Under the pieces are notes generated by a model. The model saw nothing but the letters and a program-made list of their open reading frames with translations. It made no database searches and was not told the origin of the DNA. Position numbers and translations under genes: made by a program. Of a stretch of 35,866 nucleotides of DNA, positions 1-35,866 are shown in pieces (within the stretch, counting starts at the first letter, position 1; each line of letters starts with the position of its first letter). The DNA is from a virus. The stretch is from IMG/VR virus record IMGVR_UViG_3300035670_000717, positions 1 to 35,866 of that record; one strand, given 5' to 3'.

Positions 1-127
1 GCGCAGGAACGTGTACGCACGCAGGCGACGGGGCGTGGGACTACGCGCCCACGCAGGCGGAGACCGATGGTGCGCACTGTCGGTACACCTGTACACTGGA
101 CGGGGCGATCACGCAGACGGTGCAGGT
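1..127. repeat. Left copy of 127-bp terminal repeat
   Basis: Identical, base for base, to 35740-35866. A coding frame continues across the joint. 127 is a common largest k-mer of short-read assemblers, so this is most likely the overlap of a circular assembly and not a physical terminal repeat. Confidence 0.95.
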
Positions 128-395
128 ATATACTGATACTGCGGGTTCCGGCGGTGGGACTATCGAGTGGACGTATGAGGTCACGGACAGCGTTTCCGGG
201 TTGCCGATCAATGACGTGCTGGTACAGTTGCGACATCCTGATTCCGGGGCTGTGCGGTTTCAGGCGACGACCAACGCCCTCGGGATTGCGACGTTTCTGT
301 TACAGGCCGCAGACATGGGGACGTATACAGCGGTCAGCATACCGGGCGGCAATTATGAGGGTGCATCCGAGGAGGTGACGATCAGTGCCGAATGA
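1..395 (+). CDS. Ig-like virion surface protein, 3' part (gene continues from 35616)
   Basis: This is the downstream part of a gene that starts at 35616 and crosses the assembly joint. The complete product is 172 residues. The second half (about residues 75-172) has the alternating hydrophobic pattern of a beta-sandwich, with an Ig-like or transthyretin-like signature: a designed-looking DSVSGLPINDVLVQL stretch followed by TNALGIATFLL and a GTYTAVSIPGGNY segment, as in carboxypeptidase-regulatory-like domains found on phage surfaces. The first half has cysteines near C46, C68 and C72 that could pair. It ends 11 nt inside the head-tail adaptor gene and closes the fibre/decoration block. A role as capsid decoration or adhesin is inferred from fold and position only. 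A GTG at 120 could be mistaken for its start if the circle is not closed. Confidence 0.75.
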   Translation, partial: AGTCTHAGDGAWDYAPTQAETDGAHCRYTCTLDGAITQTVQVYTDTAGSGGGTIEWTYEVTDSVSGLPINDVLVQLRHPDSGAVRFQATTNALGIATFLLQAADMGTYTAVSIPGGNYEGASEEVTISAE

Positions 396-831
396 TGGTA
401 TTACACTGACCCCGGTAACGACCGGGACTCTATGGCTGACCACGGGTGAGGCGGACACGTATTTCTCCACCCGTCTCGGTGCGTCCACGTATTGGACTGC
501 CGGGACAGACAAAACGGCGGCACTCACGACGGCGCAAAACGACTTGGTCAATTGCGGGCTGTTCGTGTGGCCCGAGGACGAGAATGGCGACGTAGACCCG
601 ACCACGGCGATGCAGAACGCGGTGTGTGAGCAGGCGTTGTTTCGCCTTCGGGATGTGGCCGGGGTTGATGCGCGTGCCGACCTTCAGGGGCAGGGTGTGA
701 CCCGCGCAAGCATTGTCGGGGAGGACTATCGGGGTGCGGGGGGTATCGTGATATGCGCTCAGGCTCAGGCGCTTTTGGTCGGACTTCGGGATTCGTCAGC
801 GGGCTATGGCTCGTTCGACGTGACCCGGTAA
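385..831 (+). CDS. Head-tail connector (adaptor), DnaT-like gp6 type
   Basis: A 148-residue protein starting at GTG 385, with a strong GAGGAGGTG ribosome-binding site at 369-377. The N-terminal pattern LTTGEADTYFSTRLG, followed by an alanine-rich helical segment (TAALTTAQNDL) and a C-terminal YGSFDVTR, is typical of the short helical proteins that ring the portal in siphoviruses. Databases often label the family putative DnaT-like ssDNA-binding protein, although the role is structural. It would bind the portal and form the first disk of the connector. It overlaps the preceding Ig-like gene by 11 nt and is followed after 11 nt by a membrane protein gene. Confidence 0.7.
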   Translation: MPNDGITLTPVTTGTLWLTTGEADTYFSTRLGASTYWTAGTDKTAALTTAQNDLVNCGLFVWPEDENGDVDPTTAMQNAVCEQALFRLRDVAGVDARADLQGQGVTRASIVGEDYRGAGGIVICAQAQALLVGLRDSSAGYGSFDVTR

Positions 832-842
832 GGAGGCTGCCC

Positions 843-1196
843 GTGAAATGGATTTCCGAGCATTTGGAAACCTTGGGCGCGTTTGTCGCCACCAGCGTTT
901 TCGGTTTGCTGATCTGGATTGCCAGACGTGGCGGCGCGGAAGCGTGGCACACAATGCAAGCCACGCACGACCACGAACGGCGGTTGTGCAGTATCGAGAC
1001 CCACTTGACAAAGCGCGAGGTTCTCTGCACTGACCACCGGGAAGAGTTGAGCGAAATCAAGGAACTGATCGCGGAGGGAAGCATGAAGACCTTGATCGCA
1101 ATCGGTGACATCGGGCAAAGGGTCGCGAAATTGGAAGGCATCAACCGGGAACGCCATCGGCTACACCGTCGTGGCATGGAGGACTCTCAAGAATAA
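843..1196 (+). CDS. Small protein with one membrane helix and coiled coil
   Basis: The start is GTG 843, with an AGGAGG site at 831-836; the same frame is open further upstream, but only this start has a ribosome-binding site. The 117-residue product has one clear transmembrane helix near residues 8-27 (LGAFVATSVFGLLIWIA), then a charged, heptad-like helical tail (residues 40-117) rich in E, K, R and H. This topology resembles small phage membrane proteins such as haemolysin XhlA-type or pinholin/spanin partners. It lies between head-tail connector genes and far from the lysis pair, which is unusual for a lysis protein. Function unknown. Its stop overlaps the next start as TAATG. Confidence 0.65.
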   Translation: MKWISEHLETLGAFVATSVFGLLIWIARRGGAEAWHTMQATHDHERRLCSIETHLTKREVLCTDHREELSEIKELIAEGSMKTLIAIGDIGQRVAKLEGINRERHRLHRRGMEDSQE

Positions 1197-2059
1197 TGGC
1201 GGTCGCGGCAACGGCAACGAAACTCAACGACACCGGAGGGAACTACCTCCGGAATCTGCTATCGGCGTATCGGCAGGCCGAGGCGGAGTTGAGCCGTCAG
1301 CTGTTGTCGGCGCGAAATACCGAGTTCGGCGAGTGGAGACTCAACGACCAGCTTACCCAGGTACGGGGTATCATCTCGGCCCTTGACGCGATGGCGACAA
1401 GCGAAAGCCCGAAGGCACTCAAGGCGGCATACGAAGACGGGGTTGACCTTGCCGAGCTTGCCCTCAGGAAAGCGGGTATAGGTGCGGTCGCCGAGAACTT
1501 CGGGAACGCCCTCAACACGGCAGCATTCCAGGCTATGCAACAGAGGATGCTGGCCGACCTGATGTCTGGCAATTCGGCCCTGAAAAAGCAGATGGAACAG
1601 GCAATCCGTAAGACCGCCCAACTCCTCCTCGACGAACGGACAATCCAGAAACAGATCGCTTCCGGGATCCTGCAAGGCAAAACCGCTAAACAGGTGGCGC
1701 GTGACCTTGAGCGGCAGTTGTCCTCGGTCATGCGGGACGGCGTGAAGGTTCCTGTATTATGCAAAGACGGCAAGATCCGAAAATATGACCCGTCTTATTA
1801 TAGTGACCTTGTCGCTCGGACAATGACACGGGCAGCAGCATCGCAAGGGACGCTCGACAACACCCGCGCATGGGGCGTTGACCTTGTGCAGTTTTCCGAC
1901 CATGCGAACGAGTGCGAAGTCTGTCAACCTCTCGAAGCGAAGATATTTTCCATCTCCGGTAAGCACCCGAAATACCCGAAGTTGACCCCTTCCGAGACCC
2001 CGCCGATACACCCGAACTGCAAACATGTGATCGTGCCCTATGTGGAGATTCCAGAGTGA
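1196..2059 (+). CDS. Minor head protein (phage minor capsid protein 2 / Mu gpF-like)
   Basis: 287 residues. The N-terminal two thirds is predicted helical. The C-terminal third carries the family signature: ARTMTRAAASQGTLDNTRAWG, then SDHANECEVCQPLEAKIFSISG, and finally PPIHPNCKHVIVPYV. The C-x2-C and H-x2-N-C-x-H residues look like a metal site and are characteristic of SPP1 gp7 / Mu gpF / minor capsid protein 2 families, which bind portal and packaged DNA inside the head. In most siphoviruses this gene directly follows the portal; here it lies about 10 kb further on, behind the fibre genes. The start ATG 1196 overlaps the previous stop. Confidence 0.85.
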   Translation: MAVAATATKLNDTGGNYLRNLLSAYRQAEAELSRQLLSARNTEFGEWRLNDQLTQVRGIISALDAMATSESPKALKAAYEDGVDLAELALRKAGIGAVAENFGNALNTAAFQAMQQRMLADLMSGNSALKKQMEQAIRKTAQLLLDERTIQKQIASGILQGKTAKQVARDLERQLSSVMRDGVKVPVLCKDGKIRKYDPSYYSDLVARTMTRAAASQGTLDNTRAWGVDLVQFSDHANECEVCQPLEAKIFSISGKHPKYPKLTPSETPPIHPNCKHVIVPYVEIPE

Positions 2060-2349
2060 TAGGAGCATATGCGGTTGATGACATTACTATTGTGCGGGCG
2101 ACGCTCGATCAGTGGGGGGAGGTCTCCTCCTCGACGAGTACCGTTGTGCGGGGGCGGGTGGATTGGAGGTTTCGGAAGGTTCTGGACAACGGCGGTGCGG
2201 AGAGGACTGTCCGGGGTCGGATACTCACGGCAACGGAGGTGCTACTCACGGATCGGCTTACCATCGGGTCTGAGACGTACTCGGTTGTCGCTGTCAACCA
2301 GATTCGTGGGTTCGGCGACCCGTACTTCTATGAGGTGTATGTGGCGTGA
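2056..2349 (+). CDS. Head closure / head-tail joining protein
   Basis: A 97-residue, mostly beta protein starting at GTG 2056, overlapping the previous stop by four bases. The segments TIVRATLDQWGEV, VVRGRVDWRF, GRILTATEVLLTD and IGSETYSVVAVNQIRGFGDPYFYEVYV follow the layout of head-closure proteins (SPP1 gp16 / Hc1 type): an SH3-like barrel with a conserved pattern of ETY-x-V-V-x(2,6) near the end. It would cap the connector after packaging. Assignment rests on fold pattern, size and its place between the minor head protein and the neck protein. Confidence 0.75.
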   Translation: MIGAYAVDDITIVRATLDQWGEVSSSTSTVVRGRVDWRFRKVLDNGGAERTVRGRILTATEVLLTDRLTIGSETYSVVAVNQIRGFGDPYFYEVYVA

Positions 2350-2765
2350 GTGACGTTCCGTTTGAGACCGGATTCGCAAAAGCCCTTGAGGCCGCTTACG
2401 ATGCGGCGCACCGGGGTCTGGTGTTGGCGGGTATGCGTCTCATTCGCGATGCCGTCATGGAGCAACCCACCGTGCCGATTGACACCGGACATTTGCGCGG
2501 GAGTGGGACTGTCCACGCCCGGAATGTCATGCAGTATGCCTCTGCCGAATTTGGCAGCGGAACGCCGAACAACGGGCCGGAACAGACCGGGGCACTCACG
2601 GCGGTGGTTGGTTTCAACCAACCTCAGGCCGCGAGATTGCACGAACATCCTGAGTACCATTTCACTGACCCGGATGCGGGCGGGAAGTATTTGGAATTGA
2701 AAATGCAGCGGAACGCGAAGGCATATGGGAAGATCATCGGGGCGGCGATCAAGGAGCGTTTGTGA
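2346..2765 (+). CDS. Neck protein, HK97 gp10-like
   Basis: 139 residues from GTG 2346. The central motif PIDTGHLRGSGTV and the later ARLHEHPEYHFTDPDAGGKYLE are hallmarks of the HK97 gp10-like / minor structural neck family, where a TG-x-LR-x-S/G motif precedes the first beta strand and a metal-like H-x3-H/Y pattern precedes a GxKYLE segment. The family links head completion proteins with the tail terminator. The gene overlaps its neighbours by 4 nt on both sides, as expected of a translationally coupled connector operon. Confidence 0.8.
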   Translation: MSDVPFETGFAKALEAAYDAAHRGLVLAGMRLIRDAVMEQPTVPIDTGHLRGSGTVHARNVMQYASAEFGSGTPNNGPEQTGALTAVVGFNQPQAARLHEHPEYHFTDPDAGGKYLELKMQRNAKAYGKIIGAAIKERL

Positions 2766-3160
2766 TGTCGTACCTCACGCAGGATATGGCCACGTGGTTA
2801 GCGGGAAAGGTGGCCGGGTGGACTACGGGGACAAACCTGTTTGCGGGACACTTCCCGGAGGACGCGCCGGACACGGCAGCGGTTTTGCTTGAGCGGACGG
2901 GTGCGGCAATCGAGCCGCATGACCCTGATTTTCAGGAACGCCGGATCCAACTTTGGGTGCGTGCGCCTACGCAGTTTTCTGCGGAGGGTGCAGCGTGGAC
3001 ATTGTTTGACGGGTTGGTGTCAGCGGCAACGTTCGCGGTGACGATGGGCGGACACACGATACTGACGGTAAGCGGGATTTCCCCGGCTCTGGTGGGGCGC
3101 GACTCCAGAGGCAGGTTTGAATACAGCGCCAATTTGACAGTGCGCCTCCGGGCGACATAA
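2762..3160 (+). CDS. Tail terminator / minor capsid protein
   Basis: 132 residues. The sequence shows the alpha-beta layout of tail terminator proteins: an N-terminal helix (QDMATWLAGKVAG), a strand with DTAAVLLERTGA, the conserved RRIQLWVRAPT strand, a helix (SAEGAAWTLFDGLVSA) and a terminal DSRGRFEYSANLTVRLR strand. The protein would cap the tail tube and receive the head. It sits between the neck and tail tube genes in the canonical order. The GTG-ATG at 2762/2765 leaves the first residue uncertain. Confidence 0.78.
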   Translation: MMSYLTQDMATWLAGKVAGWTTGTNLFAGHFPEDAPDTAAVLLERTGAAIEPHDPDFQERRIQLWVRAPTQFSAEGAAWTLFDGLVSAATFAVTMGGHTILTVSGISPALVGRDSRGRFEYSANLTVRLRAT

Positions 3161-3174
3161 GGAGAGACTGAAGT

Positions 3175-3741
3175 ATGGCAGCATTTCTGAAGGACATCGG
3201 CCCGGCGGATATCATTTTCGACGGGTCAAGCATCGGCGCGGTACAGAACGTCGTCGTGACGATCAATCAGGAGGACGCTCACGGAACCACAGGCGGAACA
3301 GGCATCGCCCCGGTAAGCGCGACGCTGAAAGGGCGGACAGCAACCGTGGCGTGCGAGGTCACTCAGGCCACGTTGGCGCAGCTTAACGATTTGATTCCCG
3401 GAAGCGATCTGGGAGACGGCGCCGTAACGGACGACCTTCGCATTTCCGTTGATGCGGGGCTTGACCTGACCAGCTATGCCAAGACGCTGATCGTAAAGCC
3501 GAAGGTCGGCGGGACTACCAGCACTACGGCGGCAGAGTGGATCATCGCGCCCAAGGCGTACCCGCGCCCCGCGATTGAGCTTCCGTACAACGTCGAGGAT
3601 CAGAGGGTATTCAACGTCGAGTTCGTGTGTATGCCTGTTCTCGCGGCTGACCTGCTCACAGGCGGATTCCTCTACAAGAGCGGTACACCCGATTATGCGG
3701 CGGACGAGTTGATCATCTTCGGCAAGGAGGCGGCAAGCTAA
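3175..3741 (+). CDS. Major tail (tube) protein
   Basis: 188 residues, preceded by a GGAGA site at 3161-3165. The sequence begins with an acidic strand-rich segment (GPADIIFDGSSIGAVQNVVVTI), has a long loop rich in glycine and threonine (HGTTGGTGIAPV), and then TATVACEVTQATLAQL and a C-terminal VFNVEFVCMPV strand, consistent with the tube protein beta-sandwich. Position supports this: between the tail terminator and the two chaperone frames that precede the tape measure. It should be among the most abundant virion proteins after the coat. Confidence 0.82.
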   Translation: MAAFLKDIGPADIIFDGSSIGAVQNVVVTINQEDAHGTTGGTGIAPVSATLKGRTATVACEVTQATLAQLNDLIPGSDLGDGAVTDDLRISVDAGLDLTSYAKTLIVKPKVGGTTSTTAAEWIIAPKAYPRPAIELPYNVEDQRVFNVEFVCMPVLAADLLTGGFLYKSGTPDYAADELIIFGKEAAS

Positions 3742-4038
3742 ATGAGATACGAACCGACAGCACAGTTGCGGGCGGGGTTGGCGGAGTCTATTGAGTTCGA
3801 GTTTTCCGGGCGTGAGTTTCGGATTGCCCGCGTGCCCCTGGGTGTCATGGATGTGGTTGCGGAGGCGCAGACCTCCGGGGGCACGTCGGCCTCTGCCCTC
3901 CTCAGGGTGATCGAGGCATTCATCGGCGCGGAGACGATGCGCGAGTTGGGTGAGCCTGACCTTCGGGAAGTGCTTCCGCTCGCCACGTGGTTGGTCGAAC
4001 AGGTTTCCGTTGGGCTTGCGGTGACGGAAAAAAAGTAG
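3742..4038 (+). CDS. Tail assembly chaperone (G form)
   Basis: A 98-residue protein starting directly after the tube gene. It opens with a beta pair (ESIEFEFSGREFRIARVPLG) and continues as helices, as in gpG-type chaperones that coat the tape measure protein during tail assembly. The last codons are ACG GAA AAA AAG TAG, so the gene ends on a slippery heptamer with the stop immediately after it. Most ribosomes should stop at 4038; a minority should shift to make the longer GT product described separately. Function assigned from position and this signal. Confidence 0.85.
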   Translation: MRYEPTAQLRAGLAESIEFEFSGREFRIARVPLGVMDVVAEAQTSGGTSASALLRVIEAFIGAETMRELGEPDLREVLPLATWLVEQVSVGLAVTEKK

Positions 4039-4361
4039 GGAGGGCGTGGGCACGCATCCTGTCCACGTTCCCCGGAATCGGATACTCAGACCTTCGGCGA
4101 ATGGATGCCCGCGAAGTCGTGTTCTGGGTTTCCGAGGCCGAAAGGGTTGAGTACGAACGTCGGTCGTGGGGTCTCGCGGAGGCTGTATTTGCGCACACGG
4201 ACGTGGGCGGGAGGAGAGAGATACAACAGACCTTGGAGACCTCACGGCGGCGATACGAAGGCATGAACCCGGACGTGGCCGAGATGCGCCGGGAACAGGA
4301 ACGGGAACGTTGGCGGCGAAACTTGCGCGACCTGAAAGCGTTGTGCGGCGGAAGGAGATAG
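3742..4361 (+). CDS. Tail assembly chaperone (GT form) made by -1 frameshift
   Basis: Fusion of the 98-residue chaperone to a downstream -1 frame, predicted 206 residues. A shift on AAAAAAG at 4029-4035 lets translation continue at GTA 4035 and read VGRAWARILSTFPGIGYSDLRRMDAREVV-type sequence to the stop at 4359-4361. The extension is charged and helical and ends in a basic region (RREQERERWRRNLRDLKALC in substance), fitting a T domain that contacts the tube protein. The downstream frame has no good start or ribosome-binding site of its own, which favours the fusion over an independent gene. Known parallel: lambda gpG/gpGT. Confidence 0.82.
4029..4067 (+). promoter_or_regulatory. Programmed -1 ribosomal frameshift signal
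   Basis: The heptamer A AAA AAG (4029-4035) is in the correct phase, a TAG stop follows at once, and after nine bases there is a small stem (CGTGG 4045-4049 with CCACG 4063-4067) that could stimulate the shift. Confidence 0.8.
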
Positions 4362-4362
4362 T

Positions 4363-6471
4363 ATGGCGTTTGATGCGGGGTCAATAGTCGCGAATCTTAA
4401 GTTGGACGATTCCCAGTTCCAGGCGGCGACGAAAAAGGCGAAGATGTCCGCTGGCGACCTCGGGCGTGGTCTTGCTCTTGCGGGTGGGGCCATTACTGGT
4501 GCCTTGGGCTTGGCGGTCAATTCGGCGGTCAAGTTCGAGGACAGCATCGCCAACATCGCCACGCTCGGGGTCAAGGACATGGAGTCCATGCGCGAGGCTG
4601 TGCTGGACGTTTCGACCGCTTACGGGCAAGACCTGAATCAGGCGGCAGAGGCCGCATATCAGGCAATCTCTGCCGGGGCCGATGCGGCACAGGTTCCCAA
4701 CATGCTGGCCGAGGCGGCTGAGGCGGCAGTTGGCGGCATGACGGATATGGTTTCGACAATGGACATGGCGACCTCTATCCAGAACGCATACGGGCAGAGC
4801 CTGTCTGATATCGGCGATATTTACAATCAGGCGCAGGTGGCGATCAATAAGGGGAAAACGACCTTTATAGAAATGAAGGATGCGGTTGGTCGCGTCGCGC
4901 CGATTTTCTCTGCCGCTGGCGTGTCCACAGAGGAGCTATTTGCGTCACTGTCCTCCTTGACCTCTGGCGGAATCATAACGACGGAATCCATCACGGGCCT
5001 CAAGGCGGCGATGACCTCGATCATATCTGGGAAAGTCGCACAGACACTTGGCGATCAATTCAACGTGTCTGCCCTGCGGACAATGACATTCAAGGAGTAC
5101 CTGGATCAGCTAAAGACGGCTACTGGCGGCAACATCTCTGCCATGCAAGAGGCACTTGGTTCCGTCGAAGCGTTTAATGCGGTGCTTGCGATGACCGGAG
5201 GCGGGGCGCAGAAATTCAGCGAATCTATGGACATGATGACCTCCGGGCTGGACGCGATGGGGCAGGCGGCACAGGCAAAAATGGAAACAACGGGGTTCGC
5301 TTTGTCGCAGATGAAGGCCGAGATGCATCGTCTATGGATTGAGGTAGGCGATGCGTTGACCCCGGCCCTGACAGAGTTGGCAAAGGCTGCACTCCCGATA
5401 GCAGAGTGGGTCGGGAAGATGGCGAAGGAACATCCGGGTATCATCCAGTTGGTTGGGGCTATCGGCCTGTTGGCGGCAGCAACTGGCTCCGTGATGGCTG
5501 CGGTAGGCCCGTTGAGTGTGACGCTCAAGGCGATCAGTGCGGCATTGACCGGAATCGGGCCTGCGATGGCGGGGTTGTCCGGCATGTCGATTCCGGCGTT
5601 CGTCGCGGCGGCTGGCCCGTGGGTGGTGGCGATTGGTGCGGCTGCGTATGCCCTCTGGAAAATCGTCGAGGCCGCTGGATTAGCGTCTGAGGCTATCGAT
5701 GGACTCAGGCAGACCAACGAGCAGCTCGACCGTGTTAATGAGCGGGGACGGAAGCAACTCGAAGCGAAGGGCATCGCCATTGACAACCTCGCATGGAAGG
5801 AAATGAACGCGGCCCAGCAAACTCAGTGGATTGTGGACGCGAACAACAAGCTGAAGGAACGGGAAGCCGAGACGTATCGGCGATTTCAGGCAGCGGCTAC
5901 GGGTGCGCTCGATGGGGCGACCCGCTCTACGGAGCAGTATTCGCGGGCGATGGAGACCACGGGGAAAACGGTAGAGCAGGTGACCGGGCAGGCGCGGGAG
6001 AGTCTGTTCCGGTTCGACTTGTCGCACAGGGAAAGCCCGAGTGTTCTCGACCTCGCGTTTGATTCGTTCTCGGTGTACCTCGGTGGGTTGGAGGGTCTCG
6101 TTGCCAGAATCATCGGCCTTGCCCAAAAGGCGAAGGATGCCCTCATGTGGGGGTTCGGGGGCGGCTTCGCGAATGGCGGGGTGGTTCCCGGTTTCGCGTC
6201 CGGTGGCGTTGTCGGTGGACACAGGATTGTGCGGGTTGGCGAGATGGGGCCGGAGATGGTTGCGTTGCCGAGCGGAAGCCGGGTGATGTCGCATGGCGAT
6301 ATGATGAGGTCGGTACAGGCAAACAGCGGCACGAATATCAGTATTGCGATCAACGGGGGCGTGACCGACCGGAACGCGGCGGAGCATTTGGCGCGGGAGA
6401 TTGACCGACGGCTGCGAGACCGCTTAAGGAACCGCATGGCCGTCCACGGCGTAAGCGCGGCGAGGGTTTGA
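4363..6471 (+). CDS. Tail tape measure protein
   Basis: 702 residues. The first half has the TIGR01760-type tape measure core: FEDSIANIATLG, DLNQAAEAAYQAISAGADAAQVPNML and later TSGGIITTESITGLKAAM. A long hydrophobic, glycine-alanine-rich block lies at about residues 359-445, the segment that may enter the host membrane during DNA delivery. The C-terminal part ends with the glycine-rich FANGGVVPGFASGGVVGGHR motif and GEMGPEMVALPSGSRVM, common at the ends of such proteins. At the usual 0.15 nm per residue it would specify a tail near 105 nm. The ATG at 4363 follows a GGAGA site just after the chaperone stop. Confidence 0.95.
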   Translation: MAFDAGSIVANLKLDDSQFQAATKKAKMSAGDLGRGLALAGGAITGALGLAVNSAVKFEDSIANIATLGVKDMESMREAVLDVSTAYGQDLNQAAEAAYQAISAGADAAQVPNMLAEAAEAAVGGMTDMVSTMDMATSIQNAYGQSLSDIGDIYNQAQVAINKGKTTFIEMKDAVGRVAPIFSAAGVSTEELFASLSSLTSGGIITTESITGLKAAMTSIISGKVAQTLGDQFNVSALRTMTFKEYLDQLKTATGGNISAMQEALGSVEAFNAVLAMTGGGAQKFSESMDMMTSGLDAMGQAAQAKMETTGFALSQMKAEMHRLWIEVGDALTPALTELAKAALPIAEWVGKMAKEHPGIIQLVGAIGLLAAATGSVMAAVGPLSVTLKAISAALTGIGPAMAGLSGMSIPAFVAAAGPWVVAIGAAAYALWKIVEAAGLASEAIDGLRQTNEQLDRVNERGRKQLEAKGIAIDNLAWKEMNAAQQTQWIVDANNKLKEREAETYRRFQAAATGALDGATRSTEQYSRAMETTGKTVEQVTGQARESLFRFDLSHRESPSVLDLAFDSFSVYLGGLEGLVARIIGLAQKAKDALMWGFGGGFANGGVVPGFASGGVVGGHRIVRVGEMGPEMVALPSGSRVMSHGDMMRSVQANSGTNISIAINGGVTDRNAAEHLAREIDRRLRDRLRNRMAVHGVSAARV

Positions 6472-6472
6472 T

Positions 6473-7267
6473 ATGGGAACATACCTGAGTATTGGCGGGA
6501 CGGACTATACCGACCTCCTATTGATTGACGCACAGCCAATGTCGCCTATGCGCCCGCGTGTGTGGATGGGCGAATACGGGGCGAAGTCGGGGGTACGTGC
6601 CCACGTGGAGACGTACCAGGAGCGGACGCTTGAGGTGACCTGTTCCCTGCGGGCCGCGACCCCGGCGGCGTTCTACGCCCGTCAGGATATCGTTCTGGGT
6701 GCGCTCGATGCGCTCAACGGCGAAGTGCTTCTGAACCTCGGGACGATGCGGGCACAATCGGCGGCATTGCAACGGGGGTATCTCGCAATCCTGACCGGGT
6801 TGACCACGACCCAAACGAGCGAACAGAGTGCCGAGTACGAGATGGAGTGGTTGGTTCCCTCAGGGACGGCATGCGCGTTATCCTCGACCACACAGACCGG
6901 CGTTACGATTGCGGCAACCATGTACGAGCCTGCAACAGCGGGGCAGACCGTGGCCGGGAACCTGCGTGCCGATGTGGTTTGGACGTTCACGGCAGGCGGG
7001 AGCGTGACAGCGATCACGTTCGCCAACTCGACTACGGGGCAGACGTTGGAGTGGACTGGAAGCCTGAGCGCGGGGGAAAAACTGAAGCTGGACGGGGTCA
7101 AATACCATATCGAGAAGTACACCGGGGGCGCGTGGGAAAACGCGATGGCGGGCCTTGATGACGCTGACCCCTTCCCCCAACTTCAAGGCGGGGTAAGAAA
7201 CACGTTGACCGTTTCTGGTATCGCCGGGACGCTCGACTACACGTATCGGCCTCAATTCCGGTGGTGA
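6473..7267 (+). CDS. Distal tail protein (Dit)
   Basis: 264 residues. It starts with a short beta region (YLSIGGTDYTDLLLID) and has the expected N-terminal ring domain, followed by a galectin-like C-terminal domain from about residue 140 that includes TTGQTLEWTGSLSAGEKLKLDG. The ending FPQLQGGVRNTLTVSG, followed by a YTYRPQFRW tail, is the standard close of Dit proteins: proline, glycine, N-T-L and an aromatic-rich strand that reports the tail-tip ring. It lies directly between the tape measure and the hub gene, as in most siphoviruses. Role: hexameric ring that joins the tail tube to the baseplate. Confidence 0.85.
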   Translation: MGTYLSIGGTDYTDLLLIDAQPMSPMRPRVWMGEYGAKSGVRAHVETYQERTLEVTCSLRAATPAAFYARQDIVLGALDALNGEVLLNLGTMRAQSAALQRGYLAILTGLTTTQTSEQSAEYEMEWLVPSGTACALSSTTQTGVTIAATMYEPATAGQTVAGNLRADVVWTFTAGGSVTAITFANSTTGQTLEWTGSLSAGEKLKLDGVKYHIEKYTGGAWENAMAGLDDADPFPQLQGGVRNTLTVSGIAGTLDYTYRPQFRW

Positions 7268-7279
7268 CAAGTACCTGAC

Positions 7280-9091
7280 ATGGCAAGCGCATATTACACG
7301 ATTGACCTTTACTATGACACGACCCGCAAGGCCCGTATCGTCGATTGGCTCAGCGGCGAATATGAGGCTGAGTATTCCGCCCCTTCGCGGTTGACGCTCA
7401 CGTATCCGGGGGACGGGGACTGGGCCGCTTATATGCGGTATCCATACTACTTGGTGCTTCGGGAACCGTCCGGTACGGCAATCGACAAACTGCTGATTCA
7501 GGAGGCGGTGCGGACGAGGGGACCCGATGGGCAGGTGGTCGTGACGGTCTCGGCTATCGGCATGCTGGGGCAGCTTGGCAGCGAGATAATCAGCTACGAC
7601 ACGGGCGAGTCCGGCGAGACCGTCAGCACGATTGTGGCGGGGCTGTTGGCCCTGCAAAGCAACGGGAAGCTCACGGCGATCACGGCGGGGACTATCGACT
7701 CGGCTTATGGTACTCAGACCCAGGTTCGGGCGTGGAAGCACGTCAGCATTCTGTCGGCCCTGCGTGACCTGCACGATGTCGTGGGCGGTGTCCTGTGGGT
7801 GGATATCGGCGGGGCGTTGCAATGGGATTCGGCCATGCGCGTGGATGTTGGGCAGCATATTCGCGTTGAGAAAAACCTGCCGACCATCGAAGAGACCACG
7901 GACTACTCATCTATCCGGACTCGCGTTGTCGCTATCGGGAAGGGCAGCGGGGAAGACCAACTGACCTCGACGCAGACCAACGCAACGGCCACATGGGGAA
8001 CGATTACGGAGGTTGTCGGGCTCCCGCAGGTGGACGATCAGGATGAATTGGACGCACTCGCGACAGAGTTGGTGACGCAACTATCGGCCCCAAGGCGAAA
8101 GTACCAGATCGGGGTGCTGGACTATTCGTGCTTCGATTGGTCGGAGTACTCCTTCGACGCTATCCGGCTCGGGACTGGTATCGATATCGTGGATGACCAT
8201 TTCCGGCGGGCAACGCACACCTCCGAAGGCGCAACAGAGGCTCTCGTCGTGCATACGGAAGTCATCCGAATCCGGCGCCGCCTTGAGGAACCTTGGGACG
8301 TTGAGGTGGAGGTCGCGAATCCGGATGTTACCGTGAACGCGCCGGAGCGGGCCTATGCGGAAAGCCTCACGGACTACCTCGCGAATCAGGCAATGGACAA
8401 CGCGGGGTATTGGGACAACGGGCTATGGGCCGATGACGTGCCTGAGCTTGCCGGCGTTGAAGCGGGTGGTTGGCCCACGGGCGTTACCGGGCTCGGGACA
8501 GACGTGCAGTCTACCGGGTCGGCAAATGCCGCCGGGGACAATGACGCTGTGGCCCGCGATGACCATGTGCATACCATCACCTATGGAATCGTGGATGACA
8601 TCACAGACGTGACCTTCGCCACGAAGGGTGCGGGGGTGGACTGGAAGCCCGCACGCGGGGATCACCAGCATCAATTTCCACCGGGAAGCAACATCCAGAG
8701 TATCGGCAGGGCGAATGCGGCGGGGAGTGGGACTGCCCCGGCACGCGATGACCACGTGCATAAGGGTCTTCGGTTGTTCGCGGTGTCGGATATCACTGCA
8801 TCACCTGCCGAGGGCGAAGTGTGGACTGTCGGGGATATTGCCGCTGAGGATACCGGGGACGGGGTTTACGAGATCTATATCTGGGTTGGCAACGATTCCA
8901 ACCACGCAACGGAACCCGGAAGCTGGGTGCTTGCAAGCCAGAACTTCCCCGAGGTCGCGAGTTTGCCGGCAATCCCGACGCGCCCGAAAATCGTCTGGTA
9001 CGATGACCAACTTTGGGCGGCGGGGCCTGACCTCACCGAGTGGTATCCTTTGATGACGTATACAACTACGGCAGGGACACCGCCCGGATAA
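7280..9091 (+). CDS. Tail-associated hub protein (Tal / gp27-like) with C-terminal DDHVH repeats
   Basis: 603 residues. The N-terminal 400 residues match the general plan of the baseplate hub (gp27-like, ReqiPepy6 Gp37-like): a strand-rich start with SGEYEAEYSAPSRLTLTYPG, a central RTRVVAIGKGSGEDQLTS and later APRRKYQIGVLDYS. The C-terminal part has three copies of a histidine motif at about residues 413-430, 452-465 and 476-493: ANAAG-x(n)-ARDDHVH, KPARGDHQH and ANAAG-x(n)-ARDDHVH. Such DHxH repeats occur in collar or fibre proteins and may bind metal. No catalytic peptidase or muramidase motif is obvious. The stop overlaps the next gene start as TAATG. Confidence 0.82.
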   Translation: MASAYYTIDLYYDTTRKARIVDWLSGEYEAEYSAPSRLTLTYPGDGDWAAYMRYPYYLVLREPSGTAIDKLLIQEAVRTRGPDGQVVVTVSAIGMLGQLGSEIISYDTGESGETVSTIVAGLLALQSNGKLTAITAGTIDSAYGTQTQVRAWKHVSILSALRDLHDVVGGVLWVDIGGALQWDSAMRVDVGQHIRVEKNLPTIEETTDYSSIRTRVVAIGKGSGEDQLTSTQTNATATWGTITEVVGLPQVDDQDELDALATELVTQLSAPRRKYQIGVLDYSCFDWSEYSFDAIRLGTGIDIVDDHFRRATHTSEGATEALVVHTEVIRIRRRLEEPWDVEVEVANPDVTVNAPERAYAESLTDYLANQAMDNAGYWDNGLWADDVPELAGVEAGGWPTGVTGLGTDVQSTGSANAAGDNDAVARDDHVHTITYGIVDDITDVTFATKGAGVDWKPARGDHQHQFPPGSNIQSIGRANAAGSGTAPARDDHVHKGLRLFAVSDITASPAEGEVWTVGDIAAEDTGDGVYEIYIWVGNDSNHATEPGSWVLASQNFPEVASLPAIPTRPKIVWYDDQLWAAGPDLTEWYPLMTYTTTAGTPPG

Positions 9092-10677
9092 TGGCCTATT
9101 CCTGGACGACACTCAATAGACTGGTAGATGTGACCGTTGCGACCGAGTTCTACAACGAGGTCAAGCGCAAGTGGTTGCGGTCTGGCATTACAGACTACTA
9201 CACGGGCACGGCGTTCAACGAATCGTATCTGTCCGGGCTGGATTCGAGCAGACCGAGGGACTACGCCTATTCGGTGTGGACGTATTGCGAACCGTTCCTG
9301 TTGAAGATGATCGGCTTTGAGGTTTGGGATACCGTCACGTATCCGACGACGTTCCGGGACTCCGACTGGACGGCCTACACGCCATTGGGAGAACCTCCGA
9401 CCCTGACAACGAACCCGGCAAGCTGGCAGGCGTGGGTGACGTTCTGGCGGGCAGAACTCGAAAATCTGAAGTGGGTTGAGAATGTCGCGCCAAGCAATAA
9501 TCGCAGCAACATCTATGACGATTGGATGTCTACCACGTCCCCGAGCCTCATCTGGAATTCCAATCAATGGAGTATAACGCCGGATTTCCCGTCCACACCT
9601 GAAGGCAGCAATAGTTCCACCTATGAGGTCGGGATACAGTTTGGCGTGAAATTCGATACATACGCATGGCAAGACTACCTTACGGGAAGTGTGTATTACT
9701 CGTTCTCCTCAGATTCATTTGGGCTTGATGAGGTCACTGATGAGGATACCGAATTAGGGGCGTTTCAACTTTCCGGAGCATTCGATCCGGACACATTTGA
9801 ATTTGATTCGTCATTGAAATATGGGTTTACATTGAATGTCTATAAGCAGGAGATACAGACATGGGGACTTGATGCGGTAGTTTTTGAGACCACTGGCGTT
9901 CCGGGCGATGTGACGATTGACTATGAATGGAACTCCTCGGGGAACATTACGACCCCAACGCTCGGCAGTGGTAACGGGACAGCAATAGGGGCGTTGAGTC
10001 TTGATGAACGCAGCTTATCCTCGGGGGGTCTTTTGTGGGCGACTACTGGGGGGGCGGACACCGGGTCAGAAACGGGAACATGGGAAAGCGCAATCCCTTA
10101 CGATTCCTCAAAGAAATGGGACGTTACCGAATCCGGCGGCACTATATCCGCGAGACTTGAGTTTCTGTACTCGGTTGGTGTCGGCTCCGGATCGCCATCG
10201 TTTACGGCGACGATGACTGGGACTGGAACCGTAAACCTACAGGTATACAACTGGGGAAATACGTCATGGGAAAACACAGGGCGGTCATTGTCAAGTTCTG
10301 GGTGGTCTGGTACTGCCTCGTCTGTGACCGATGCTAATGTAGGTGGCGGGTCAAATGAGGGGGTGCTGAAGTACCGACTATATGGGACGAGTTTGGGGAC
10401 AAGTGCGAAGGTTTCCATTACTCAGGCTGGCGTTTCTGTCAAGTCTGCGTTGCCCGTTTCTTTCAGCACACTATCCCAGTCCACGATGGTTCTCGGAATG
10501 CATATGAAGTATTACATGAGCGAGGACGCACGCCAACCCGGAAGCTGGGCCGACCCGTTCATATATCAGGATGAGTACGAGTACCTGCTCTGGGGGCGAA
10601 TCGGAATAACGGGGGCGGGTGCGACAGATCCAATATGGGTACTTAGAATGAGGTACAGCATTGATGACCCTTCGTGA
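9091..10677 (+). CDS. Tail tip fibre / candidate receptor-binding protein
   Basis: 528 residues from ATG 9091, chosen because it overlaps the hub stop as TAATG; an in-frame GTG at 9040 would read further into the hub gene. The first 170 residues are aromatic-rich and mixed; residues 170-480 are low in charge and rich in serine, threonine, glycine and tyrosine with beta-strand periodicity, as in fibre stalks and jelly-roll tips. From about 9600 to 10600 the DNA is less GC-rich than the neighbours, often seen in exchanged host-range genes. I do not recognise a family; the call rests on position between hub and lysis genes and on composition. Confidence 0.6.
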   Translation: MAYSWTTLNRLVDVTVATEFYNEVKRKWLRSGITDYYTGTAFNESYLSGLDSSRPRDYAYSVWTYCEPFLLKMIGFEVWDTVTYPTTFRDSDWTAYTPLGEPPTLTTNPASWQAWVTFWRAELENLKWVENVAPSNNRSNIYDDWMSTTSPSLIWNSNQWSITPDFPSTPEGSNSSTYEVGIQFGVKFDTYAWQDYLTGSVYYSFSSDSFGLDEVTDEDTELGAFQLSGAFDPDTFEFDSSLKYGFTLNVYKQEIQTWGLDAVVFETTGVPGDVTIDYEWNSSGNITTPTLGSGNGTAIGALSLDERSLSSGGLLWATTGGADTGSETGTWESAIPYDSSKKWDVTESGGTISARLEFLYSVGVGSGSPSFTATMTGTGTVNLQVYNWGNTSWENTGRSLSSSGWSGTASSVTDANVGGGSNEGVLKYRLYGTSLGTSAKVSITQAGVSVKSALPVSFSTLSQSTMVLGMHMKYYMSEDARQPGSWADPFIYQDEYEYLLWGRIGITGAGATDPIWVLRMRYSIDDPS

Positions 10678-10686
10678 GGAGAACGA

Positions 10687-11628
10687 ATGAACCTGAGTGG
10701 GTTACAACGGACGCTTGTGCGGCAGATCGTGAACATTTTCGAGACGGGGAAACCCGAGGGGGAGTATGGCCGGGTAACGGTTATTCCGGGGGACACGGGC
10801 CACCTGACCTACGGGAGGTCGCAGACCACGTTGACATCGGGTGGGCTATACCTTCTGATCAGGGCGTACTGCGAGACTGACGGGGGTAAGTACCGGGGGC
10901 AGCTACTCGGGTATCTGGGGCGGCTTCGGGCACGGGATACCGCCCTCGACATAGACGCGCACCTACATTACCTTCTTCGTGAGGCCGGGGCTGACCCGGT
11001 TATGAGGATGGTGCAGGATAGTTGGTTTGACCGTGCGTACCTGGGGCCAGCGGAACAGGCGTGTGATCGCCGTGGGTTCGCTGAGGCGTTGTCCCTGGCT
11101 GTGGTCTACGATTCCCATGTCCACGGATCGTGGGCGCTGATATCAGCCCGGACAGACCGGGAAATCGGCGCGGATGCAGCGGAGATACTCTGGGTGGAGA
11201 GATACCTCCGGGTGCGGCGGAAATGGATTGAGACGCACCGCAGGCGCGACCTGAGGCCGACGGTATACCGCATGACGGCCCTCATGCAGCTCGTCGCAGA
11301 GAGACGGTGGAACCTCGAACCTCCCCTGCGCGTGCGCGGGTGGGTGCTGGGAGACCACCACGTGGGGGCCGGGGATGGTTCTGCGGTCTCGGTACGGGCG
11401 GATGAAGGCGACCCGCCATTGCTGTTGCTTCGGCGGTCCTGCCTGAGTGGGCGTTGGGTGCGGCGGCTTCAGGCGGTGCTGGGTATCGATACAGACGGTG
11501 TTTATGGCCCGCAAACGGAGCGGGCTGTCGTGCAATACCAGAAACGCCACGGACTACGGGAAGACGGAATAGTCGGCCCGGTCACGTGGTCTCACCTACT
11601 ACAGGAGGATAAGGATGGCAACGTATAG
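10687..11628 (+). CDS. Endolysin: chitosanase-type (GH46-like) glycosidase with peptidoglycan-binding domain
   Basis: 313 residues, with GAGGAG upstream of ATG 10687. The N-terminal domain begins like GH46 and related lysozyme-superfamily enzymes: an IFETG motif with E19 as likely general acid, then VIPGDTGHLTYGRSQTTL with D36 as likely base, spaced as in chitosanases. The C-terminal 55 residues (about 254-307) are a PG_binding_1 domain with LQAVLGIDTDGVYGPQTERAV and the DGIVGPVTWSHL close. The enzyme should cut glycan strands of the host wall at lysis. It overlaps the holin gene by 14 nt. The substrate may be peptidoglycan and not chitosan, as in other phage members of this group. Confidence 0.85.
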   Translation: MNLSGLQRTLVRQIVNIFETGKPEGEYGRVTVIPGDTGHLTYGRSQTTLTSGGLYLLIRAYCETDGGKYRGQLLGYLGRLRARDTALDIDAHLHYLLREAGADPVMRMVQDSWFDRAYLGPAEQACDRRGFAEALSLAVVYDSHVHGSWALISARTDREIGADAAEILWVERYLRVRRKWIETHRRRDLRPTVYRMTALMQLVAERRWNLEPPLRVRGWVLGDHHVGAGDGSAVSVRADEGDPPLLLLRRSCLSGRWVRRLQAVLGIDTDGVYGPQTERAVVQYQKRHGLREDGIVGPVTWSHLLQEDKDGNV

Positions 11629-11836
11629 TTCGCGGAAATCGGTCGAGAAGGGGGTCGCGGAAGGGGGAATCGCGGGGTCGTTGGCGATCCTGCTCGGGGT
11701 CGCAATGGGTGCGATCAGAGCGAACAACCCCGACCTGCCTTGGGGGACTGAGGTAGACGGGGCGGTCGTTGGCGCGACCACGGGCCTGCTTGCGGGCGTG
11801 GCGAAGTGGTGGAGGAATCGGAAGAAGCATCGGTGA
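11615..11836 (+). CDS. Holin (two membrane helices)
   Basis: 73 residues, with an AGGAGG site at 11602-11607 inside the endolysin end and ATG at 11615. Two hydrophobic helices are visible: about residues 17-34 (GGIAGSLAILLGVAMGAI) and 47-66 (VDGAVVGATTGLLAGVAKWW), followed by a basic tail WRNRKKHR expected to stay in the cytoplasm. Size, topology and position after the endolysin make it a class II-like holin that forms membrane holes and releases the enzyme. It is the last gene of the late operon; a terminator follows 240 nt later. Confidence 0.85.
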   Translation: MATYSSRKSVEKGVAEGGIAGSLAILLGVAMGAIRANNPDLPWGTEVDGAVVGATTGLLAGVAKWWRNRKKHR

Positions 11837-11944
11837 TAGACTACTGGTAATCCGGGAGAGACAACCCGGAGGTGTGATGCTCGGAAAGGCATCGTTATCG
11901 CGGCCCGTCCCAGTGCATGGCGGGGTCGAGTTTTGATAGACTAC
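11834..11944 (+). repeat. 11-bp direct repeat TGATAGACTAC, two copies 100 bp apart
   Basis: Copies at 11834-11844 (over the holin stop) and 11934-11944. Between them lies a TCCGGG/CCCGGA stem (11851-11870). They may be integrase or excisionase arm sites; this is inferred from location only. Confidence 0.6.
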
Positions 11945-11998
11945 GGGTCGCCAAAGGTGCATGACGGCCCAGAAAACCACTGAACATCTGGACACCGA

Positions 11999-12191
11999 TT
12001 GTCACTCGGACGGAAAGAGCCAATAAATCCGGGCACGTGCGGAGAATCCCACCCTCTCCGTTGCATCCACAAGCCCCCGTGAAAACGGGGGTTTTTCTTT
12101 TGGGGCGGGTGTCAAAAAGGGCCAGAAATACCTGAAAAGGTTGTCACTCTGTTGTCACCCCGATTGTCACTCAGGCATCGGGGATTGTCAC
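11999..12191 (+). repeat. Five TTGTCAC repeats near the integrase
   Basis: TTGTCAC occurs at 11999, 12141, 12152, 12164 and 12185. Three copies extend to GATTGTCACTC. The last four are 11, 12 and 21 bp apart, about one or two helix turns, so a protein could bind them on one face. The last copy overlaps the -35 box of the promoter at 12185. Likely arm-type integrase sites or operators. Confidence 0.75.
12074..12100 (+). terminator. Late operon intrinsic terminator
   Basis: Perfect 7-bp stem CCCCCGT/ACGGGGG closed by a GAAA tetraloop and followed by TTTTTCTTT. It faces right and follows the endolysin-holin pair, so it should end late transcription. Confidence 0.93.
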
Positions 12192-12212
12192 TCGTGGGGA
12201 GCATGGTATAAT
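12185..12212 (+). promoter_or_regulatory. Sigma70-type promoter upstream of the candidate small RNA
   Basis: -35 TTGTCA (12185-12190), 16-bp spacer, extended -10 TGG-TATAAT (box at 12207-12212). The -35 lies in the last TTGTCAC repeat, so whatever binds the repeats could control it. Predicted start near 12219. Confidence 0.75.
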
Positions 12213-12218
12213 GTGGGA

Positions 12219-12328
12219 ACCATGTCGGCTACGCCTCTGGGACACGCGAATATAGCCGACCTTCGCGGCGGGGATAGTATCGCCGCCCCTGACGCTCAGG
12301 TATCCGGAGACCTGAGCGTTTCTTTTTC
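12219..12328 (+). ncRNA. Candidate small RNA, about 110 nt, three hairpins
   Basis: A compact transcription unit with no long reading frame: promoter at 12185-12212, terminator ending near 12328. Three stems can form in series: TCGGCT (12225-12230) with AGCCGA (12254-12259); GCGGCG (12265-12270) with CGCCGC (12281-12286); and the 10-bp terminator stem. A short frame from ATG 12222 runs through the terminator to 12365 and is therefore unlikely to be translated whole. The unit points toward the integrase end and sits among presumed attachment-site repeats. Targets cannot be read from the window. It could regulate integrase or host genes, or be a lysogeny-expressed RNA. Confidence 0.55.
12292..12327 (+). 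terminator. Intrinsic terminator of the candidate small RNA
   Basis: Perfect 10-bp stem ACGCTCAGGT (12292-12301) / ACCTGAGCGT (12310-12319) with an 8-nt loop, then TTTCTTTTT. It works only in the rightward direction, because the opposite strand lacks a T run. Confidence 0.88.
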
Positions 12329-12410
12329 CATCGGGCCGGGAAAATGGATAATGATTGCATCGTAATTACGCGAAACGCGGGAATAACTACGTAATGGAAT
12401 TAGGCGCGAA

Positions 12411-13544
12411 TTAGGATTCGGGGAACTGCCCGCGCATGAACTCATACGCCCCGTTGTAGTCCACCTGGGTGTAGTATCGGAGGGTGGTCTGCAAATCCCG
12501 GTGGCCCAATAGTGCCTGATGCAGCTTCGGGTTTGCGCCTCGTCGGGCAAGCCACGTGGCGTAAGTGGTGCGCAGAAGTTTCAGGTGGGCGTGGAAGGGA
12601 AGGGGCGCTTCGTGGGCGGCAGTCTGGACTCGGGACAGAAGGACTCGCGGGGGCCAAGGGGAACCATCGGCGCGGGTGAACACGTGGGCCTCGGGCAACT
12701 GTCCGGAATTTCCGGATAGTTCGAGGGCTTCCCGGATAGGCGGGGTTATCGGGATGTCTACCTGATAACCGGTCTTGATTTGGTCTCGGACTATTCGGTC
12801 GTCGCGCACATCGGCCCACCTGAGGTCTATCGCGTCACTGGGGCGGAATCCCGTCCATGCGATCAGGAGGACTATCGGGTATGCGTCCGGGGAGTGCAGC
12901 CGGACGGCATCGAGGAGGGCATCCCGTTGTGCGTCCGTGAGGGCCGTCGGGGTTGGCCGGGGAACCTGCGGCATAATCCACTTTCGAACAGGGGACGATT
13001 CCAGGAACCCGGCATCCACGCATGCATTGACCCACGACCTCACAATGGCGATGTTGACGCTCTTCGTTTTGGCGGCCCTGTGTCCCGCAGGGTGGAATTG
13101 GTCGGCCCATTGGAGGTATGCCTGTAAGGTCGGCATGGATAGTTGGGATACGCGCCCGATGTGTCGGGCCTTGCAGAACATTTCCAACTCCCTCAGTACC
13201 TGGGAGACCTTCGTTATGGTCTTCGGCTTCCGGCCCAGATATACAAGGTGGGTGTTGACGTACCATTCCGTGAGGGTCGATATGGATGGGTCGGGGGCGG
13301 GGGAACCCGTCTGCGTGGCCGTGGTGATCGCGTCGTGTTCGAGGAGTCGGGGGAGGTGTTGCTCTGCCCACGCGTCCCGGACGGCATTCGCCTCTCGGAC
13401 TGATTCCGTGCCCGTCGAAATCCTGACCCGCCGCCCGGATGGTAGACGTAGGTCGAGATAGAGCGTGGGGTCTGCGGCAGACTTCCGGGCCACGGCGATC
13501 CTGACAGCGTGGTGACCGACGCGGTATATCTCTGACGGGGACAC
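12411..13544 (-). CDS. int: Tyrosine-type site-specific integrase
   Basis: 377 residues from GTG 13544, with GGAAGG five bases upstream. It has an N-terminal arm-binding region (residues 1-85), a SAM-like core-binding domain (about 90-190) and a catalytic domain with R234 (TGFRPSDAIDLRW), K257, R325, H348 (LLGHRDLQTTLRYYTQV) and nucleophile Y358. Box II, normally H-x-x-R, reads K-L-L-R here (K322), a variant known in some family members. It integrates the phage by recombining attP and attB, and marks the phage as temperate. It is transcribed leftward in the same direction as the repressor, with a 138-bp gap. Confidence 0.95.
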   Translation of the reverse strand: MSPSEIYRVGHHAVRIAVARKSAADPTLYLDLRLPSGRRVRISTGTESVREANAVRDAWAEQHLPRLLEHDAITTATQTGSPAPDPSISTLTEWYVNTHLVYLGRKPKTITKVSQVLRELEMFCKARHIGRVSQLSMPTLQAYLQWADQFHPAGHRAAKTKSVNIAIVRSWVNACVDAGFLESSPVRKWIMPQVPRPTPTALTDAQRDALLDAVRLHSPDAYPIVLLIAWTGFRPSDAIDLRWADVRDDRIVRDQIKTGYQVDIPITPPIREALELSGNSGQLPEAHVFTRADGSPWPPRVLLSRVQTAAHEAPLPFHAHLKLLRTTYATWLARRGANPKLHQALLGHRDLQTTLRYYTQVDYNGAYEFMRGQFPES

Positions 13545-13682
13545 GGGAACCTTCCATATGTTGTGGTGTTGACTACTGTTTTTTTTTTCAGTATCCTGAC
13601 GCGCATCGGTGCGCCCCGCGGCTGCAACAGCCGTGCCGGGGATGGCGCGAAATGTGAAGGGAATAGGATGGGTATCAAGTCG

Positions 13683-14096
13683 TTACTCGACGGGTTTGTC
13701 GCGCAAGATCAGGATGGTCAATTGATCCAGTCCCTCATGAGCGGCCTCGACCCAGACGCGGAACTTGCGGGCTTTGTACTCCCGCGCATACTGTCCATCA
13801 AGGATGTCGGCAAGGCTTCGTAAGTCGTTACTTAGTTCCCGCGTTACGCCGGATGACCCCCGTTCCTTTTCGGGGGTCTCGTTGTTTAGATACCCCATTG
13901 ACTCCAGCGTCTCTTCTAATGCCTTCACTTTTTCGTAACCGCCGATGCCGCTGGAACGGAAGTTCGCCAGACCGGACGGGCTGAATCCGGCACGCCTAGC
14001 CAGGGATGAGGCATTCATCCCGGCGGCAACAGCTTCCTCTACCGCGTTCTGCACGGTCTCTCTCCACACCTTTTCGTCTGTCATGTCTACAAGCAT
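13683..14096 (-). CDS. Probable lysogeny repressor (CI-like HTH protein)
   Basis: 137 residues read leftward. An HTH is visible at about residues 22-50 (AAGMNASSLARRAGFSPSGLANF), in which the second helix resembles XRE-type repressors. The C-terminal half is charged and helical and has no S24 peptidase serine-lysine pair that I can see, so RecA-induced self-cleavage is not evident. Either M1 (14096) or M5 (14084) could be the start; GGAAAGGG upstream favours the first. It diverges from the early operon across a 135-bp region with palindromes and lies upstream of int. Assignment as the lysogeny repressor is from this context. Confidence 0.75.
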   Translation of the reverse strand: MLVDMTDEKVWRETVQNAVEEAVAAGMNASSLARRAGFSPSGLANFRSSGIGGYEKVKALEETLESMGYLNNETPEKERGSSGVTRELSNDLRSLADILDGQYAREYKARKFRVWVEAAHEGLDQLTILILRDKPVE

Positions 14097-14222
14097 ACCG
14101 TTTCCCTTTCCATGATTGTAGTCCTCACGTCAACATGACGGATTTTACATTTTTTCGTTTCATAGGGCGAAAAGAGTTGACAAACGTTTCACGTATCCAT
14201 TATAATCTGTTCATGAAAGGAG
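14097..14222. promoter_or_regulatory. Divergent genetic switch region with operator-like palindromes
   Basis: An AT-rich gap between the leftward repressor and the rightward early operon. It contains CGTCA-ACA-TGACG (14128-14140), TTTTCG with CGAAAA 10 bp apart (14152-14173), and AAACGTTT (14182-14189) inside the promoter spacer. The half sites differ, so more than one regulator may bind. The leftward repressor promoter is not clear. Confidence 0.7.
14177..14206 (+). promoter_or_regulatory. Consensus early rightward promoter
   Basis: Perfect TTGACA (14177-14182), 18-bp spacer, perfect TATAAT (14201-14206), followed by an AAAGGAGGTG ribosome-binding site at 14216-14225. It should be strong when not repressed, and the AAACGTTT palindrome in the spacer is a likely operator. 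Confidence 0.92.
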
Positions 14223-14231
14223 GTGGTGAAC

Positions 14232-14426
14232 ATGACCAAACTTGTAAGTTCCGGTGAAGTGGCCCGGATGCTTGGCGTTTCTCGGGCGACGGTGTACCGG
14301 ATGCGGAAGGAGCGGGGACTTCCCTGCACACGCATTTGCGAGCGCACGTTTCGCTACGACGTGGATAAGGTTCAAGAGTGGGTAGCACGGCAACACCTTG
14401 ATTCCAGTATAGCAGGAAAATCGTGA
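14232..14426 (+). CDS. Small HTH protein, excisionase/Cro-like
   Basis: 64 residues from ATG 14232, seven bases after a GGAGG core; a GTG at 14226 lies too close to that site. The product is one MerR/excisionase-type winged helix: VSSGEVARMLGVSRATVYRMRKERGLP, then a wing with CERTFRYDVDKVQEWVARQ. It is the first gene of the early operon, opposite the repressor, which is the place of Cro or an excisionase/directionality factor. The two roles cannot be told apart by sequence; some phages use one protein for both. It overlaps the next gene by 4 nt. Confidence 0.8.
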   Translation: MTKLVSSGEVARMLGVSRATVYRMRKERGLPCTRICERTFRYDVDKVQEWVARQHLDSSIAGKS

Positions 14427-14665
14427 ATATGTTGATGCGGATTGGAAAAGTCGCGGAGATTCTCGGGACAAGCCGGAACACGGTGAAGAAGTACGTAGAA
14501 TCCGGTCACATTCCTTCCGTTCCGTTCGGTCGGGAGCGGAGGGTTCGGGAAGAGGACGTTTGGCGAATCGAAGAGAATGGTGTGCTGATTGGGAAGCGTG
14601 TGGCTTCCCAAACGGTGCGCGGAACCGGGGTCAAGGTGCTGGCCCAACTTAGAGGTGGAGCATGA
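14423..14665 (+). CDS. Second HTH DNA-binding protein
   Basis: 80 residues from GTG 14423 (or ATG 14429), overlapping the previous stop. The N-terminal half is again an excisionase/MerR-type winged helix: IGKVAEILGTSRNTVKKYVESGHIP, then FGRERRVREEDVWRIEENG. The C-terminal tail after residue 50 has no recognisable fold. Two consecutive related HTH genes at the start of the early operon suggest duplication, one acting in the switch and the other as excision factor or early regulator. The promoter at 14177 should transcribe both. Confidence 0.75.
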   Translation: MNMLMRIGKVAEILGTSRNTVKKYVESGHIPSVPFGRERRVREEDVWRIEENGVLIGKRVASQTVRGTGVKVLAQLRGGA

Positions 14666-14889
14666 ATGGAACGGTGACGGTGTCGGAGATGGAATCCTAC
14701 GTTCACGACTTCGTGAAGCGGAACGGGGATTGGGCGAGGGAACTATCCCGGCAGCTCGAGGACTTCCAGATGGTCTACGGGTATTTGCTCGAGGACATCG
14801 ACCCGGGGAATGACCTCGCGATTGCGTACAACGCAATTGAGAGTGCGTCCCAGTACCTCGAAGACATCTCGAAGGGGAAACTTCAATGA
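14662..14889 (+). CDS. Hypothetical early protein (helical, acidic)
   Basis: 75 residues, not recognised. The sequence is acidic and helical with many aromatic residues, and no cysteine or membrane segment. The start ATG overlaps the previous TGA as ATGA and its own stop overlaps the next start in the same way, so it is coupled within the early operon. Its codon use is similar to that of its neighbours, supporting a real gene. Confidence 0.65.
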   Translation: MNGTVTVSEMESYVHDFVKRNGDWARELSRQLEDFQMVYGYLLEDIDPGNDLAIAYNAIESASQYLEDISKGKLQ

Positions 14890-15050
14890 GCGACGCTCGG
14901 TGGAAATCGTACCTCGCGGGGCCACAGTGGCAACGTCTCGTGAAGGGGTTGGAGGCAGAGGTTCTTCGGCAGGCAATAAAAAAGGCCCGTATTGAGAGTA
15001 CGGGCCACACAACGAAGGCGACAGAGCCTTCCAAAAGGGTAAGCAAATGA
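14886..15050 (+). CDS. Small basic hypothetical protein (54 residues)
   Basis: The start ATG 14886 overlaps the preceding TGA and the stop (15048-15050) overlaps the next ATG, a tight fit that supports a real small gene. The product, beginning MSDARWKSYLAGPQWQRLVK, is basic and helical and ends in a TTKATEPSKRVSK tail. Part of the gene is a perfect hairpin (14984-15006) that would act as a terminator on the opposite strand. Function unknown. The RNA structure may also influence translation of the next gene. Confidence 0.6.
   Translation: MSDARWKSYLAGPQWQRLVKGLEAEVLRQAIKKARIESTGHTTKATEPSKRVSK
14978..15006 (-). terminator. Leftward-facing intrinsic terminator inside an early gene
   Basis: On the minus strand: GGCCCGTA (15006-14999), 7-nt loop, TACGGGCC (14991-14984), then TTTTTT (14983-14978). 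The stem is perfect at 8 bp. No leftward gene is visible to its right, so it may block antisense transcription from reaching the switch region. Confidence 0.7.
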
Positions 15051-15442
15051 TAGCACAATCAGAAGTAGAAGTCTACCTGACCGCTCGACAGACCGCCCGC
15101 AATGGGCTGGTTGCCATGACCCGGTTCCTGGCTGAGTCCGGGGACTATTCCCAGCTCGAAGAGGCTATCGGCAAGTACGACACGGACATGTGGCGTTTGA
15201 GCCGCCCCCACTTCCGTCTTGGCGATGACGCGCGGAGCCAGGAGTCCATCGAGGACGCACTACTCAACGTCCTCGACGAAACCCTCGACGCGATGACGAA
15301 CCCGCCGCTTCCCGTGATCGGGTTAATCAACAACTGGCGTGCGCTCGAAACCATCAGCGATTCGATGGCCTTCGACGCACGGTACAAGGGTACTGTCCAG
15401 GAACCTGAGCGGCTGCAACTGCGGTACGAGTGGAGCGCGTAA
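15047..15442 (+). CDS. Hypothetical early protein
   Basis: 131 residues, not recognised. The ATG 15047 is coupled to the previous stop and an AAAAGGG site lies 10 bases upstream. The sequence is mainly helical and acidic (e.g. ESIEDALLNVLDETLDAM), with no zinc ligands or membrane segment, which suggests a soluble oligomeric or regulatory protein. It stands before the replication and recombination genes. Its stop is shared with the next start (TAATG). Confidence 0.65.
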   Translation: MIAQSEVEVYLTARQTARNGLVAMTRFLAESGDYSQLEEAIGKYDTDMWRLSRPHFRLGDDARSQESIEDALLNVLDETLDAMTNPPLPVIGLINNWRALETISDSMAFDARYKGTVQEPERLQLRYEWSA

Positions 15443-16038
15443 TGGCACGTCGCGACCTCGCAAGCCTGATCAAGCATCACACCGGGGCGGTCGAGTCGGC
15501 CTCCCCGGCCCCCAACACAACGAAGGAACAGAAAATGCAGAACCTACTTGGAATCGAGATTGAGGCCGTCATCGGAGGCGCGTTGATGCGTCTGAACTTC
15601 AGCGGAGAACAGAACCCGGCGGAATTGCGCAACGCAATCCTCGCCATCGACCCGAACGCGAAGATGCGAGACGATTTCCCGAAGCGGGGTGGCGGGCCGA
15701 GGGACACGAAGTCGGCCCGTGTGCTGGCAATTAACCTGCGTGTGACCGATGGCGGCGCCTTCGTGGATCTGGTGTGCCAAGGGCCGGACGGTGACATGAG
15801 CGTGGCGGTCTCGAAAAAGGCTTCCCCGGAATTTCCGGGTGCGCTTGAGGCCCTTGGGAAGTTGACCCCGAAGAACCTCGATAAGGTCAAGGCGGCGTAC
15901 TCGTCGAAGGGGAACGCCACGGTGATCCTCTCGGAGGCGGAACAGTTCGGCGCGAACTACTGGACGACCGAGGACGGCAAGGCATTCATGGACGCGCTGA
16001 CCTCCGAGGCCCCGGCGGTGCAGGGAGACGCAGCATGA
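15442..16038 (+). CDS. Conserved-looking protein upstream of the exonuclease; possible ssDNA-related factor
   Basis: 198 residues from ATG 15442 (overlapping the previous stop). A second in-frame start at 15535 has a better ribosome-binding site, GAAGGAA, in a 16-base leader also found before the gene at 18885; the shorter product would be 167 residues. The first 31 residues look disordered, so both forms are possible. The core alternates beta strands and loops (RVLAINLRVTDGGAFVDLVCQ) and ends with NYWTTEDGKAFMDALTSEAP. I do not recognise the family. Its place just before an exonuclease and resolvase suggests a role in recombination or DNA binding, an inference only. Confidence 0.6.
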   Translation: MARRDLASLIKHHTGAVESASPAPNTTKEQKMQNLLGIEIEAVIGGALMRLNFSGEQNPAELRNAILAIDPNAKMRDDFPKRGGGPRDTKSARVLAINLRVTDGGAFVDLVCQGPDGDMSVAVSKKASPEFPGALEALGKLTPKNLDKVKAAYSSKGNATVILSEAEQFGANYWTTEDGKAFMDALTSEAPAVQGDAA

Positions 16039-16868
16039 GCGAGTACATCTGCATCGACATCGAGACCCGCCCGACGAGCGACCCGGAACTGATCGAGATG
16101 GTGCGCTTTGAGGCTGCGAACCGTCAGCCAGCCAGGAACGCCCCCAAGGCGGAGAAGGATTGCTGGGACGATCCCGATATCGTCGCAGGACGGGCAGAGA
16201 AAGCGGTACGGGAAACCTCCCTCGACCTACTCTTTGCCGAGGTGCTTTGCGTGGGCGTGGTTACCGACGGCGTACAGAAGGTTGTCGAGTGCTATGACGA
16301 TGAGTTCGCCGGGTTGGCGAATCTCGCCACCACGCTTGAGGAACTGTCCTCAGCGGACACGGTCTGGGTAGGCCACAACATTATCGGGTTTGACCTCCCG
16401 GTGCTGTTGAACCGCTTCCGGAAGCACCAGATCATCCCGCCCCAGCATTTCCCGAACTACGTGGGGCGGTGGCGTGGTCGGGTCTGGGACACCATGCTCC
16501 GCACGCCAACGCGCAATGGTCTCGGGCTTGTCAACATGGCCGCATGCTGCCGTGCCTACGGGCTTCCCGCCGCGAAAATGGACACGTGGAGAGGGGAACC
16601 CGTGAGCGGGGCGATGGTCTGGGACATGTATCTCGCCGGGGATACGGACGGCATTAGTTTGTACTGCCTGAACGACTGCGTATCAACGGTTGGGCTGTTT
16701 GAGCGTCAGACGTTCGGCGGGCAATGGGGAACGATGGATGACCGCCGCGATATTGCTGAGGCGGTGACAGAGATCGAAACCTCGGGCATGAGCGAGTCTG
16801 CAAAGGCGCTTACCCTGGTGCGTTTGCTGGATGCCAGCGGGCTTATTCCGCGAATGACGGCCCTGTGA
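16035..16868 (+). CDS. DEDDy-type 3'-5' exonuclease
   Basis: 277 residues. The five catalytic residues of a DEDDy nuclease can be seen: D8 and E10 (CIDIETRP), D120 in VGHNIIGFDLPVL, and Y210-x3-D214 in YCLNDCVSTVGLF. The spacing and the WDTM at about 151 agree with the PolB-like exonuclease domain found alone in many phages (DNA_pol_B_exo2 family). The protein has no polymerase domain. It probably trims 3' ends in recombination or proofreading with the host polymerase. It overlaps the preceding gene by 4 nt and is followed directly by a tiny membrane protein gene. Confidence 0.88.
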   Translation: MSEYICIDIETRPTSDPELIEMVRFEAANRQPARNAPKAEKDCWDDPDIVAGRAEKAVRETSLDLLFAEVLCVGVVTDGVQKVVECYDDEFAGLANLATTLEELSSADTVWVGHNIIGFDLPVLLNRFRKHQIIPPQHFPNYVGRWRGRVWDTMLRTPTRNGLGLVNMAACCRAYGLPAAKMDTWRGEPVSGAMVWDMYLAGDTDGISLYCLNDCVSTVGLFERQTFGGQWGTMDDRRDIAEAVTEIETSGMSESAKALTLVRLLDASGLIPRMTAL

Positions 16869-17005
16869 TGACCGTCGCTCCTGTCGTTCTCCTTCTGGCC
16901 TTCGGGGCTGGGGTTGTGACTGGGCGCATGCTCAGGCCCCGGCCCCTGTGGGCCAACCAAGAATACTGGACTCGGCGGTTCTACCGCCTTCTCGATAAGG
17001 ACTGA
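16868..17005 (+). CDS. 45-residue membrane protein
   Basis: The ATG 16868 overlaps the exonuclease stop, and the TGA 17003-17005 overlaps the next start. The product begins MTVAPVVLLLAFGAGVVTG, a single membrane helix, followed by a basic, aromatic tail (LRPRPLWANQEYWTRRFYRL in part). The coupling on both sides supports a true gene despite its size. Function unknown; small one-helix proteins in early phage operons often act on host membrane processes. Confidence 0.6.
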   Translation: MTVAPVVLLLAFGAGVVTGRMLRPRPLWANQEYWTRRFYRLLDKD

Positions 17006-17358
17006 TGACCATGACCCGAATGGAACTGAAGCACTCGATTGAGCGCACCTTGATGCAGTTTGGCCTTGAGCCGGATAGCAGGTTCGCGGAGTTGTCCGCC
17101 GAGCTTGCAATCACGTTCGATGTTTACAGCGGTCTGCACTCGGCGTGCATCGATGTGGTTGGCAGAGTAGACCAGATCATGACCCCGAAGGCGACCCCAT
17201 CGAAGGAACTGATCCTGAAGGTGGCGGTCGAGAATACGGTCGAGAACGGGGTGAAATTGGCCCGGATGCGCGAGATGGTAACGGTGTTGGGGCTTGACGT
17301 AAGCGCACCGGAACAGATCGTCGAGGGGCAAATCACGCCCGAATTGCCGGGGGTCTGA
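17005..17358 (+). CDS. Hypothetical early protein
   Basis: 117 residues from ATG 17005 (a second ATG follows at 17011). Helical, with leucine-rich amphipathic segments (LKHSIERTLMQFGL, LSAELAITFDVYSGL) and an acidic C-terminal end. No known motif. It lies between the exonuclease and the Holliday junction resolvase, so a role in DNA metabolism is possible but unproven. Its stop lies one base before the next start codon. Confidence 0.6.
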   Translation: MTMTRMELKHSIERTLMQFGLEPDSRFAELSAELAITFDVYSGLHSACIDVVGRVDQIMTPKATPSKELILKVAVENTVENGVKLARMREMVTVLGLDVSAPEQIVEGQITPELPGV

Positions 17359-17359
17359 C

Positions 17360-17854
17360 ATGAGTACTCCGAGCCGCATACTCGGGGTCGATCCGCACGT
17401 TGACCACCTCACCATCACCGAGTTGATCGGTGGGGTGGTCGCTACATGTCGGACGATCCGACGAGGGAAAGAAGGGAATCCATTCCCGGACTGGATGCGC
17501 ACACTTTGCGCGGAATTCAAAACCTCCCAAAACTGGCAGGTCTACATTGAAGGCATATACCTCGCGCAGCATGGTAAACAGCGGAAAGAGAACGTTCAGG
17601 CGTTCGCCAGCCTCGCGGCGGTGCAAGGTGAGGTCGGGATGGTCTGTCGCTATTACCGCGTCCCCTTAACTGTCGTCCCTCCAACCACGTGGATGTCCGA
17701 GGTACTGGGTATCACTCGCGGGCGGGAGGAAATAAAGGCGGCGTCGATGGAACAGGCCCGACGGCTCTGGGCGGTCACCAACGAGCATGAGGCAGATTCT
17801 GTCTGTCTCGCGGTCTACGGTTACCGTGACCAACACTACCGGAGGGCGATGTAA
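17360..17854 (+). CDS. RuvC-like Holliday junction resolvase
   Basis: 164 residues with the RNase H-like RuvC core: D11 in RILGVDPHVDHLTI, E64 in VYIEGIYLAQ, and the C-terminal acidic pair in NEHEADSVCLAVYG (E144/D146). The intervening KENVQAFASLAAVQGEVG and VVPPTTWMSEVLG segments match the helix and strand that carry substrate contacts in RuvC. It would resolve branched DNA from recombination or replication before packaging. It is placed directly before the initiator gene and overlaps it by one base (TAATG). Alternative: another RNase H-fold nuclease, less likely given the HEADS motif. Confidence 0.82.
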   Translation: MSTPSRILGVDPHVDHLTITELIGGVVATCRTIRRGKEGNPFPDWMRTLCAEFKTSQNWQVYIEGIYLAQHGKQRKENVQAFASLAAVQGEVGMVCRYYRVPLTVVPPTTWMSEVLGITRGREEIKAASMEQARRLWAVTNEHEADSVCLAVYGYRDQHYRRAM

Positions 17855-18813
17855 TGGCGAAACCATCCTTACTCGAGTGCCTCAAGTTTCGGCTGTTGAC
17901 CGAGCGTCTTGGAATCCCAAGGGTTCAGCTTCTCGGCCACCTTGAAATGATGTGGCTGACCGCCCATGCATCAGGAAACCCGACCTTCCCCTCGTCCCGG
18001 CACGTGGAGGCTGCGGCGGAGTGGTCTGGGGATGCTGGCGCGTTCGCTGAGGGCATGACCGAGGAGGGATTCCTGGACACGGAAGAGGATGGATCACTGA
18101 CGATCCACGATTATCTCGACCACGCCCCAGAGTATGTCAAGGCCCGTTTCAAGGCCCGTCAGAAGGCCAAGGGAAGAAGGGTTCCTCAGGACGATTCGGA
18201 AGATTTCAAAAAAATTCTGAAAAATTCTGAAAAGTTCCAAAACGTTCGGAATGATTCTGAAAATTTGGAACCTAACAACCCAATAAACCCAATAAACCGA
18301 TCCAACCCAATAAACCAAGCCCAACCCGATACAACCGATACCGATACAACCGAGGACGTGGAGGAATCGGATGAAGAAGAATCGGCGGTGGAATCACGGG
18401 AGGTGGTTCAGTTTCGGAAATGGGCCGAGCTTCGGAAATCGGCATCGGCTGGCACACATGTAAATACGTTAGCCCAGCCCGTGGGCGCATCGTTGACGGG
18501 TCTGGCTCAACGCCTTGAGGCGGCCGCACACGATGGGGCGGAGCAGCTCGTCTCACGGGCGTTACGGGCCGGACAATGCGGGGAGGAGTGGAGGCCTTGG
18601 TGGCGGGAGGTCATCTCGCGATTGGGGTCAGACGGCACAGGCGGTCTGTCCACCCTGACGGAGCAGATTGCGCACACCGAGGATGCCCAGAATCCCAGGA
18701 TGCGCGAGGCTAAGGGAATTGGGCCAATGAAGGATCCGAAGGGATACCTCGTAAAGGCGGCAACGAAGGTCTGCAAGACACACCAAATAAGGTGGCCTTC
18801 TTTCCCCGACTGA
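17854..18813 (+). CDS. Replication initiator (winged-helix, lambda O / DnaD-like), gene contains the origin
   Basis: 319 residues. The first 90 residues look like a winged-helix DNA-binding domain typical of phage initiators: KFRLLTERLGIPRVQLLGHLEMMW, then a wing ending in LTIHDYLDHAPEYV. A disordered linker (about residues 105-185) follows, encoded by AT-rich iterons and giving the repeats KNSEK and NPIN. The C-terminal third is helical (VGASLTGLAQRLEAAAH) and may load the helicase or its loader. The plan parallels lambda O, whose gene holds ori. No helicase loader gene is obvious nearby; the SF2 helicase at 21955 is not a replicative DnaB. Confidence 0.78.
   Translation: MAKPSLLECLKFRLLTERLGIPRVQLLGHLEMMWLTAHASGNPTFPSSRHVEAAAEWSGDAGAFAEGMTEEGFLDTEEDGSLTIHDYLDHAPEYVKARFKARQKAKGRRVPQDDSEDFKKILKNSEKFQNVRNDSENLEPNNPINPINRSNPINQAQPDTTDTDTTEDVEESDEEESAVESREVVQFRKWAELRKSASAGTHVNTLAQPVGASLTGLAQRLEAAAHDGAEQLVSRALRAGQCGEEWRPWWREVISRLGSDGTGGLSTLTEQIAHTEDAQNPRMREAKGIGPMKDPKGYLVKAATKVCKTHQIRWPSFPD
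18214..18353 (+). other. Probable replication origin with three kinds of iteron inside the initiator gene
   Basis: Three ATTCTGAAAA repeats begin at 18214, 18224 and 18254 (10 and 30 bp apart, one helical face) in an AT-rich stretch. Three CCCAATAAAC repeats follow at 18279, 18288 and 18306, then two CCGATACAACCGA repeats at 18326 and 18341. The remainder of the gene is GC-rich. The clusters and AT-rich DNA match an initiator-bound origin. Confidence 0.75.
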
Positions 18814-18884
18814 AGCCGAAACGCGGAACGCGGGGCGAGGTGATTTCCGCCGCGCCCCACATGACACAACGAAGGAACAACACG

Positions 18885-19130
18885 ATGAACCACGAACGAA
18901 TACTGTTCGCCTATCTCGGCGCAATCCGAGAGCGCGACCGCAAGGAAATCATGGACAGCCTCGACGAGATCGCCTTCGCGAATTTGAACCACGGCCTGTC
19001 CTCGCAGGTGGACGCGAACGTCAGGTATCAGGCGGCGGTCAAACGCGCCGTCGCGAACCTGCACCCGAAAGACCTGAGTTACCTCGACGACCGGATCCGG
19101 GCCGAGGCGAAGAAGGGAGGCTGGAGATGA
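18885..19130 (+). CDS. Hypothetical early protein
   Basis: 81 residues. ATG 18885 was chosen because GAAGGAA lies seven bases upstream in a 16-base leader also present before 15535; an in-frame TTG/GTG upstream lacks this support. The product is helical and charged (RERDRKEIMDSLDEI), with no recognised domain. Its stop overlaps the next ATG. The 71-nt gap from the initiator gene contains short GC-rich inverted repeats but no T run, so no terminator. Confidence 0.65.
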   Translation: MNHERILFAYLGAIRERDRKEIMDSLDEIAFANLNHGLSSQVDANVRYQAAVKRAVANLHPKDLSYLDDRIRAEAKKGGWR

Positions 19131-19399
19131 GCACGTTTCAGCTTGAGTTCGACTTCGGACAGAGGTGGACAAAGGCCGACAGGCTTGTGGTTGTCCACCA
19201 CCTTACCGAGCCGTGGTGGATGGTGCTAGACAAGGTCGGGAAACGTGTACCCGGTTGCCCGTTGACAGCCTCCTCAGATGAGGCTATGACGTGGGCAGAA
19301 CGGAACCTGGGCGTGAAGCCGTATGTGTGGCCCGCAGAGTGGGGCTGGGTCGTTGGGGCAGACTACAAGACACCAACAGGAGCGACGAATGGACACTGA
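19127..19399 (+). CDS. Hypothetical protein, tryptophan-rich
   Basis: 90 residues, coupled to the previous gene by ATGA. It begins with an FQLEFDFGQRW strand and has nine tryptophans, for instance TEPWWMVLDKVG and WPAEWGWVVG, suggesting a compact beta domain. It overlaps the next gene by 11 nt. Not recognised. It begins the accessory string of small genes that runs to 21872. Confidence 0.6.
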   Translation: MSTFQLEFDFGQRWTKADRLVVVHHLTEPWWMVLDKVGKRVPGCPLTASSDEAMTWAERNLGVKPYVWPAEWGWVVGADYKTPTGATNGH

Positions 19400-19805
19400 G
19401 TTGCTCGATGCACCATTCTCAGAAAGGGCGGCGGCCACCAGGGCGTGGATGACCGACGTGCGCGATCCAGCCGACAATGCACGCGAGGGGAAACGCTGCA
19501 TCGAATGCGGGCGGGCCTGTGGCGAGTATGACCTCGCGGAAATCCCGTGCGGTTGGGCGTGGAGGGCAGCGGCGAACCTTGGATGGATGGCCGCATTCAG
19601 GTCGGGGTGGTCATATCGTGTGGAGCGGACTCGGGATGCCGCCCGTGGCAAGGCGCTAGAGATGTTGGTTGATACATTCTCTCGGTGGCGATGTTATCGC
19701 GAGGAGTTTGAGTCTGACATTGCGGCGATACTGGACAGGCTGGATGGTGGCCTGTTCGGCTTCGAGGAGCCAAGAATTGAGGAGAACAGCGATGAGCTTG
19801 GATAA
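19389..19805 (+). CDS. Hypothetical protein with a C-x2-C motif
   Basis: 138 residues from ATG 19389, seven bases after AGGAGC. The visible feature is RCIECGRACGEYDL (about residue 36), a half zinc knuckle, followed by tryptophan-rich helices and an acidic C-terminal end (EEPRIEENSDELG). Upstream in-frame codons exist to 19323 but overlap the previous gene without a ribosome-binding site. The last codons hold the ribosome-binding site for the next gene, so its C-terminal tail is partly dictated by that site. Confidence 0.6.
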   Translation: MDTELLDAPFSERAAATRAWMTDVRDPADNAREGKRCIECGRACGEYDLAEIPCGWAWRAAANLGWMAAFRSGWSYRVERTRDAARGKALEMLVDTFSRWRCYREEFESDIAAILDRLDGGLFGFEEPRIEENSDELG

Positions 19806-19968
19806 GGCAATACGGTCGGGCAAGGAACACAGGCAGCAGTACCCGCCTGGGTCGAAGCGGAACGATGCCACGTGCCGCAACCACGGTAGTTGCCCGTGGT
19901 GCAGGCGCGGCAGGCAACACCGAGCGAAACGGCAGCAGCCAGTAGAGGAGGAGCAGAGCGATGAGTGA
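19792..19968 (+). CDS. Small zinc-finger-like protein (58 residues)
   Basis: From ATG 19792, after GAGGAG. The basic product has TCRNHGSCPWCRRGRQHRAK, a C-x3-H-x2-C-x2-C cluster also common in small phage proteins of unknown role, where it likely binds zinc and perhaps nucleic acid. It ends in EEEQSDE, encoded by the repeated start module of the next gene. Function unknown. Confidence 0.65.
   Translation: MSLDKAIRSGKEHRQQYPPGSKRNDATCRNHGSCPWCRRGRQHRAKRQQPVEEEQSDE
19947..19964 (+). repeat. Start-module repeat, copy 1
   Basis: GGAGGAGCAGAGCGATGA, containing ribosome-binding site and ATG for the gene at 19961. Identical copies lie at 20481 and 21167. Confidence 0.9.
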
Positions 19969-20314
19969 TAGCGCGACACTCGCAGAGGTAGCAGAGAAAC
20001 TATTCGTGTGCAGTATGTTACTGGAGGAGTGCGGCATGGCGTTAACGCAGACGCAACGCCGATACACGGATCTGGTGACAAGCGTGGCCGCTGCCGTAGA
20101 GGCCGTGAGTGCTGCAAGCACAGCGACAAAACAGGTCAGACGGATTTACCCGTGCCCGTACTGCTGCGCGGAGGTAGCGGTGCGCACACAGGTGCATTCG
20201 CCATGCGGCCCTCAGTGGTATTGCACCGCGTGCAACGCCACCGGGCCAACACAAGAAACGGTGGAGGCGGTCTATGTGCAGTTGGACGCAATCGCAGACG
20301 GAGCAGGGCGATGA
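19961..20314 (+). CDS. Zinc-ribbon protein, Lar-like anti-restriction candidate
   Basis: 117 residues. The N-terminal 60 residues are helical. The C-terminal half has C65-x2-C68 in YPCPYCCAEV and C88-x2-C91 in WYCTACNATGPT, followed by a helix. The order CPYC, strands, W-x-C-x2-C-xA-x-GP is the pattern of Lar-type restriction alleviation proteins (family Lar_restr_allev), which modify host type I restriction activity. The match is by motif only, and the N-terminal helix is additional. The start ATG 19961 follows the 18-base repeated module. Confidence 0.55.
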   Translation: MSDSATLAEVAEKLFVCSMLLEECGMALTQTQRRYTDLVTSVAAAVEAVSAASTATKQVRRIYPCPYCCAEVAVRTQVHSPCGPQWYCTACNATGPTQETVEAVYVQLDAIADGAGR

Positions 20315-20508
20315 GTGAGCGACTTTACCTTAGTTCGGAAATACACACGACACTGACTATCGAATTGTTCGGTCAGCACGTCGAGATACCGTGTACAGGA
20401 ATCGACAAGCATGCCGTCGGCATAGTCGTAGTGTATGACAAAGAGCCAAAAAAAAGTCTGGCGACAGTCGTGTTGCAGAAGGAGGAGCAGAGCGATGAAC
20501 GGATATGA
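20311..20508 (+). CDS. Small hypothetical protein (65 residues)
   Basis: From ATG 20311, after GGAGCAGGGCG, overlapping the previous stop. The product is strand-rich (IHTTLTIELFGQHVEI, GIVVVYDKEP) and ends in QKEEQSDERI, whose last residues come from the start module for the next gene. No known family. The size and repeated junction mark it as one unit of the small-gene array. Confidence 0.55.
   Translation: MSERLYLSSEIHTTLTIELFGQHVEIPCTGIDKHAVGIVVVYDKEPKKSLATVVLQKEEQSDERI
20481..20498 (+). repeat. Start-module repeat, copy 2
   Basis: Exact 18-base copy of the module at 19947, containing the start of the gene at 20495. Confidence 0.9.
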
Positions 20509-20869
20509 CGTGGCGATATACAAGGTGTGTCTGGAGAAGGCGTGTGAGGCGGGGTTCCTGGTGGAGTGCCGCGGGGAGGACATCCTGTTGTCGTATCACC
20601 GTGGCGGGAATTTCGTTGCGAGGTTTGGAAGTGTGGATGAGTGTTTGACGTATATCAATGGGTACCTGGTCGGGTACGGGGCGATGCCGAACATGGATTA
20701 TCTGGCGTCGCTGTTGGCGGAGAAGACTGTGTTAAGGCGGATGTTGGAGGGGCTGAAGGAGGGGGCGGTCATCGACCGGATGAGCCTGGAGGAGAGGCTG
20801 GAGGCGGTGATGGAGAAGTTGTATCACGCCCGACAAGACCGGGCGTGTATTGAGGAGAGAGATGGGTGA
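20495..20869 (+). CDS. Hypothetical protein
   Basis: 124 residues from ATG 20495, with an exact copy of the 18-base start module (20481-20498). The N-terminal half is alpha-beta (VAIYKVCLEKACEAGFLVE, FVARFGSVDECLTYINGYLVG); the C-terminal half is a long amphipathic helix (LEERLEAVMEKLYHARQD). No known family. It overlaps the next gene by 4 nt. Confidence 0.6.
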   Translation: MNGYDVAIYKVCLEKACEAGFLVECRGEDILLSYHRGGNFVARFGSVDECLTYINGYLVGYGAMPNMDYLASLLAEKTVLRRMLEGLKEGAVIDRMSLEERLEAVMEKLYHARQDRACIEERDG

Positions 20870-21129
20870 GGGTGTTTTGTGATGAGTGCCGGCGGCAGGC
20901 GAATGATGTGTATGCGGGGGAGTGGCGTATGTGTGATGTGTGTGGCCCGACGTGGCGGGCGTGGACGTGGCGACTACAAGCGAGACAACCACAGTATGCA
21001 CGCACTCGGGTGACATCGAAGTTCTGGTCGAGGAGTACGCACTTGCCGACCCGGCAACGCTCACGCCTGGTGCGCAGCAGTTGCGCGAGCGGGTGCGGAT
21101 GCTGTGTGACGCTACGCTTCTGGACGTGA
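20866..21129 (+). CDS. Zinc-knuckle protein, C-terminal part probably out of frame
   Basis: 87 codons from GTG 20866. The first 30 residues look genuine: FCDECRR then MCDVCGP, two C-x2-C pairs of a small zinc ribbon. After about residue 32 the sequence becomes rich in R, S, T and W, like a non-coding frame, while an overlapping -1 frame (20940-21188) becomes gene-like. Either the gene ends in a poor tail, or the two were once one gene and a shift occurred between 20937 and about 21000. Confidence 0.45.
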   Translation: MRVFCDECRRQANDVYAGEWRMCDVCGPTWRAWTWRLQARQPQYARTRVTSKFWSRSTHLPTRQRSRLVRSSCASGCGCCVTLRFWT

Positions 21130-21188
21130 CTGAGCGGCTGTTGACGGCATGGAAAGAACGCACGAAGGAGGAGCAGAGCGATGAGTGA
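20940..21188 (+). CDS. Hypothetical acidic protein overlapping the zinc-knuckle gene in another frame
   Basis: 82 codons from GTG 20940 (another GTG follows at 20961). The product has a plausible composition, with SGDIEVLVEEYALADPATL and QLRERVRMLCDATLLDVTERLLTAW helices, and ends in TKEEQSDE, set by the start module of the next gene. It has no clear ribosome-binding site of its own, which supports a link with the upstream zinc-knuckle frame by frameshift, or an assembly error. Confidence 0.5.
   Translation: MWPDVAGVDVATTSETTTVCTHSGDIEVLVEEYALADPATLTPGAQQLRERVRMLCDATLLDVTERLLTAWKERTKEEQSDE
21167..21184 (+). repeat. Start-module repeat, copy 3
   Basis: Exact 18-base copy of the module at 19947, containing the start of the gene at 21181. 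Looser versions precede 19792 and 20311. Confidence 0.9.
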
Positions 21189-21342
21189 ACACAAGGAGAG
21201 TACTGTTGCGCGGCGTGCCGAGATGGCTAATATCCTGCGGCTGTGGGCACAGCGGCAGCACCCCCCGACCGACCTGTCTAAGGTGGTCGGCGCGATGCCA
21301 GACCTGCCGGACGGGTTCGGAGAGGAGGAAGCGGAATGCTGA
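21181..21342 (+). CDS. Small hypothetical protein (53 residues)
   Basis: From ATG 21181 in the third copy of the 18-base start module to TGA 21340-21342. The product begins MSEHKESTVARRAEMANIL and has a short helix plus an acidic proline-rich tail. The stop overlaps the next gene, whose ribosome-binding site (GAGGAGG) lies in its last codons. Function unknown; supported by site strength and tight packing. Confidence 0.55.
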   Translation: MSEHKESTVARRAEMANILRLWAQRQHPPTDLSKVVGAMPDLPDGFGEEEAEC

Positions 21343-21872
21343 AGGTGATTGATGAGTATGGGCACTGCAACGCGATGCTGGGGTTGTCACTCAGCAAGAA
21401 CGGCGACCTGCAACGTATGCCGCACATCGCAAAAGAACTGGCATGCATGGACAACGGCCACAACCAGTTTTTGCAACACATTTGCGTGTGGATTGATGTT
21501 CGCGCCAGCCGTGGCTGGTGGATTGAGGCCGCGAAATATCACTGGTTGGAGACACAGTCGGAAAGCACGACCCACTCTAAGTGGCCCAAAATATTCACCC
21601 GCCCCATGTTCTTCAACGGCCACCTGATCCCGAACCATGTATTCGAGATCTTGAACGACTTGCAGCGGGGCGATCTGCCCGACAGGCACGAGCGCATCAT
21701 GGCAGTACTCCCGGACAGCTATCTGCAACGGCGGATCTGCACAACGAACTACCAGCAGATCCGCACAATCGTCGCGCAACGGGCCAAGCACAAGCGCGAG
21801 GAATGGCAGACGTTCTGCCGGGAAATCCTCGCGCAGTTGGAACACCCGGAATACCTGCGCCGGAAACAATAG
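21336..21872 (+). CDS. Conserved phage protein of unknown function (RASRGWW / SESTTH type)
   Basis: 178 residues from ATG 21336, seven bases after GAGGAGG. It has several strongly motif-like segments: GHNQFLQHICVWIDVRASRGWWIEAAKYHW, split by SESTTHSKW, then VLPDSYLQRR, NYQQIRTIVAQRAKHKREEW and a final LEHPEYLRR. This plan (D-x-R/T-A-x3-WW-x-E, S-x-STMH-like motif, then YxxLxxIxxQRxxH) is known to me from a widespread family of uncharacterised phage early proteins. The histidine and acidic residues may form a metal or nucleotide site. The function is not known. Confidence 0.65.
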   Translation: MLKVIDEYGHCNAMLGLSLSKNGDLQRMPHIAKELACMDNGHNQFLQHICVWIDVRASRGWWIEAAKYHWLETQSESTTHSKWPKIFTRPMFFNGHLIPNHVFEILNDLQRGDLPDRHERIMAVLPDSYLQRRICTTNYQQIRTIVAQRAKHKREEWQTFCREILAQLEHPEYLRRKQ

Positions 21873-21881
21873 CCCACACCG

Positions 21882-21934
21882 CTCCGGGGTGGTGGCCCGT
21901 CGGCCCATTATGCCGCTGGTCTGCCGCCCCGGAG
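21882..21934 (+). promoter_or_regulatory. Inverted repeat in the gap before the helicase gene
   Basis: CTCCGGGG (21882-21889) and CCCCGGAG (21927-21934), 37-nt loop. There is no T run. It may be an RNA structure acting on the helicase start 20 bases downstream. Confidence 0.45.
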
Positions 21935-21954
21935 GGATAACACGAAAGAGGGAG

Positions 21955-23709
21955 ATGCAAGTGAGAACATTCAATGCGAAACAACGTCAAGCGGCAGAGC
22001 TTGTTCTTGGCAGAACCGGGGATGCTGACCACATTCAACCGTACTCTAAGGGAGGGGAAACAACCGTGGAGAACTGCCAGATCCTAAGCCCGACGGCCAA
22101 CAGGAAGAAGGGGGCGTTTCAATTCAAGCCACGTCTATGGCAAGAAGAGTTTCTTGAAGCGTGGAAACGTAGGACACAAGACACTCCGTTCATGTTGATC
22201 GCCATACCTGGCGGCGGGAAAACAATGGCCGCGCTTGAGGCGTGTAGGCAATGGATGGCGGCTGGGGCAGACAGGCGAGTGATAGTCGTTGTTCCGACAG
22301 ACAACCTCCGCGAGCAATGGAAGGACGAGGCAGAGAAATTCGGGATCTCCCTTCAGAGCAAGGAGTTCGGGACGGACTTCAAGCACGGGTTTCAGGGTGG
22401 TGTGGCAACCTACAATCTGGTGGCGAGTCAACCGTTGGTGTTTCGGAAGCTGTGTTCTGTTGCGCCAACGATGGTCATCTTTGACGAAATTCACCATTGC
22501 GGTGATGATGCTGCTTTCGGGCGTGGGGTAACGACCGCATTTGAGTTGGCTAAAGAGCGTCTACTGATGTCTGGCACTCCATGGAAGTCAGATGGAAGCG
22601 CAATCCCGTATGTCCGCTATGACGGAAACGGGTACGCTGTGGGTGACTTCTTCTACGATTACCCTCGGGCGCTTACTGAGGACGTTGTCCGGTATCTGGT
22701 CTTCGACCACTCCAAAGGCAGCATCACGAACGATTTCACCGGGGAAACGGCAGAAGTCAACAAAGAGATCACTGACGAAGAGGCGCAACAACGTCTGTAC
22801 AGGATTCTCAATGGCAATGGGGAGTACGTGAGAGAAACGATAACCCTCGCACACAAGCGGCTGACGGAATGTCGCCGCACGATGCCTGATGCAGCTGCCC
22901 TCGCGGCGTGCATCGACCAGAACCACGCGAGAATCGTTGCGGGGGTAATCAAGGAGGTTACCGGGTGTGAACCAAGCGTCATTGTCAGTGACAGCGAGTT
23001 CGAGAACGACAACGTCCGGGCCTTCAGAAACAGCAAAAAGGAGTGGCTGGTAGCGGTTCGAAAGGTGAGCGAAGGGACAGACATCAAGCGGCTTCAGGTT
23101 CTATGCTACCTGACGAACACGACCACTGAATTGTTCTTCCGGCAACTGATAGGTCGGGTATCGCGTATTCGGGGCGGAGAGGATTTCGAGGCATATGTTT
23201 TCCTCCCGGCAGACCCTCGCCTGATTCGGTGCGCAGAGAACATCGAGAACGCCCAGGTGCGTGCATTGCAGGAGGAGGGCGAACGGGAAAGCAGGGAGGT
23301 TGAGCGGGCTGAACGTCAGCTTGAGATCGGTTCCTACAGCACCACTCATGAAGGGACAGACGTTGCGTTCATTGGAAGTGAGCGGGTATCACTCAATGAA
23401 TACAGCCGCATCGAGCAGATAGCAGGGGCTGTTTCCCTCCCGATGCAGAAGGTTCTGCAAGTGCTTCAGATGACGGCGTTGTCTCCTCCTTCTGGCCGCG
23501 AAGAGACTCCTGTAGTTCAATGCAAAGAGGATAGGATGACCGAACTTCGACGAAGGTGCAACAAGCTGGCAGCTAGTCTCGCCCATAGGCTCGGGGTTGA
23601 GTTCAGGGAAGTACACATGTGGTACAAGCCACAATCCGCCATGTCCGAGGAAGAACTGCAATCCAAGCACAAAGACCTATTGGGGAGAATCAGAGAATGC
23701 AAGAGCTGA
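21955..23709 (+). CDS. SF2 (DEAD/DEAH-type) helicase with degenerate HNH domain at the N-terminus
   Basis: 584 residues from ATG 21955; GTG 21961 is an alternative with better spacing to GAGGGAG. Residues 22-53 keep the HNH outline (DADHIQPYSKGG, then N40 and N49-RKKG), but both zinc C-x2-C pairs seen in related HNH-helicase proteins are missing. The helicase core follows: Walker A AIPGGGKT (83-90), DEIH (177-180), SGTPW (206-210), and motif VI QLIGRVSRIR near residue 394. This is the SSL2/COG1061 group, found in phages and mobile elements. It may act in replication, recombination or counter-defence. A coiled segment follows near residue 440. Confidence 0.85.
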   Translation: MQVRTFNAKQRQAAELVLGRTGDADHIQPYSKGGETTVENCQILSPTANRKKGAFQFKPRLWQEEFLEAWKRRTQDTPFMLIAIPGGGKTMAALEACRQWMAAGADRRVIVVVPTDNLREQWKDEAEKFGISLQSKEFGTDFKHGFQGGVATYNLVASQPLVFRKLCSVAPTMVIFDEIHHCGDDAAFGRGVTTAFELAKERLLMSGTPWKSDGSAIPYVRYDGNGYAVGDFFYDYPRALTEDVVRYLVFDHSKGSITNDFTGETAEVNKEITDEEAQQRLYRILNGNGEYVRETITLAHKRLTECRRTMPDAAALAACIDQNHARIVAGVIKEVTGCEPSVIVSDSEFENDNVRAFRNSKKEWLVAVRKVSEGTDIKRLQVLCYLTNTTTELFFRQLIGRVSRIRGGEDFEAYVFLPADPRLIRCAENIENAQVRALQEEGERESREVERAERQLEIGSYSTTHEGTDVAFIGSERVSLNEYSRIEQIAGAVSLPMQKVLQVLQMTALSPPSGREETPVVQCKEDRMTELRRRCNKLAASLAHRLGVEFREVHMWYKPQSAMSEEELQSKHKDLLGRIRECKS

Positions 23710-24311
23710 ACGACATCGAGAAAGGGCAACTCTGTCAAGCAACCATTGAGTCGTTGTATAGGGTTACTGGCGGACTCAGCAACTTCCCCGGTCTGCTCAA
23801 GCGCATCATTGAGACCAAAGCCTGGGAGAAGCGGGTGAGCAAGGGGAAGGTCATCGAGCTTGCGAACCTCCGCGAACTGATCACCGAGAAGCCGATACGC
23901 GGTTGGGGCGAAGACCCGAAGAAGGTCGAGGCCGTCATCAAGGACGACCCGGAAGCGTTGGCGATGTTCAGGGAGGCGATGAAGGCGAAGCGCGGCGGAG
24001 ACCACACTACTGCCGAAGGGAAAGAGCAAGCAAAGCATAACAATGTAATGGATTGCTCTACCGGGGGCAACTCCCGCGCCTACTCCATCGCTCGCGTGCA
24101 ACGGGAGTGCGACCCGGAGACGGTGAGCGCCGTCATGGCCGGGGAGATGTCGCCGAATGCGGCACTCGTCGCGGCGGGAGTGCGGGAGAACAGGCAGGTC
24201 TACATCCCGCGTGACCCGGCGAAGGCCGTTGGGAAACTTGTCGAGACGTTCGGCGAAGGGTTTGTGTGCGAAATGATTGTTGCGTTCGGAATGGAAAGGA
24301 TTGGTGAATGA
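23697..24311 (+). CDS. Hypothetical protein with C-terminal adaptor/HTH-like motif
   Basis: 204 residues from ATG 23697, with GGGGAG upstream. Residues 130-170 contain GNSRAYSIARVQRECDPETVSAVMAGEMSPNAALVAAGV in substance, a pattern seen in many phage proteins as R-x3-RL-x-R/K-x-P-x-L-x2-V-x-GE-x-S-x-NAA-x2-AG, which resembles ParB-type or transposase-like HTH helices. The N-terminal 100 residues are helical and charged. It overlaps the helicase gene by 13 nt, so a joint action is likely, but no activity can be named. Confidence 0.6.
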   Translation: MQELNDIEKGQLCQATIESLYRVTGGLSNFPGLLKRIIETKAWEKRVSKGKVIELANLRELITEKPIRGWGEDPKKVEAVIKDDPEALAMFREAMKAKRGGDHTTAEGKEQAKHNNVMDCSTGGNSRAYSIARVQRECDPETVSAVMAGEMSPNAALVAAGVRENRQVYIPRDPAKAVGKLVETFGEGFVCEMIVAFGMERIGE

Positions 24312-24502
24312 CGAAGACACAACAGGAATCGTTGGCGCGAGTGATCGCCCTCGGGGAACAGACGGTGGAGCATTGTGATTGCATGCTGGGGCGGTCGCAT
24401 GCGCTCGATTGGCGGGAGTGGGAGGAACTACATGCGGCACGGGAACGGTTCGCGCATGGCGTGGTTTTGCTGCGGTATATGATGCAGGAGGCGAGTGCAT
24501 GA
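24308..24502 (+). CDS. Small hypothetical helical protein
   Basis: 64 residues, coupled by ATGA on both sides. Composition is helical with HCDC and several histidines (EHCDCMLGRSHALDW), so metal binding is possible. No family recognised. Confidence 0.55.
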   Translation: MTKTQQESLARVIALGEQTVEHCDCMLGRSHALDWREWEELHAARERFAHGVVLLRYMMQEASA

Positions 24503-25044
24503 CGGACGATATGTTTCCGGGTGAGTATGTCCGGTGTGAGGCGTGCGGGAATGGTTTTACGGAGCGGGTGTGGCATTGCGAGACGTGTGGGGCGCATTGG
24601 GGCCTCGACGTGTTCGAGTGCCGGGTCTGTCATGGCGACGAGGACGCAGACCTTGAGACCGAAAAGCGCAGGTGGTCGGAGGCCTTCGAGAACGCGCAGG
24701 CAACGCTTGCGGATGTCGCGATGCAAGAGGCCACCCAGGGACGGAAGGACGACAGCGGGAAGGCCAGGTTTGACCTTTTGCCGCCGGACGCGATGGATGA
24801 ACTGGTGCGGGTCTACACGACCGGGGCGCAACGATACGGTGAGCGGAACTGGGAACGGGGCATCCTCTATGGCAGGGTGTTTGCTGCGGCGATGCGTCAC
24901 CTGTGGGCGTGGTGGCGAGGGGAACGTCTCGACACCGAGAGCGGCCTCCCTCACCTCGCGCACGCCGCATGGAATTGCATGACCCTGTTGGCCTACGAAG
25001 TGCGCGGAATGGACGATTACGATGACCGCCCGGACTACTACTGA
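24499..25044 (+). CDS. dATP/dGTP diphosphohydrolase-like protein with N-terminal zinc knuckles
   Basis: 181 residues from ATG 24499. Residues 79-175 match the phage family known as DUF5664 or dATP/dGTP diphosphohydrolase N-terminal domain: GRKDDSGKARFDLLPPDAM, then GAQRYGERNWERGILYGRVFAAAMRHLWAWWRGE and SGLPHLAHAAWNCMTLLAYE. The helical bundle with conserved E, D and H residues probably binds Mg2+ and dNTP. Ahead of it are three C-x2-C pairs (C13/16, C27/30, C41/44), an additional zinc domain that I do not associate with the family. Likely role: alteration of the nucleotide pool. Confidence 0.75.
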   Translation: MTDDMFPGEYVRCEACGNGFTERVWHCETCGAHWGLDVFECRVCHGDEDADLETEKRRWSEAFENAQATLADVAMQEATQGRKDDSGKARFDLLPPDAMDELVRVYTTGAQRYGERNWERGILYGRVFAAAMRHLWAWWRGERLDTESGLPHLAHAAWNCMTLLAYEVRGMDDYDDRPDYY

Positions 25045-25297
25045 GAAATGGACGGACGAGATGACCGAATGGTGTGACGAACGGTGTGCTATACTCATAG
25101 TAGATGCAGGGCTGCCCGAATCCCGAGCGATACGACAGGCAAAGGCGATGACGCTCGAATGGTTCGCGCTCCCTGAGGAGGTTCGGCGATTTGGAACATC
25201 GGCAAAGACTGACGGCGTTCGGAATCAGGCTCAGGGAGTTACGGCACGAACGGGGTTGGGACAGGCTGACACTGGCCGTCGAGGCCGGGTGTCATGA
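25022..25297 (+). CDS. Small hypothetical protein overlapping the XRE gene
   Basis: 91 codons from ATG 25022 (internal ATG 25061). The sequence up to about residue 60 is plausible: TEWCDERCAILIVDAGLPESRAIRQAKAMTLEWFALPEE in part, helical and common in small phage proteins. The last 36 residues overlap the XRE regulator by 107 nt in another frame and look non-coding. The C-terminus may have been truncated or extended by mutation. Confidence 0.45.
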   Translation: MTARTTTEKWTDEMTEWCDERCAILIVDAGLPESRAIRQAKAMTLEWFALPEEVRRFGTSAKTDGVRNQAQGVTARTGLGQADTGRRGRVS

Positions 25298-25400
25298 GGC
25301 AACAGTGCAGCGGGTCGAGTGCGGGGGGAATGTCACGCTCGATGTTCTCCTCCGTCTCCTTGACGCACTTGAGGCCGACTTGGGGGCAATCCAAAGATGA
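25191..25400 (+). CDS. XRE-family HTH regulator with TTG start
   Basis: 69 residues. The only start with a good site is TTG 25191, nine bases after AGGAGG (25176-25181). The whole protein is one HTH domain: FGIRLRELRHERGWDRLTLAVEAGCHEATVQRVECG and then VTLDVLLRLLDALEADLG. It overlaps the preceding gene by 107 nt and the terminase small subunit by 4 nt. As the last gene before the packaging module it may control the change to late expression. The rare start codon implies low expression. Confidence 0.8.
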   Translation: MEHRQRLTAFGIRLRELRHERGWDRLTLAVEAGCHEATVQRVECGGNVTLDVLLRLLDALEADLGAIQR

Positions 25401-25789
25401 CAAGAAAAGTGACAGATAAAAAGGGCCGGGGCGGTCGCAAGCCGAAACTGTTCGCCGAAACGGTGTCCGCTGCTCTCGTCAAGCACGGCGGGAACGTATC
25501 GCGTGTCGCGCAGGAGTTGTGCGTGGCCCGTAATTCGGTGTACAGGTTCATTTCAGAGCGTCCACGGCTTCTGGATATTGTTGAGGACAGCCGAGCAAAC
25601 CTCATCGACGAAGCGGAAACCTCGTTACTCGCGGCGGTGCGCAGGGGGGAAGCATGGGCGGTGTGCTTCGCGCTCAAGACGGTCGGCAAGGTGCGCGGGT
25701 ACGTCGAGCGTCAGGAGGTCACCGGGGCAGAGGGTGGGCCTGTAATCGAGATCGTGTTGCCCGGTGAGCGTGATAGCGGCGACACGTAA
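25397..25789 (+). CDS. Terminase small subunit
   Basis: 130 residues. After a basic tail (RKVTDKKGRGGRKPK) comes an HTH (LVKHGGNVSRVAQELCVARNSVYRFI), as in TerS DNA-recognition domains, then helices for oligomerisation (LIDEAETSLLAAVRRGEAWAVCFALKTVG). It overlaps the large subunit gene by 26 nt. It should bind the pac or cos site; that site may be in or near this gene but was not identified. Confidence 0.85.
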   Translation: MTRKVTDKKGRGGRKPKLFAETVSAALVKHGGNVSRVAQELCVARNSVYRFISERPRLLDIVEDSRANLIDEAETSLLAAVRRGEAWAVCFALKTVGKVRGYVERQEVTGAEGGPVIEIVLPGERDSGDT

Positions 25790-27014
25790 AAGGCGACGCA
25801 TTGACGCACGGGCAGACATGCTGTCCGTCTACTGGAAAGCCTACCTCGCGAAACACAGATACTGCGTGCTTGTGGGCGGCGCCGGATCCGGGAAGTCGTG
25901 GTTCGCCGCACAGAAACTGGTTGCCCGTCTATTGTCGGAACCGCCCGGACATCGGGTTGTAGTGTGTCGCAAGGTCGCCCGGACGATACGCCATTCGTGC
26001 TGGCCGCTCATGCTCGGGTTGCTCGACAGGTGGGGACTCGCGCCGTATATGGCGACCAACAAGAGCGACCACATAATCACCTTCTGGAACGGGAGCGAGA
26101 TTCGATTCATCGGGCTGGATGATGTCGAGAAGTTGAAGTCGCTCGAATCACCTTCTTCGTTCTGGCTTGAGGAAGCGACGGAAATGACGGAGGCTGATCT
26201 GGAACAGGTCTCCCTCCGGCTGCGCGGGGCCACACCCGGGTACAAGCAAATCCTCCTCACGTTCAACCCGATCTCGCAGTTGCACTGGTTGCGGCGAAGG
26301 TTCTTCGAGGGGGCGCAATCCGACACGTTTACCCTGCGCACCACCTACCGCGACAACCCACACCTGGATGAGGTTTACCGCCGGGAGCTTGAGGCGTTGC
26401 GAGACAGGGATAGGGCACTCTGGCAGGTGTACGCACGTGGGGAGTGGGGCGTACTGGAGGGGCTGGTCTATGACCCGTGGCTCGTCGAGCCGTGGCCCGA
26501 GCAGGCCCCGAACGACCGATGGTACGGACTGGACTTCGGCTTCAACAACCCGACGGCGTTGGTGGAAGTGTGGGAGCGTGACCGGGTGCATCGGGTACGG
26601 GAAGTGGTCTACGAGACCGGGTTGACGACCGGGGATTTGCTGGCCCGCATGGAAGCGGCTGGGGCGCGACGAGACCGCACAATCTGGGCTGACGCGGCGG
26701 AACCTGCCCGGATAGAGGAACTATCCCGTGCCGGGTATCGCGTTCGTCCTGCGCCAAAGGGGGCGGATTCCGTGCGGGGTGGAATCGCCCTTGTTCGGGG
26801 GTTGGACATACGAACGGAACCGGGAAGCACGAACATCCTCCGTGAGCTTGAAACCTACAAGTGGGCCGAAGACCGTCACGGGAATCGGCTGGACGAACCG
26901 ACAAAGTGGAACGACCACGCAATGGACGCGGTTCGGTATGCAATCATGGGGCAGTATCGGAAGGCAAGGACTGCGACCTCCGGGGACGTGTTGAAGGGTC
27001 TGGGTATTTTCTGA
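25764..27014 (+). CDS. Terminase large subunit
   Basis: 416 residues from GTG 25764. ATPase: Walker A GGAGSGKS (38-45), Walker B FWLEEATE (133-140), coupling motif TFNP (166-169). RNase H-like nuclease: D257 (GLDFGFNNP), D310 (WADAAEPARIEEL) and D388 (WNDHAMDAVRYA). The order and motifs are of the Terminase_3 (PBSX/SPP1-like) group. It translocates DNA into the head and cuts concatemers. The closed circular assembly is compatible with headful packaging. It is followed by an unusual inserted regulatory gene and not directly by the portal gene. Confidence 0.95.
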   Translation: MSVIAATRKRRRIDARADMLSVYWKAYLAKHRYCVLVGGAGSGKSWFAAQKLVARLLSEPPGHRVVVCRKVARTIRHSCWPLMLGLLDRWGLAPYMATNKSDHIITFWNGSEIRFIGLDDVEKLKSLESPSSFWLEEATEMTEADLEQVSLRLRGATPGYKQILLTFNPISQLHWLRRRFFEGAQSDTFTLRTTYRDNPHLDEVYRRELEALRDRDRALWQVYARGEWGVLEGLVYDPWLVEPWPEQAPNDRWYGLDFGFNNPTALVEVWERDRVHRVREVVYETGLTTGDLLARMEAAGARRDRTIWADAAEPARIEELSRAGYRVRPAPKGADSVRGGIALVRGLDIRTEPGSTNILRELETYKWAEDRHGNRLDEPTKWNDHAMDAVRYAIMGQYRKARTATSGDVLKGLGIF

Positions 27015-27031
27015 CGAGCGGTTATGTCGAA

Positions 27032-27095
27032 AATATGTCACACTTTGGGGCAATCAGCACCAATAAGAAAGTGTCATATTGGTACCAATTTGACG
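27032..27095. promoter_or_regulatory. Inverted repeats upstream of an inserted regulator gene
   Basis: AATATG-tc-ACACTTT (27032-27046) pairs with AAAGTGT-CATATT (27068-27080), 13 bp with a 2-nt bulge. A perfect palindrome TTGGTACCAA follows at 27079-27088, then TTGACG at 27090. The stretch is AT-rich compared with both neighbours. Probable operator and promoter; no clear -10 box. Confidence 0.6.
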
Positions 27096-27164
27096 TGATA
27101 AGGGTCATAGACTGTCTGCATCGGCACGGCATGGGGCCGGAGCCAAGACTGAAAGGGTTCTACG

Positions 27165-27389
27165 ATGCAGGTAACAATGACGACATCCTCCGGGTCGCGG
27201 CTGATTCCCGTAACGAAGTGGCCAGAATACCATCCGTGGCCGTCGGTGCAGGGATTGCGGTGGCTCGTTTTTCATCGGAAGTCAAACGGGTTTGCGCGTG
27301 CCGTCCGCAAAGTCGGGGGCAGAGTGCTGATTGACGAAGACGAATTCCGGGCATGGGTCGAAGCCCGCAACGCGGAGACGAACAAATAA
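27165..27389 (+). CDS. Excisionase-like DNA-binding protein inserted between terminase and portal
   Basis: 74 residues from ATG 27165 (AAAGGG upstream). The sequence LIPVTKWPEYHPWPSVQGLRWLVFHRKSNGFARAVRKVGGRVLIDEDEFRAWVEA in substance is a known small family with the winged-helix plan of MerR/excisionase proteins (W-P-x2-G-LRWL-x2-R). It is flanked by non-coding DNA with palindromes on both sides, whereas terminase and portal genes usually adjoin. It is thus an independent, moron-like unit, perhaps expressed in the lysogen or controlling late genes. Confidence 0.7.
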   Translation: MQVTMTTSSGSRLIPVTKWPEYHPWPSVQGLRWLVFHRKSNGFARAVRKVGGRVLIDEDEFRAWVEARNAETNK

Positions 27390-27472
27390 CCCGGTAGGTA
27401 AAAAGAAAAGCGTCCCGGCAGTGGGTCTCTAAAAAATGTTGCATATATGCACAACGGGGTTCCGTGATGGTG

Positions 27473-27481
27473 TGGTATAGT
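27473..27481 (+). promoter_or_regulatory. Extended -10 promoter directly before the portal gene
   Basis: TGG-TATAGT, eight bases before the ATG at 27490, so transcription would start at or next to the codon. No ribosome-binding site is visible. A GCATATATGC palindrome lies 25 bp upstream. No good -35 box. Possible leaderless late transcript. Confidence 0.5.
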
Positions 27482-27489
27482 CGCGTGAG

Positions 27490-28899
27490 ATGGATCTCAC
27501 CACCACCCACATAGACTACGACCTGACCTACGCGAGCCGCACCCGGTGTCGTGATCTCTATGACGGTCTCGCCGCCGTGAAGGCGAAGACGAAAACCTAC
27601 CTCCTTCAGCACCCGAACGAATCCGATGCGGATTACGCGATGCGGCTGGAGCGTGCGGTACTTGACCCCTACATTAGGAAGGTCATCACGGCCCGTCAGG
27701 CCGTCTTGTGGCGCAGGGGCGCGACGCGGGAGGTCGGGAACCTTGTCGAGTACGTCGAGGACGTAGATCTCCACGGGACGCATGCCGATATCTTTTTTGA
27801 GCGGGTCGCCCTGAACGCACAGGTGGATGGTATCGCTTGGGTGGTCGCGGACTACACGCGGGCGGACATCGAGCCTCAGACACGGGCCGATGAGTTGCGG
27901 GCAGGGATGCGCCCAATGTTCCAGCTTGTCCCAGGGGCCAACGTGCTGGATTGGGACGTGGGTTCCGATGAGCGGCTGAATTGGGCGGTGGTCTCAGAAC
28001 TTGCCGTCGCGCCGAGAACGCAATGGGGCGAAGCACCCGAAGAGGTGCAGCGATATCGGGTTTGGACTCGCGACGAATGGTTCTTGTATGAGGACTCTGG
28101 CGAGGGTACACAATCGGAAATCGATTCCGGGCGACATCCCGTCGGGGAGGTTCCCTTGGTTCCCTTCCTCGGCGAAGGGTACTCAGAATATGCCGGGTAT
28201 CCCGTCTGCCGGGACGTGGCCCAACACGTGGTCGCCATTTACAACAAATGGTCGGACATGGATTGGTTCGAGCGGTTGTGCAACCATCCCATCCCCTATA
28301 TCATCTCGCCCGAAAAGCCATCTCCCGTGGACGCGGGGAAGGGGCTTTGGGTGCAAGCCGCACAGGGTATTTCTGTTGCCGTCGGGTATCTCGAGCCGAC
28401 CGGGGTCGCCTTCGATAGTAGCAGGGAAAGCATCCGCGAACTACAGGCAAAGATTTACTCCCTGTCCCTGGCTCAGGCATATCGGGACACGAAACAGGTT
28501 CAATCAGCCGATAGCCTCCGGGAAGACCGCCGGATATTCACATCCTCCCTTGAGGGTGTTTCCCGCCAATACGAAAGCCGAGAGGCCCAATGCTGGGAGT
28601 ATATGGGCGCGTGGGCGGGACAGACCCCGAGCGTCGAGGTAGTCTACGACCGCGACTTTGACGATTCGGTCATTGAGGCAACCATGCTATCGGCCCTTGC
28701 AGATATCGTTGACCGGGGACTCCTGACGCGCAGGTCGTTCCTTGAATTGCTTCGCAGGTCGGATATCTGGGATGGGGACGTTGAGGACGAGTTAAACCAA
28801 ATTGAGACTGAGGCGCGAGACCGGGCCGGAAGTGCGGCCACGGACGCGCTTGTGAGGCTCCGCGAACTTGAGCGGGGCGAAGATAACGCCGAACTGTAG
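27490..28899 (+). CDS. Portal protein (DUF4055-type)
   Basis: 469 residues. It has the features of siphovirus portals: an N-terminal helical wing (RCRDLYDGLAAVKAKTKTYLLQHPNESDADYAMRLE), a conserved stem-clip part with VPLVPFLGEGYSEYAGYP, KWSDMDWFERLCNHPIPYI, then helices with RQYESREAQCWEYMGAW. The family resembles DUF4055. It forms the dodecameric vertex for packaging and the base for the connector proteins at 385-3160. The scaffold and coat genes follow. A 28-bp tandem duplication surrounds its stop codon. Confidence 0.88.
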   Translation: MDLTTTHIDYDLTYASRTRCRDLYDGLAAVKAKTKTYLLQHPNESDADYAMRLERAVLDPYIRKVITARQAVLWRRGATREVGNLVEYVEDVDLHGTHADIFFERVALNAQVDGIAWVVADYTRADIEPQTRADELRAGMRPMFQLVPGANVLDWDVGSDERLNWAVVSELAVAPRTQWGEAPEEVQRYRVWTRDEWFLYEDSGEGTQSEIDSGRHPVGEVPLVPFLGEGYSEYAGYPVCRDVAQHVVAIYNKWSDMDWFERLCNHPIPYIISPEKPSPVDAGKGLWVQAAQGISVAVGYLEPTGVAFDSSRESIRELQAKIYSLSLAQAYRDTKQVQSADSLREDRRIFTSSLEGVSRQYESREAQCWEYMGAWAGQTPSVEVVYDRDFDDSVIEATMLSALADIVDRGLLTRRSFLELLRRSDIWDGDVEDELNQIETEARDRAGSAATDALVRLRELERGEDNAEL

Positions 28900-28945
28900 G
28901 CGCAAAATTCAGGCGGGCGAACTGTAGCCCTAAAATTCAGGCAAA
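28890..28945 (+). repeat. 28-bp imperfect tandem duplication over the portal stop
   Basis: Two adjacent units, 28890-28917 and 28918-28945, share CGAACTGTAG and AAAATTCAGGC and differ in a few bases. The portal stop is in the first. It is probably a recent duplication. Confidence 0.85.
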
Positions 28946-28956
28946 CCGAGGAAACC

Positions 28957-29706
28957 ATGCAACTGAAACTGAACGAAAACGGACAGCTGATTGATGAGAC
29001 CGGAAACCCGTTCCAGGTGAACGGGGAAGCCGTGACAGTCGAAGGCGCGAGGACACAAGGCGACGTGGATAGAGCAATAGAGGCGAGACTGGCAAGGGAA
29101 CGTCAGACGAACGACTCATTGCGCGATGCCGCGAAGCGTGTCCCCGAACTGCAACAGGCACTTGAGGACTCGAACCGCAGACTACGGGAGTACGAGCATG
29201 CCGCCGCCGAGGCACAGGAGACGGCACGCAAAGAGGTGCAATCGCAGCTCTCGCGGTATCGGTCTGAGGCCGAGCAGTATCGGACGGCCCTTGAGCAGGA
29301 GCGTCAGGGCAGACTACAGACCGAGGTGCGATCTCAGATTCTGAGCGCAGCCGGGAATCGGTTTGTCGCCCCGGACGTGGACGTTGTTCCCCACCTGATG
29401 CAGGCCCACAGGCGTGAGCCTGTGCCGGGGCAGGAGGGACAGTATGTCGATCTGTTCGAGGTTCCCGTGCGCAACGACGACGGGACGGAAGCCCGGAAGG
29501 CGATGCCGCTTGGTGAGGCTCTACAGACGTGGGCCACACGAAACCCGCACCACGTCAGACCGGAGGGAACCTCAGGGACGGGCGGAAGTGGGTATCGTCC
29601 TGCGGGCGGTGTCGGGGCCGGGAGACGCGGTGAGATGAGTCAGCAGCAGAAGTTGGCATTCATCGCCGAACACGGTTTTGAAGGCTATCAGAGGTTGCCC
29701 GAGTAG
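28957..29706 (+). CDS. Capsid scaffolding protein
   Basis: 249 residues. Residues 35-125 are an uninterrupted charged helix or coiled coil (AKRVPELQQALEDSNRRLREYEHAAAEAQETARKEV in substance), typical of scaffolds. The C-terminal part has VAPDVDVVPHLMQAHRREPV and ends in a glycine-rich linker with a short helical tail (QQKLAFIAEHGFEGYQRL), similar to a coat-binding helix. The gene lies between portal and coat, the standard place. It would guide capsid assembly and then leave the head. No protease motif is visible. Confidence 0.85.
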   Translation: MQLKLNENGQLIDETGNPFQVNGEAVTVEGARTQGDVDRAIEARLARERQTNDSLRDAAKRVPELQQALEDSNRRLREYEHAAAEAQETARKEVQSQLSRYRSEAEQYRTALEQERQGRLQTEVRSQILSAAGNRFVAPDVDVVPHLMQAHRREPVPGQEGQYVDLFEVPVRNDDGTEARKAMPLGEALQTWATRNPHHVRPEGTSGTGGSGYRPAGGVGAGRRGEMSQQQKLAFIAEHGFEGYQRLPE

Positions 29707-29716
29707 AGGAGCCTGA

Positions 29717-30700
29717 ATGGCAACTACACTCCAAAGCAACGTGGTCATTTACCACGACGAATACCAGGCGGGCATGTGGGAGGAACTCTCCCAGAATGCC
29801 AACGCCTTCAACGGCGCGTCCGCGAACGCGATCCAGCTGATCGGCAAGGAGCAGCTTGGCGCGTATTCAAAGGCCGCTTTCTGGAAGACCATCAGTACGC
29901 TGGTGGCCCGCCGGGACATCACCAGCACCAGTGCGGCGACCGCCCTCGCGGCCACGCAGAACGATGAGATCAGCGTGAAAGTCCACCGCAAGATTGGCCC
30001 GGTAGACGTGGCGTTTGACGCGCTGCGGGCCATCGGCGTTGGCGACCGTGAATTCTCCTTCCAGCTTGGTCAGCATGTTGCAAAGGCCAAGCTCGAGAAT
30101 ATGCTGAACACGGCACTCATTGCCGCTGAAGCTGCCATCGAGGGCAACAGCGCGATGAATAAGGACGTGACGGGCGAGACCACCAAGACGATCACGACCG
30201 ACTACCTCGTGCAGACCCTCGCGAAGATGGGCGACATGGGGGACAAGGTCGTAGCGTGGGTGATGCATTCCAAGCCGTATTACAACCTCGTCAGCGAGCA
30301 AATCACGGCTAAGATCGTGAACGTTGCTGACAAGGTTGTCTATGGCGGAAGCCCCGCCACCCTTGGGCGACCTGTCATAGTGACCGATGCTTCGGCGTTG
30401 ACCGACGCGAACGGAAGCGCGACCGACACGTACAACGTGCTTGGGCTTGTCTCCGGCGCGGTAACCGTGGTCGAGTCCGAGCAGGAGCAGATCGTTACCC
30501 AGACCGTTACCGGGCTGGAGAACCTCGTGCTTCGCTTGCAGGGCGAATTTGCGATCAACGTTGGCGTGTTGGGCTTCGAATGGGATATCGCGAACGGCGG
30601 GGCGACCCCGACCGACGCGACCCTCGGCACAACCACCAATTGGGATCAGGTCGCGACCAGCGACAAACACACGGCGGGCGTAAGGCTCAAGTGTCAGTAA
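29717..30700 (+). CDS. Major capsid protein
   Basis: 327 residues, preceded by GAGGAG. The pattern (helical N-terminal arm, KAAFWKTISTLVARRDITS, VKVHRKIGPVDVAFDALRAIG, GQHVAKAKLENMLNTALIAAEAAI, then GRPVIVTDASAL and a final beta region with IVTQTVTGLENLVLRLQGEFAINVGVLGFEWD in substance) fits a coat protein with HK97-type fold. It directly follows the scaffold gene. No separate head protease is visible, so maturation may rely on scaffold exit alone. Strong RNA hairpins follow its stop. Confidence 0.9.
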   Translation: MATTLQSNVVIYHDEYQAGMWEELSQNANAFNGASANAIQLIGKEQLGAYSKAAFWKTISTLVARRDITSTSAATALAATQNDEISVKVHRKIGPVDVAFDALRAIGVGDREFSFQLGQHVAKAKLENMLNTALIAAEAAIEGNSAMNKDVTGETTKTITTDYLVQTLAKMGDMGDKVVAWVMHSKPYYNLVSEQITAKIVNVADKVVYGGSPATLGRPVIVTDASALTDANGSATDTYNVLGLVSGAVTVVESEQEQIVTQTVTGLENLVLRLQGEFAINVGVLGFEWDIANGGATPTDATLGTTTNWDQVATSDKHTAGVRLKCQ

Positions 30701-30712
30701 CCACCAACCCCT

Positions 30713-30768
30713 GACCCGTAACTGAGCGGGTCGGTTAGCGGGGGAGGTACGCTCCCCACCTCCCCCGC
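30713..30768 (+). promoter_or_regulatory. Two RNA hairpins after the coat gene
   Basis: GACCCG (30713-30718) with CGGGTC (30727-30732), then a perfect 11-bp stem GCGGGGGAGGT (30738-30748) / ACCTCCCCCGC (30758-30768). No T run follows, so it is probably a processing or stabilising element that keeps coat mRNA abundant and limits the next gene, not an intrinsic terminator. Confidence 0.75.
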
Positions 30769-30784
30769 GCATACCAAGGACATC

Positions 30785-31660
30785 ATGCAAGCGTTCATCT
30801 ATGAGAAACTCGCCAACCACTGCATCCCGGAACTCGTTGCTGGGTTGCAGGCCATCGGGTACTCGACCCGGCTGAAAAACCCCTTCGTGTTCGACGGGCC
30901 GGAACCGAACGTGGATTTGGTGGTCGTGCATGGCATTCGGCCACGGACAGGCGGGGCAATCCTCCGGGCGTACCAGGAGCGTGGTGTGCCCGTGCAGGTA
31001 CTTGAGCAGGGGTACTGGCGCAGGGCCGAGGGATATCGGCAGTATGGCGAGGCCGGGATAAATGTCATCCCGAACGGGCCATGCCCTATCGACCGGGCGC
31101 AAACCCAGGGGCTGATTGCCGGGGATCAGGTGGTCAGGCAGGACGGGTACGTGCTGGCAATCGGGCAGGTTCGCGGGGACATGCAGATTCCCGAGGACTG
31201 CCGGGACAGCGTCAACGAGTGGATACGGGAACGGGCCTCAGAGGTGGCGGAGCGATACGGGTGCCGATGGGTCTACAGACCGCACCCAATGGTGGAAGCC
31301 TCCTCGCAGACACTCGCTGACGCACTCGCCGGTGCGCGGGCCGTAGTTACTTGCACAAGCACGACGGCGTATGAGGCTATGGTCGGCGGGATTCCGGTGG
31401 TCTGTCATGCCGACGCGGTCTATACCTCGGTATGTCGGGAGGACATTACCCGGCTTGAGGTGCAGGGATTTTTGAACCGGGTAGCCTATGGGCAATGGCT
31501 CCCGGACGAGTTCGCACGGGGGTTGCCGTGGGGTCTACACACTCCTGAGACACGCAACACCAGCAGCACCACCGCAGAGGGCGCAACGCCTTCCCCCTCG
31601 GTGGCCCCCGTCGAAGAAATGCCCAAGCGGAAACGCGGGAGACCCCGCAAGAGTGGGTGA
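30785..31660 (+). CDS. Glycosyltransferase-like protein (KpsS/capsule type) with AT-hook tail
   Basis: 291 residues. The fold is of the GT-B type. It has strand-helix units starting at MQAFIYEKLANHCIPELVAGLQ, then DLVVVHGIRPRTGG, VQVLEQGYWRR, CRWVYRPHP (about 160-167) and ARAVVTCTSTTAYEAMVGGIPVVCHADAV, and the phage-specific ending RLEVQGFLNRVAYGQWLPDEFARGLPW. The HP and S/T-x-EA-x2-G-x-P motifs resemble capsule (Kdo) transferases. The last 11 residues (281-291, KRKRGRPRKSG) are a canonical AT-hook. It would modify virion proteins or, with the DNA-binding tail, DNA. It lies behind the coat gene. Confidence 0.7.
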   Translation: MQAFIYEKLANHCIPELVAGLQAIGYSTRLKNPFVFDGPEPNVDLVVVHGIRPRTGGAILRAYQERGVPVQVLEQGYWRRAEGYRQYGEAGINVIPNGPCPIDRAQTQGLIAGDQVVRQDGYVLAIGQVRGDMQIPEDCRDSVNEWIRERASEVAERYGCRWVYRPHPMVEASSQTLADALAGARAVVTCTSTTAYEAMVGGIPVVCHADAVYTSVCREDITRLEVQGFLNRVAYGQWLPDEFARGLPWGLHTPETRNTSSTTAEGATPSPSVAPVEEMPKRKRGRPRKSG

Positions 31661-31925
31661 CACGGTAGACATCACACCGGACGGGCCGCAGCACGACTGG
31701 GATGAGGACGACATAGAGAGTCGGTTGCGTGCAGCGTGGGACGAGGTGGCGGTGGCGCTGGCGGTGCGTGACCCGGTGGCACTCGACGGCGCGTGCTGCA
31801 TGGTGCGTCGGCTGGCGTACATGGCGCGGCGGGAGAGTCCGCCAGTGCGGGTAGAGCTGCGGTGCGGCGGTCGCGGCAGGCCGCTGTACGTACCGGACGA
31901 GACTGAGGACGACGGAGAGGTATAA
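31653..31925 (+). CDS. Small hypothetical head-region protein
   Basis: 90 residues from GTG 31653, overlapping the previous stop by 8 nt. The sequence is acidic at both ends (DWDEDDIESRLRAAWDEVAVAL and ETEDDGEV) with a basic middle (YMARRESPPVRVELRCGGRGR). No family recognised. The frame is open further upstream within the glycosyltransferase gene, but that part looks like a shadow. Position suggests a minor head or assembly protein. Confidence 0.6.
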   Translation: MGDTVDITPDGPQHDWDEDDIESRLRAAWDEVAVALAVRDPVALDGACCMVRRLAYMARRESPPVRVELRCGGRGRPLYVPDETEDDGEV

Positions 31926-31965
31926 CCGTCTCGCGCAGAGGCGCTGAGGCGCGGAGGAATAGAGA

Positions 31966-32286
31966 ATGGCAGACGTGAGTAACGCGGAAGCAATCAGGTT
32001 CGTCAACGAGCAGATTAGGCCACTCGCCGAGTCGGTGCGTGCGCTGAAGGCGCGTATCGACGCGGCGACAGTGAAGTGGTTCGGTGGCATCAACACGACC
32101 ATCGGGACGAGCGCGGATGACGCGATTGCGGACGGACGCGAGGCCGAGGGTGTGTCGCGACTGACCGCGGCAGACGTGACCGGGCTGATGACGCAGTTAC
32201 TCGCGATACAGGCAACGCTCGACGGCGCGGGTGTGGCCGGAGTCGTCGAGAAACCGTGCGTGCGGACGCTAGAGGTCTCGCTGTAA
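31966..32286 (+). CDS. Conserved virion-associated protein
   Basis: 106 residues, preceded by GGAGGAATAGAG. Helical: a long amphipathic first helix (NAEAIRFVNEQIRPLAESVRALKARIDAA) and later a TAADVTGLMTQLLAIQATLDGAGV helix. Similar small proteins stand between coat and fibre genes in many phages; the function is unknown. It is two bases before the beta-helix gene, so the two may be co-produced and interact, for instance as an anchor for the beta-helix protein. Confidence 0.65.
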   Translation: MADVSNAEAIRFVNEQIRPLAESVRALKARIDAATVKWFGGINTTIGTSADDAIADGREAEGVSRLTAADVTGLMTQLLAIQATLDGAGVAGVVEKPCVRTLEVSL

Positions 32287-32287
32287 C

Positions 32288-33364
32288 ATGACTGTGTTCT
32301 ACGTCGATGGCGACAACGGCAACGACTCGAACGATGGGTCTACCGAGGCACTCGCGAAGGCCACTATACAGGCAGCAGTGAATGCAGTCACGGCAGACCG
32401 CGATGTGGTGTACATCCAGAATAACGGATCGACGGTGTACACCGAGCAGGTGACGTTGCCAGCATATGGTGTTTATCTCATAGGGTATGGCACCACGATT
32501 GGCGATAATGTGCGTGCCGTCATAGATGGGGAAGACACGCGCACGTACTGCATTTATCAGTCCACTAGCGATGAACTGTTTCTCTACAACATGGAGATCC
32601 GAAACGCGACATCACACGGCTTGTCTACAGTAGGTGCTGGTAAGTTATTTAACGTACACGCACATGATAACGGGGGGGATGGGCACCGTGTTACCACGGG
32701 CAACGAACATCAGGCGTGGTTTTTCTGCACGTTCAACGACAATGGTGGCAACGGGCTATACAACCTAAACGGAAACGCAATTCCTTCGCCAGTATGGTAT
32801 TGCGATTTTTACAATAACACCGGACATGGGGTGTTTGGTTACATTCTTATCGCGTATCGTTGTCGTTATGTGAAAAATAATACTGGTGCATACATTATTT
32901 CTGGAAACGGATTCCAGATTCAGTGTATCTTTGACAGTAATGCGCAACACGGGGCATACGGGTATTACACGCATTACTGCGACTGTATCTCCAGCAACAA
33001 CGGCTCGTATGGCTATGCAACATGGGCTACTCCATCATATGTACATCTCGTAAATTGTAACGATTATCAAAATGTCAGCGGACGTAATAATCGGTCTGTA
33101 GCAGAAGACTTAGACATTAACCCCGTCTCGACTAACCCAGACTTCATTGCTCCGTACTCAGTCACGAATACGGATCTCGCCGATCTCGATTACCATGTGG
33201 GCGCGTCGAGTGACTGCGCCGATTATGCCTCATATATCGGTTGCCTGAACACGAATGCGGCGGCAAAGACCATGCACGACCTTGGCGCACAGGACAGGCA
33301 AGATCCAACAGTTGGGGTCAACAGATCCCTTGGTCGCTATAACAGGTTCGGAGTATTCCCATGA
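32288..33364 (+). CDS. Right-handed parallel beta-helix protein (tailspike/depolymerase-like)
   Basis: 358 residues. After a DUF1565-like start (FYVDGDNGNDSNDGSTEALAKATIQAAVNAV), the sequence has about eight coils of about 22-24 residues with a pattern like x-C-x-F-x2-N-x-G-x-G-x-Y; nearly every coil has a cysteine at the same place (WFFCTFNDNGGNG, VWYCDFYNNTGHG, YRCRYVKNNTGAY). This is the pectate-lyase-like fold used by phage spikes to bind or cut polysaccharide. The DNA (32400-33100) is much less GC-rich than its neighbours, which suggests horizontal acquisition. Catalytic residues cannot be assigned. Confidence 0.82.
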   Translation: MTVFYVDGDNGNDSNDGSTEALAKATIQAAVNAVTADRDVVYIQNNGSTVYTEQVTLPAYGVYLIGYGTTIGDNVRAVIDGEDTRTYCIYQSTSDELFLYNMEIRNATSHGLSTVGAGKLFNVHAHDNGGDGHRVTTGNEHQAWFFCTFNDNGGNGLYNLNGNAIPSPVWYCDFYNNTGHGVFGYILIAYRCRYVKNNTGAYIISGNGFQIQCIFDSNAQHGAYGYYTHYCDCISSNNGSYGYATWATPSYVHLVNCNDYQNVSGRNNRSVAEDLDINPVSTNPDFIAPYSVTNTDLADLDYHVGASSDCADYASYIGCLNTNAAAKTMHDLGAQDRQDPTVGVNRSLGRYNRFGVFP

Positions 33365-33750
33365 GTACCAGACGTGTGGTTAACTACGATACAGGCAAGA
33401 CGCTGAAGGCGATCATCACGCGCCTGACCGATGGGTACGTCTGGAACACCAGCGGCACCCCGGCGTTCGAGACGTACAATGCGTCGAACATCGCCAACTA
33501 TGGCGTTGCTCTTACTGAGCAGGGCGCATCCGGGAGGTACGTCCTGACCATGCCCTCACTCGCGGCAGGGGTCTACGACCTTGATGTGCGGGTGCTGACC
33601 GGGGCCAGTCTGGCGCAGTCTGATACCCACGTGGCTGGGGGCGTGGTCGAGTGGGGTGGCAGCAAATTCGGGGCGAAACTTGGGCAATGGAAACACACGC
33701 TGGACAGCGGTTCGTCTGGCGTTGACACGGTAACAGTAAGCGAGGTATAG
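33361..33750 (+). CDS. Small beta-rich virion protein
   Basis: 129 residues, coupled to the beta-helix gene by ATGA. The sequence TLKAIITRLTDGYVWNTSG, then GRYVLTMPSLAAGVYDLDVRVL is like an Ig or fibronectin-like beta sandwich with a final GSSGVDTVTVSEV strand. Similar modules are found next to phage head fibres. It may join fibre components. No enzyme motif. Confidence 0.6.
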   Translation: MSTRRVVNYDTGKTLKAIITRLTDGYVWNTSGTPAFETYNASNIANYGVALTEQGASGRYVLTMPSLAAGVYDLDVRVLTGASLAQSDTHVAGGVVEWGGSKFGAKLGQWKHTLDSGSSGVDTVTVSEV

Positions 33751-33752
33751 AC

Positions 33753-34088
33753 ATGGCATTTTCAACGACAGCGAAAAACAGCATGCTGGGGGCGATCACC
33801 CCGGACCAGATGCAACTTCATTCCGGCGATCCCGGTGCGGCGGGTACAAGCAACGCAGTAGGCAGCAAGACTGCGTGCAGCTTTGCTGCGGCTTCCAGTG
33901 GTTCTCGTGCCCTGTCCGCGCAGGTCAACTTCACTGGCTTGGGTGCGTCTCAGGCGGTGAGTTACTTCTCTGTCTGGGGTAGTTCCGGTACGGTATTCCT
34001 CGGCAGTGGCACGCTGACCGGAGACAGTGCTGCTAATGCGTCTGGCGAGTATTCCGTCACGACCAGCACTACCCTCAGCCTGAGTTAA
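33753..34088 (+). CDS. Fibre-associated protein (AKNSMLGAI / HSGDPGAAG family)
   Basis: 111 residues, with GCGAGG upstream. The start MAFSTTAKNSMLGAI, followed by MQLHSGDPGAAGTSN, is typical of a widespread phage protein annotated as tail fibre or appendage component. The rest is serine-glycine-rich beta structure (YFSVWGSSGTVFLGSGTLTGD). In this genome it lies on the capsid side of the gene order, so a capsid fibre is possible as well. Confidence 0.7.
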   Translation: MAFSTTAKNSMLGAITPDQMQLHSGDPGAAGTSNAVGSKTACSFAAASSGSRALSAQVNFTGLGASQAVSYFSVWGSSGTVFLGSGTLTGDSAANASGEYSVTTSTTLSLS

Positions 34089-34092
34089 GCAT

Positions 34093-35619
34093 GTGGCTAC
34101 CGAGACCTTCACTACCAGCGGCACTTGGTCAAAACCTGCGGGCGTAACGTCTGTTACGGTCGAGTGCTGGGGTGCTGGAGGTGCTGGTGGTTCAGGCAGC
34201 AACAACGGTGGAACGGTTTTTGGCGGTGGCGGTGGCGCGGGTGGAAACTACGCCCGTTCCACCCTGACCTACAACAGTGCGTCCCAGAACATCAGCTACA
34301 CGGTTGGTGCATCCCAGAACACTGGTGGTGGCGGGGCCACGTATTGGAACACCAATCAAGTTTTTGCAAACGGTGGTGCTGCTGGAAACAATGCTTCTGG
34401 TGTCGGTTCCGGTGTTGGTGGCACGGCATTTTTATCCTCTGATATCGGAACGACTAAATATGCAGGTGGATCTGGAGCGTCTGGAGTCACCAATAGTTAC
34501 GGTGGAGGTGGGGGTGGTGGAGCAGGGTCATCTGGCGCGGGTGGTGCAGCCTCTGGCAGCACAGCGGGTACAGGTGGCTCTGGTGGCGGCGGAAACGGTG
34601 GCGCGGGAAGTGTTACGCCAAACACTTCCGGGGGTAATGGGACTGCCCCCGGTGGGGCAGGTGGTGGCGGGTATCGCACGTCCTCCCGATCGTATGGTGC
34701 GGCTGGGAAAATAATCATCACCTATGAGACTGCATCGATTCCTACTGGAAGCGGGTCGGTGTCCGGGACAGGCACCCTGTCTGCCACGGGCGACATGCCC
34801 CCGCAGGATGGATATGGGTCCGTCTCAGGCACTGGGTCGCTGTCGGCGACGGGCGCGTCTATCCACTATGGCAGTGGGGATGCGTCTACCTCCGGGGTGC
34901 TGTCGGCTACGGGCGATATGCCTCCGCTCGATGGATACGGAGACATCTCCGGGACAGGCGCACTCGCGGCGACGGGCGATGCGCCGACGATCATGGCGGC
35001 GTATCCCAAGACACGTGCGAACGCCTACCCACACACCTATGGGCGCACAACGTCTCAGGCGGCGTCTCCGACTGGGTATGGGTCTGTCTCGGCGACCGGG
35101 GCAGTTGCTGGTGTCGGACGGGCAACCAAGTCCGCTTATGGGTCCATCCTTGCGGCATCTGGGTTGGTCGCCCTGGGTGACGCCCCACCCAACACGGGCA
35201 GTGGGACTGTCTCGGCCACCGGGACACTGTCGGCAACGGGGAAGGCGTCCCATTATGGGACTGGGTCCGTTTCCGCCACCGGGACACTGAGTGCGACGGG
35301 TGTCGCCCCCGCTATAGGTGCTTCCGAGGGCTATGGGTCCACCTCGGCCACAGGAACCCTTGCGGCCATGGGCCTGTCTGTACGGTACGGGGTCGGTAGC
35401 GTTGCGTCTATCGGGGCGCTGTCGGCCACAGGAGATATGCCGCCGCTCGACGGGTATGGGGCGGTCTCTGGTGCGGGTGTGCTGTCGGCGACAGGAGTCC
35501 ACCTCCCAAAGGGCACGGGCACACTCACCTCTATGGGCAGCATGGAGGGGGTTGGGCAGACCCCGCTTATTGTCGCTTTCCGGCCCGTATGGGCACAACA
35601 TGCTACGGTGGTATTATGA
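34093..35619 (+). CDS. Glycine-rich adhesin with about 12 GxGSVSxTGxLSATG repeats
   Basis: 508 residues from GTG 34093. The first 215 residues are a Gly_rich-type domain: TETFTTSGTWSKPAGVTSV, then polyglycine segments alternating with serine and alanine (e.g. GGGGGGGAGSSGAGG), like polyproline-II adhesins in phage fibre tips. From about residue 219, about twelve copies of GYGSVSGTGSLSATG-like units follow every 18-26 residues, three with a DMPPxDG linker. Unit four has a 30-residue insertion (near residues 297-330). A repetitive stalk with adhesive head is inferred. It overlaps the Ig-like gene by 4 nt. Confidence 0.78.
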   Translation: MATETFTTSGTWSKPAGVTSVTVECWGAGGAGGSGSNNGGTVFGGGGGAGGNYARSTLTYNSASQNISYTVGASQNTGGGGATYWNTNQVFANGGAAGNNASGVGSGVGGTAFLSSDIGTTKYAGGSGASGVTNSYGGGGGGGAGSSGAGGAASGSTAGTGGSGGGGNGGAGSVTPNTSGGNGTAPGGAGGGGYRTSSRSYGAAGKIIITYETASIPTGSGSVSGTGTLSATGDMPPQDGYGSVSGTGSLSATGASIHYGSGDASTSGVLSATGDMPPLDGYGDISGTGALAATGDAPTIMAAYPKTRANAYPHTYGRTTSQAASPTGYGSVSATGAVAGVGRATKSAYGSILAASGLVALGDAPPNTGSGTVSATGTLSATGKASHYGTGSVSATGTLSATGVAPAIGASEGYGSTSATGTLAAMGLSVRYGVGSVASIGALSATGDMPPLDGYGAVSGAGVLSATGVHLPKGTGTLTSMGSMEGVGQTPLIVAFRPVWAQHATVVL

Positions 35620-35866
35620 TCCGAAACTATGCAGGACAGACGGTCAGCTTCCAGATGCTCAGCGTGACGACGGGTGCTGCCATGACCACAGGCACCCCCA
35701 CTGTGATGGTCTCCTTGGACAGGGCAACTCCCACTGTGGGCGCAGGAACGTGTACGCACGCAGGCGACGGGGCGTGGGACTACGCGCCCACGCAGGCGGA
35801 GACCGATGGTGCGCACTGTCGGTACACCTGTACACTGGACGGGGCGATCACGCAGACGGTGCAGGT
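35616..35866 (+). CDS. Ig-like virion surface protein, 5' part (continues at 1-395)
   Basis: The gene starts at ATG 35616, overlapping the adhesin stop as ATGA, and is cut by the end of the window. After the joint it continues in frame through the start of the window to 395, giving 172 residues in all. The N-terminal part is MIRNYAGQTVSFQML and a beta-rich segment with TPTVMVSLDRATPTVGAG. Fold and neighbours suggest a decoration or adhesin component of the virion. Bases 35740-35866 are the duplicated overlap and should be counted once. Confidence 0.85.
   Translation, partial: MIRNYAGQTVSFQMLSVTTGAAMTTGTPTVMVSLDRATPTVGAGTCTHAGDGAWDYAPTQAETDGAHCRYTCTLDGAITQTVQ
35740..35866. repeat. Right copy of 127-bp terminal repeat
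   Basis: Exact copy of bases 1-127. Joining the two copies restores an open 172-codon gene (35616 to 395), which shows that the molecule is circular or circularly permuted with a unique length of 35,739 bp. Confidence 0.95.

Follow-up and report, generated by a model that had tools for sequence, protein, structure and literature searches.

A capsule-type glycosyltransferase with an AT-hook-like tail behind the capsid gene of a predicted temperate phage

Described systems and the phage locus

KpsC (GT107) and WbbB (GT99) are retaining beta-Kdo transferases with a modified GT-B fold, in which a QxxxD motif holds the aspartate nucleophile (PMC10148158, PMC12887879) and an HP motif binds CMP (PMC12887879). 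The fold and both motifs recur in the phage enzyme described here, with a Glu that aligns weakly to that of KpsC, but this enzyme consists of a single domain of about 250 aa, is encoded in a phage head module and carries a basic tail. Capsule_synth-like enzymes are also present in other phages, such as the Manatee Spring phage ct7QV12 and the Caulobacter bertelyviruses. They show about 20-35% identity to our enzyme over the domain, share its C-terminal motif and are encoded in glycan cassettes linked to head and packaging genes. While most cassette enzymes adjoin methyltransferases and sugar enzymes, the one described here stands alone and has a tail.

A precedent for virion glycosylation is provided by the cluster F mycobacteriophages Che8 and Rita, whose major capsid protein is reported to carry glycans linked to phage-encoded glycosyltransferases (cited in PMC11256854). 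The genes for these transferases are located near the 3' end of the genome in the F1 phage Maravista, unlike the arrangement found here. In the T4-type system of DNA-base glycosyltransferases, synthesis of the hydroxymethyl base is co-encoded. AT-hook-like tails also occur on small phage proteins, in which an often P/A/E-rich linker is followed by an RGRPRKxx end, as in our enzyme; the carriers found were 50-220 aa long and none was of this enzyme type.

The window, that is the whole stretch of DNA analysed, comprises positions 1 to 35,866 of the viral IMG/VR record IMGVR_UViG_3300035670_000717 and has a GC content of 59%. Because of an exact 127-bp direct repeat at its ends (1-127 and 35740-35866), it is probably a circular genome recovered in full, with a length of about 35.7 kb. 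A 181-aa ORF starting at 35589 spans the circular join. Genes for portal, scaffold, terminase, tape-measure protein, endolysin and an integrase (Phage_integrase) are present, which indicates that the phage is temperate and has a tail module of siphovirus type. A repressor-like ORF adjoins the integrase gene. Elsewhere, at 21889-23709, an N-terminal HNH motif is fused to a DEAD/ResIII-type helicase. The region around the transferase gene is organised as follows.

29717 to 30700, plus strand: major capsid protein, Gp13-like (PF20036, E 7.9e-92; phrog_247)
30785 to 31660, plus strand: transferase ORF, 291 aa, ATG start; Capsule_synth/Kdo-transferase-like glycosyltransferase with a basic C-terminal tail
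31653 to 31925, plus strand: probable next gene, GTG start, 90 aa; frame taken from the ORF 31488-31925
32288 to 35619, plus strand: putative head-fibre/decoration genes (32288-33364, 33361-33750, 33753-34088, 34093-35619), candidate substrates

The transferase ORF begins 84 bp behind the capsid gene, and its end shares 8 nt with the next gene, for which no family match was obtained. Among the putative head-fibre genes, 33753-34088 matches the phrog_240 head protein (E 3.4e-18) and 34093-35619 matches phrog_863 (E 2.6e-6); the fraction of Ser plus Thr is 0.32 and 0.26, respectively.

Family, fold and motifs of the enzyme

The segments of the enzyme relevant to its assignment are listed below.

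30785 to 31540, plus strand: catalytic domain, residues 1-252, ending in a C-terminal motif common to the relatives
31004 to 31006, plus strand: E74, weakly aligned with the KpsC general base Glu66 (LEDG / LEQG)
31166 to 31180, plus strand: QVRGD, residues 128-132, QxxxD motif, profile-aligned to QTFND of KpsC
31277 to 31288, plus strand: RPHP, residues 165-168, with the CMP-binding HP motif H167-P168

Residues 1 to about 252 match Capsule_synth (PF05159) with 31.9 bits at a cut-off of 20, and the mean pLDDT of an AlphaFold model, for which 30 relatives were used, is 84. The best matches of the model among solved structures are KpsC and WbbB. With Foldseek, the model was aligned to KpsC with an E-value of 3.7e-8 and a probability of 1.00, at modest TM-scores of at most 0.52. 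Similarity of the single sequence to these structures is not detectable, a PDB search with the transferase yielding chance matches only, but the family profile hits KpsC with an E-value of 5e-7 in a region covering QxxxD and HP.

Within the 31 sequences, Q128 is conserved in 30, D132 in 29, H167 in 30 and P168 in all. E74 is E in 28 of 31, and the KpsC alignment scores poorly in this region. There is no His between residues 50 and 166, so that the catalytic His94 of KpsC has no counterpart. The domain end follows the family-conserved pattern ..FLNRVAYGQW..DEF..GLPW.LH, with A234, E242 and G246 found in 31 of 31 sequences.

A preliminary description, made from the sequence alone, had reported a glycosyltransferase of GT-B capsule type directly after the coat gene; the ORF is real, and position and fold are borne out by the results above. 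Its HP and S/T-EA-G-P motifs (S192, EA197-198, G202-P204) are kept in the relatives, with the qualification that 13 of the 31 sequences have E and another 13 have D at position 197. The QxxxD motif, indicative of a mechanism of the Kdo-transferase kind, had escaped that description. The protein is firmly placed among capsule-type enzymes and a mechanism like that of the Kdo transferases is likely. From sequence and model we infer a likeness to the beta-Kdo transferases, and the enzyme is not filed as a member of GT99, GT107 or GT140.

Relatives, gene neighbourhood and putative target

Single-protein searches of viral contigs revealed no close relatives of the transferase or the capsid protein. 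About 45 related loci were collected, some of them duplicates; L008 is partly masked and L233 is partial. Nearly all are viral, and most lie in or beside head and packaging modules, where methyltransferases, sugar-nucleotide enzymes and further glycosyltransferases are frequent neighbours. The 118 neighbours from 21 of these loci include methyltransferases (18), GDP-mannose dehydratase (6), DegT aminotransferase (5), GT8 (5) and GT9 (3) enzymes, DnaT_2 head completion proteins (8) and P22-type coat proteins (5); adaptor and terminase genes also occur.

Two relatives share the position behind the capsid gene. In locus L234, the enzyme ORF starts 17 nt behind a capsid gene, and a head-completion-like gene comes after the enzyme; the capsid protein of L234 shares 44% identity with that of the window. 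L130, which gave the best tblastn E-value among the relatives, is likewise syntenic. Its ORF (L130:5818-6705) lies in the corresponding position, after the scaffold and capsid genes, and has no QxxxD motif; judged by sequence, this enzyme is possibly inactive or altered. In eight phages with Gp13-like capsids, the slot behind the capsid gene usually contains a small variable accessory or head-tail protein. The slot is therefore a place for accessory head genes, which makes a virion target the simplest reading.

With slightly better than even confidence, the product of 30785-31660 is regarded as a soluble retaining Kdo-transferase-like glycosyltransferase that decorates a component of the virion; judged by gene context alone, the target is on balance more probably a virion component. 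Asp132 of QVRGD would attack a CMP-activated ulosonic sugar, for which host CMP-Kdo is the simplest candidate, while the HP motif would hold the nucleotide and Glu74 would activate the acceptor. The enzyme is probably made late, together with the head genes, and its target may be the capsid or the head-fibre proteins, rich in S, T and G, whose genes lie a short way downstream. Judging from the sugar-nucleotide enzymes in the cassettes of the relatives, donors other than CMP-Kdo could be used. The missing counterpart of His94, the modest TM-scores, the chance-only PDB matches of the single sequence and the L130 enzyme count against this proposal. The analysis links Kdo-transferase-like enzymes of phages, a family with few descriptions so far, to head modules, so that virion glycosylation in these phages can be tested directly.

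Since known members of the fold build capsule and LPS, and since the phage is temperate, with an integrase and its adjoining repressor-like ORF, the enzyme might instead act on a glycan of the host surface, such as capsule or LPS, and thereby, for instance, prevent superinfection or change a receptor; the position behind the capsid gene would then be a cargo site. This is considered rather unlikely, because the gene sits within the head module and not in a region for lysogeny, the head modules of unrelated phages repeatedly contain relatives, and a gene for a membrane-anchoring partner was not seen.

Two observations concern gene order at other loci. In L004, L135, L141 and L150 (about 2-9 kb of each), a similar order is found among several phages: genes for proteins of about 380 aa, a small one, about 250 aa, about 330 aa (sugar-dehydratase-sized) and about 205 aa (methyltransferase-sized) precede the transferase family member, which in most is followed by a head-completion-type gene. 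In L234, a methyltransferase-like gene (L234:1653-2465) lies between portal and minor head genes.

The basic C-terminal tail

31541 to 31657, plus strand: C-terminal extension, residues 253-291, with an S/T/P/A-rich linker and a basic end
31625 to 31651, plus strand: AT-hook-like KRKRGRPRK, residues 281-289, by direct reading; GRP core with basic flanks

Residues 256-280 are predicted to be disordered (AlphaFold pLDDT below 50). The last 11 residues, 281-291, read KRKRGRPRKSG, exactly as in the preliminary description. The term canonical AT-hook used there was slightly strong, Pfam AT_hook (PF02178) giving 10 bits at a cut-off of 17.4. From amino-acid frequencies, about 9e-5 occurrences of [KR][KR]GRP[KR] are expected in the last 12 residues when 46 genes are taken. 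A chance origin of the tail was rejected by composition and by a scrambled-pattern control. Conservation of the AT-hook in the family was rejected as well: none of the other relatives with a readable C-terminus has one, and nearly all lack the extension 253-291, the family domain stopping at the shared W/H motif. Only L234 has a comparable, P/A/E-rich linker and a basic end, PRRQRSQRRSA, without GRP. The tail is a modular phage add-on, here on an enzyme. Literature searches yielded no publication describing a phage glycosyltransferase that carries an AT-hook.

The AT-hook-like tail and an encoded dNTP-pool enzyme (dGTP_diPhyd_N) would fit an enzyme anchored to phage DNA that glycosylates a modified base. 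This reading is highly improbable and was rejected, since no base-modification pathway was found: in agreement with the preliminary description, scans of a genome that looks complete revealed no gene for hydroxymethyl-base synthesis. In addition, the fold matches are Kdo transferases and not T4 DNA glucosyltransferases, and the relatives have no AT-hook. The head-module context, together with the finding of no hydroxylated-base gene, makes a role on the virion likelier than DNA glycosylation, and the preference given earlier to virion proteins over DNA agrees with the head and packaging context of the relatives. The suggestion that the tail defines a DNA-directed enzyme could not be upheld, because the AT-hook is absent from the other relatives with a readable C-terminus and many small phage proteins of unrelated kinds carry a tail of this type. 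For the proposed virion-decorating enzyme, anchoring to DNA by the tail is plausible from its sequence; the tail may raise the local enzyme concentration near nascent phage DNA or heads, and would not make DNA the substrate.

A dATP/dGTP diphosphohydrolase N-terminal domain (PF18909, E 7e-35) is encoded at 24379-25044. A Thy1 match at 21336-21872 was dismissed, with 18.7 bits at a cut-off of 24.8 and no RHR, the ThyX motif. No adenylosuccinate-synthase-type gene was reported in the genome scans.

The codons of the AT-hook contain a Shine-Dalgarno-like GGGAGA about 10 nt before the GTG at 31653, and the tail codons of L234 likewise contain GGAGG ahead of the next start. These sites, and the absence of the GRP core in L234, would be expected if the tail had no binding role and had either arisen by sequence drift or followed from encoding a ribosome site for the overlapping gene. 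This explanation concerns the tail only, is compatible with the favoured reading of the enzyme and is somewhat unlikely. The Shine-Dalgarno-like sequence may account for one or two Arg, not for the whole basic patch; a ribosome site would not require as many as seven basic residues out of nine, and an origin of the tail wholly as a by-product of such a site is unlikely. Also in the AT-hook codons before the GTG, at 31635-31648, is a perfect 5-bp hairpin, GCGGG-AGAC-CCCGC, which may be due to chance.

A further argument against a tail without binding role comes from its distribution in phages. The pattern RGRP[RS]Kxx-stop, in which the codons of the first two Arg were set to CGN, gave at least 120 matches. 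Among the matches listed, 97 of 120 end ORFs of at least 50 aa, falling into 59 clusters, compared to 8 of the 68 matches obtained with a scrambled pattern. C-terminal RGRPRK tails are therefore strongly enriched in phages, even with these codons fixed, and are a recurrent, selected add-on of phage proteins. The present enzyme type is not among the 97 listed carriers, in which few known families are represented (HNH endonucleases, head-tail connectors, dUTPase). The genes upstream of tail carriers include several capsid genes. AT-hook-like tails might be a general phage tether keeping accessory proteins on replicating or packaging DNA at head assembly, the tethered protein here being a Kdo-transferase-like enzyme for virion glycosylation; taken together, these two statements are a speculative and unlikely combination.

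In the IMG/VR loci L010-L129 (e.g. L013:460-918 and L127:4839-5030), RGRPRK tails follow disordered-looking linkers in small phage proteins, and some of these genes are located directly behind capsid genes.

Follow-up and report, generated by a model that had tools for sequence, protein, structure and literature searches.

A KpsC-like glycosyltransferase gene beside the coat gene and a variable cassette of fibre-like genes in the coat-to-adaptor interval of a phage genome from IMG/VR

The window analysed here is a 35,866-nucleotide stretch of viral DNA (positions 1 to 35,866 of IMG/VR record IMGVR_UViG_3300035670_000717). Its two ends share a 127-bp overlap and the genome is therefore circular or terminally redundant, with a circular length of 35,739 bp. 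The interval under study begins after the stop codon (30700) of the gene for the Gp13-like major coat protein (29717–30700, plus strand, 327 aa; PF20036, E 7.9e-92; phrog_247, E 6e-49), runs across the contig ends and terminates at the head-tail adaptor gene (385–831, plus strand). A profile grown from the adaptor ORF retrieved proteins annotated as head-tail adaptor Ad1 in three other loci (L002, L003, L004), and two more connectors were observed at 2056 (phrog_3881) and 2762 (phrog_2595), in agreement with an earlier note that placed a block of surface genes between the coat and the connectors. At 5,423 bp the interval ranked third by size among 55 coat-to-adaptor intervals (median 860). The block had been described as five kilobases long; it is real but larger. 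All ORFs named in the earlier note were present on the plus strand, and the block had an operon-like arrangement, its intergenic distances ranging from -31 to +84 bp (using a GTG start at 31653).

Directly 3' of the coat gene lies an ORF of 291 aa (30785–31660, plus strand) consisting of an N-domain (residues ~1–95), a donor domain (~110–255) and a basic, AT-hook-like tail (KRKRGRPRK). Such a tail would also suit a nucleic-acid substrate, a point against the proposal developed below. The ORF, previously called a glycosyltransferase, matched PF05159 above the cut-off in the family search (E 1.3e-7), which bears out that call, and its top PDB profile match was KpsC (E 4.7e-7). The predicted model (pLDDT 86.5) aligned to KpsC over 225 residues (Z 14.5, rmsd 3.8) in a fold comparison, followed by WbbB (13.7) and KrkA (11.0), after which there was a step to 7.3; non-Kdo structures all scored 7.3 or below. 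Retaining beta-Kdo transferases are marked by a QxxxD nucleophile motif and an HP CMP-binding motif (PMC10148158, PMC12887879), and both were found in the phage enzyme as Q128VRGD132 and RPH167P168. In an alignment of 18 members the Q was invariant, while the HP and the D were retained in most members, not in all. Because KpsC tops the fold ranking with a clear step below the Kdo enzymes and the motifs are in place, we assign the coat-adjacent enzyme, by its predicted fold and active-site motifs, to the KpsC-like retaining beta-Kdo transferases. It has the two-domain fold, QxxxD and HP in common with KpsC (GT107), WbbB (GT99) and KrkA (GT140), and differs from them in its position directly after a coat gene, its shorter length, its basic tail and a sequence identity below 20%. 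To our knowledge, the acceptors of known KpsC-type enzymes are saccharides or glycolipids, not proteins, a second point against the proposal below.

The transferase was observed directly 3' of the coat gene in 21 of 68 non-redundant relatives, and its N-domain adjoined the coat gene in 43 of the 68 relative groups, either alone or fused to other enzymes; for the remaining 25 groups the search showed no N-domain beside the coat, which counts against the proposal. The transferase also lay beside the coat in four of nine loci on bacterial genome contigs, all nine of which were left out of profile building. A prophage-like element of Pseudomonas composti LY1 (L095) has its coat gene followed by a transferase of this kind. 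Tree distances of the transferase correlated with those of the coat at 0.58–0.71, compared with 0.45 for the scaffold, 0.24 for the portal and 0.03 for the adaptor, so that the transferase tracks coat phylogeny more closely than any of these three. The adjacency seen in 21 of 68 relatives and this tracking together mark the transferase as a gene of the coat locus and not an inserted curiosity. In the relative with the closest coat (L093, 58%), the order was coat, transferase, an 82 aa protein and adaptor, with no cassette of fibre-like genes. Since the transferase adjoins the coat in many relatives that lack the fibre block, L093 included, it belongs to the coat locus and not to the fibre block; the enzyme had earlier been grouped with the fibres.

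The genes after the transferase are an insertion, absent from L093. The first is a small acidic ORF of ~90 aa (31653–31925, plus strand), overlooked in the earlier note, for which family searches gave no match; an alternative ATG at 31488 would overlap the transferase by 173 bp. Next is a two-gene unit consisting of a small protein (31966–32286, plus strand, 106 aa) and a putative Cys-laddered right-handed beta-helix protein (32288–33364, plus strand, 358 aa). The cysteines of the latter (147, 172, 192, 213, 231/233, 257) form a ladder with a step of ~20–25 residues, as had been claimed, and family and PDB sequence searches gave no significant match, so the beta-helix label rests on the sequence pattern. 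By sequence homology this unit is also present in the corresponding interval of a second phage (L054), where a homologue of the small protein (53% identical) lies directly upstream of a beta-helix homologue (35% identical) within the coat-connector interval. A beta-rich small protein (33361–33750, plus strand, 129 aa), without a significant family or PDB match, directly precedes the gene of a predicted neck-whisker-type protein (33753–34088, plus strand, 111 aa). The glycine-rich adhesin-like protein (34093–35619, plus strand, 508 aa) contained 123 glycines, ~12 C-terminal repeats of ~20 aa, an N-terminal PF21722 match (E 3.3e-5) and a phrog_863 match (E 2.6e-6), consistent with its earlier description as a repetitive adhesin. 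The last gene encodes the Ig-like protein, a 181-aa ORF on the circular sequence whose 5' part occupies 35589–35866 and whose 3' part occupies 1–395 (both plus strand; bases 1–127 repeat the last 127 of the window), and which abuts the adaptor at 385. This protein had been listed earlier; its gene spans the junction and lies mostly beyond the block as first drawn. Its PF24025 match (E 5.7e-6) fell just under the family's cut-off, and PDB look-ups for the 33361, Ig-like and glycine-rich proteins were empty or not significant.

Fibre-like genes were observed to fill the same coat-to-adaptor interval in other relatives. A profile of the Ig N-domain matched in coat-adaptor intervals only, which is weak evidence of confinement because its seeds were taken from these intervals and most loci stop short of the tail-fibre region. 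Scans of viral contigs with the coat, transferase and 33753 proteins individually returned no close relatives. Among 50,697 phage records, tblastn with the beta-helix protein and the glycine-rich N-domain gave no match, nor did the transferase of the relative L050, and the window transferase gave one distant match, near the terminase of a metagenomic podovirus.

The protein encoded at 33753 is the only member of the fibre block with a solved homologue. It matched phrog_240 (E 3.4e-18), PDB 9c39 (E 1.5e-8), an entry that holds the neck map of Shigella phage Sf14, and Sf14 gp31 (BLASTP E 4e-14, 38% over 71 aa). Gp31, itself in phrog_240, is homologous to it over most of its length and nearly identical in size (110 versus 111 aa). 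Sf14 differs in being a myovirus with its whisker genes placed between portal and protease. The 33361 protein, encoded directly upstream of 33753, occupies the place that the partner whisker protein gp30 has in Sf14, but it showed no sequence similarity to gp30; homology between the two was thus not supported, and no gp30 homologue was recognised in the window. A weak PF23140 match of the 33753 protein (E 2.4e-4, below the cut-off) recalls fibre I (gp80) of Ralstonia phage GP4. A grouping alike in gene content, with lyase-like beta-helix, fibril-like and Ig-like proteins, is gp34–36 of LSH1 (PMC13243795), although that module sits after the lysis genes.

The cassette could instead, as the earlier note held, encode fibres of the capsid shell, with the transferase decorating either fibres or shell. 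Hoc of T4, pb10 of T5 and gp8.5 of phi29 are surface proteins, some of them Ig-like, that aid adhesion (PMC7602432), and the block both adjoins the coat and has Ig-like and adhesin-like content. These three decorate the capsid, however, while the family search recognised no capsid-binding domain in the window's proteins, and many relatives carry the transferase without the cassette. We consider shell fibres fairly unlikely. Because the sole solved homologue, that of the 33753 protein, is a neck whisker, neck whiskers are the better supported reading of these sequences. The idea of a decoration module thus holds as far as a surface module with fibre-like and Ig-like genes and a glycosyltransferase between coat and connectors is concerned, although its precedent is at the neck and not on the shell. 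The block proteins may, as had been suggested, bind glycans or mucus and be glycosylated themselves.

Among phages, most of what is known about virion glycosylation comes from a few mycobacteriophages. In Che8 and Rita, phage-encoded glycosyltransferases go with glycans on the major capsid protein (as cited in PMC11256854 and PMC12619734). In contrast to the window phage, Maravista, which is related to Che8, has its transferases close to the 3' end of the genome and not at the coat gene, and no Kdo-type enzyme has been reported from the glycosylated mycobacteriophages. We infer that the window transferase glycosylates the virion: with a CMP-activated donor drawn from a Gram-negative host, this fixed part of the interval would most likely attach a Kdo-like sugar to the coat or to some other protein of the virion surface. 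An enzyme that modifies host LPS or capsule, for example in superinfection exclusion, and that adjoins the coat only for late expression, is unlikely; KpsC and WbbB do act on capsule linker and O-antigen (PMC12887879), but co-inheritance with the coat and a stand-alone N-domain in the same position would not be expected of it.

It is quite improbable that the cassette consists of fibre and receptor-binding genes displaced from a tail-tip set. The glycine-rich protein matches two tail families (phrog_863 and phrog_2683), and a homologue of the 33753 protein in Mycobacterium phage Mendokysei follows minor tail genes, from which we conclude that such modules also serve at other sites on virions, a further point against our main proposal. 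Against a tail-tip set, the coat-adaptor interval of relatives likewise holds fibre-like genes, and in the window phage the region after the tape measure, where a separate fibre had been noted, already contains Dit, tail-hub-like and fibre-like ORFs. Very improbable is glycosylation of phage DNA, for which the AT-hook-like tail, the known phage glycosyltransferases that hypermodify DNA (cited in PMC12619734) and a weak ThyX-like protein at 21336 (E 0.0015, below the cut-off) could be cited, since the transferase is closest in fold to Kdo transferases and not to DNA glucosyltransferases, and the genes scanned included no convincing base-modification gene.

For the interval as a virion-surface locus, with a fixed gene 3' of the coat and a variable inserted cassette, we would give the explanation as a whole an even chance. 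The cassette, made up of a small protein with a putative beta-helix, a small protein with a whisker-type protein, a glycine-rich adhesin-like protein and an Ig-like protein, would probably build an appendage. Its seat would be the head-tail neck or, with lower probability, the shell, and it may contact polysaccharide of the host or the environment ahead of tail-tip engagement. A transferase co-inherited with the coat and inserted appendage genes together suggest that the particles of these phages carry both sugar and surface fibres. More tentatively, and less likely than not, the Rossmann-type domain directly after the coat might be a general capsid-docking module. Alone, the N-domain would be a small capsid-associated protein; fused to a KpsC-like, MptE/sugar-transferase-like or other enzyme, it would bring glycan chemistry to the capsid, whose shell these phages could then glycosylate with Kdo-like sugars; the adjacent interval would meanwhile gather appendages of the neck or head that can be exchanged. 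A Kdo-type transferase in the coat locus, co-inherited with the coat across many uncultured phages and a few bacterial genome contigs, would make virion glycosylation characteristic of an entire capsid lineage. The coat-adaptor interval is also a place to seek surface appendages of new types, structures that influence adsorption and host range.

The window, a single virus record, carries a 127-base overlap between the two ends of its 35,866 bases and is therefore a complete genome of 35,739 bp, circular or terminally redundant. Its packaging gene TerL (25764) is followed by the portal (27490), the scaffold (28957) and the coat (29717-30700), which lies directly before the block under study. 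The first gene past this block, beyond the contig ends, is the adaptor (385), followed by a minor head protein (1196), connectors (2056 and 2762), an Ig-domain protein (3175) placed where the tail-tube gene usually lies, the tape measure (4363), Dit (6473), a tail-hub-like protein (7280) and a fibre-like ORF ending at 10677. Next to it is an endolysin (10687-11628) with a glycosyl hydrolase family 46 (chitosanase family) domain (E 2.5e-11) and a peptidoglycan-binding domain (E 9e-13). The block covers 5,423 bp on a single strand, with intergenic gaps of -31 to +84 bp. It was present where the earlier note had placed it, but the limits given there (30785-35619) stop short of the Ig-like gene (35589), which runs across the contig junction to 395. 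Elsewhere we observed a helicase-like protein (21889-23709; ResIII, E 6e-16, DEAD and Helicase_C) with an N-terminal HNH endonuclease motif, and a weak, below cut-off ThyX-like match (21336-21872; PF02511, E 0.0015).

Relatives were searched with a five-member coat alignment, giving 80 viral-contig loci and 9 bacterial-genome loci (L numbers for both). Merging coats at least 90% identical left 71 groups, of which 68 have 500 bp or more of downstream sequence. The coat-adaptor gap, measured with a profile grown from the window adaptor that also recovers proteins annotated as head-tail adaptor Ad1, was measurable in 54 groups. Its median was 860 bp, with no room for a gene in 7 groups and at least 2 kb in 8; only L073 (8,136 bp) and L083 (5,858 bp) exceeded the window's 5,423 bp. 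The 8.1 kb interval of L073, the largest found, holds several large proteins, beta-rich in appearance; the one protein tested matched no family.

A full transferase of the same family as the window's (30785-31660) was observed directly 3' of the coat in 21 of the 68 groups and in four of the nine bacterial-genome loci, including Pseudomonas composti and Bowmanella. The bacterial loci were left out of profile building, but the set already contained a coat similar to the Pseudomonas one. In L093, whose coat is the closest (58%), coat, transferase, an 82-aa ORF, adaptor and MuF follow one another without the fibre block. Coat and transferase tree distances were correlated in two analyses with slightly differing sets (Spearman 0.58 and 0.71, permutation p <= 0.001), while in the transferase-bearing set the coat correlated more weakly with scaffold (0.45), portal (0.24) and adaptor (0.03). 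The short adaptor gives a noisy tree, yet coat and adaptor reached 0.40 over all loci, so the method is able to see an adaptor signal. We read these differences to mean that the transferase belongs to the coat locus and is co-inherited with the coat, and that a recombination boundary lies 3' of the transferase gene.

The N-domain of the transferase (about 90 aa) adjoins the coat in 43 of 68 groups. It was observed directly after the coat without a catalytic domain in L011/L012 (112 aa), L016 (164 aa) and L009 (94 aa), and joined to other enzymes in L054 (an MptE-like/nucleotide-sugar-transferase region) and L010 (within a 1,052-aa protein). A profile built from transferase N-domains only matched, outside its seeds, L011 (3e-11), L049 (1.7e-8), L013 (7e-7), L010 (4e-6), L016 (5e-5) and L054 (3e-4), each the first gene after a coat. 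The L010 match is the N-terminus of the 1,052-aa protein (L010:11013-14168), which had no Pfam match. In profile-profile comparison, transferase N-domains scored 95.5 against these coat-adjacent proteins (60 column shuffles, at most 14.9). A small stand-alone family scored 31.8 and 40.4 against the two sets (shuffle maxima 12.1 and 10.3); this is the weaker of the links, because the fold is of the common Rossmann type and the seeds were picked for position. The stand-alone L057 protein (strands 3-8, 28-33, 46-49, 69-71; helices 12-24, 55-64) is predicted to share element order and spacing with the transferase N-domain (predicted strands 2-6, 27-31, 45-49, 70-75; helices 14-23, 56-65). In both kinds, several proteins have a basic AT-hook-like tail at the C-terminus (window, PKRKRGRPRKSG; L057, PKRKPGRPRKDAA; L013, PPRRGRPPKSTQ). 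The coat-adjacent proteins of L047, L055, L060 and L080 have no such tail; their ends resemble, by eye, a SAP/HeH-type helical motif, possibly another nucleic-acid-binding tail.

An AlphaFold model of the transferase, built from 18 family members (pLDDT 86.5), best matched the solved retaining beta-Kdo transferases KpsC (Z 14.5), WbbB (13.7) and KrkA (11.0), with all other matches at Z 7.3 or below. KpsC was also top in a profile search of PDB sequences (E 4.7e-7). Hallmarks of these enzymes are a QxxxD motif, which contains the nucleophile, and an HP motif, which binds CMP (PMC10148158, PMC12887879), and the window protein has both (Q128VRGD132 and H167-P168). Less certain, being counted in the profile alignment with an assumed chain offset of one, is the alignment of Arg52 and Glu74 to KpsC Arg45 and the general base Glu66. 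The KpsC-type fold and the hallmark motifs make catalytic competence likely.

The remaining contents of the interval vary among relatives. L008 carries a sulfotransferase (PF13469) and further enzymes, L067, L045 and L021 have methyltransferase-like genes by sequence reading, and fibre-like proteins occur in L083, L073, L030, L029 and L086. One L083 protein has an N-domain like that of the window Ig-like protein, and another has GTGALSATG-type repeats resembling, by eye, the window glycine-rich protein (34093). L054 has the pair of small protein (31966) and putative beta-helix (32288) in the same order 3' of its coat, at 53% and 35% identity, although the two coats share just 41% identity. With 49% GC, against a genome mean of 59%, the beta-helix gene is the most GC-poor of the block, as expected of a recent acquisition.

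The protein at 33753 is homologous to Sf14 gp31 (38% over 71 aa), which is annotated in GenBank as a head protein (FDI99_gp126) and was resolved as a component of the neck whiskers, which form two sets (PMC11821841). A weak match of 33753 was to the GP4 fibre I family. A GP4 fibril, 8JOU_g, has been described as the link between an adhesin and the collar (PMC13243795). A comparable module of three genes is present in LSH1, with a lyase-like beta-helix, a fibril-like and an Ig-like protein (PMC13243795).

The surface module seen in the earlier note is real. We would describe it as a Kdo-type transferase linked to the coat, together with an inserted cassette of appendage genes; 33753, the one cassette member with a structural anchor, points by homology to the neck. 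What the analysis shows is the gene content, the fold and motifs of the enzyme, its co-inheritance with the coat and the homology of 33753 to a whisker protein. The transferase would act on the virion, and the cassette proteins may form one appendage, which would bind polysaccharide.
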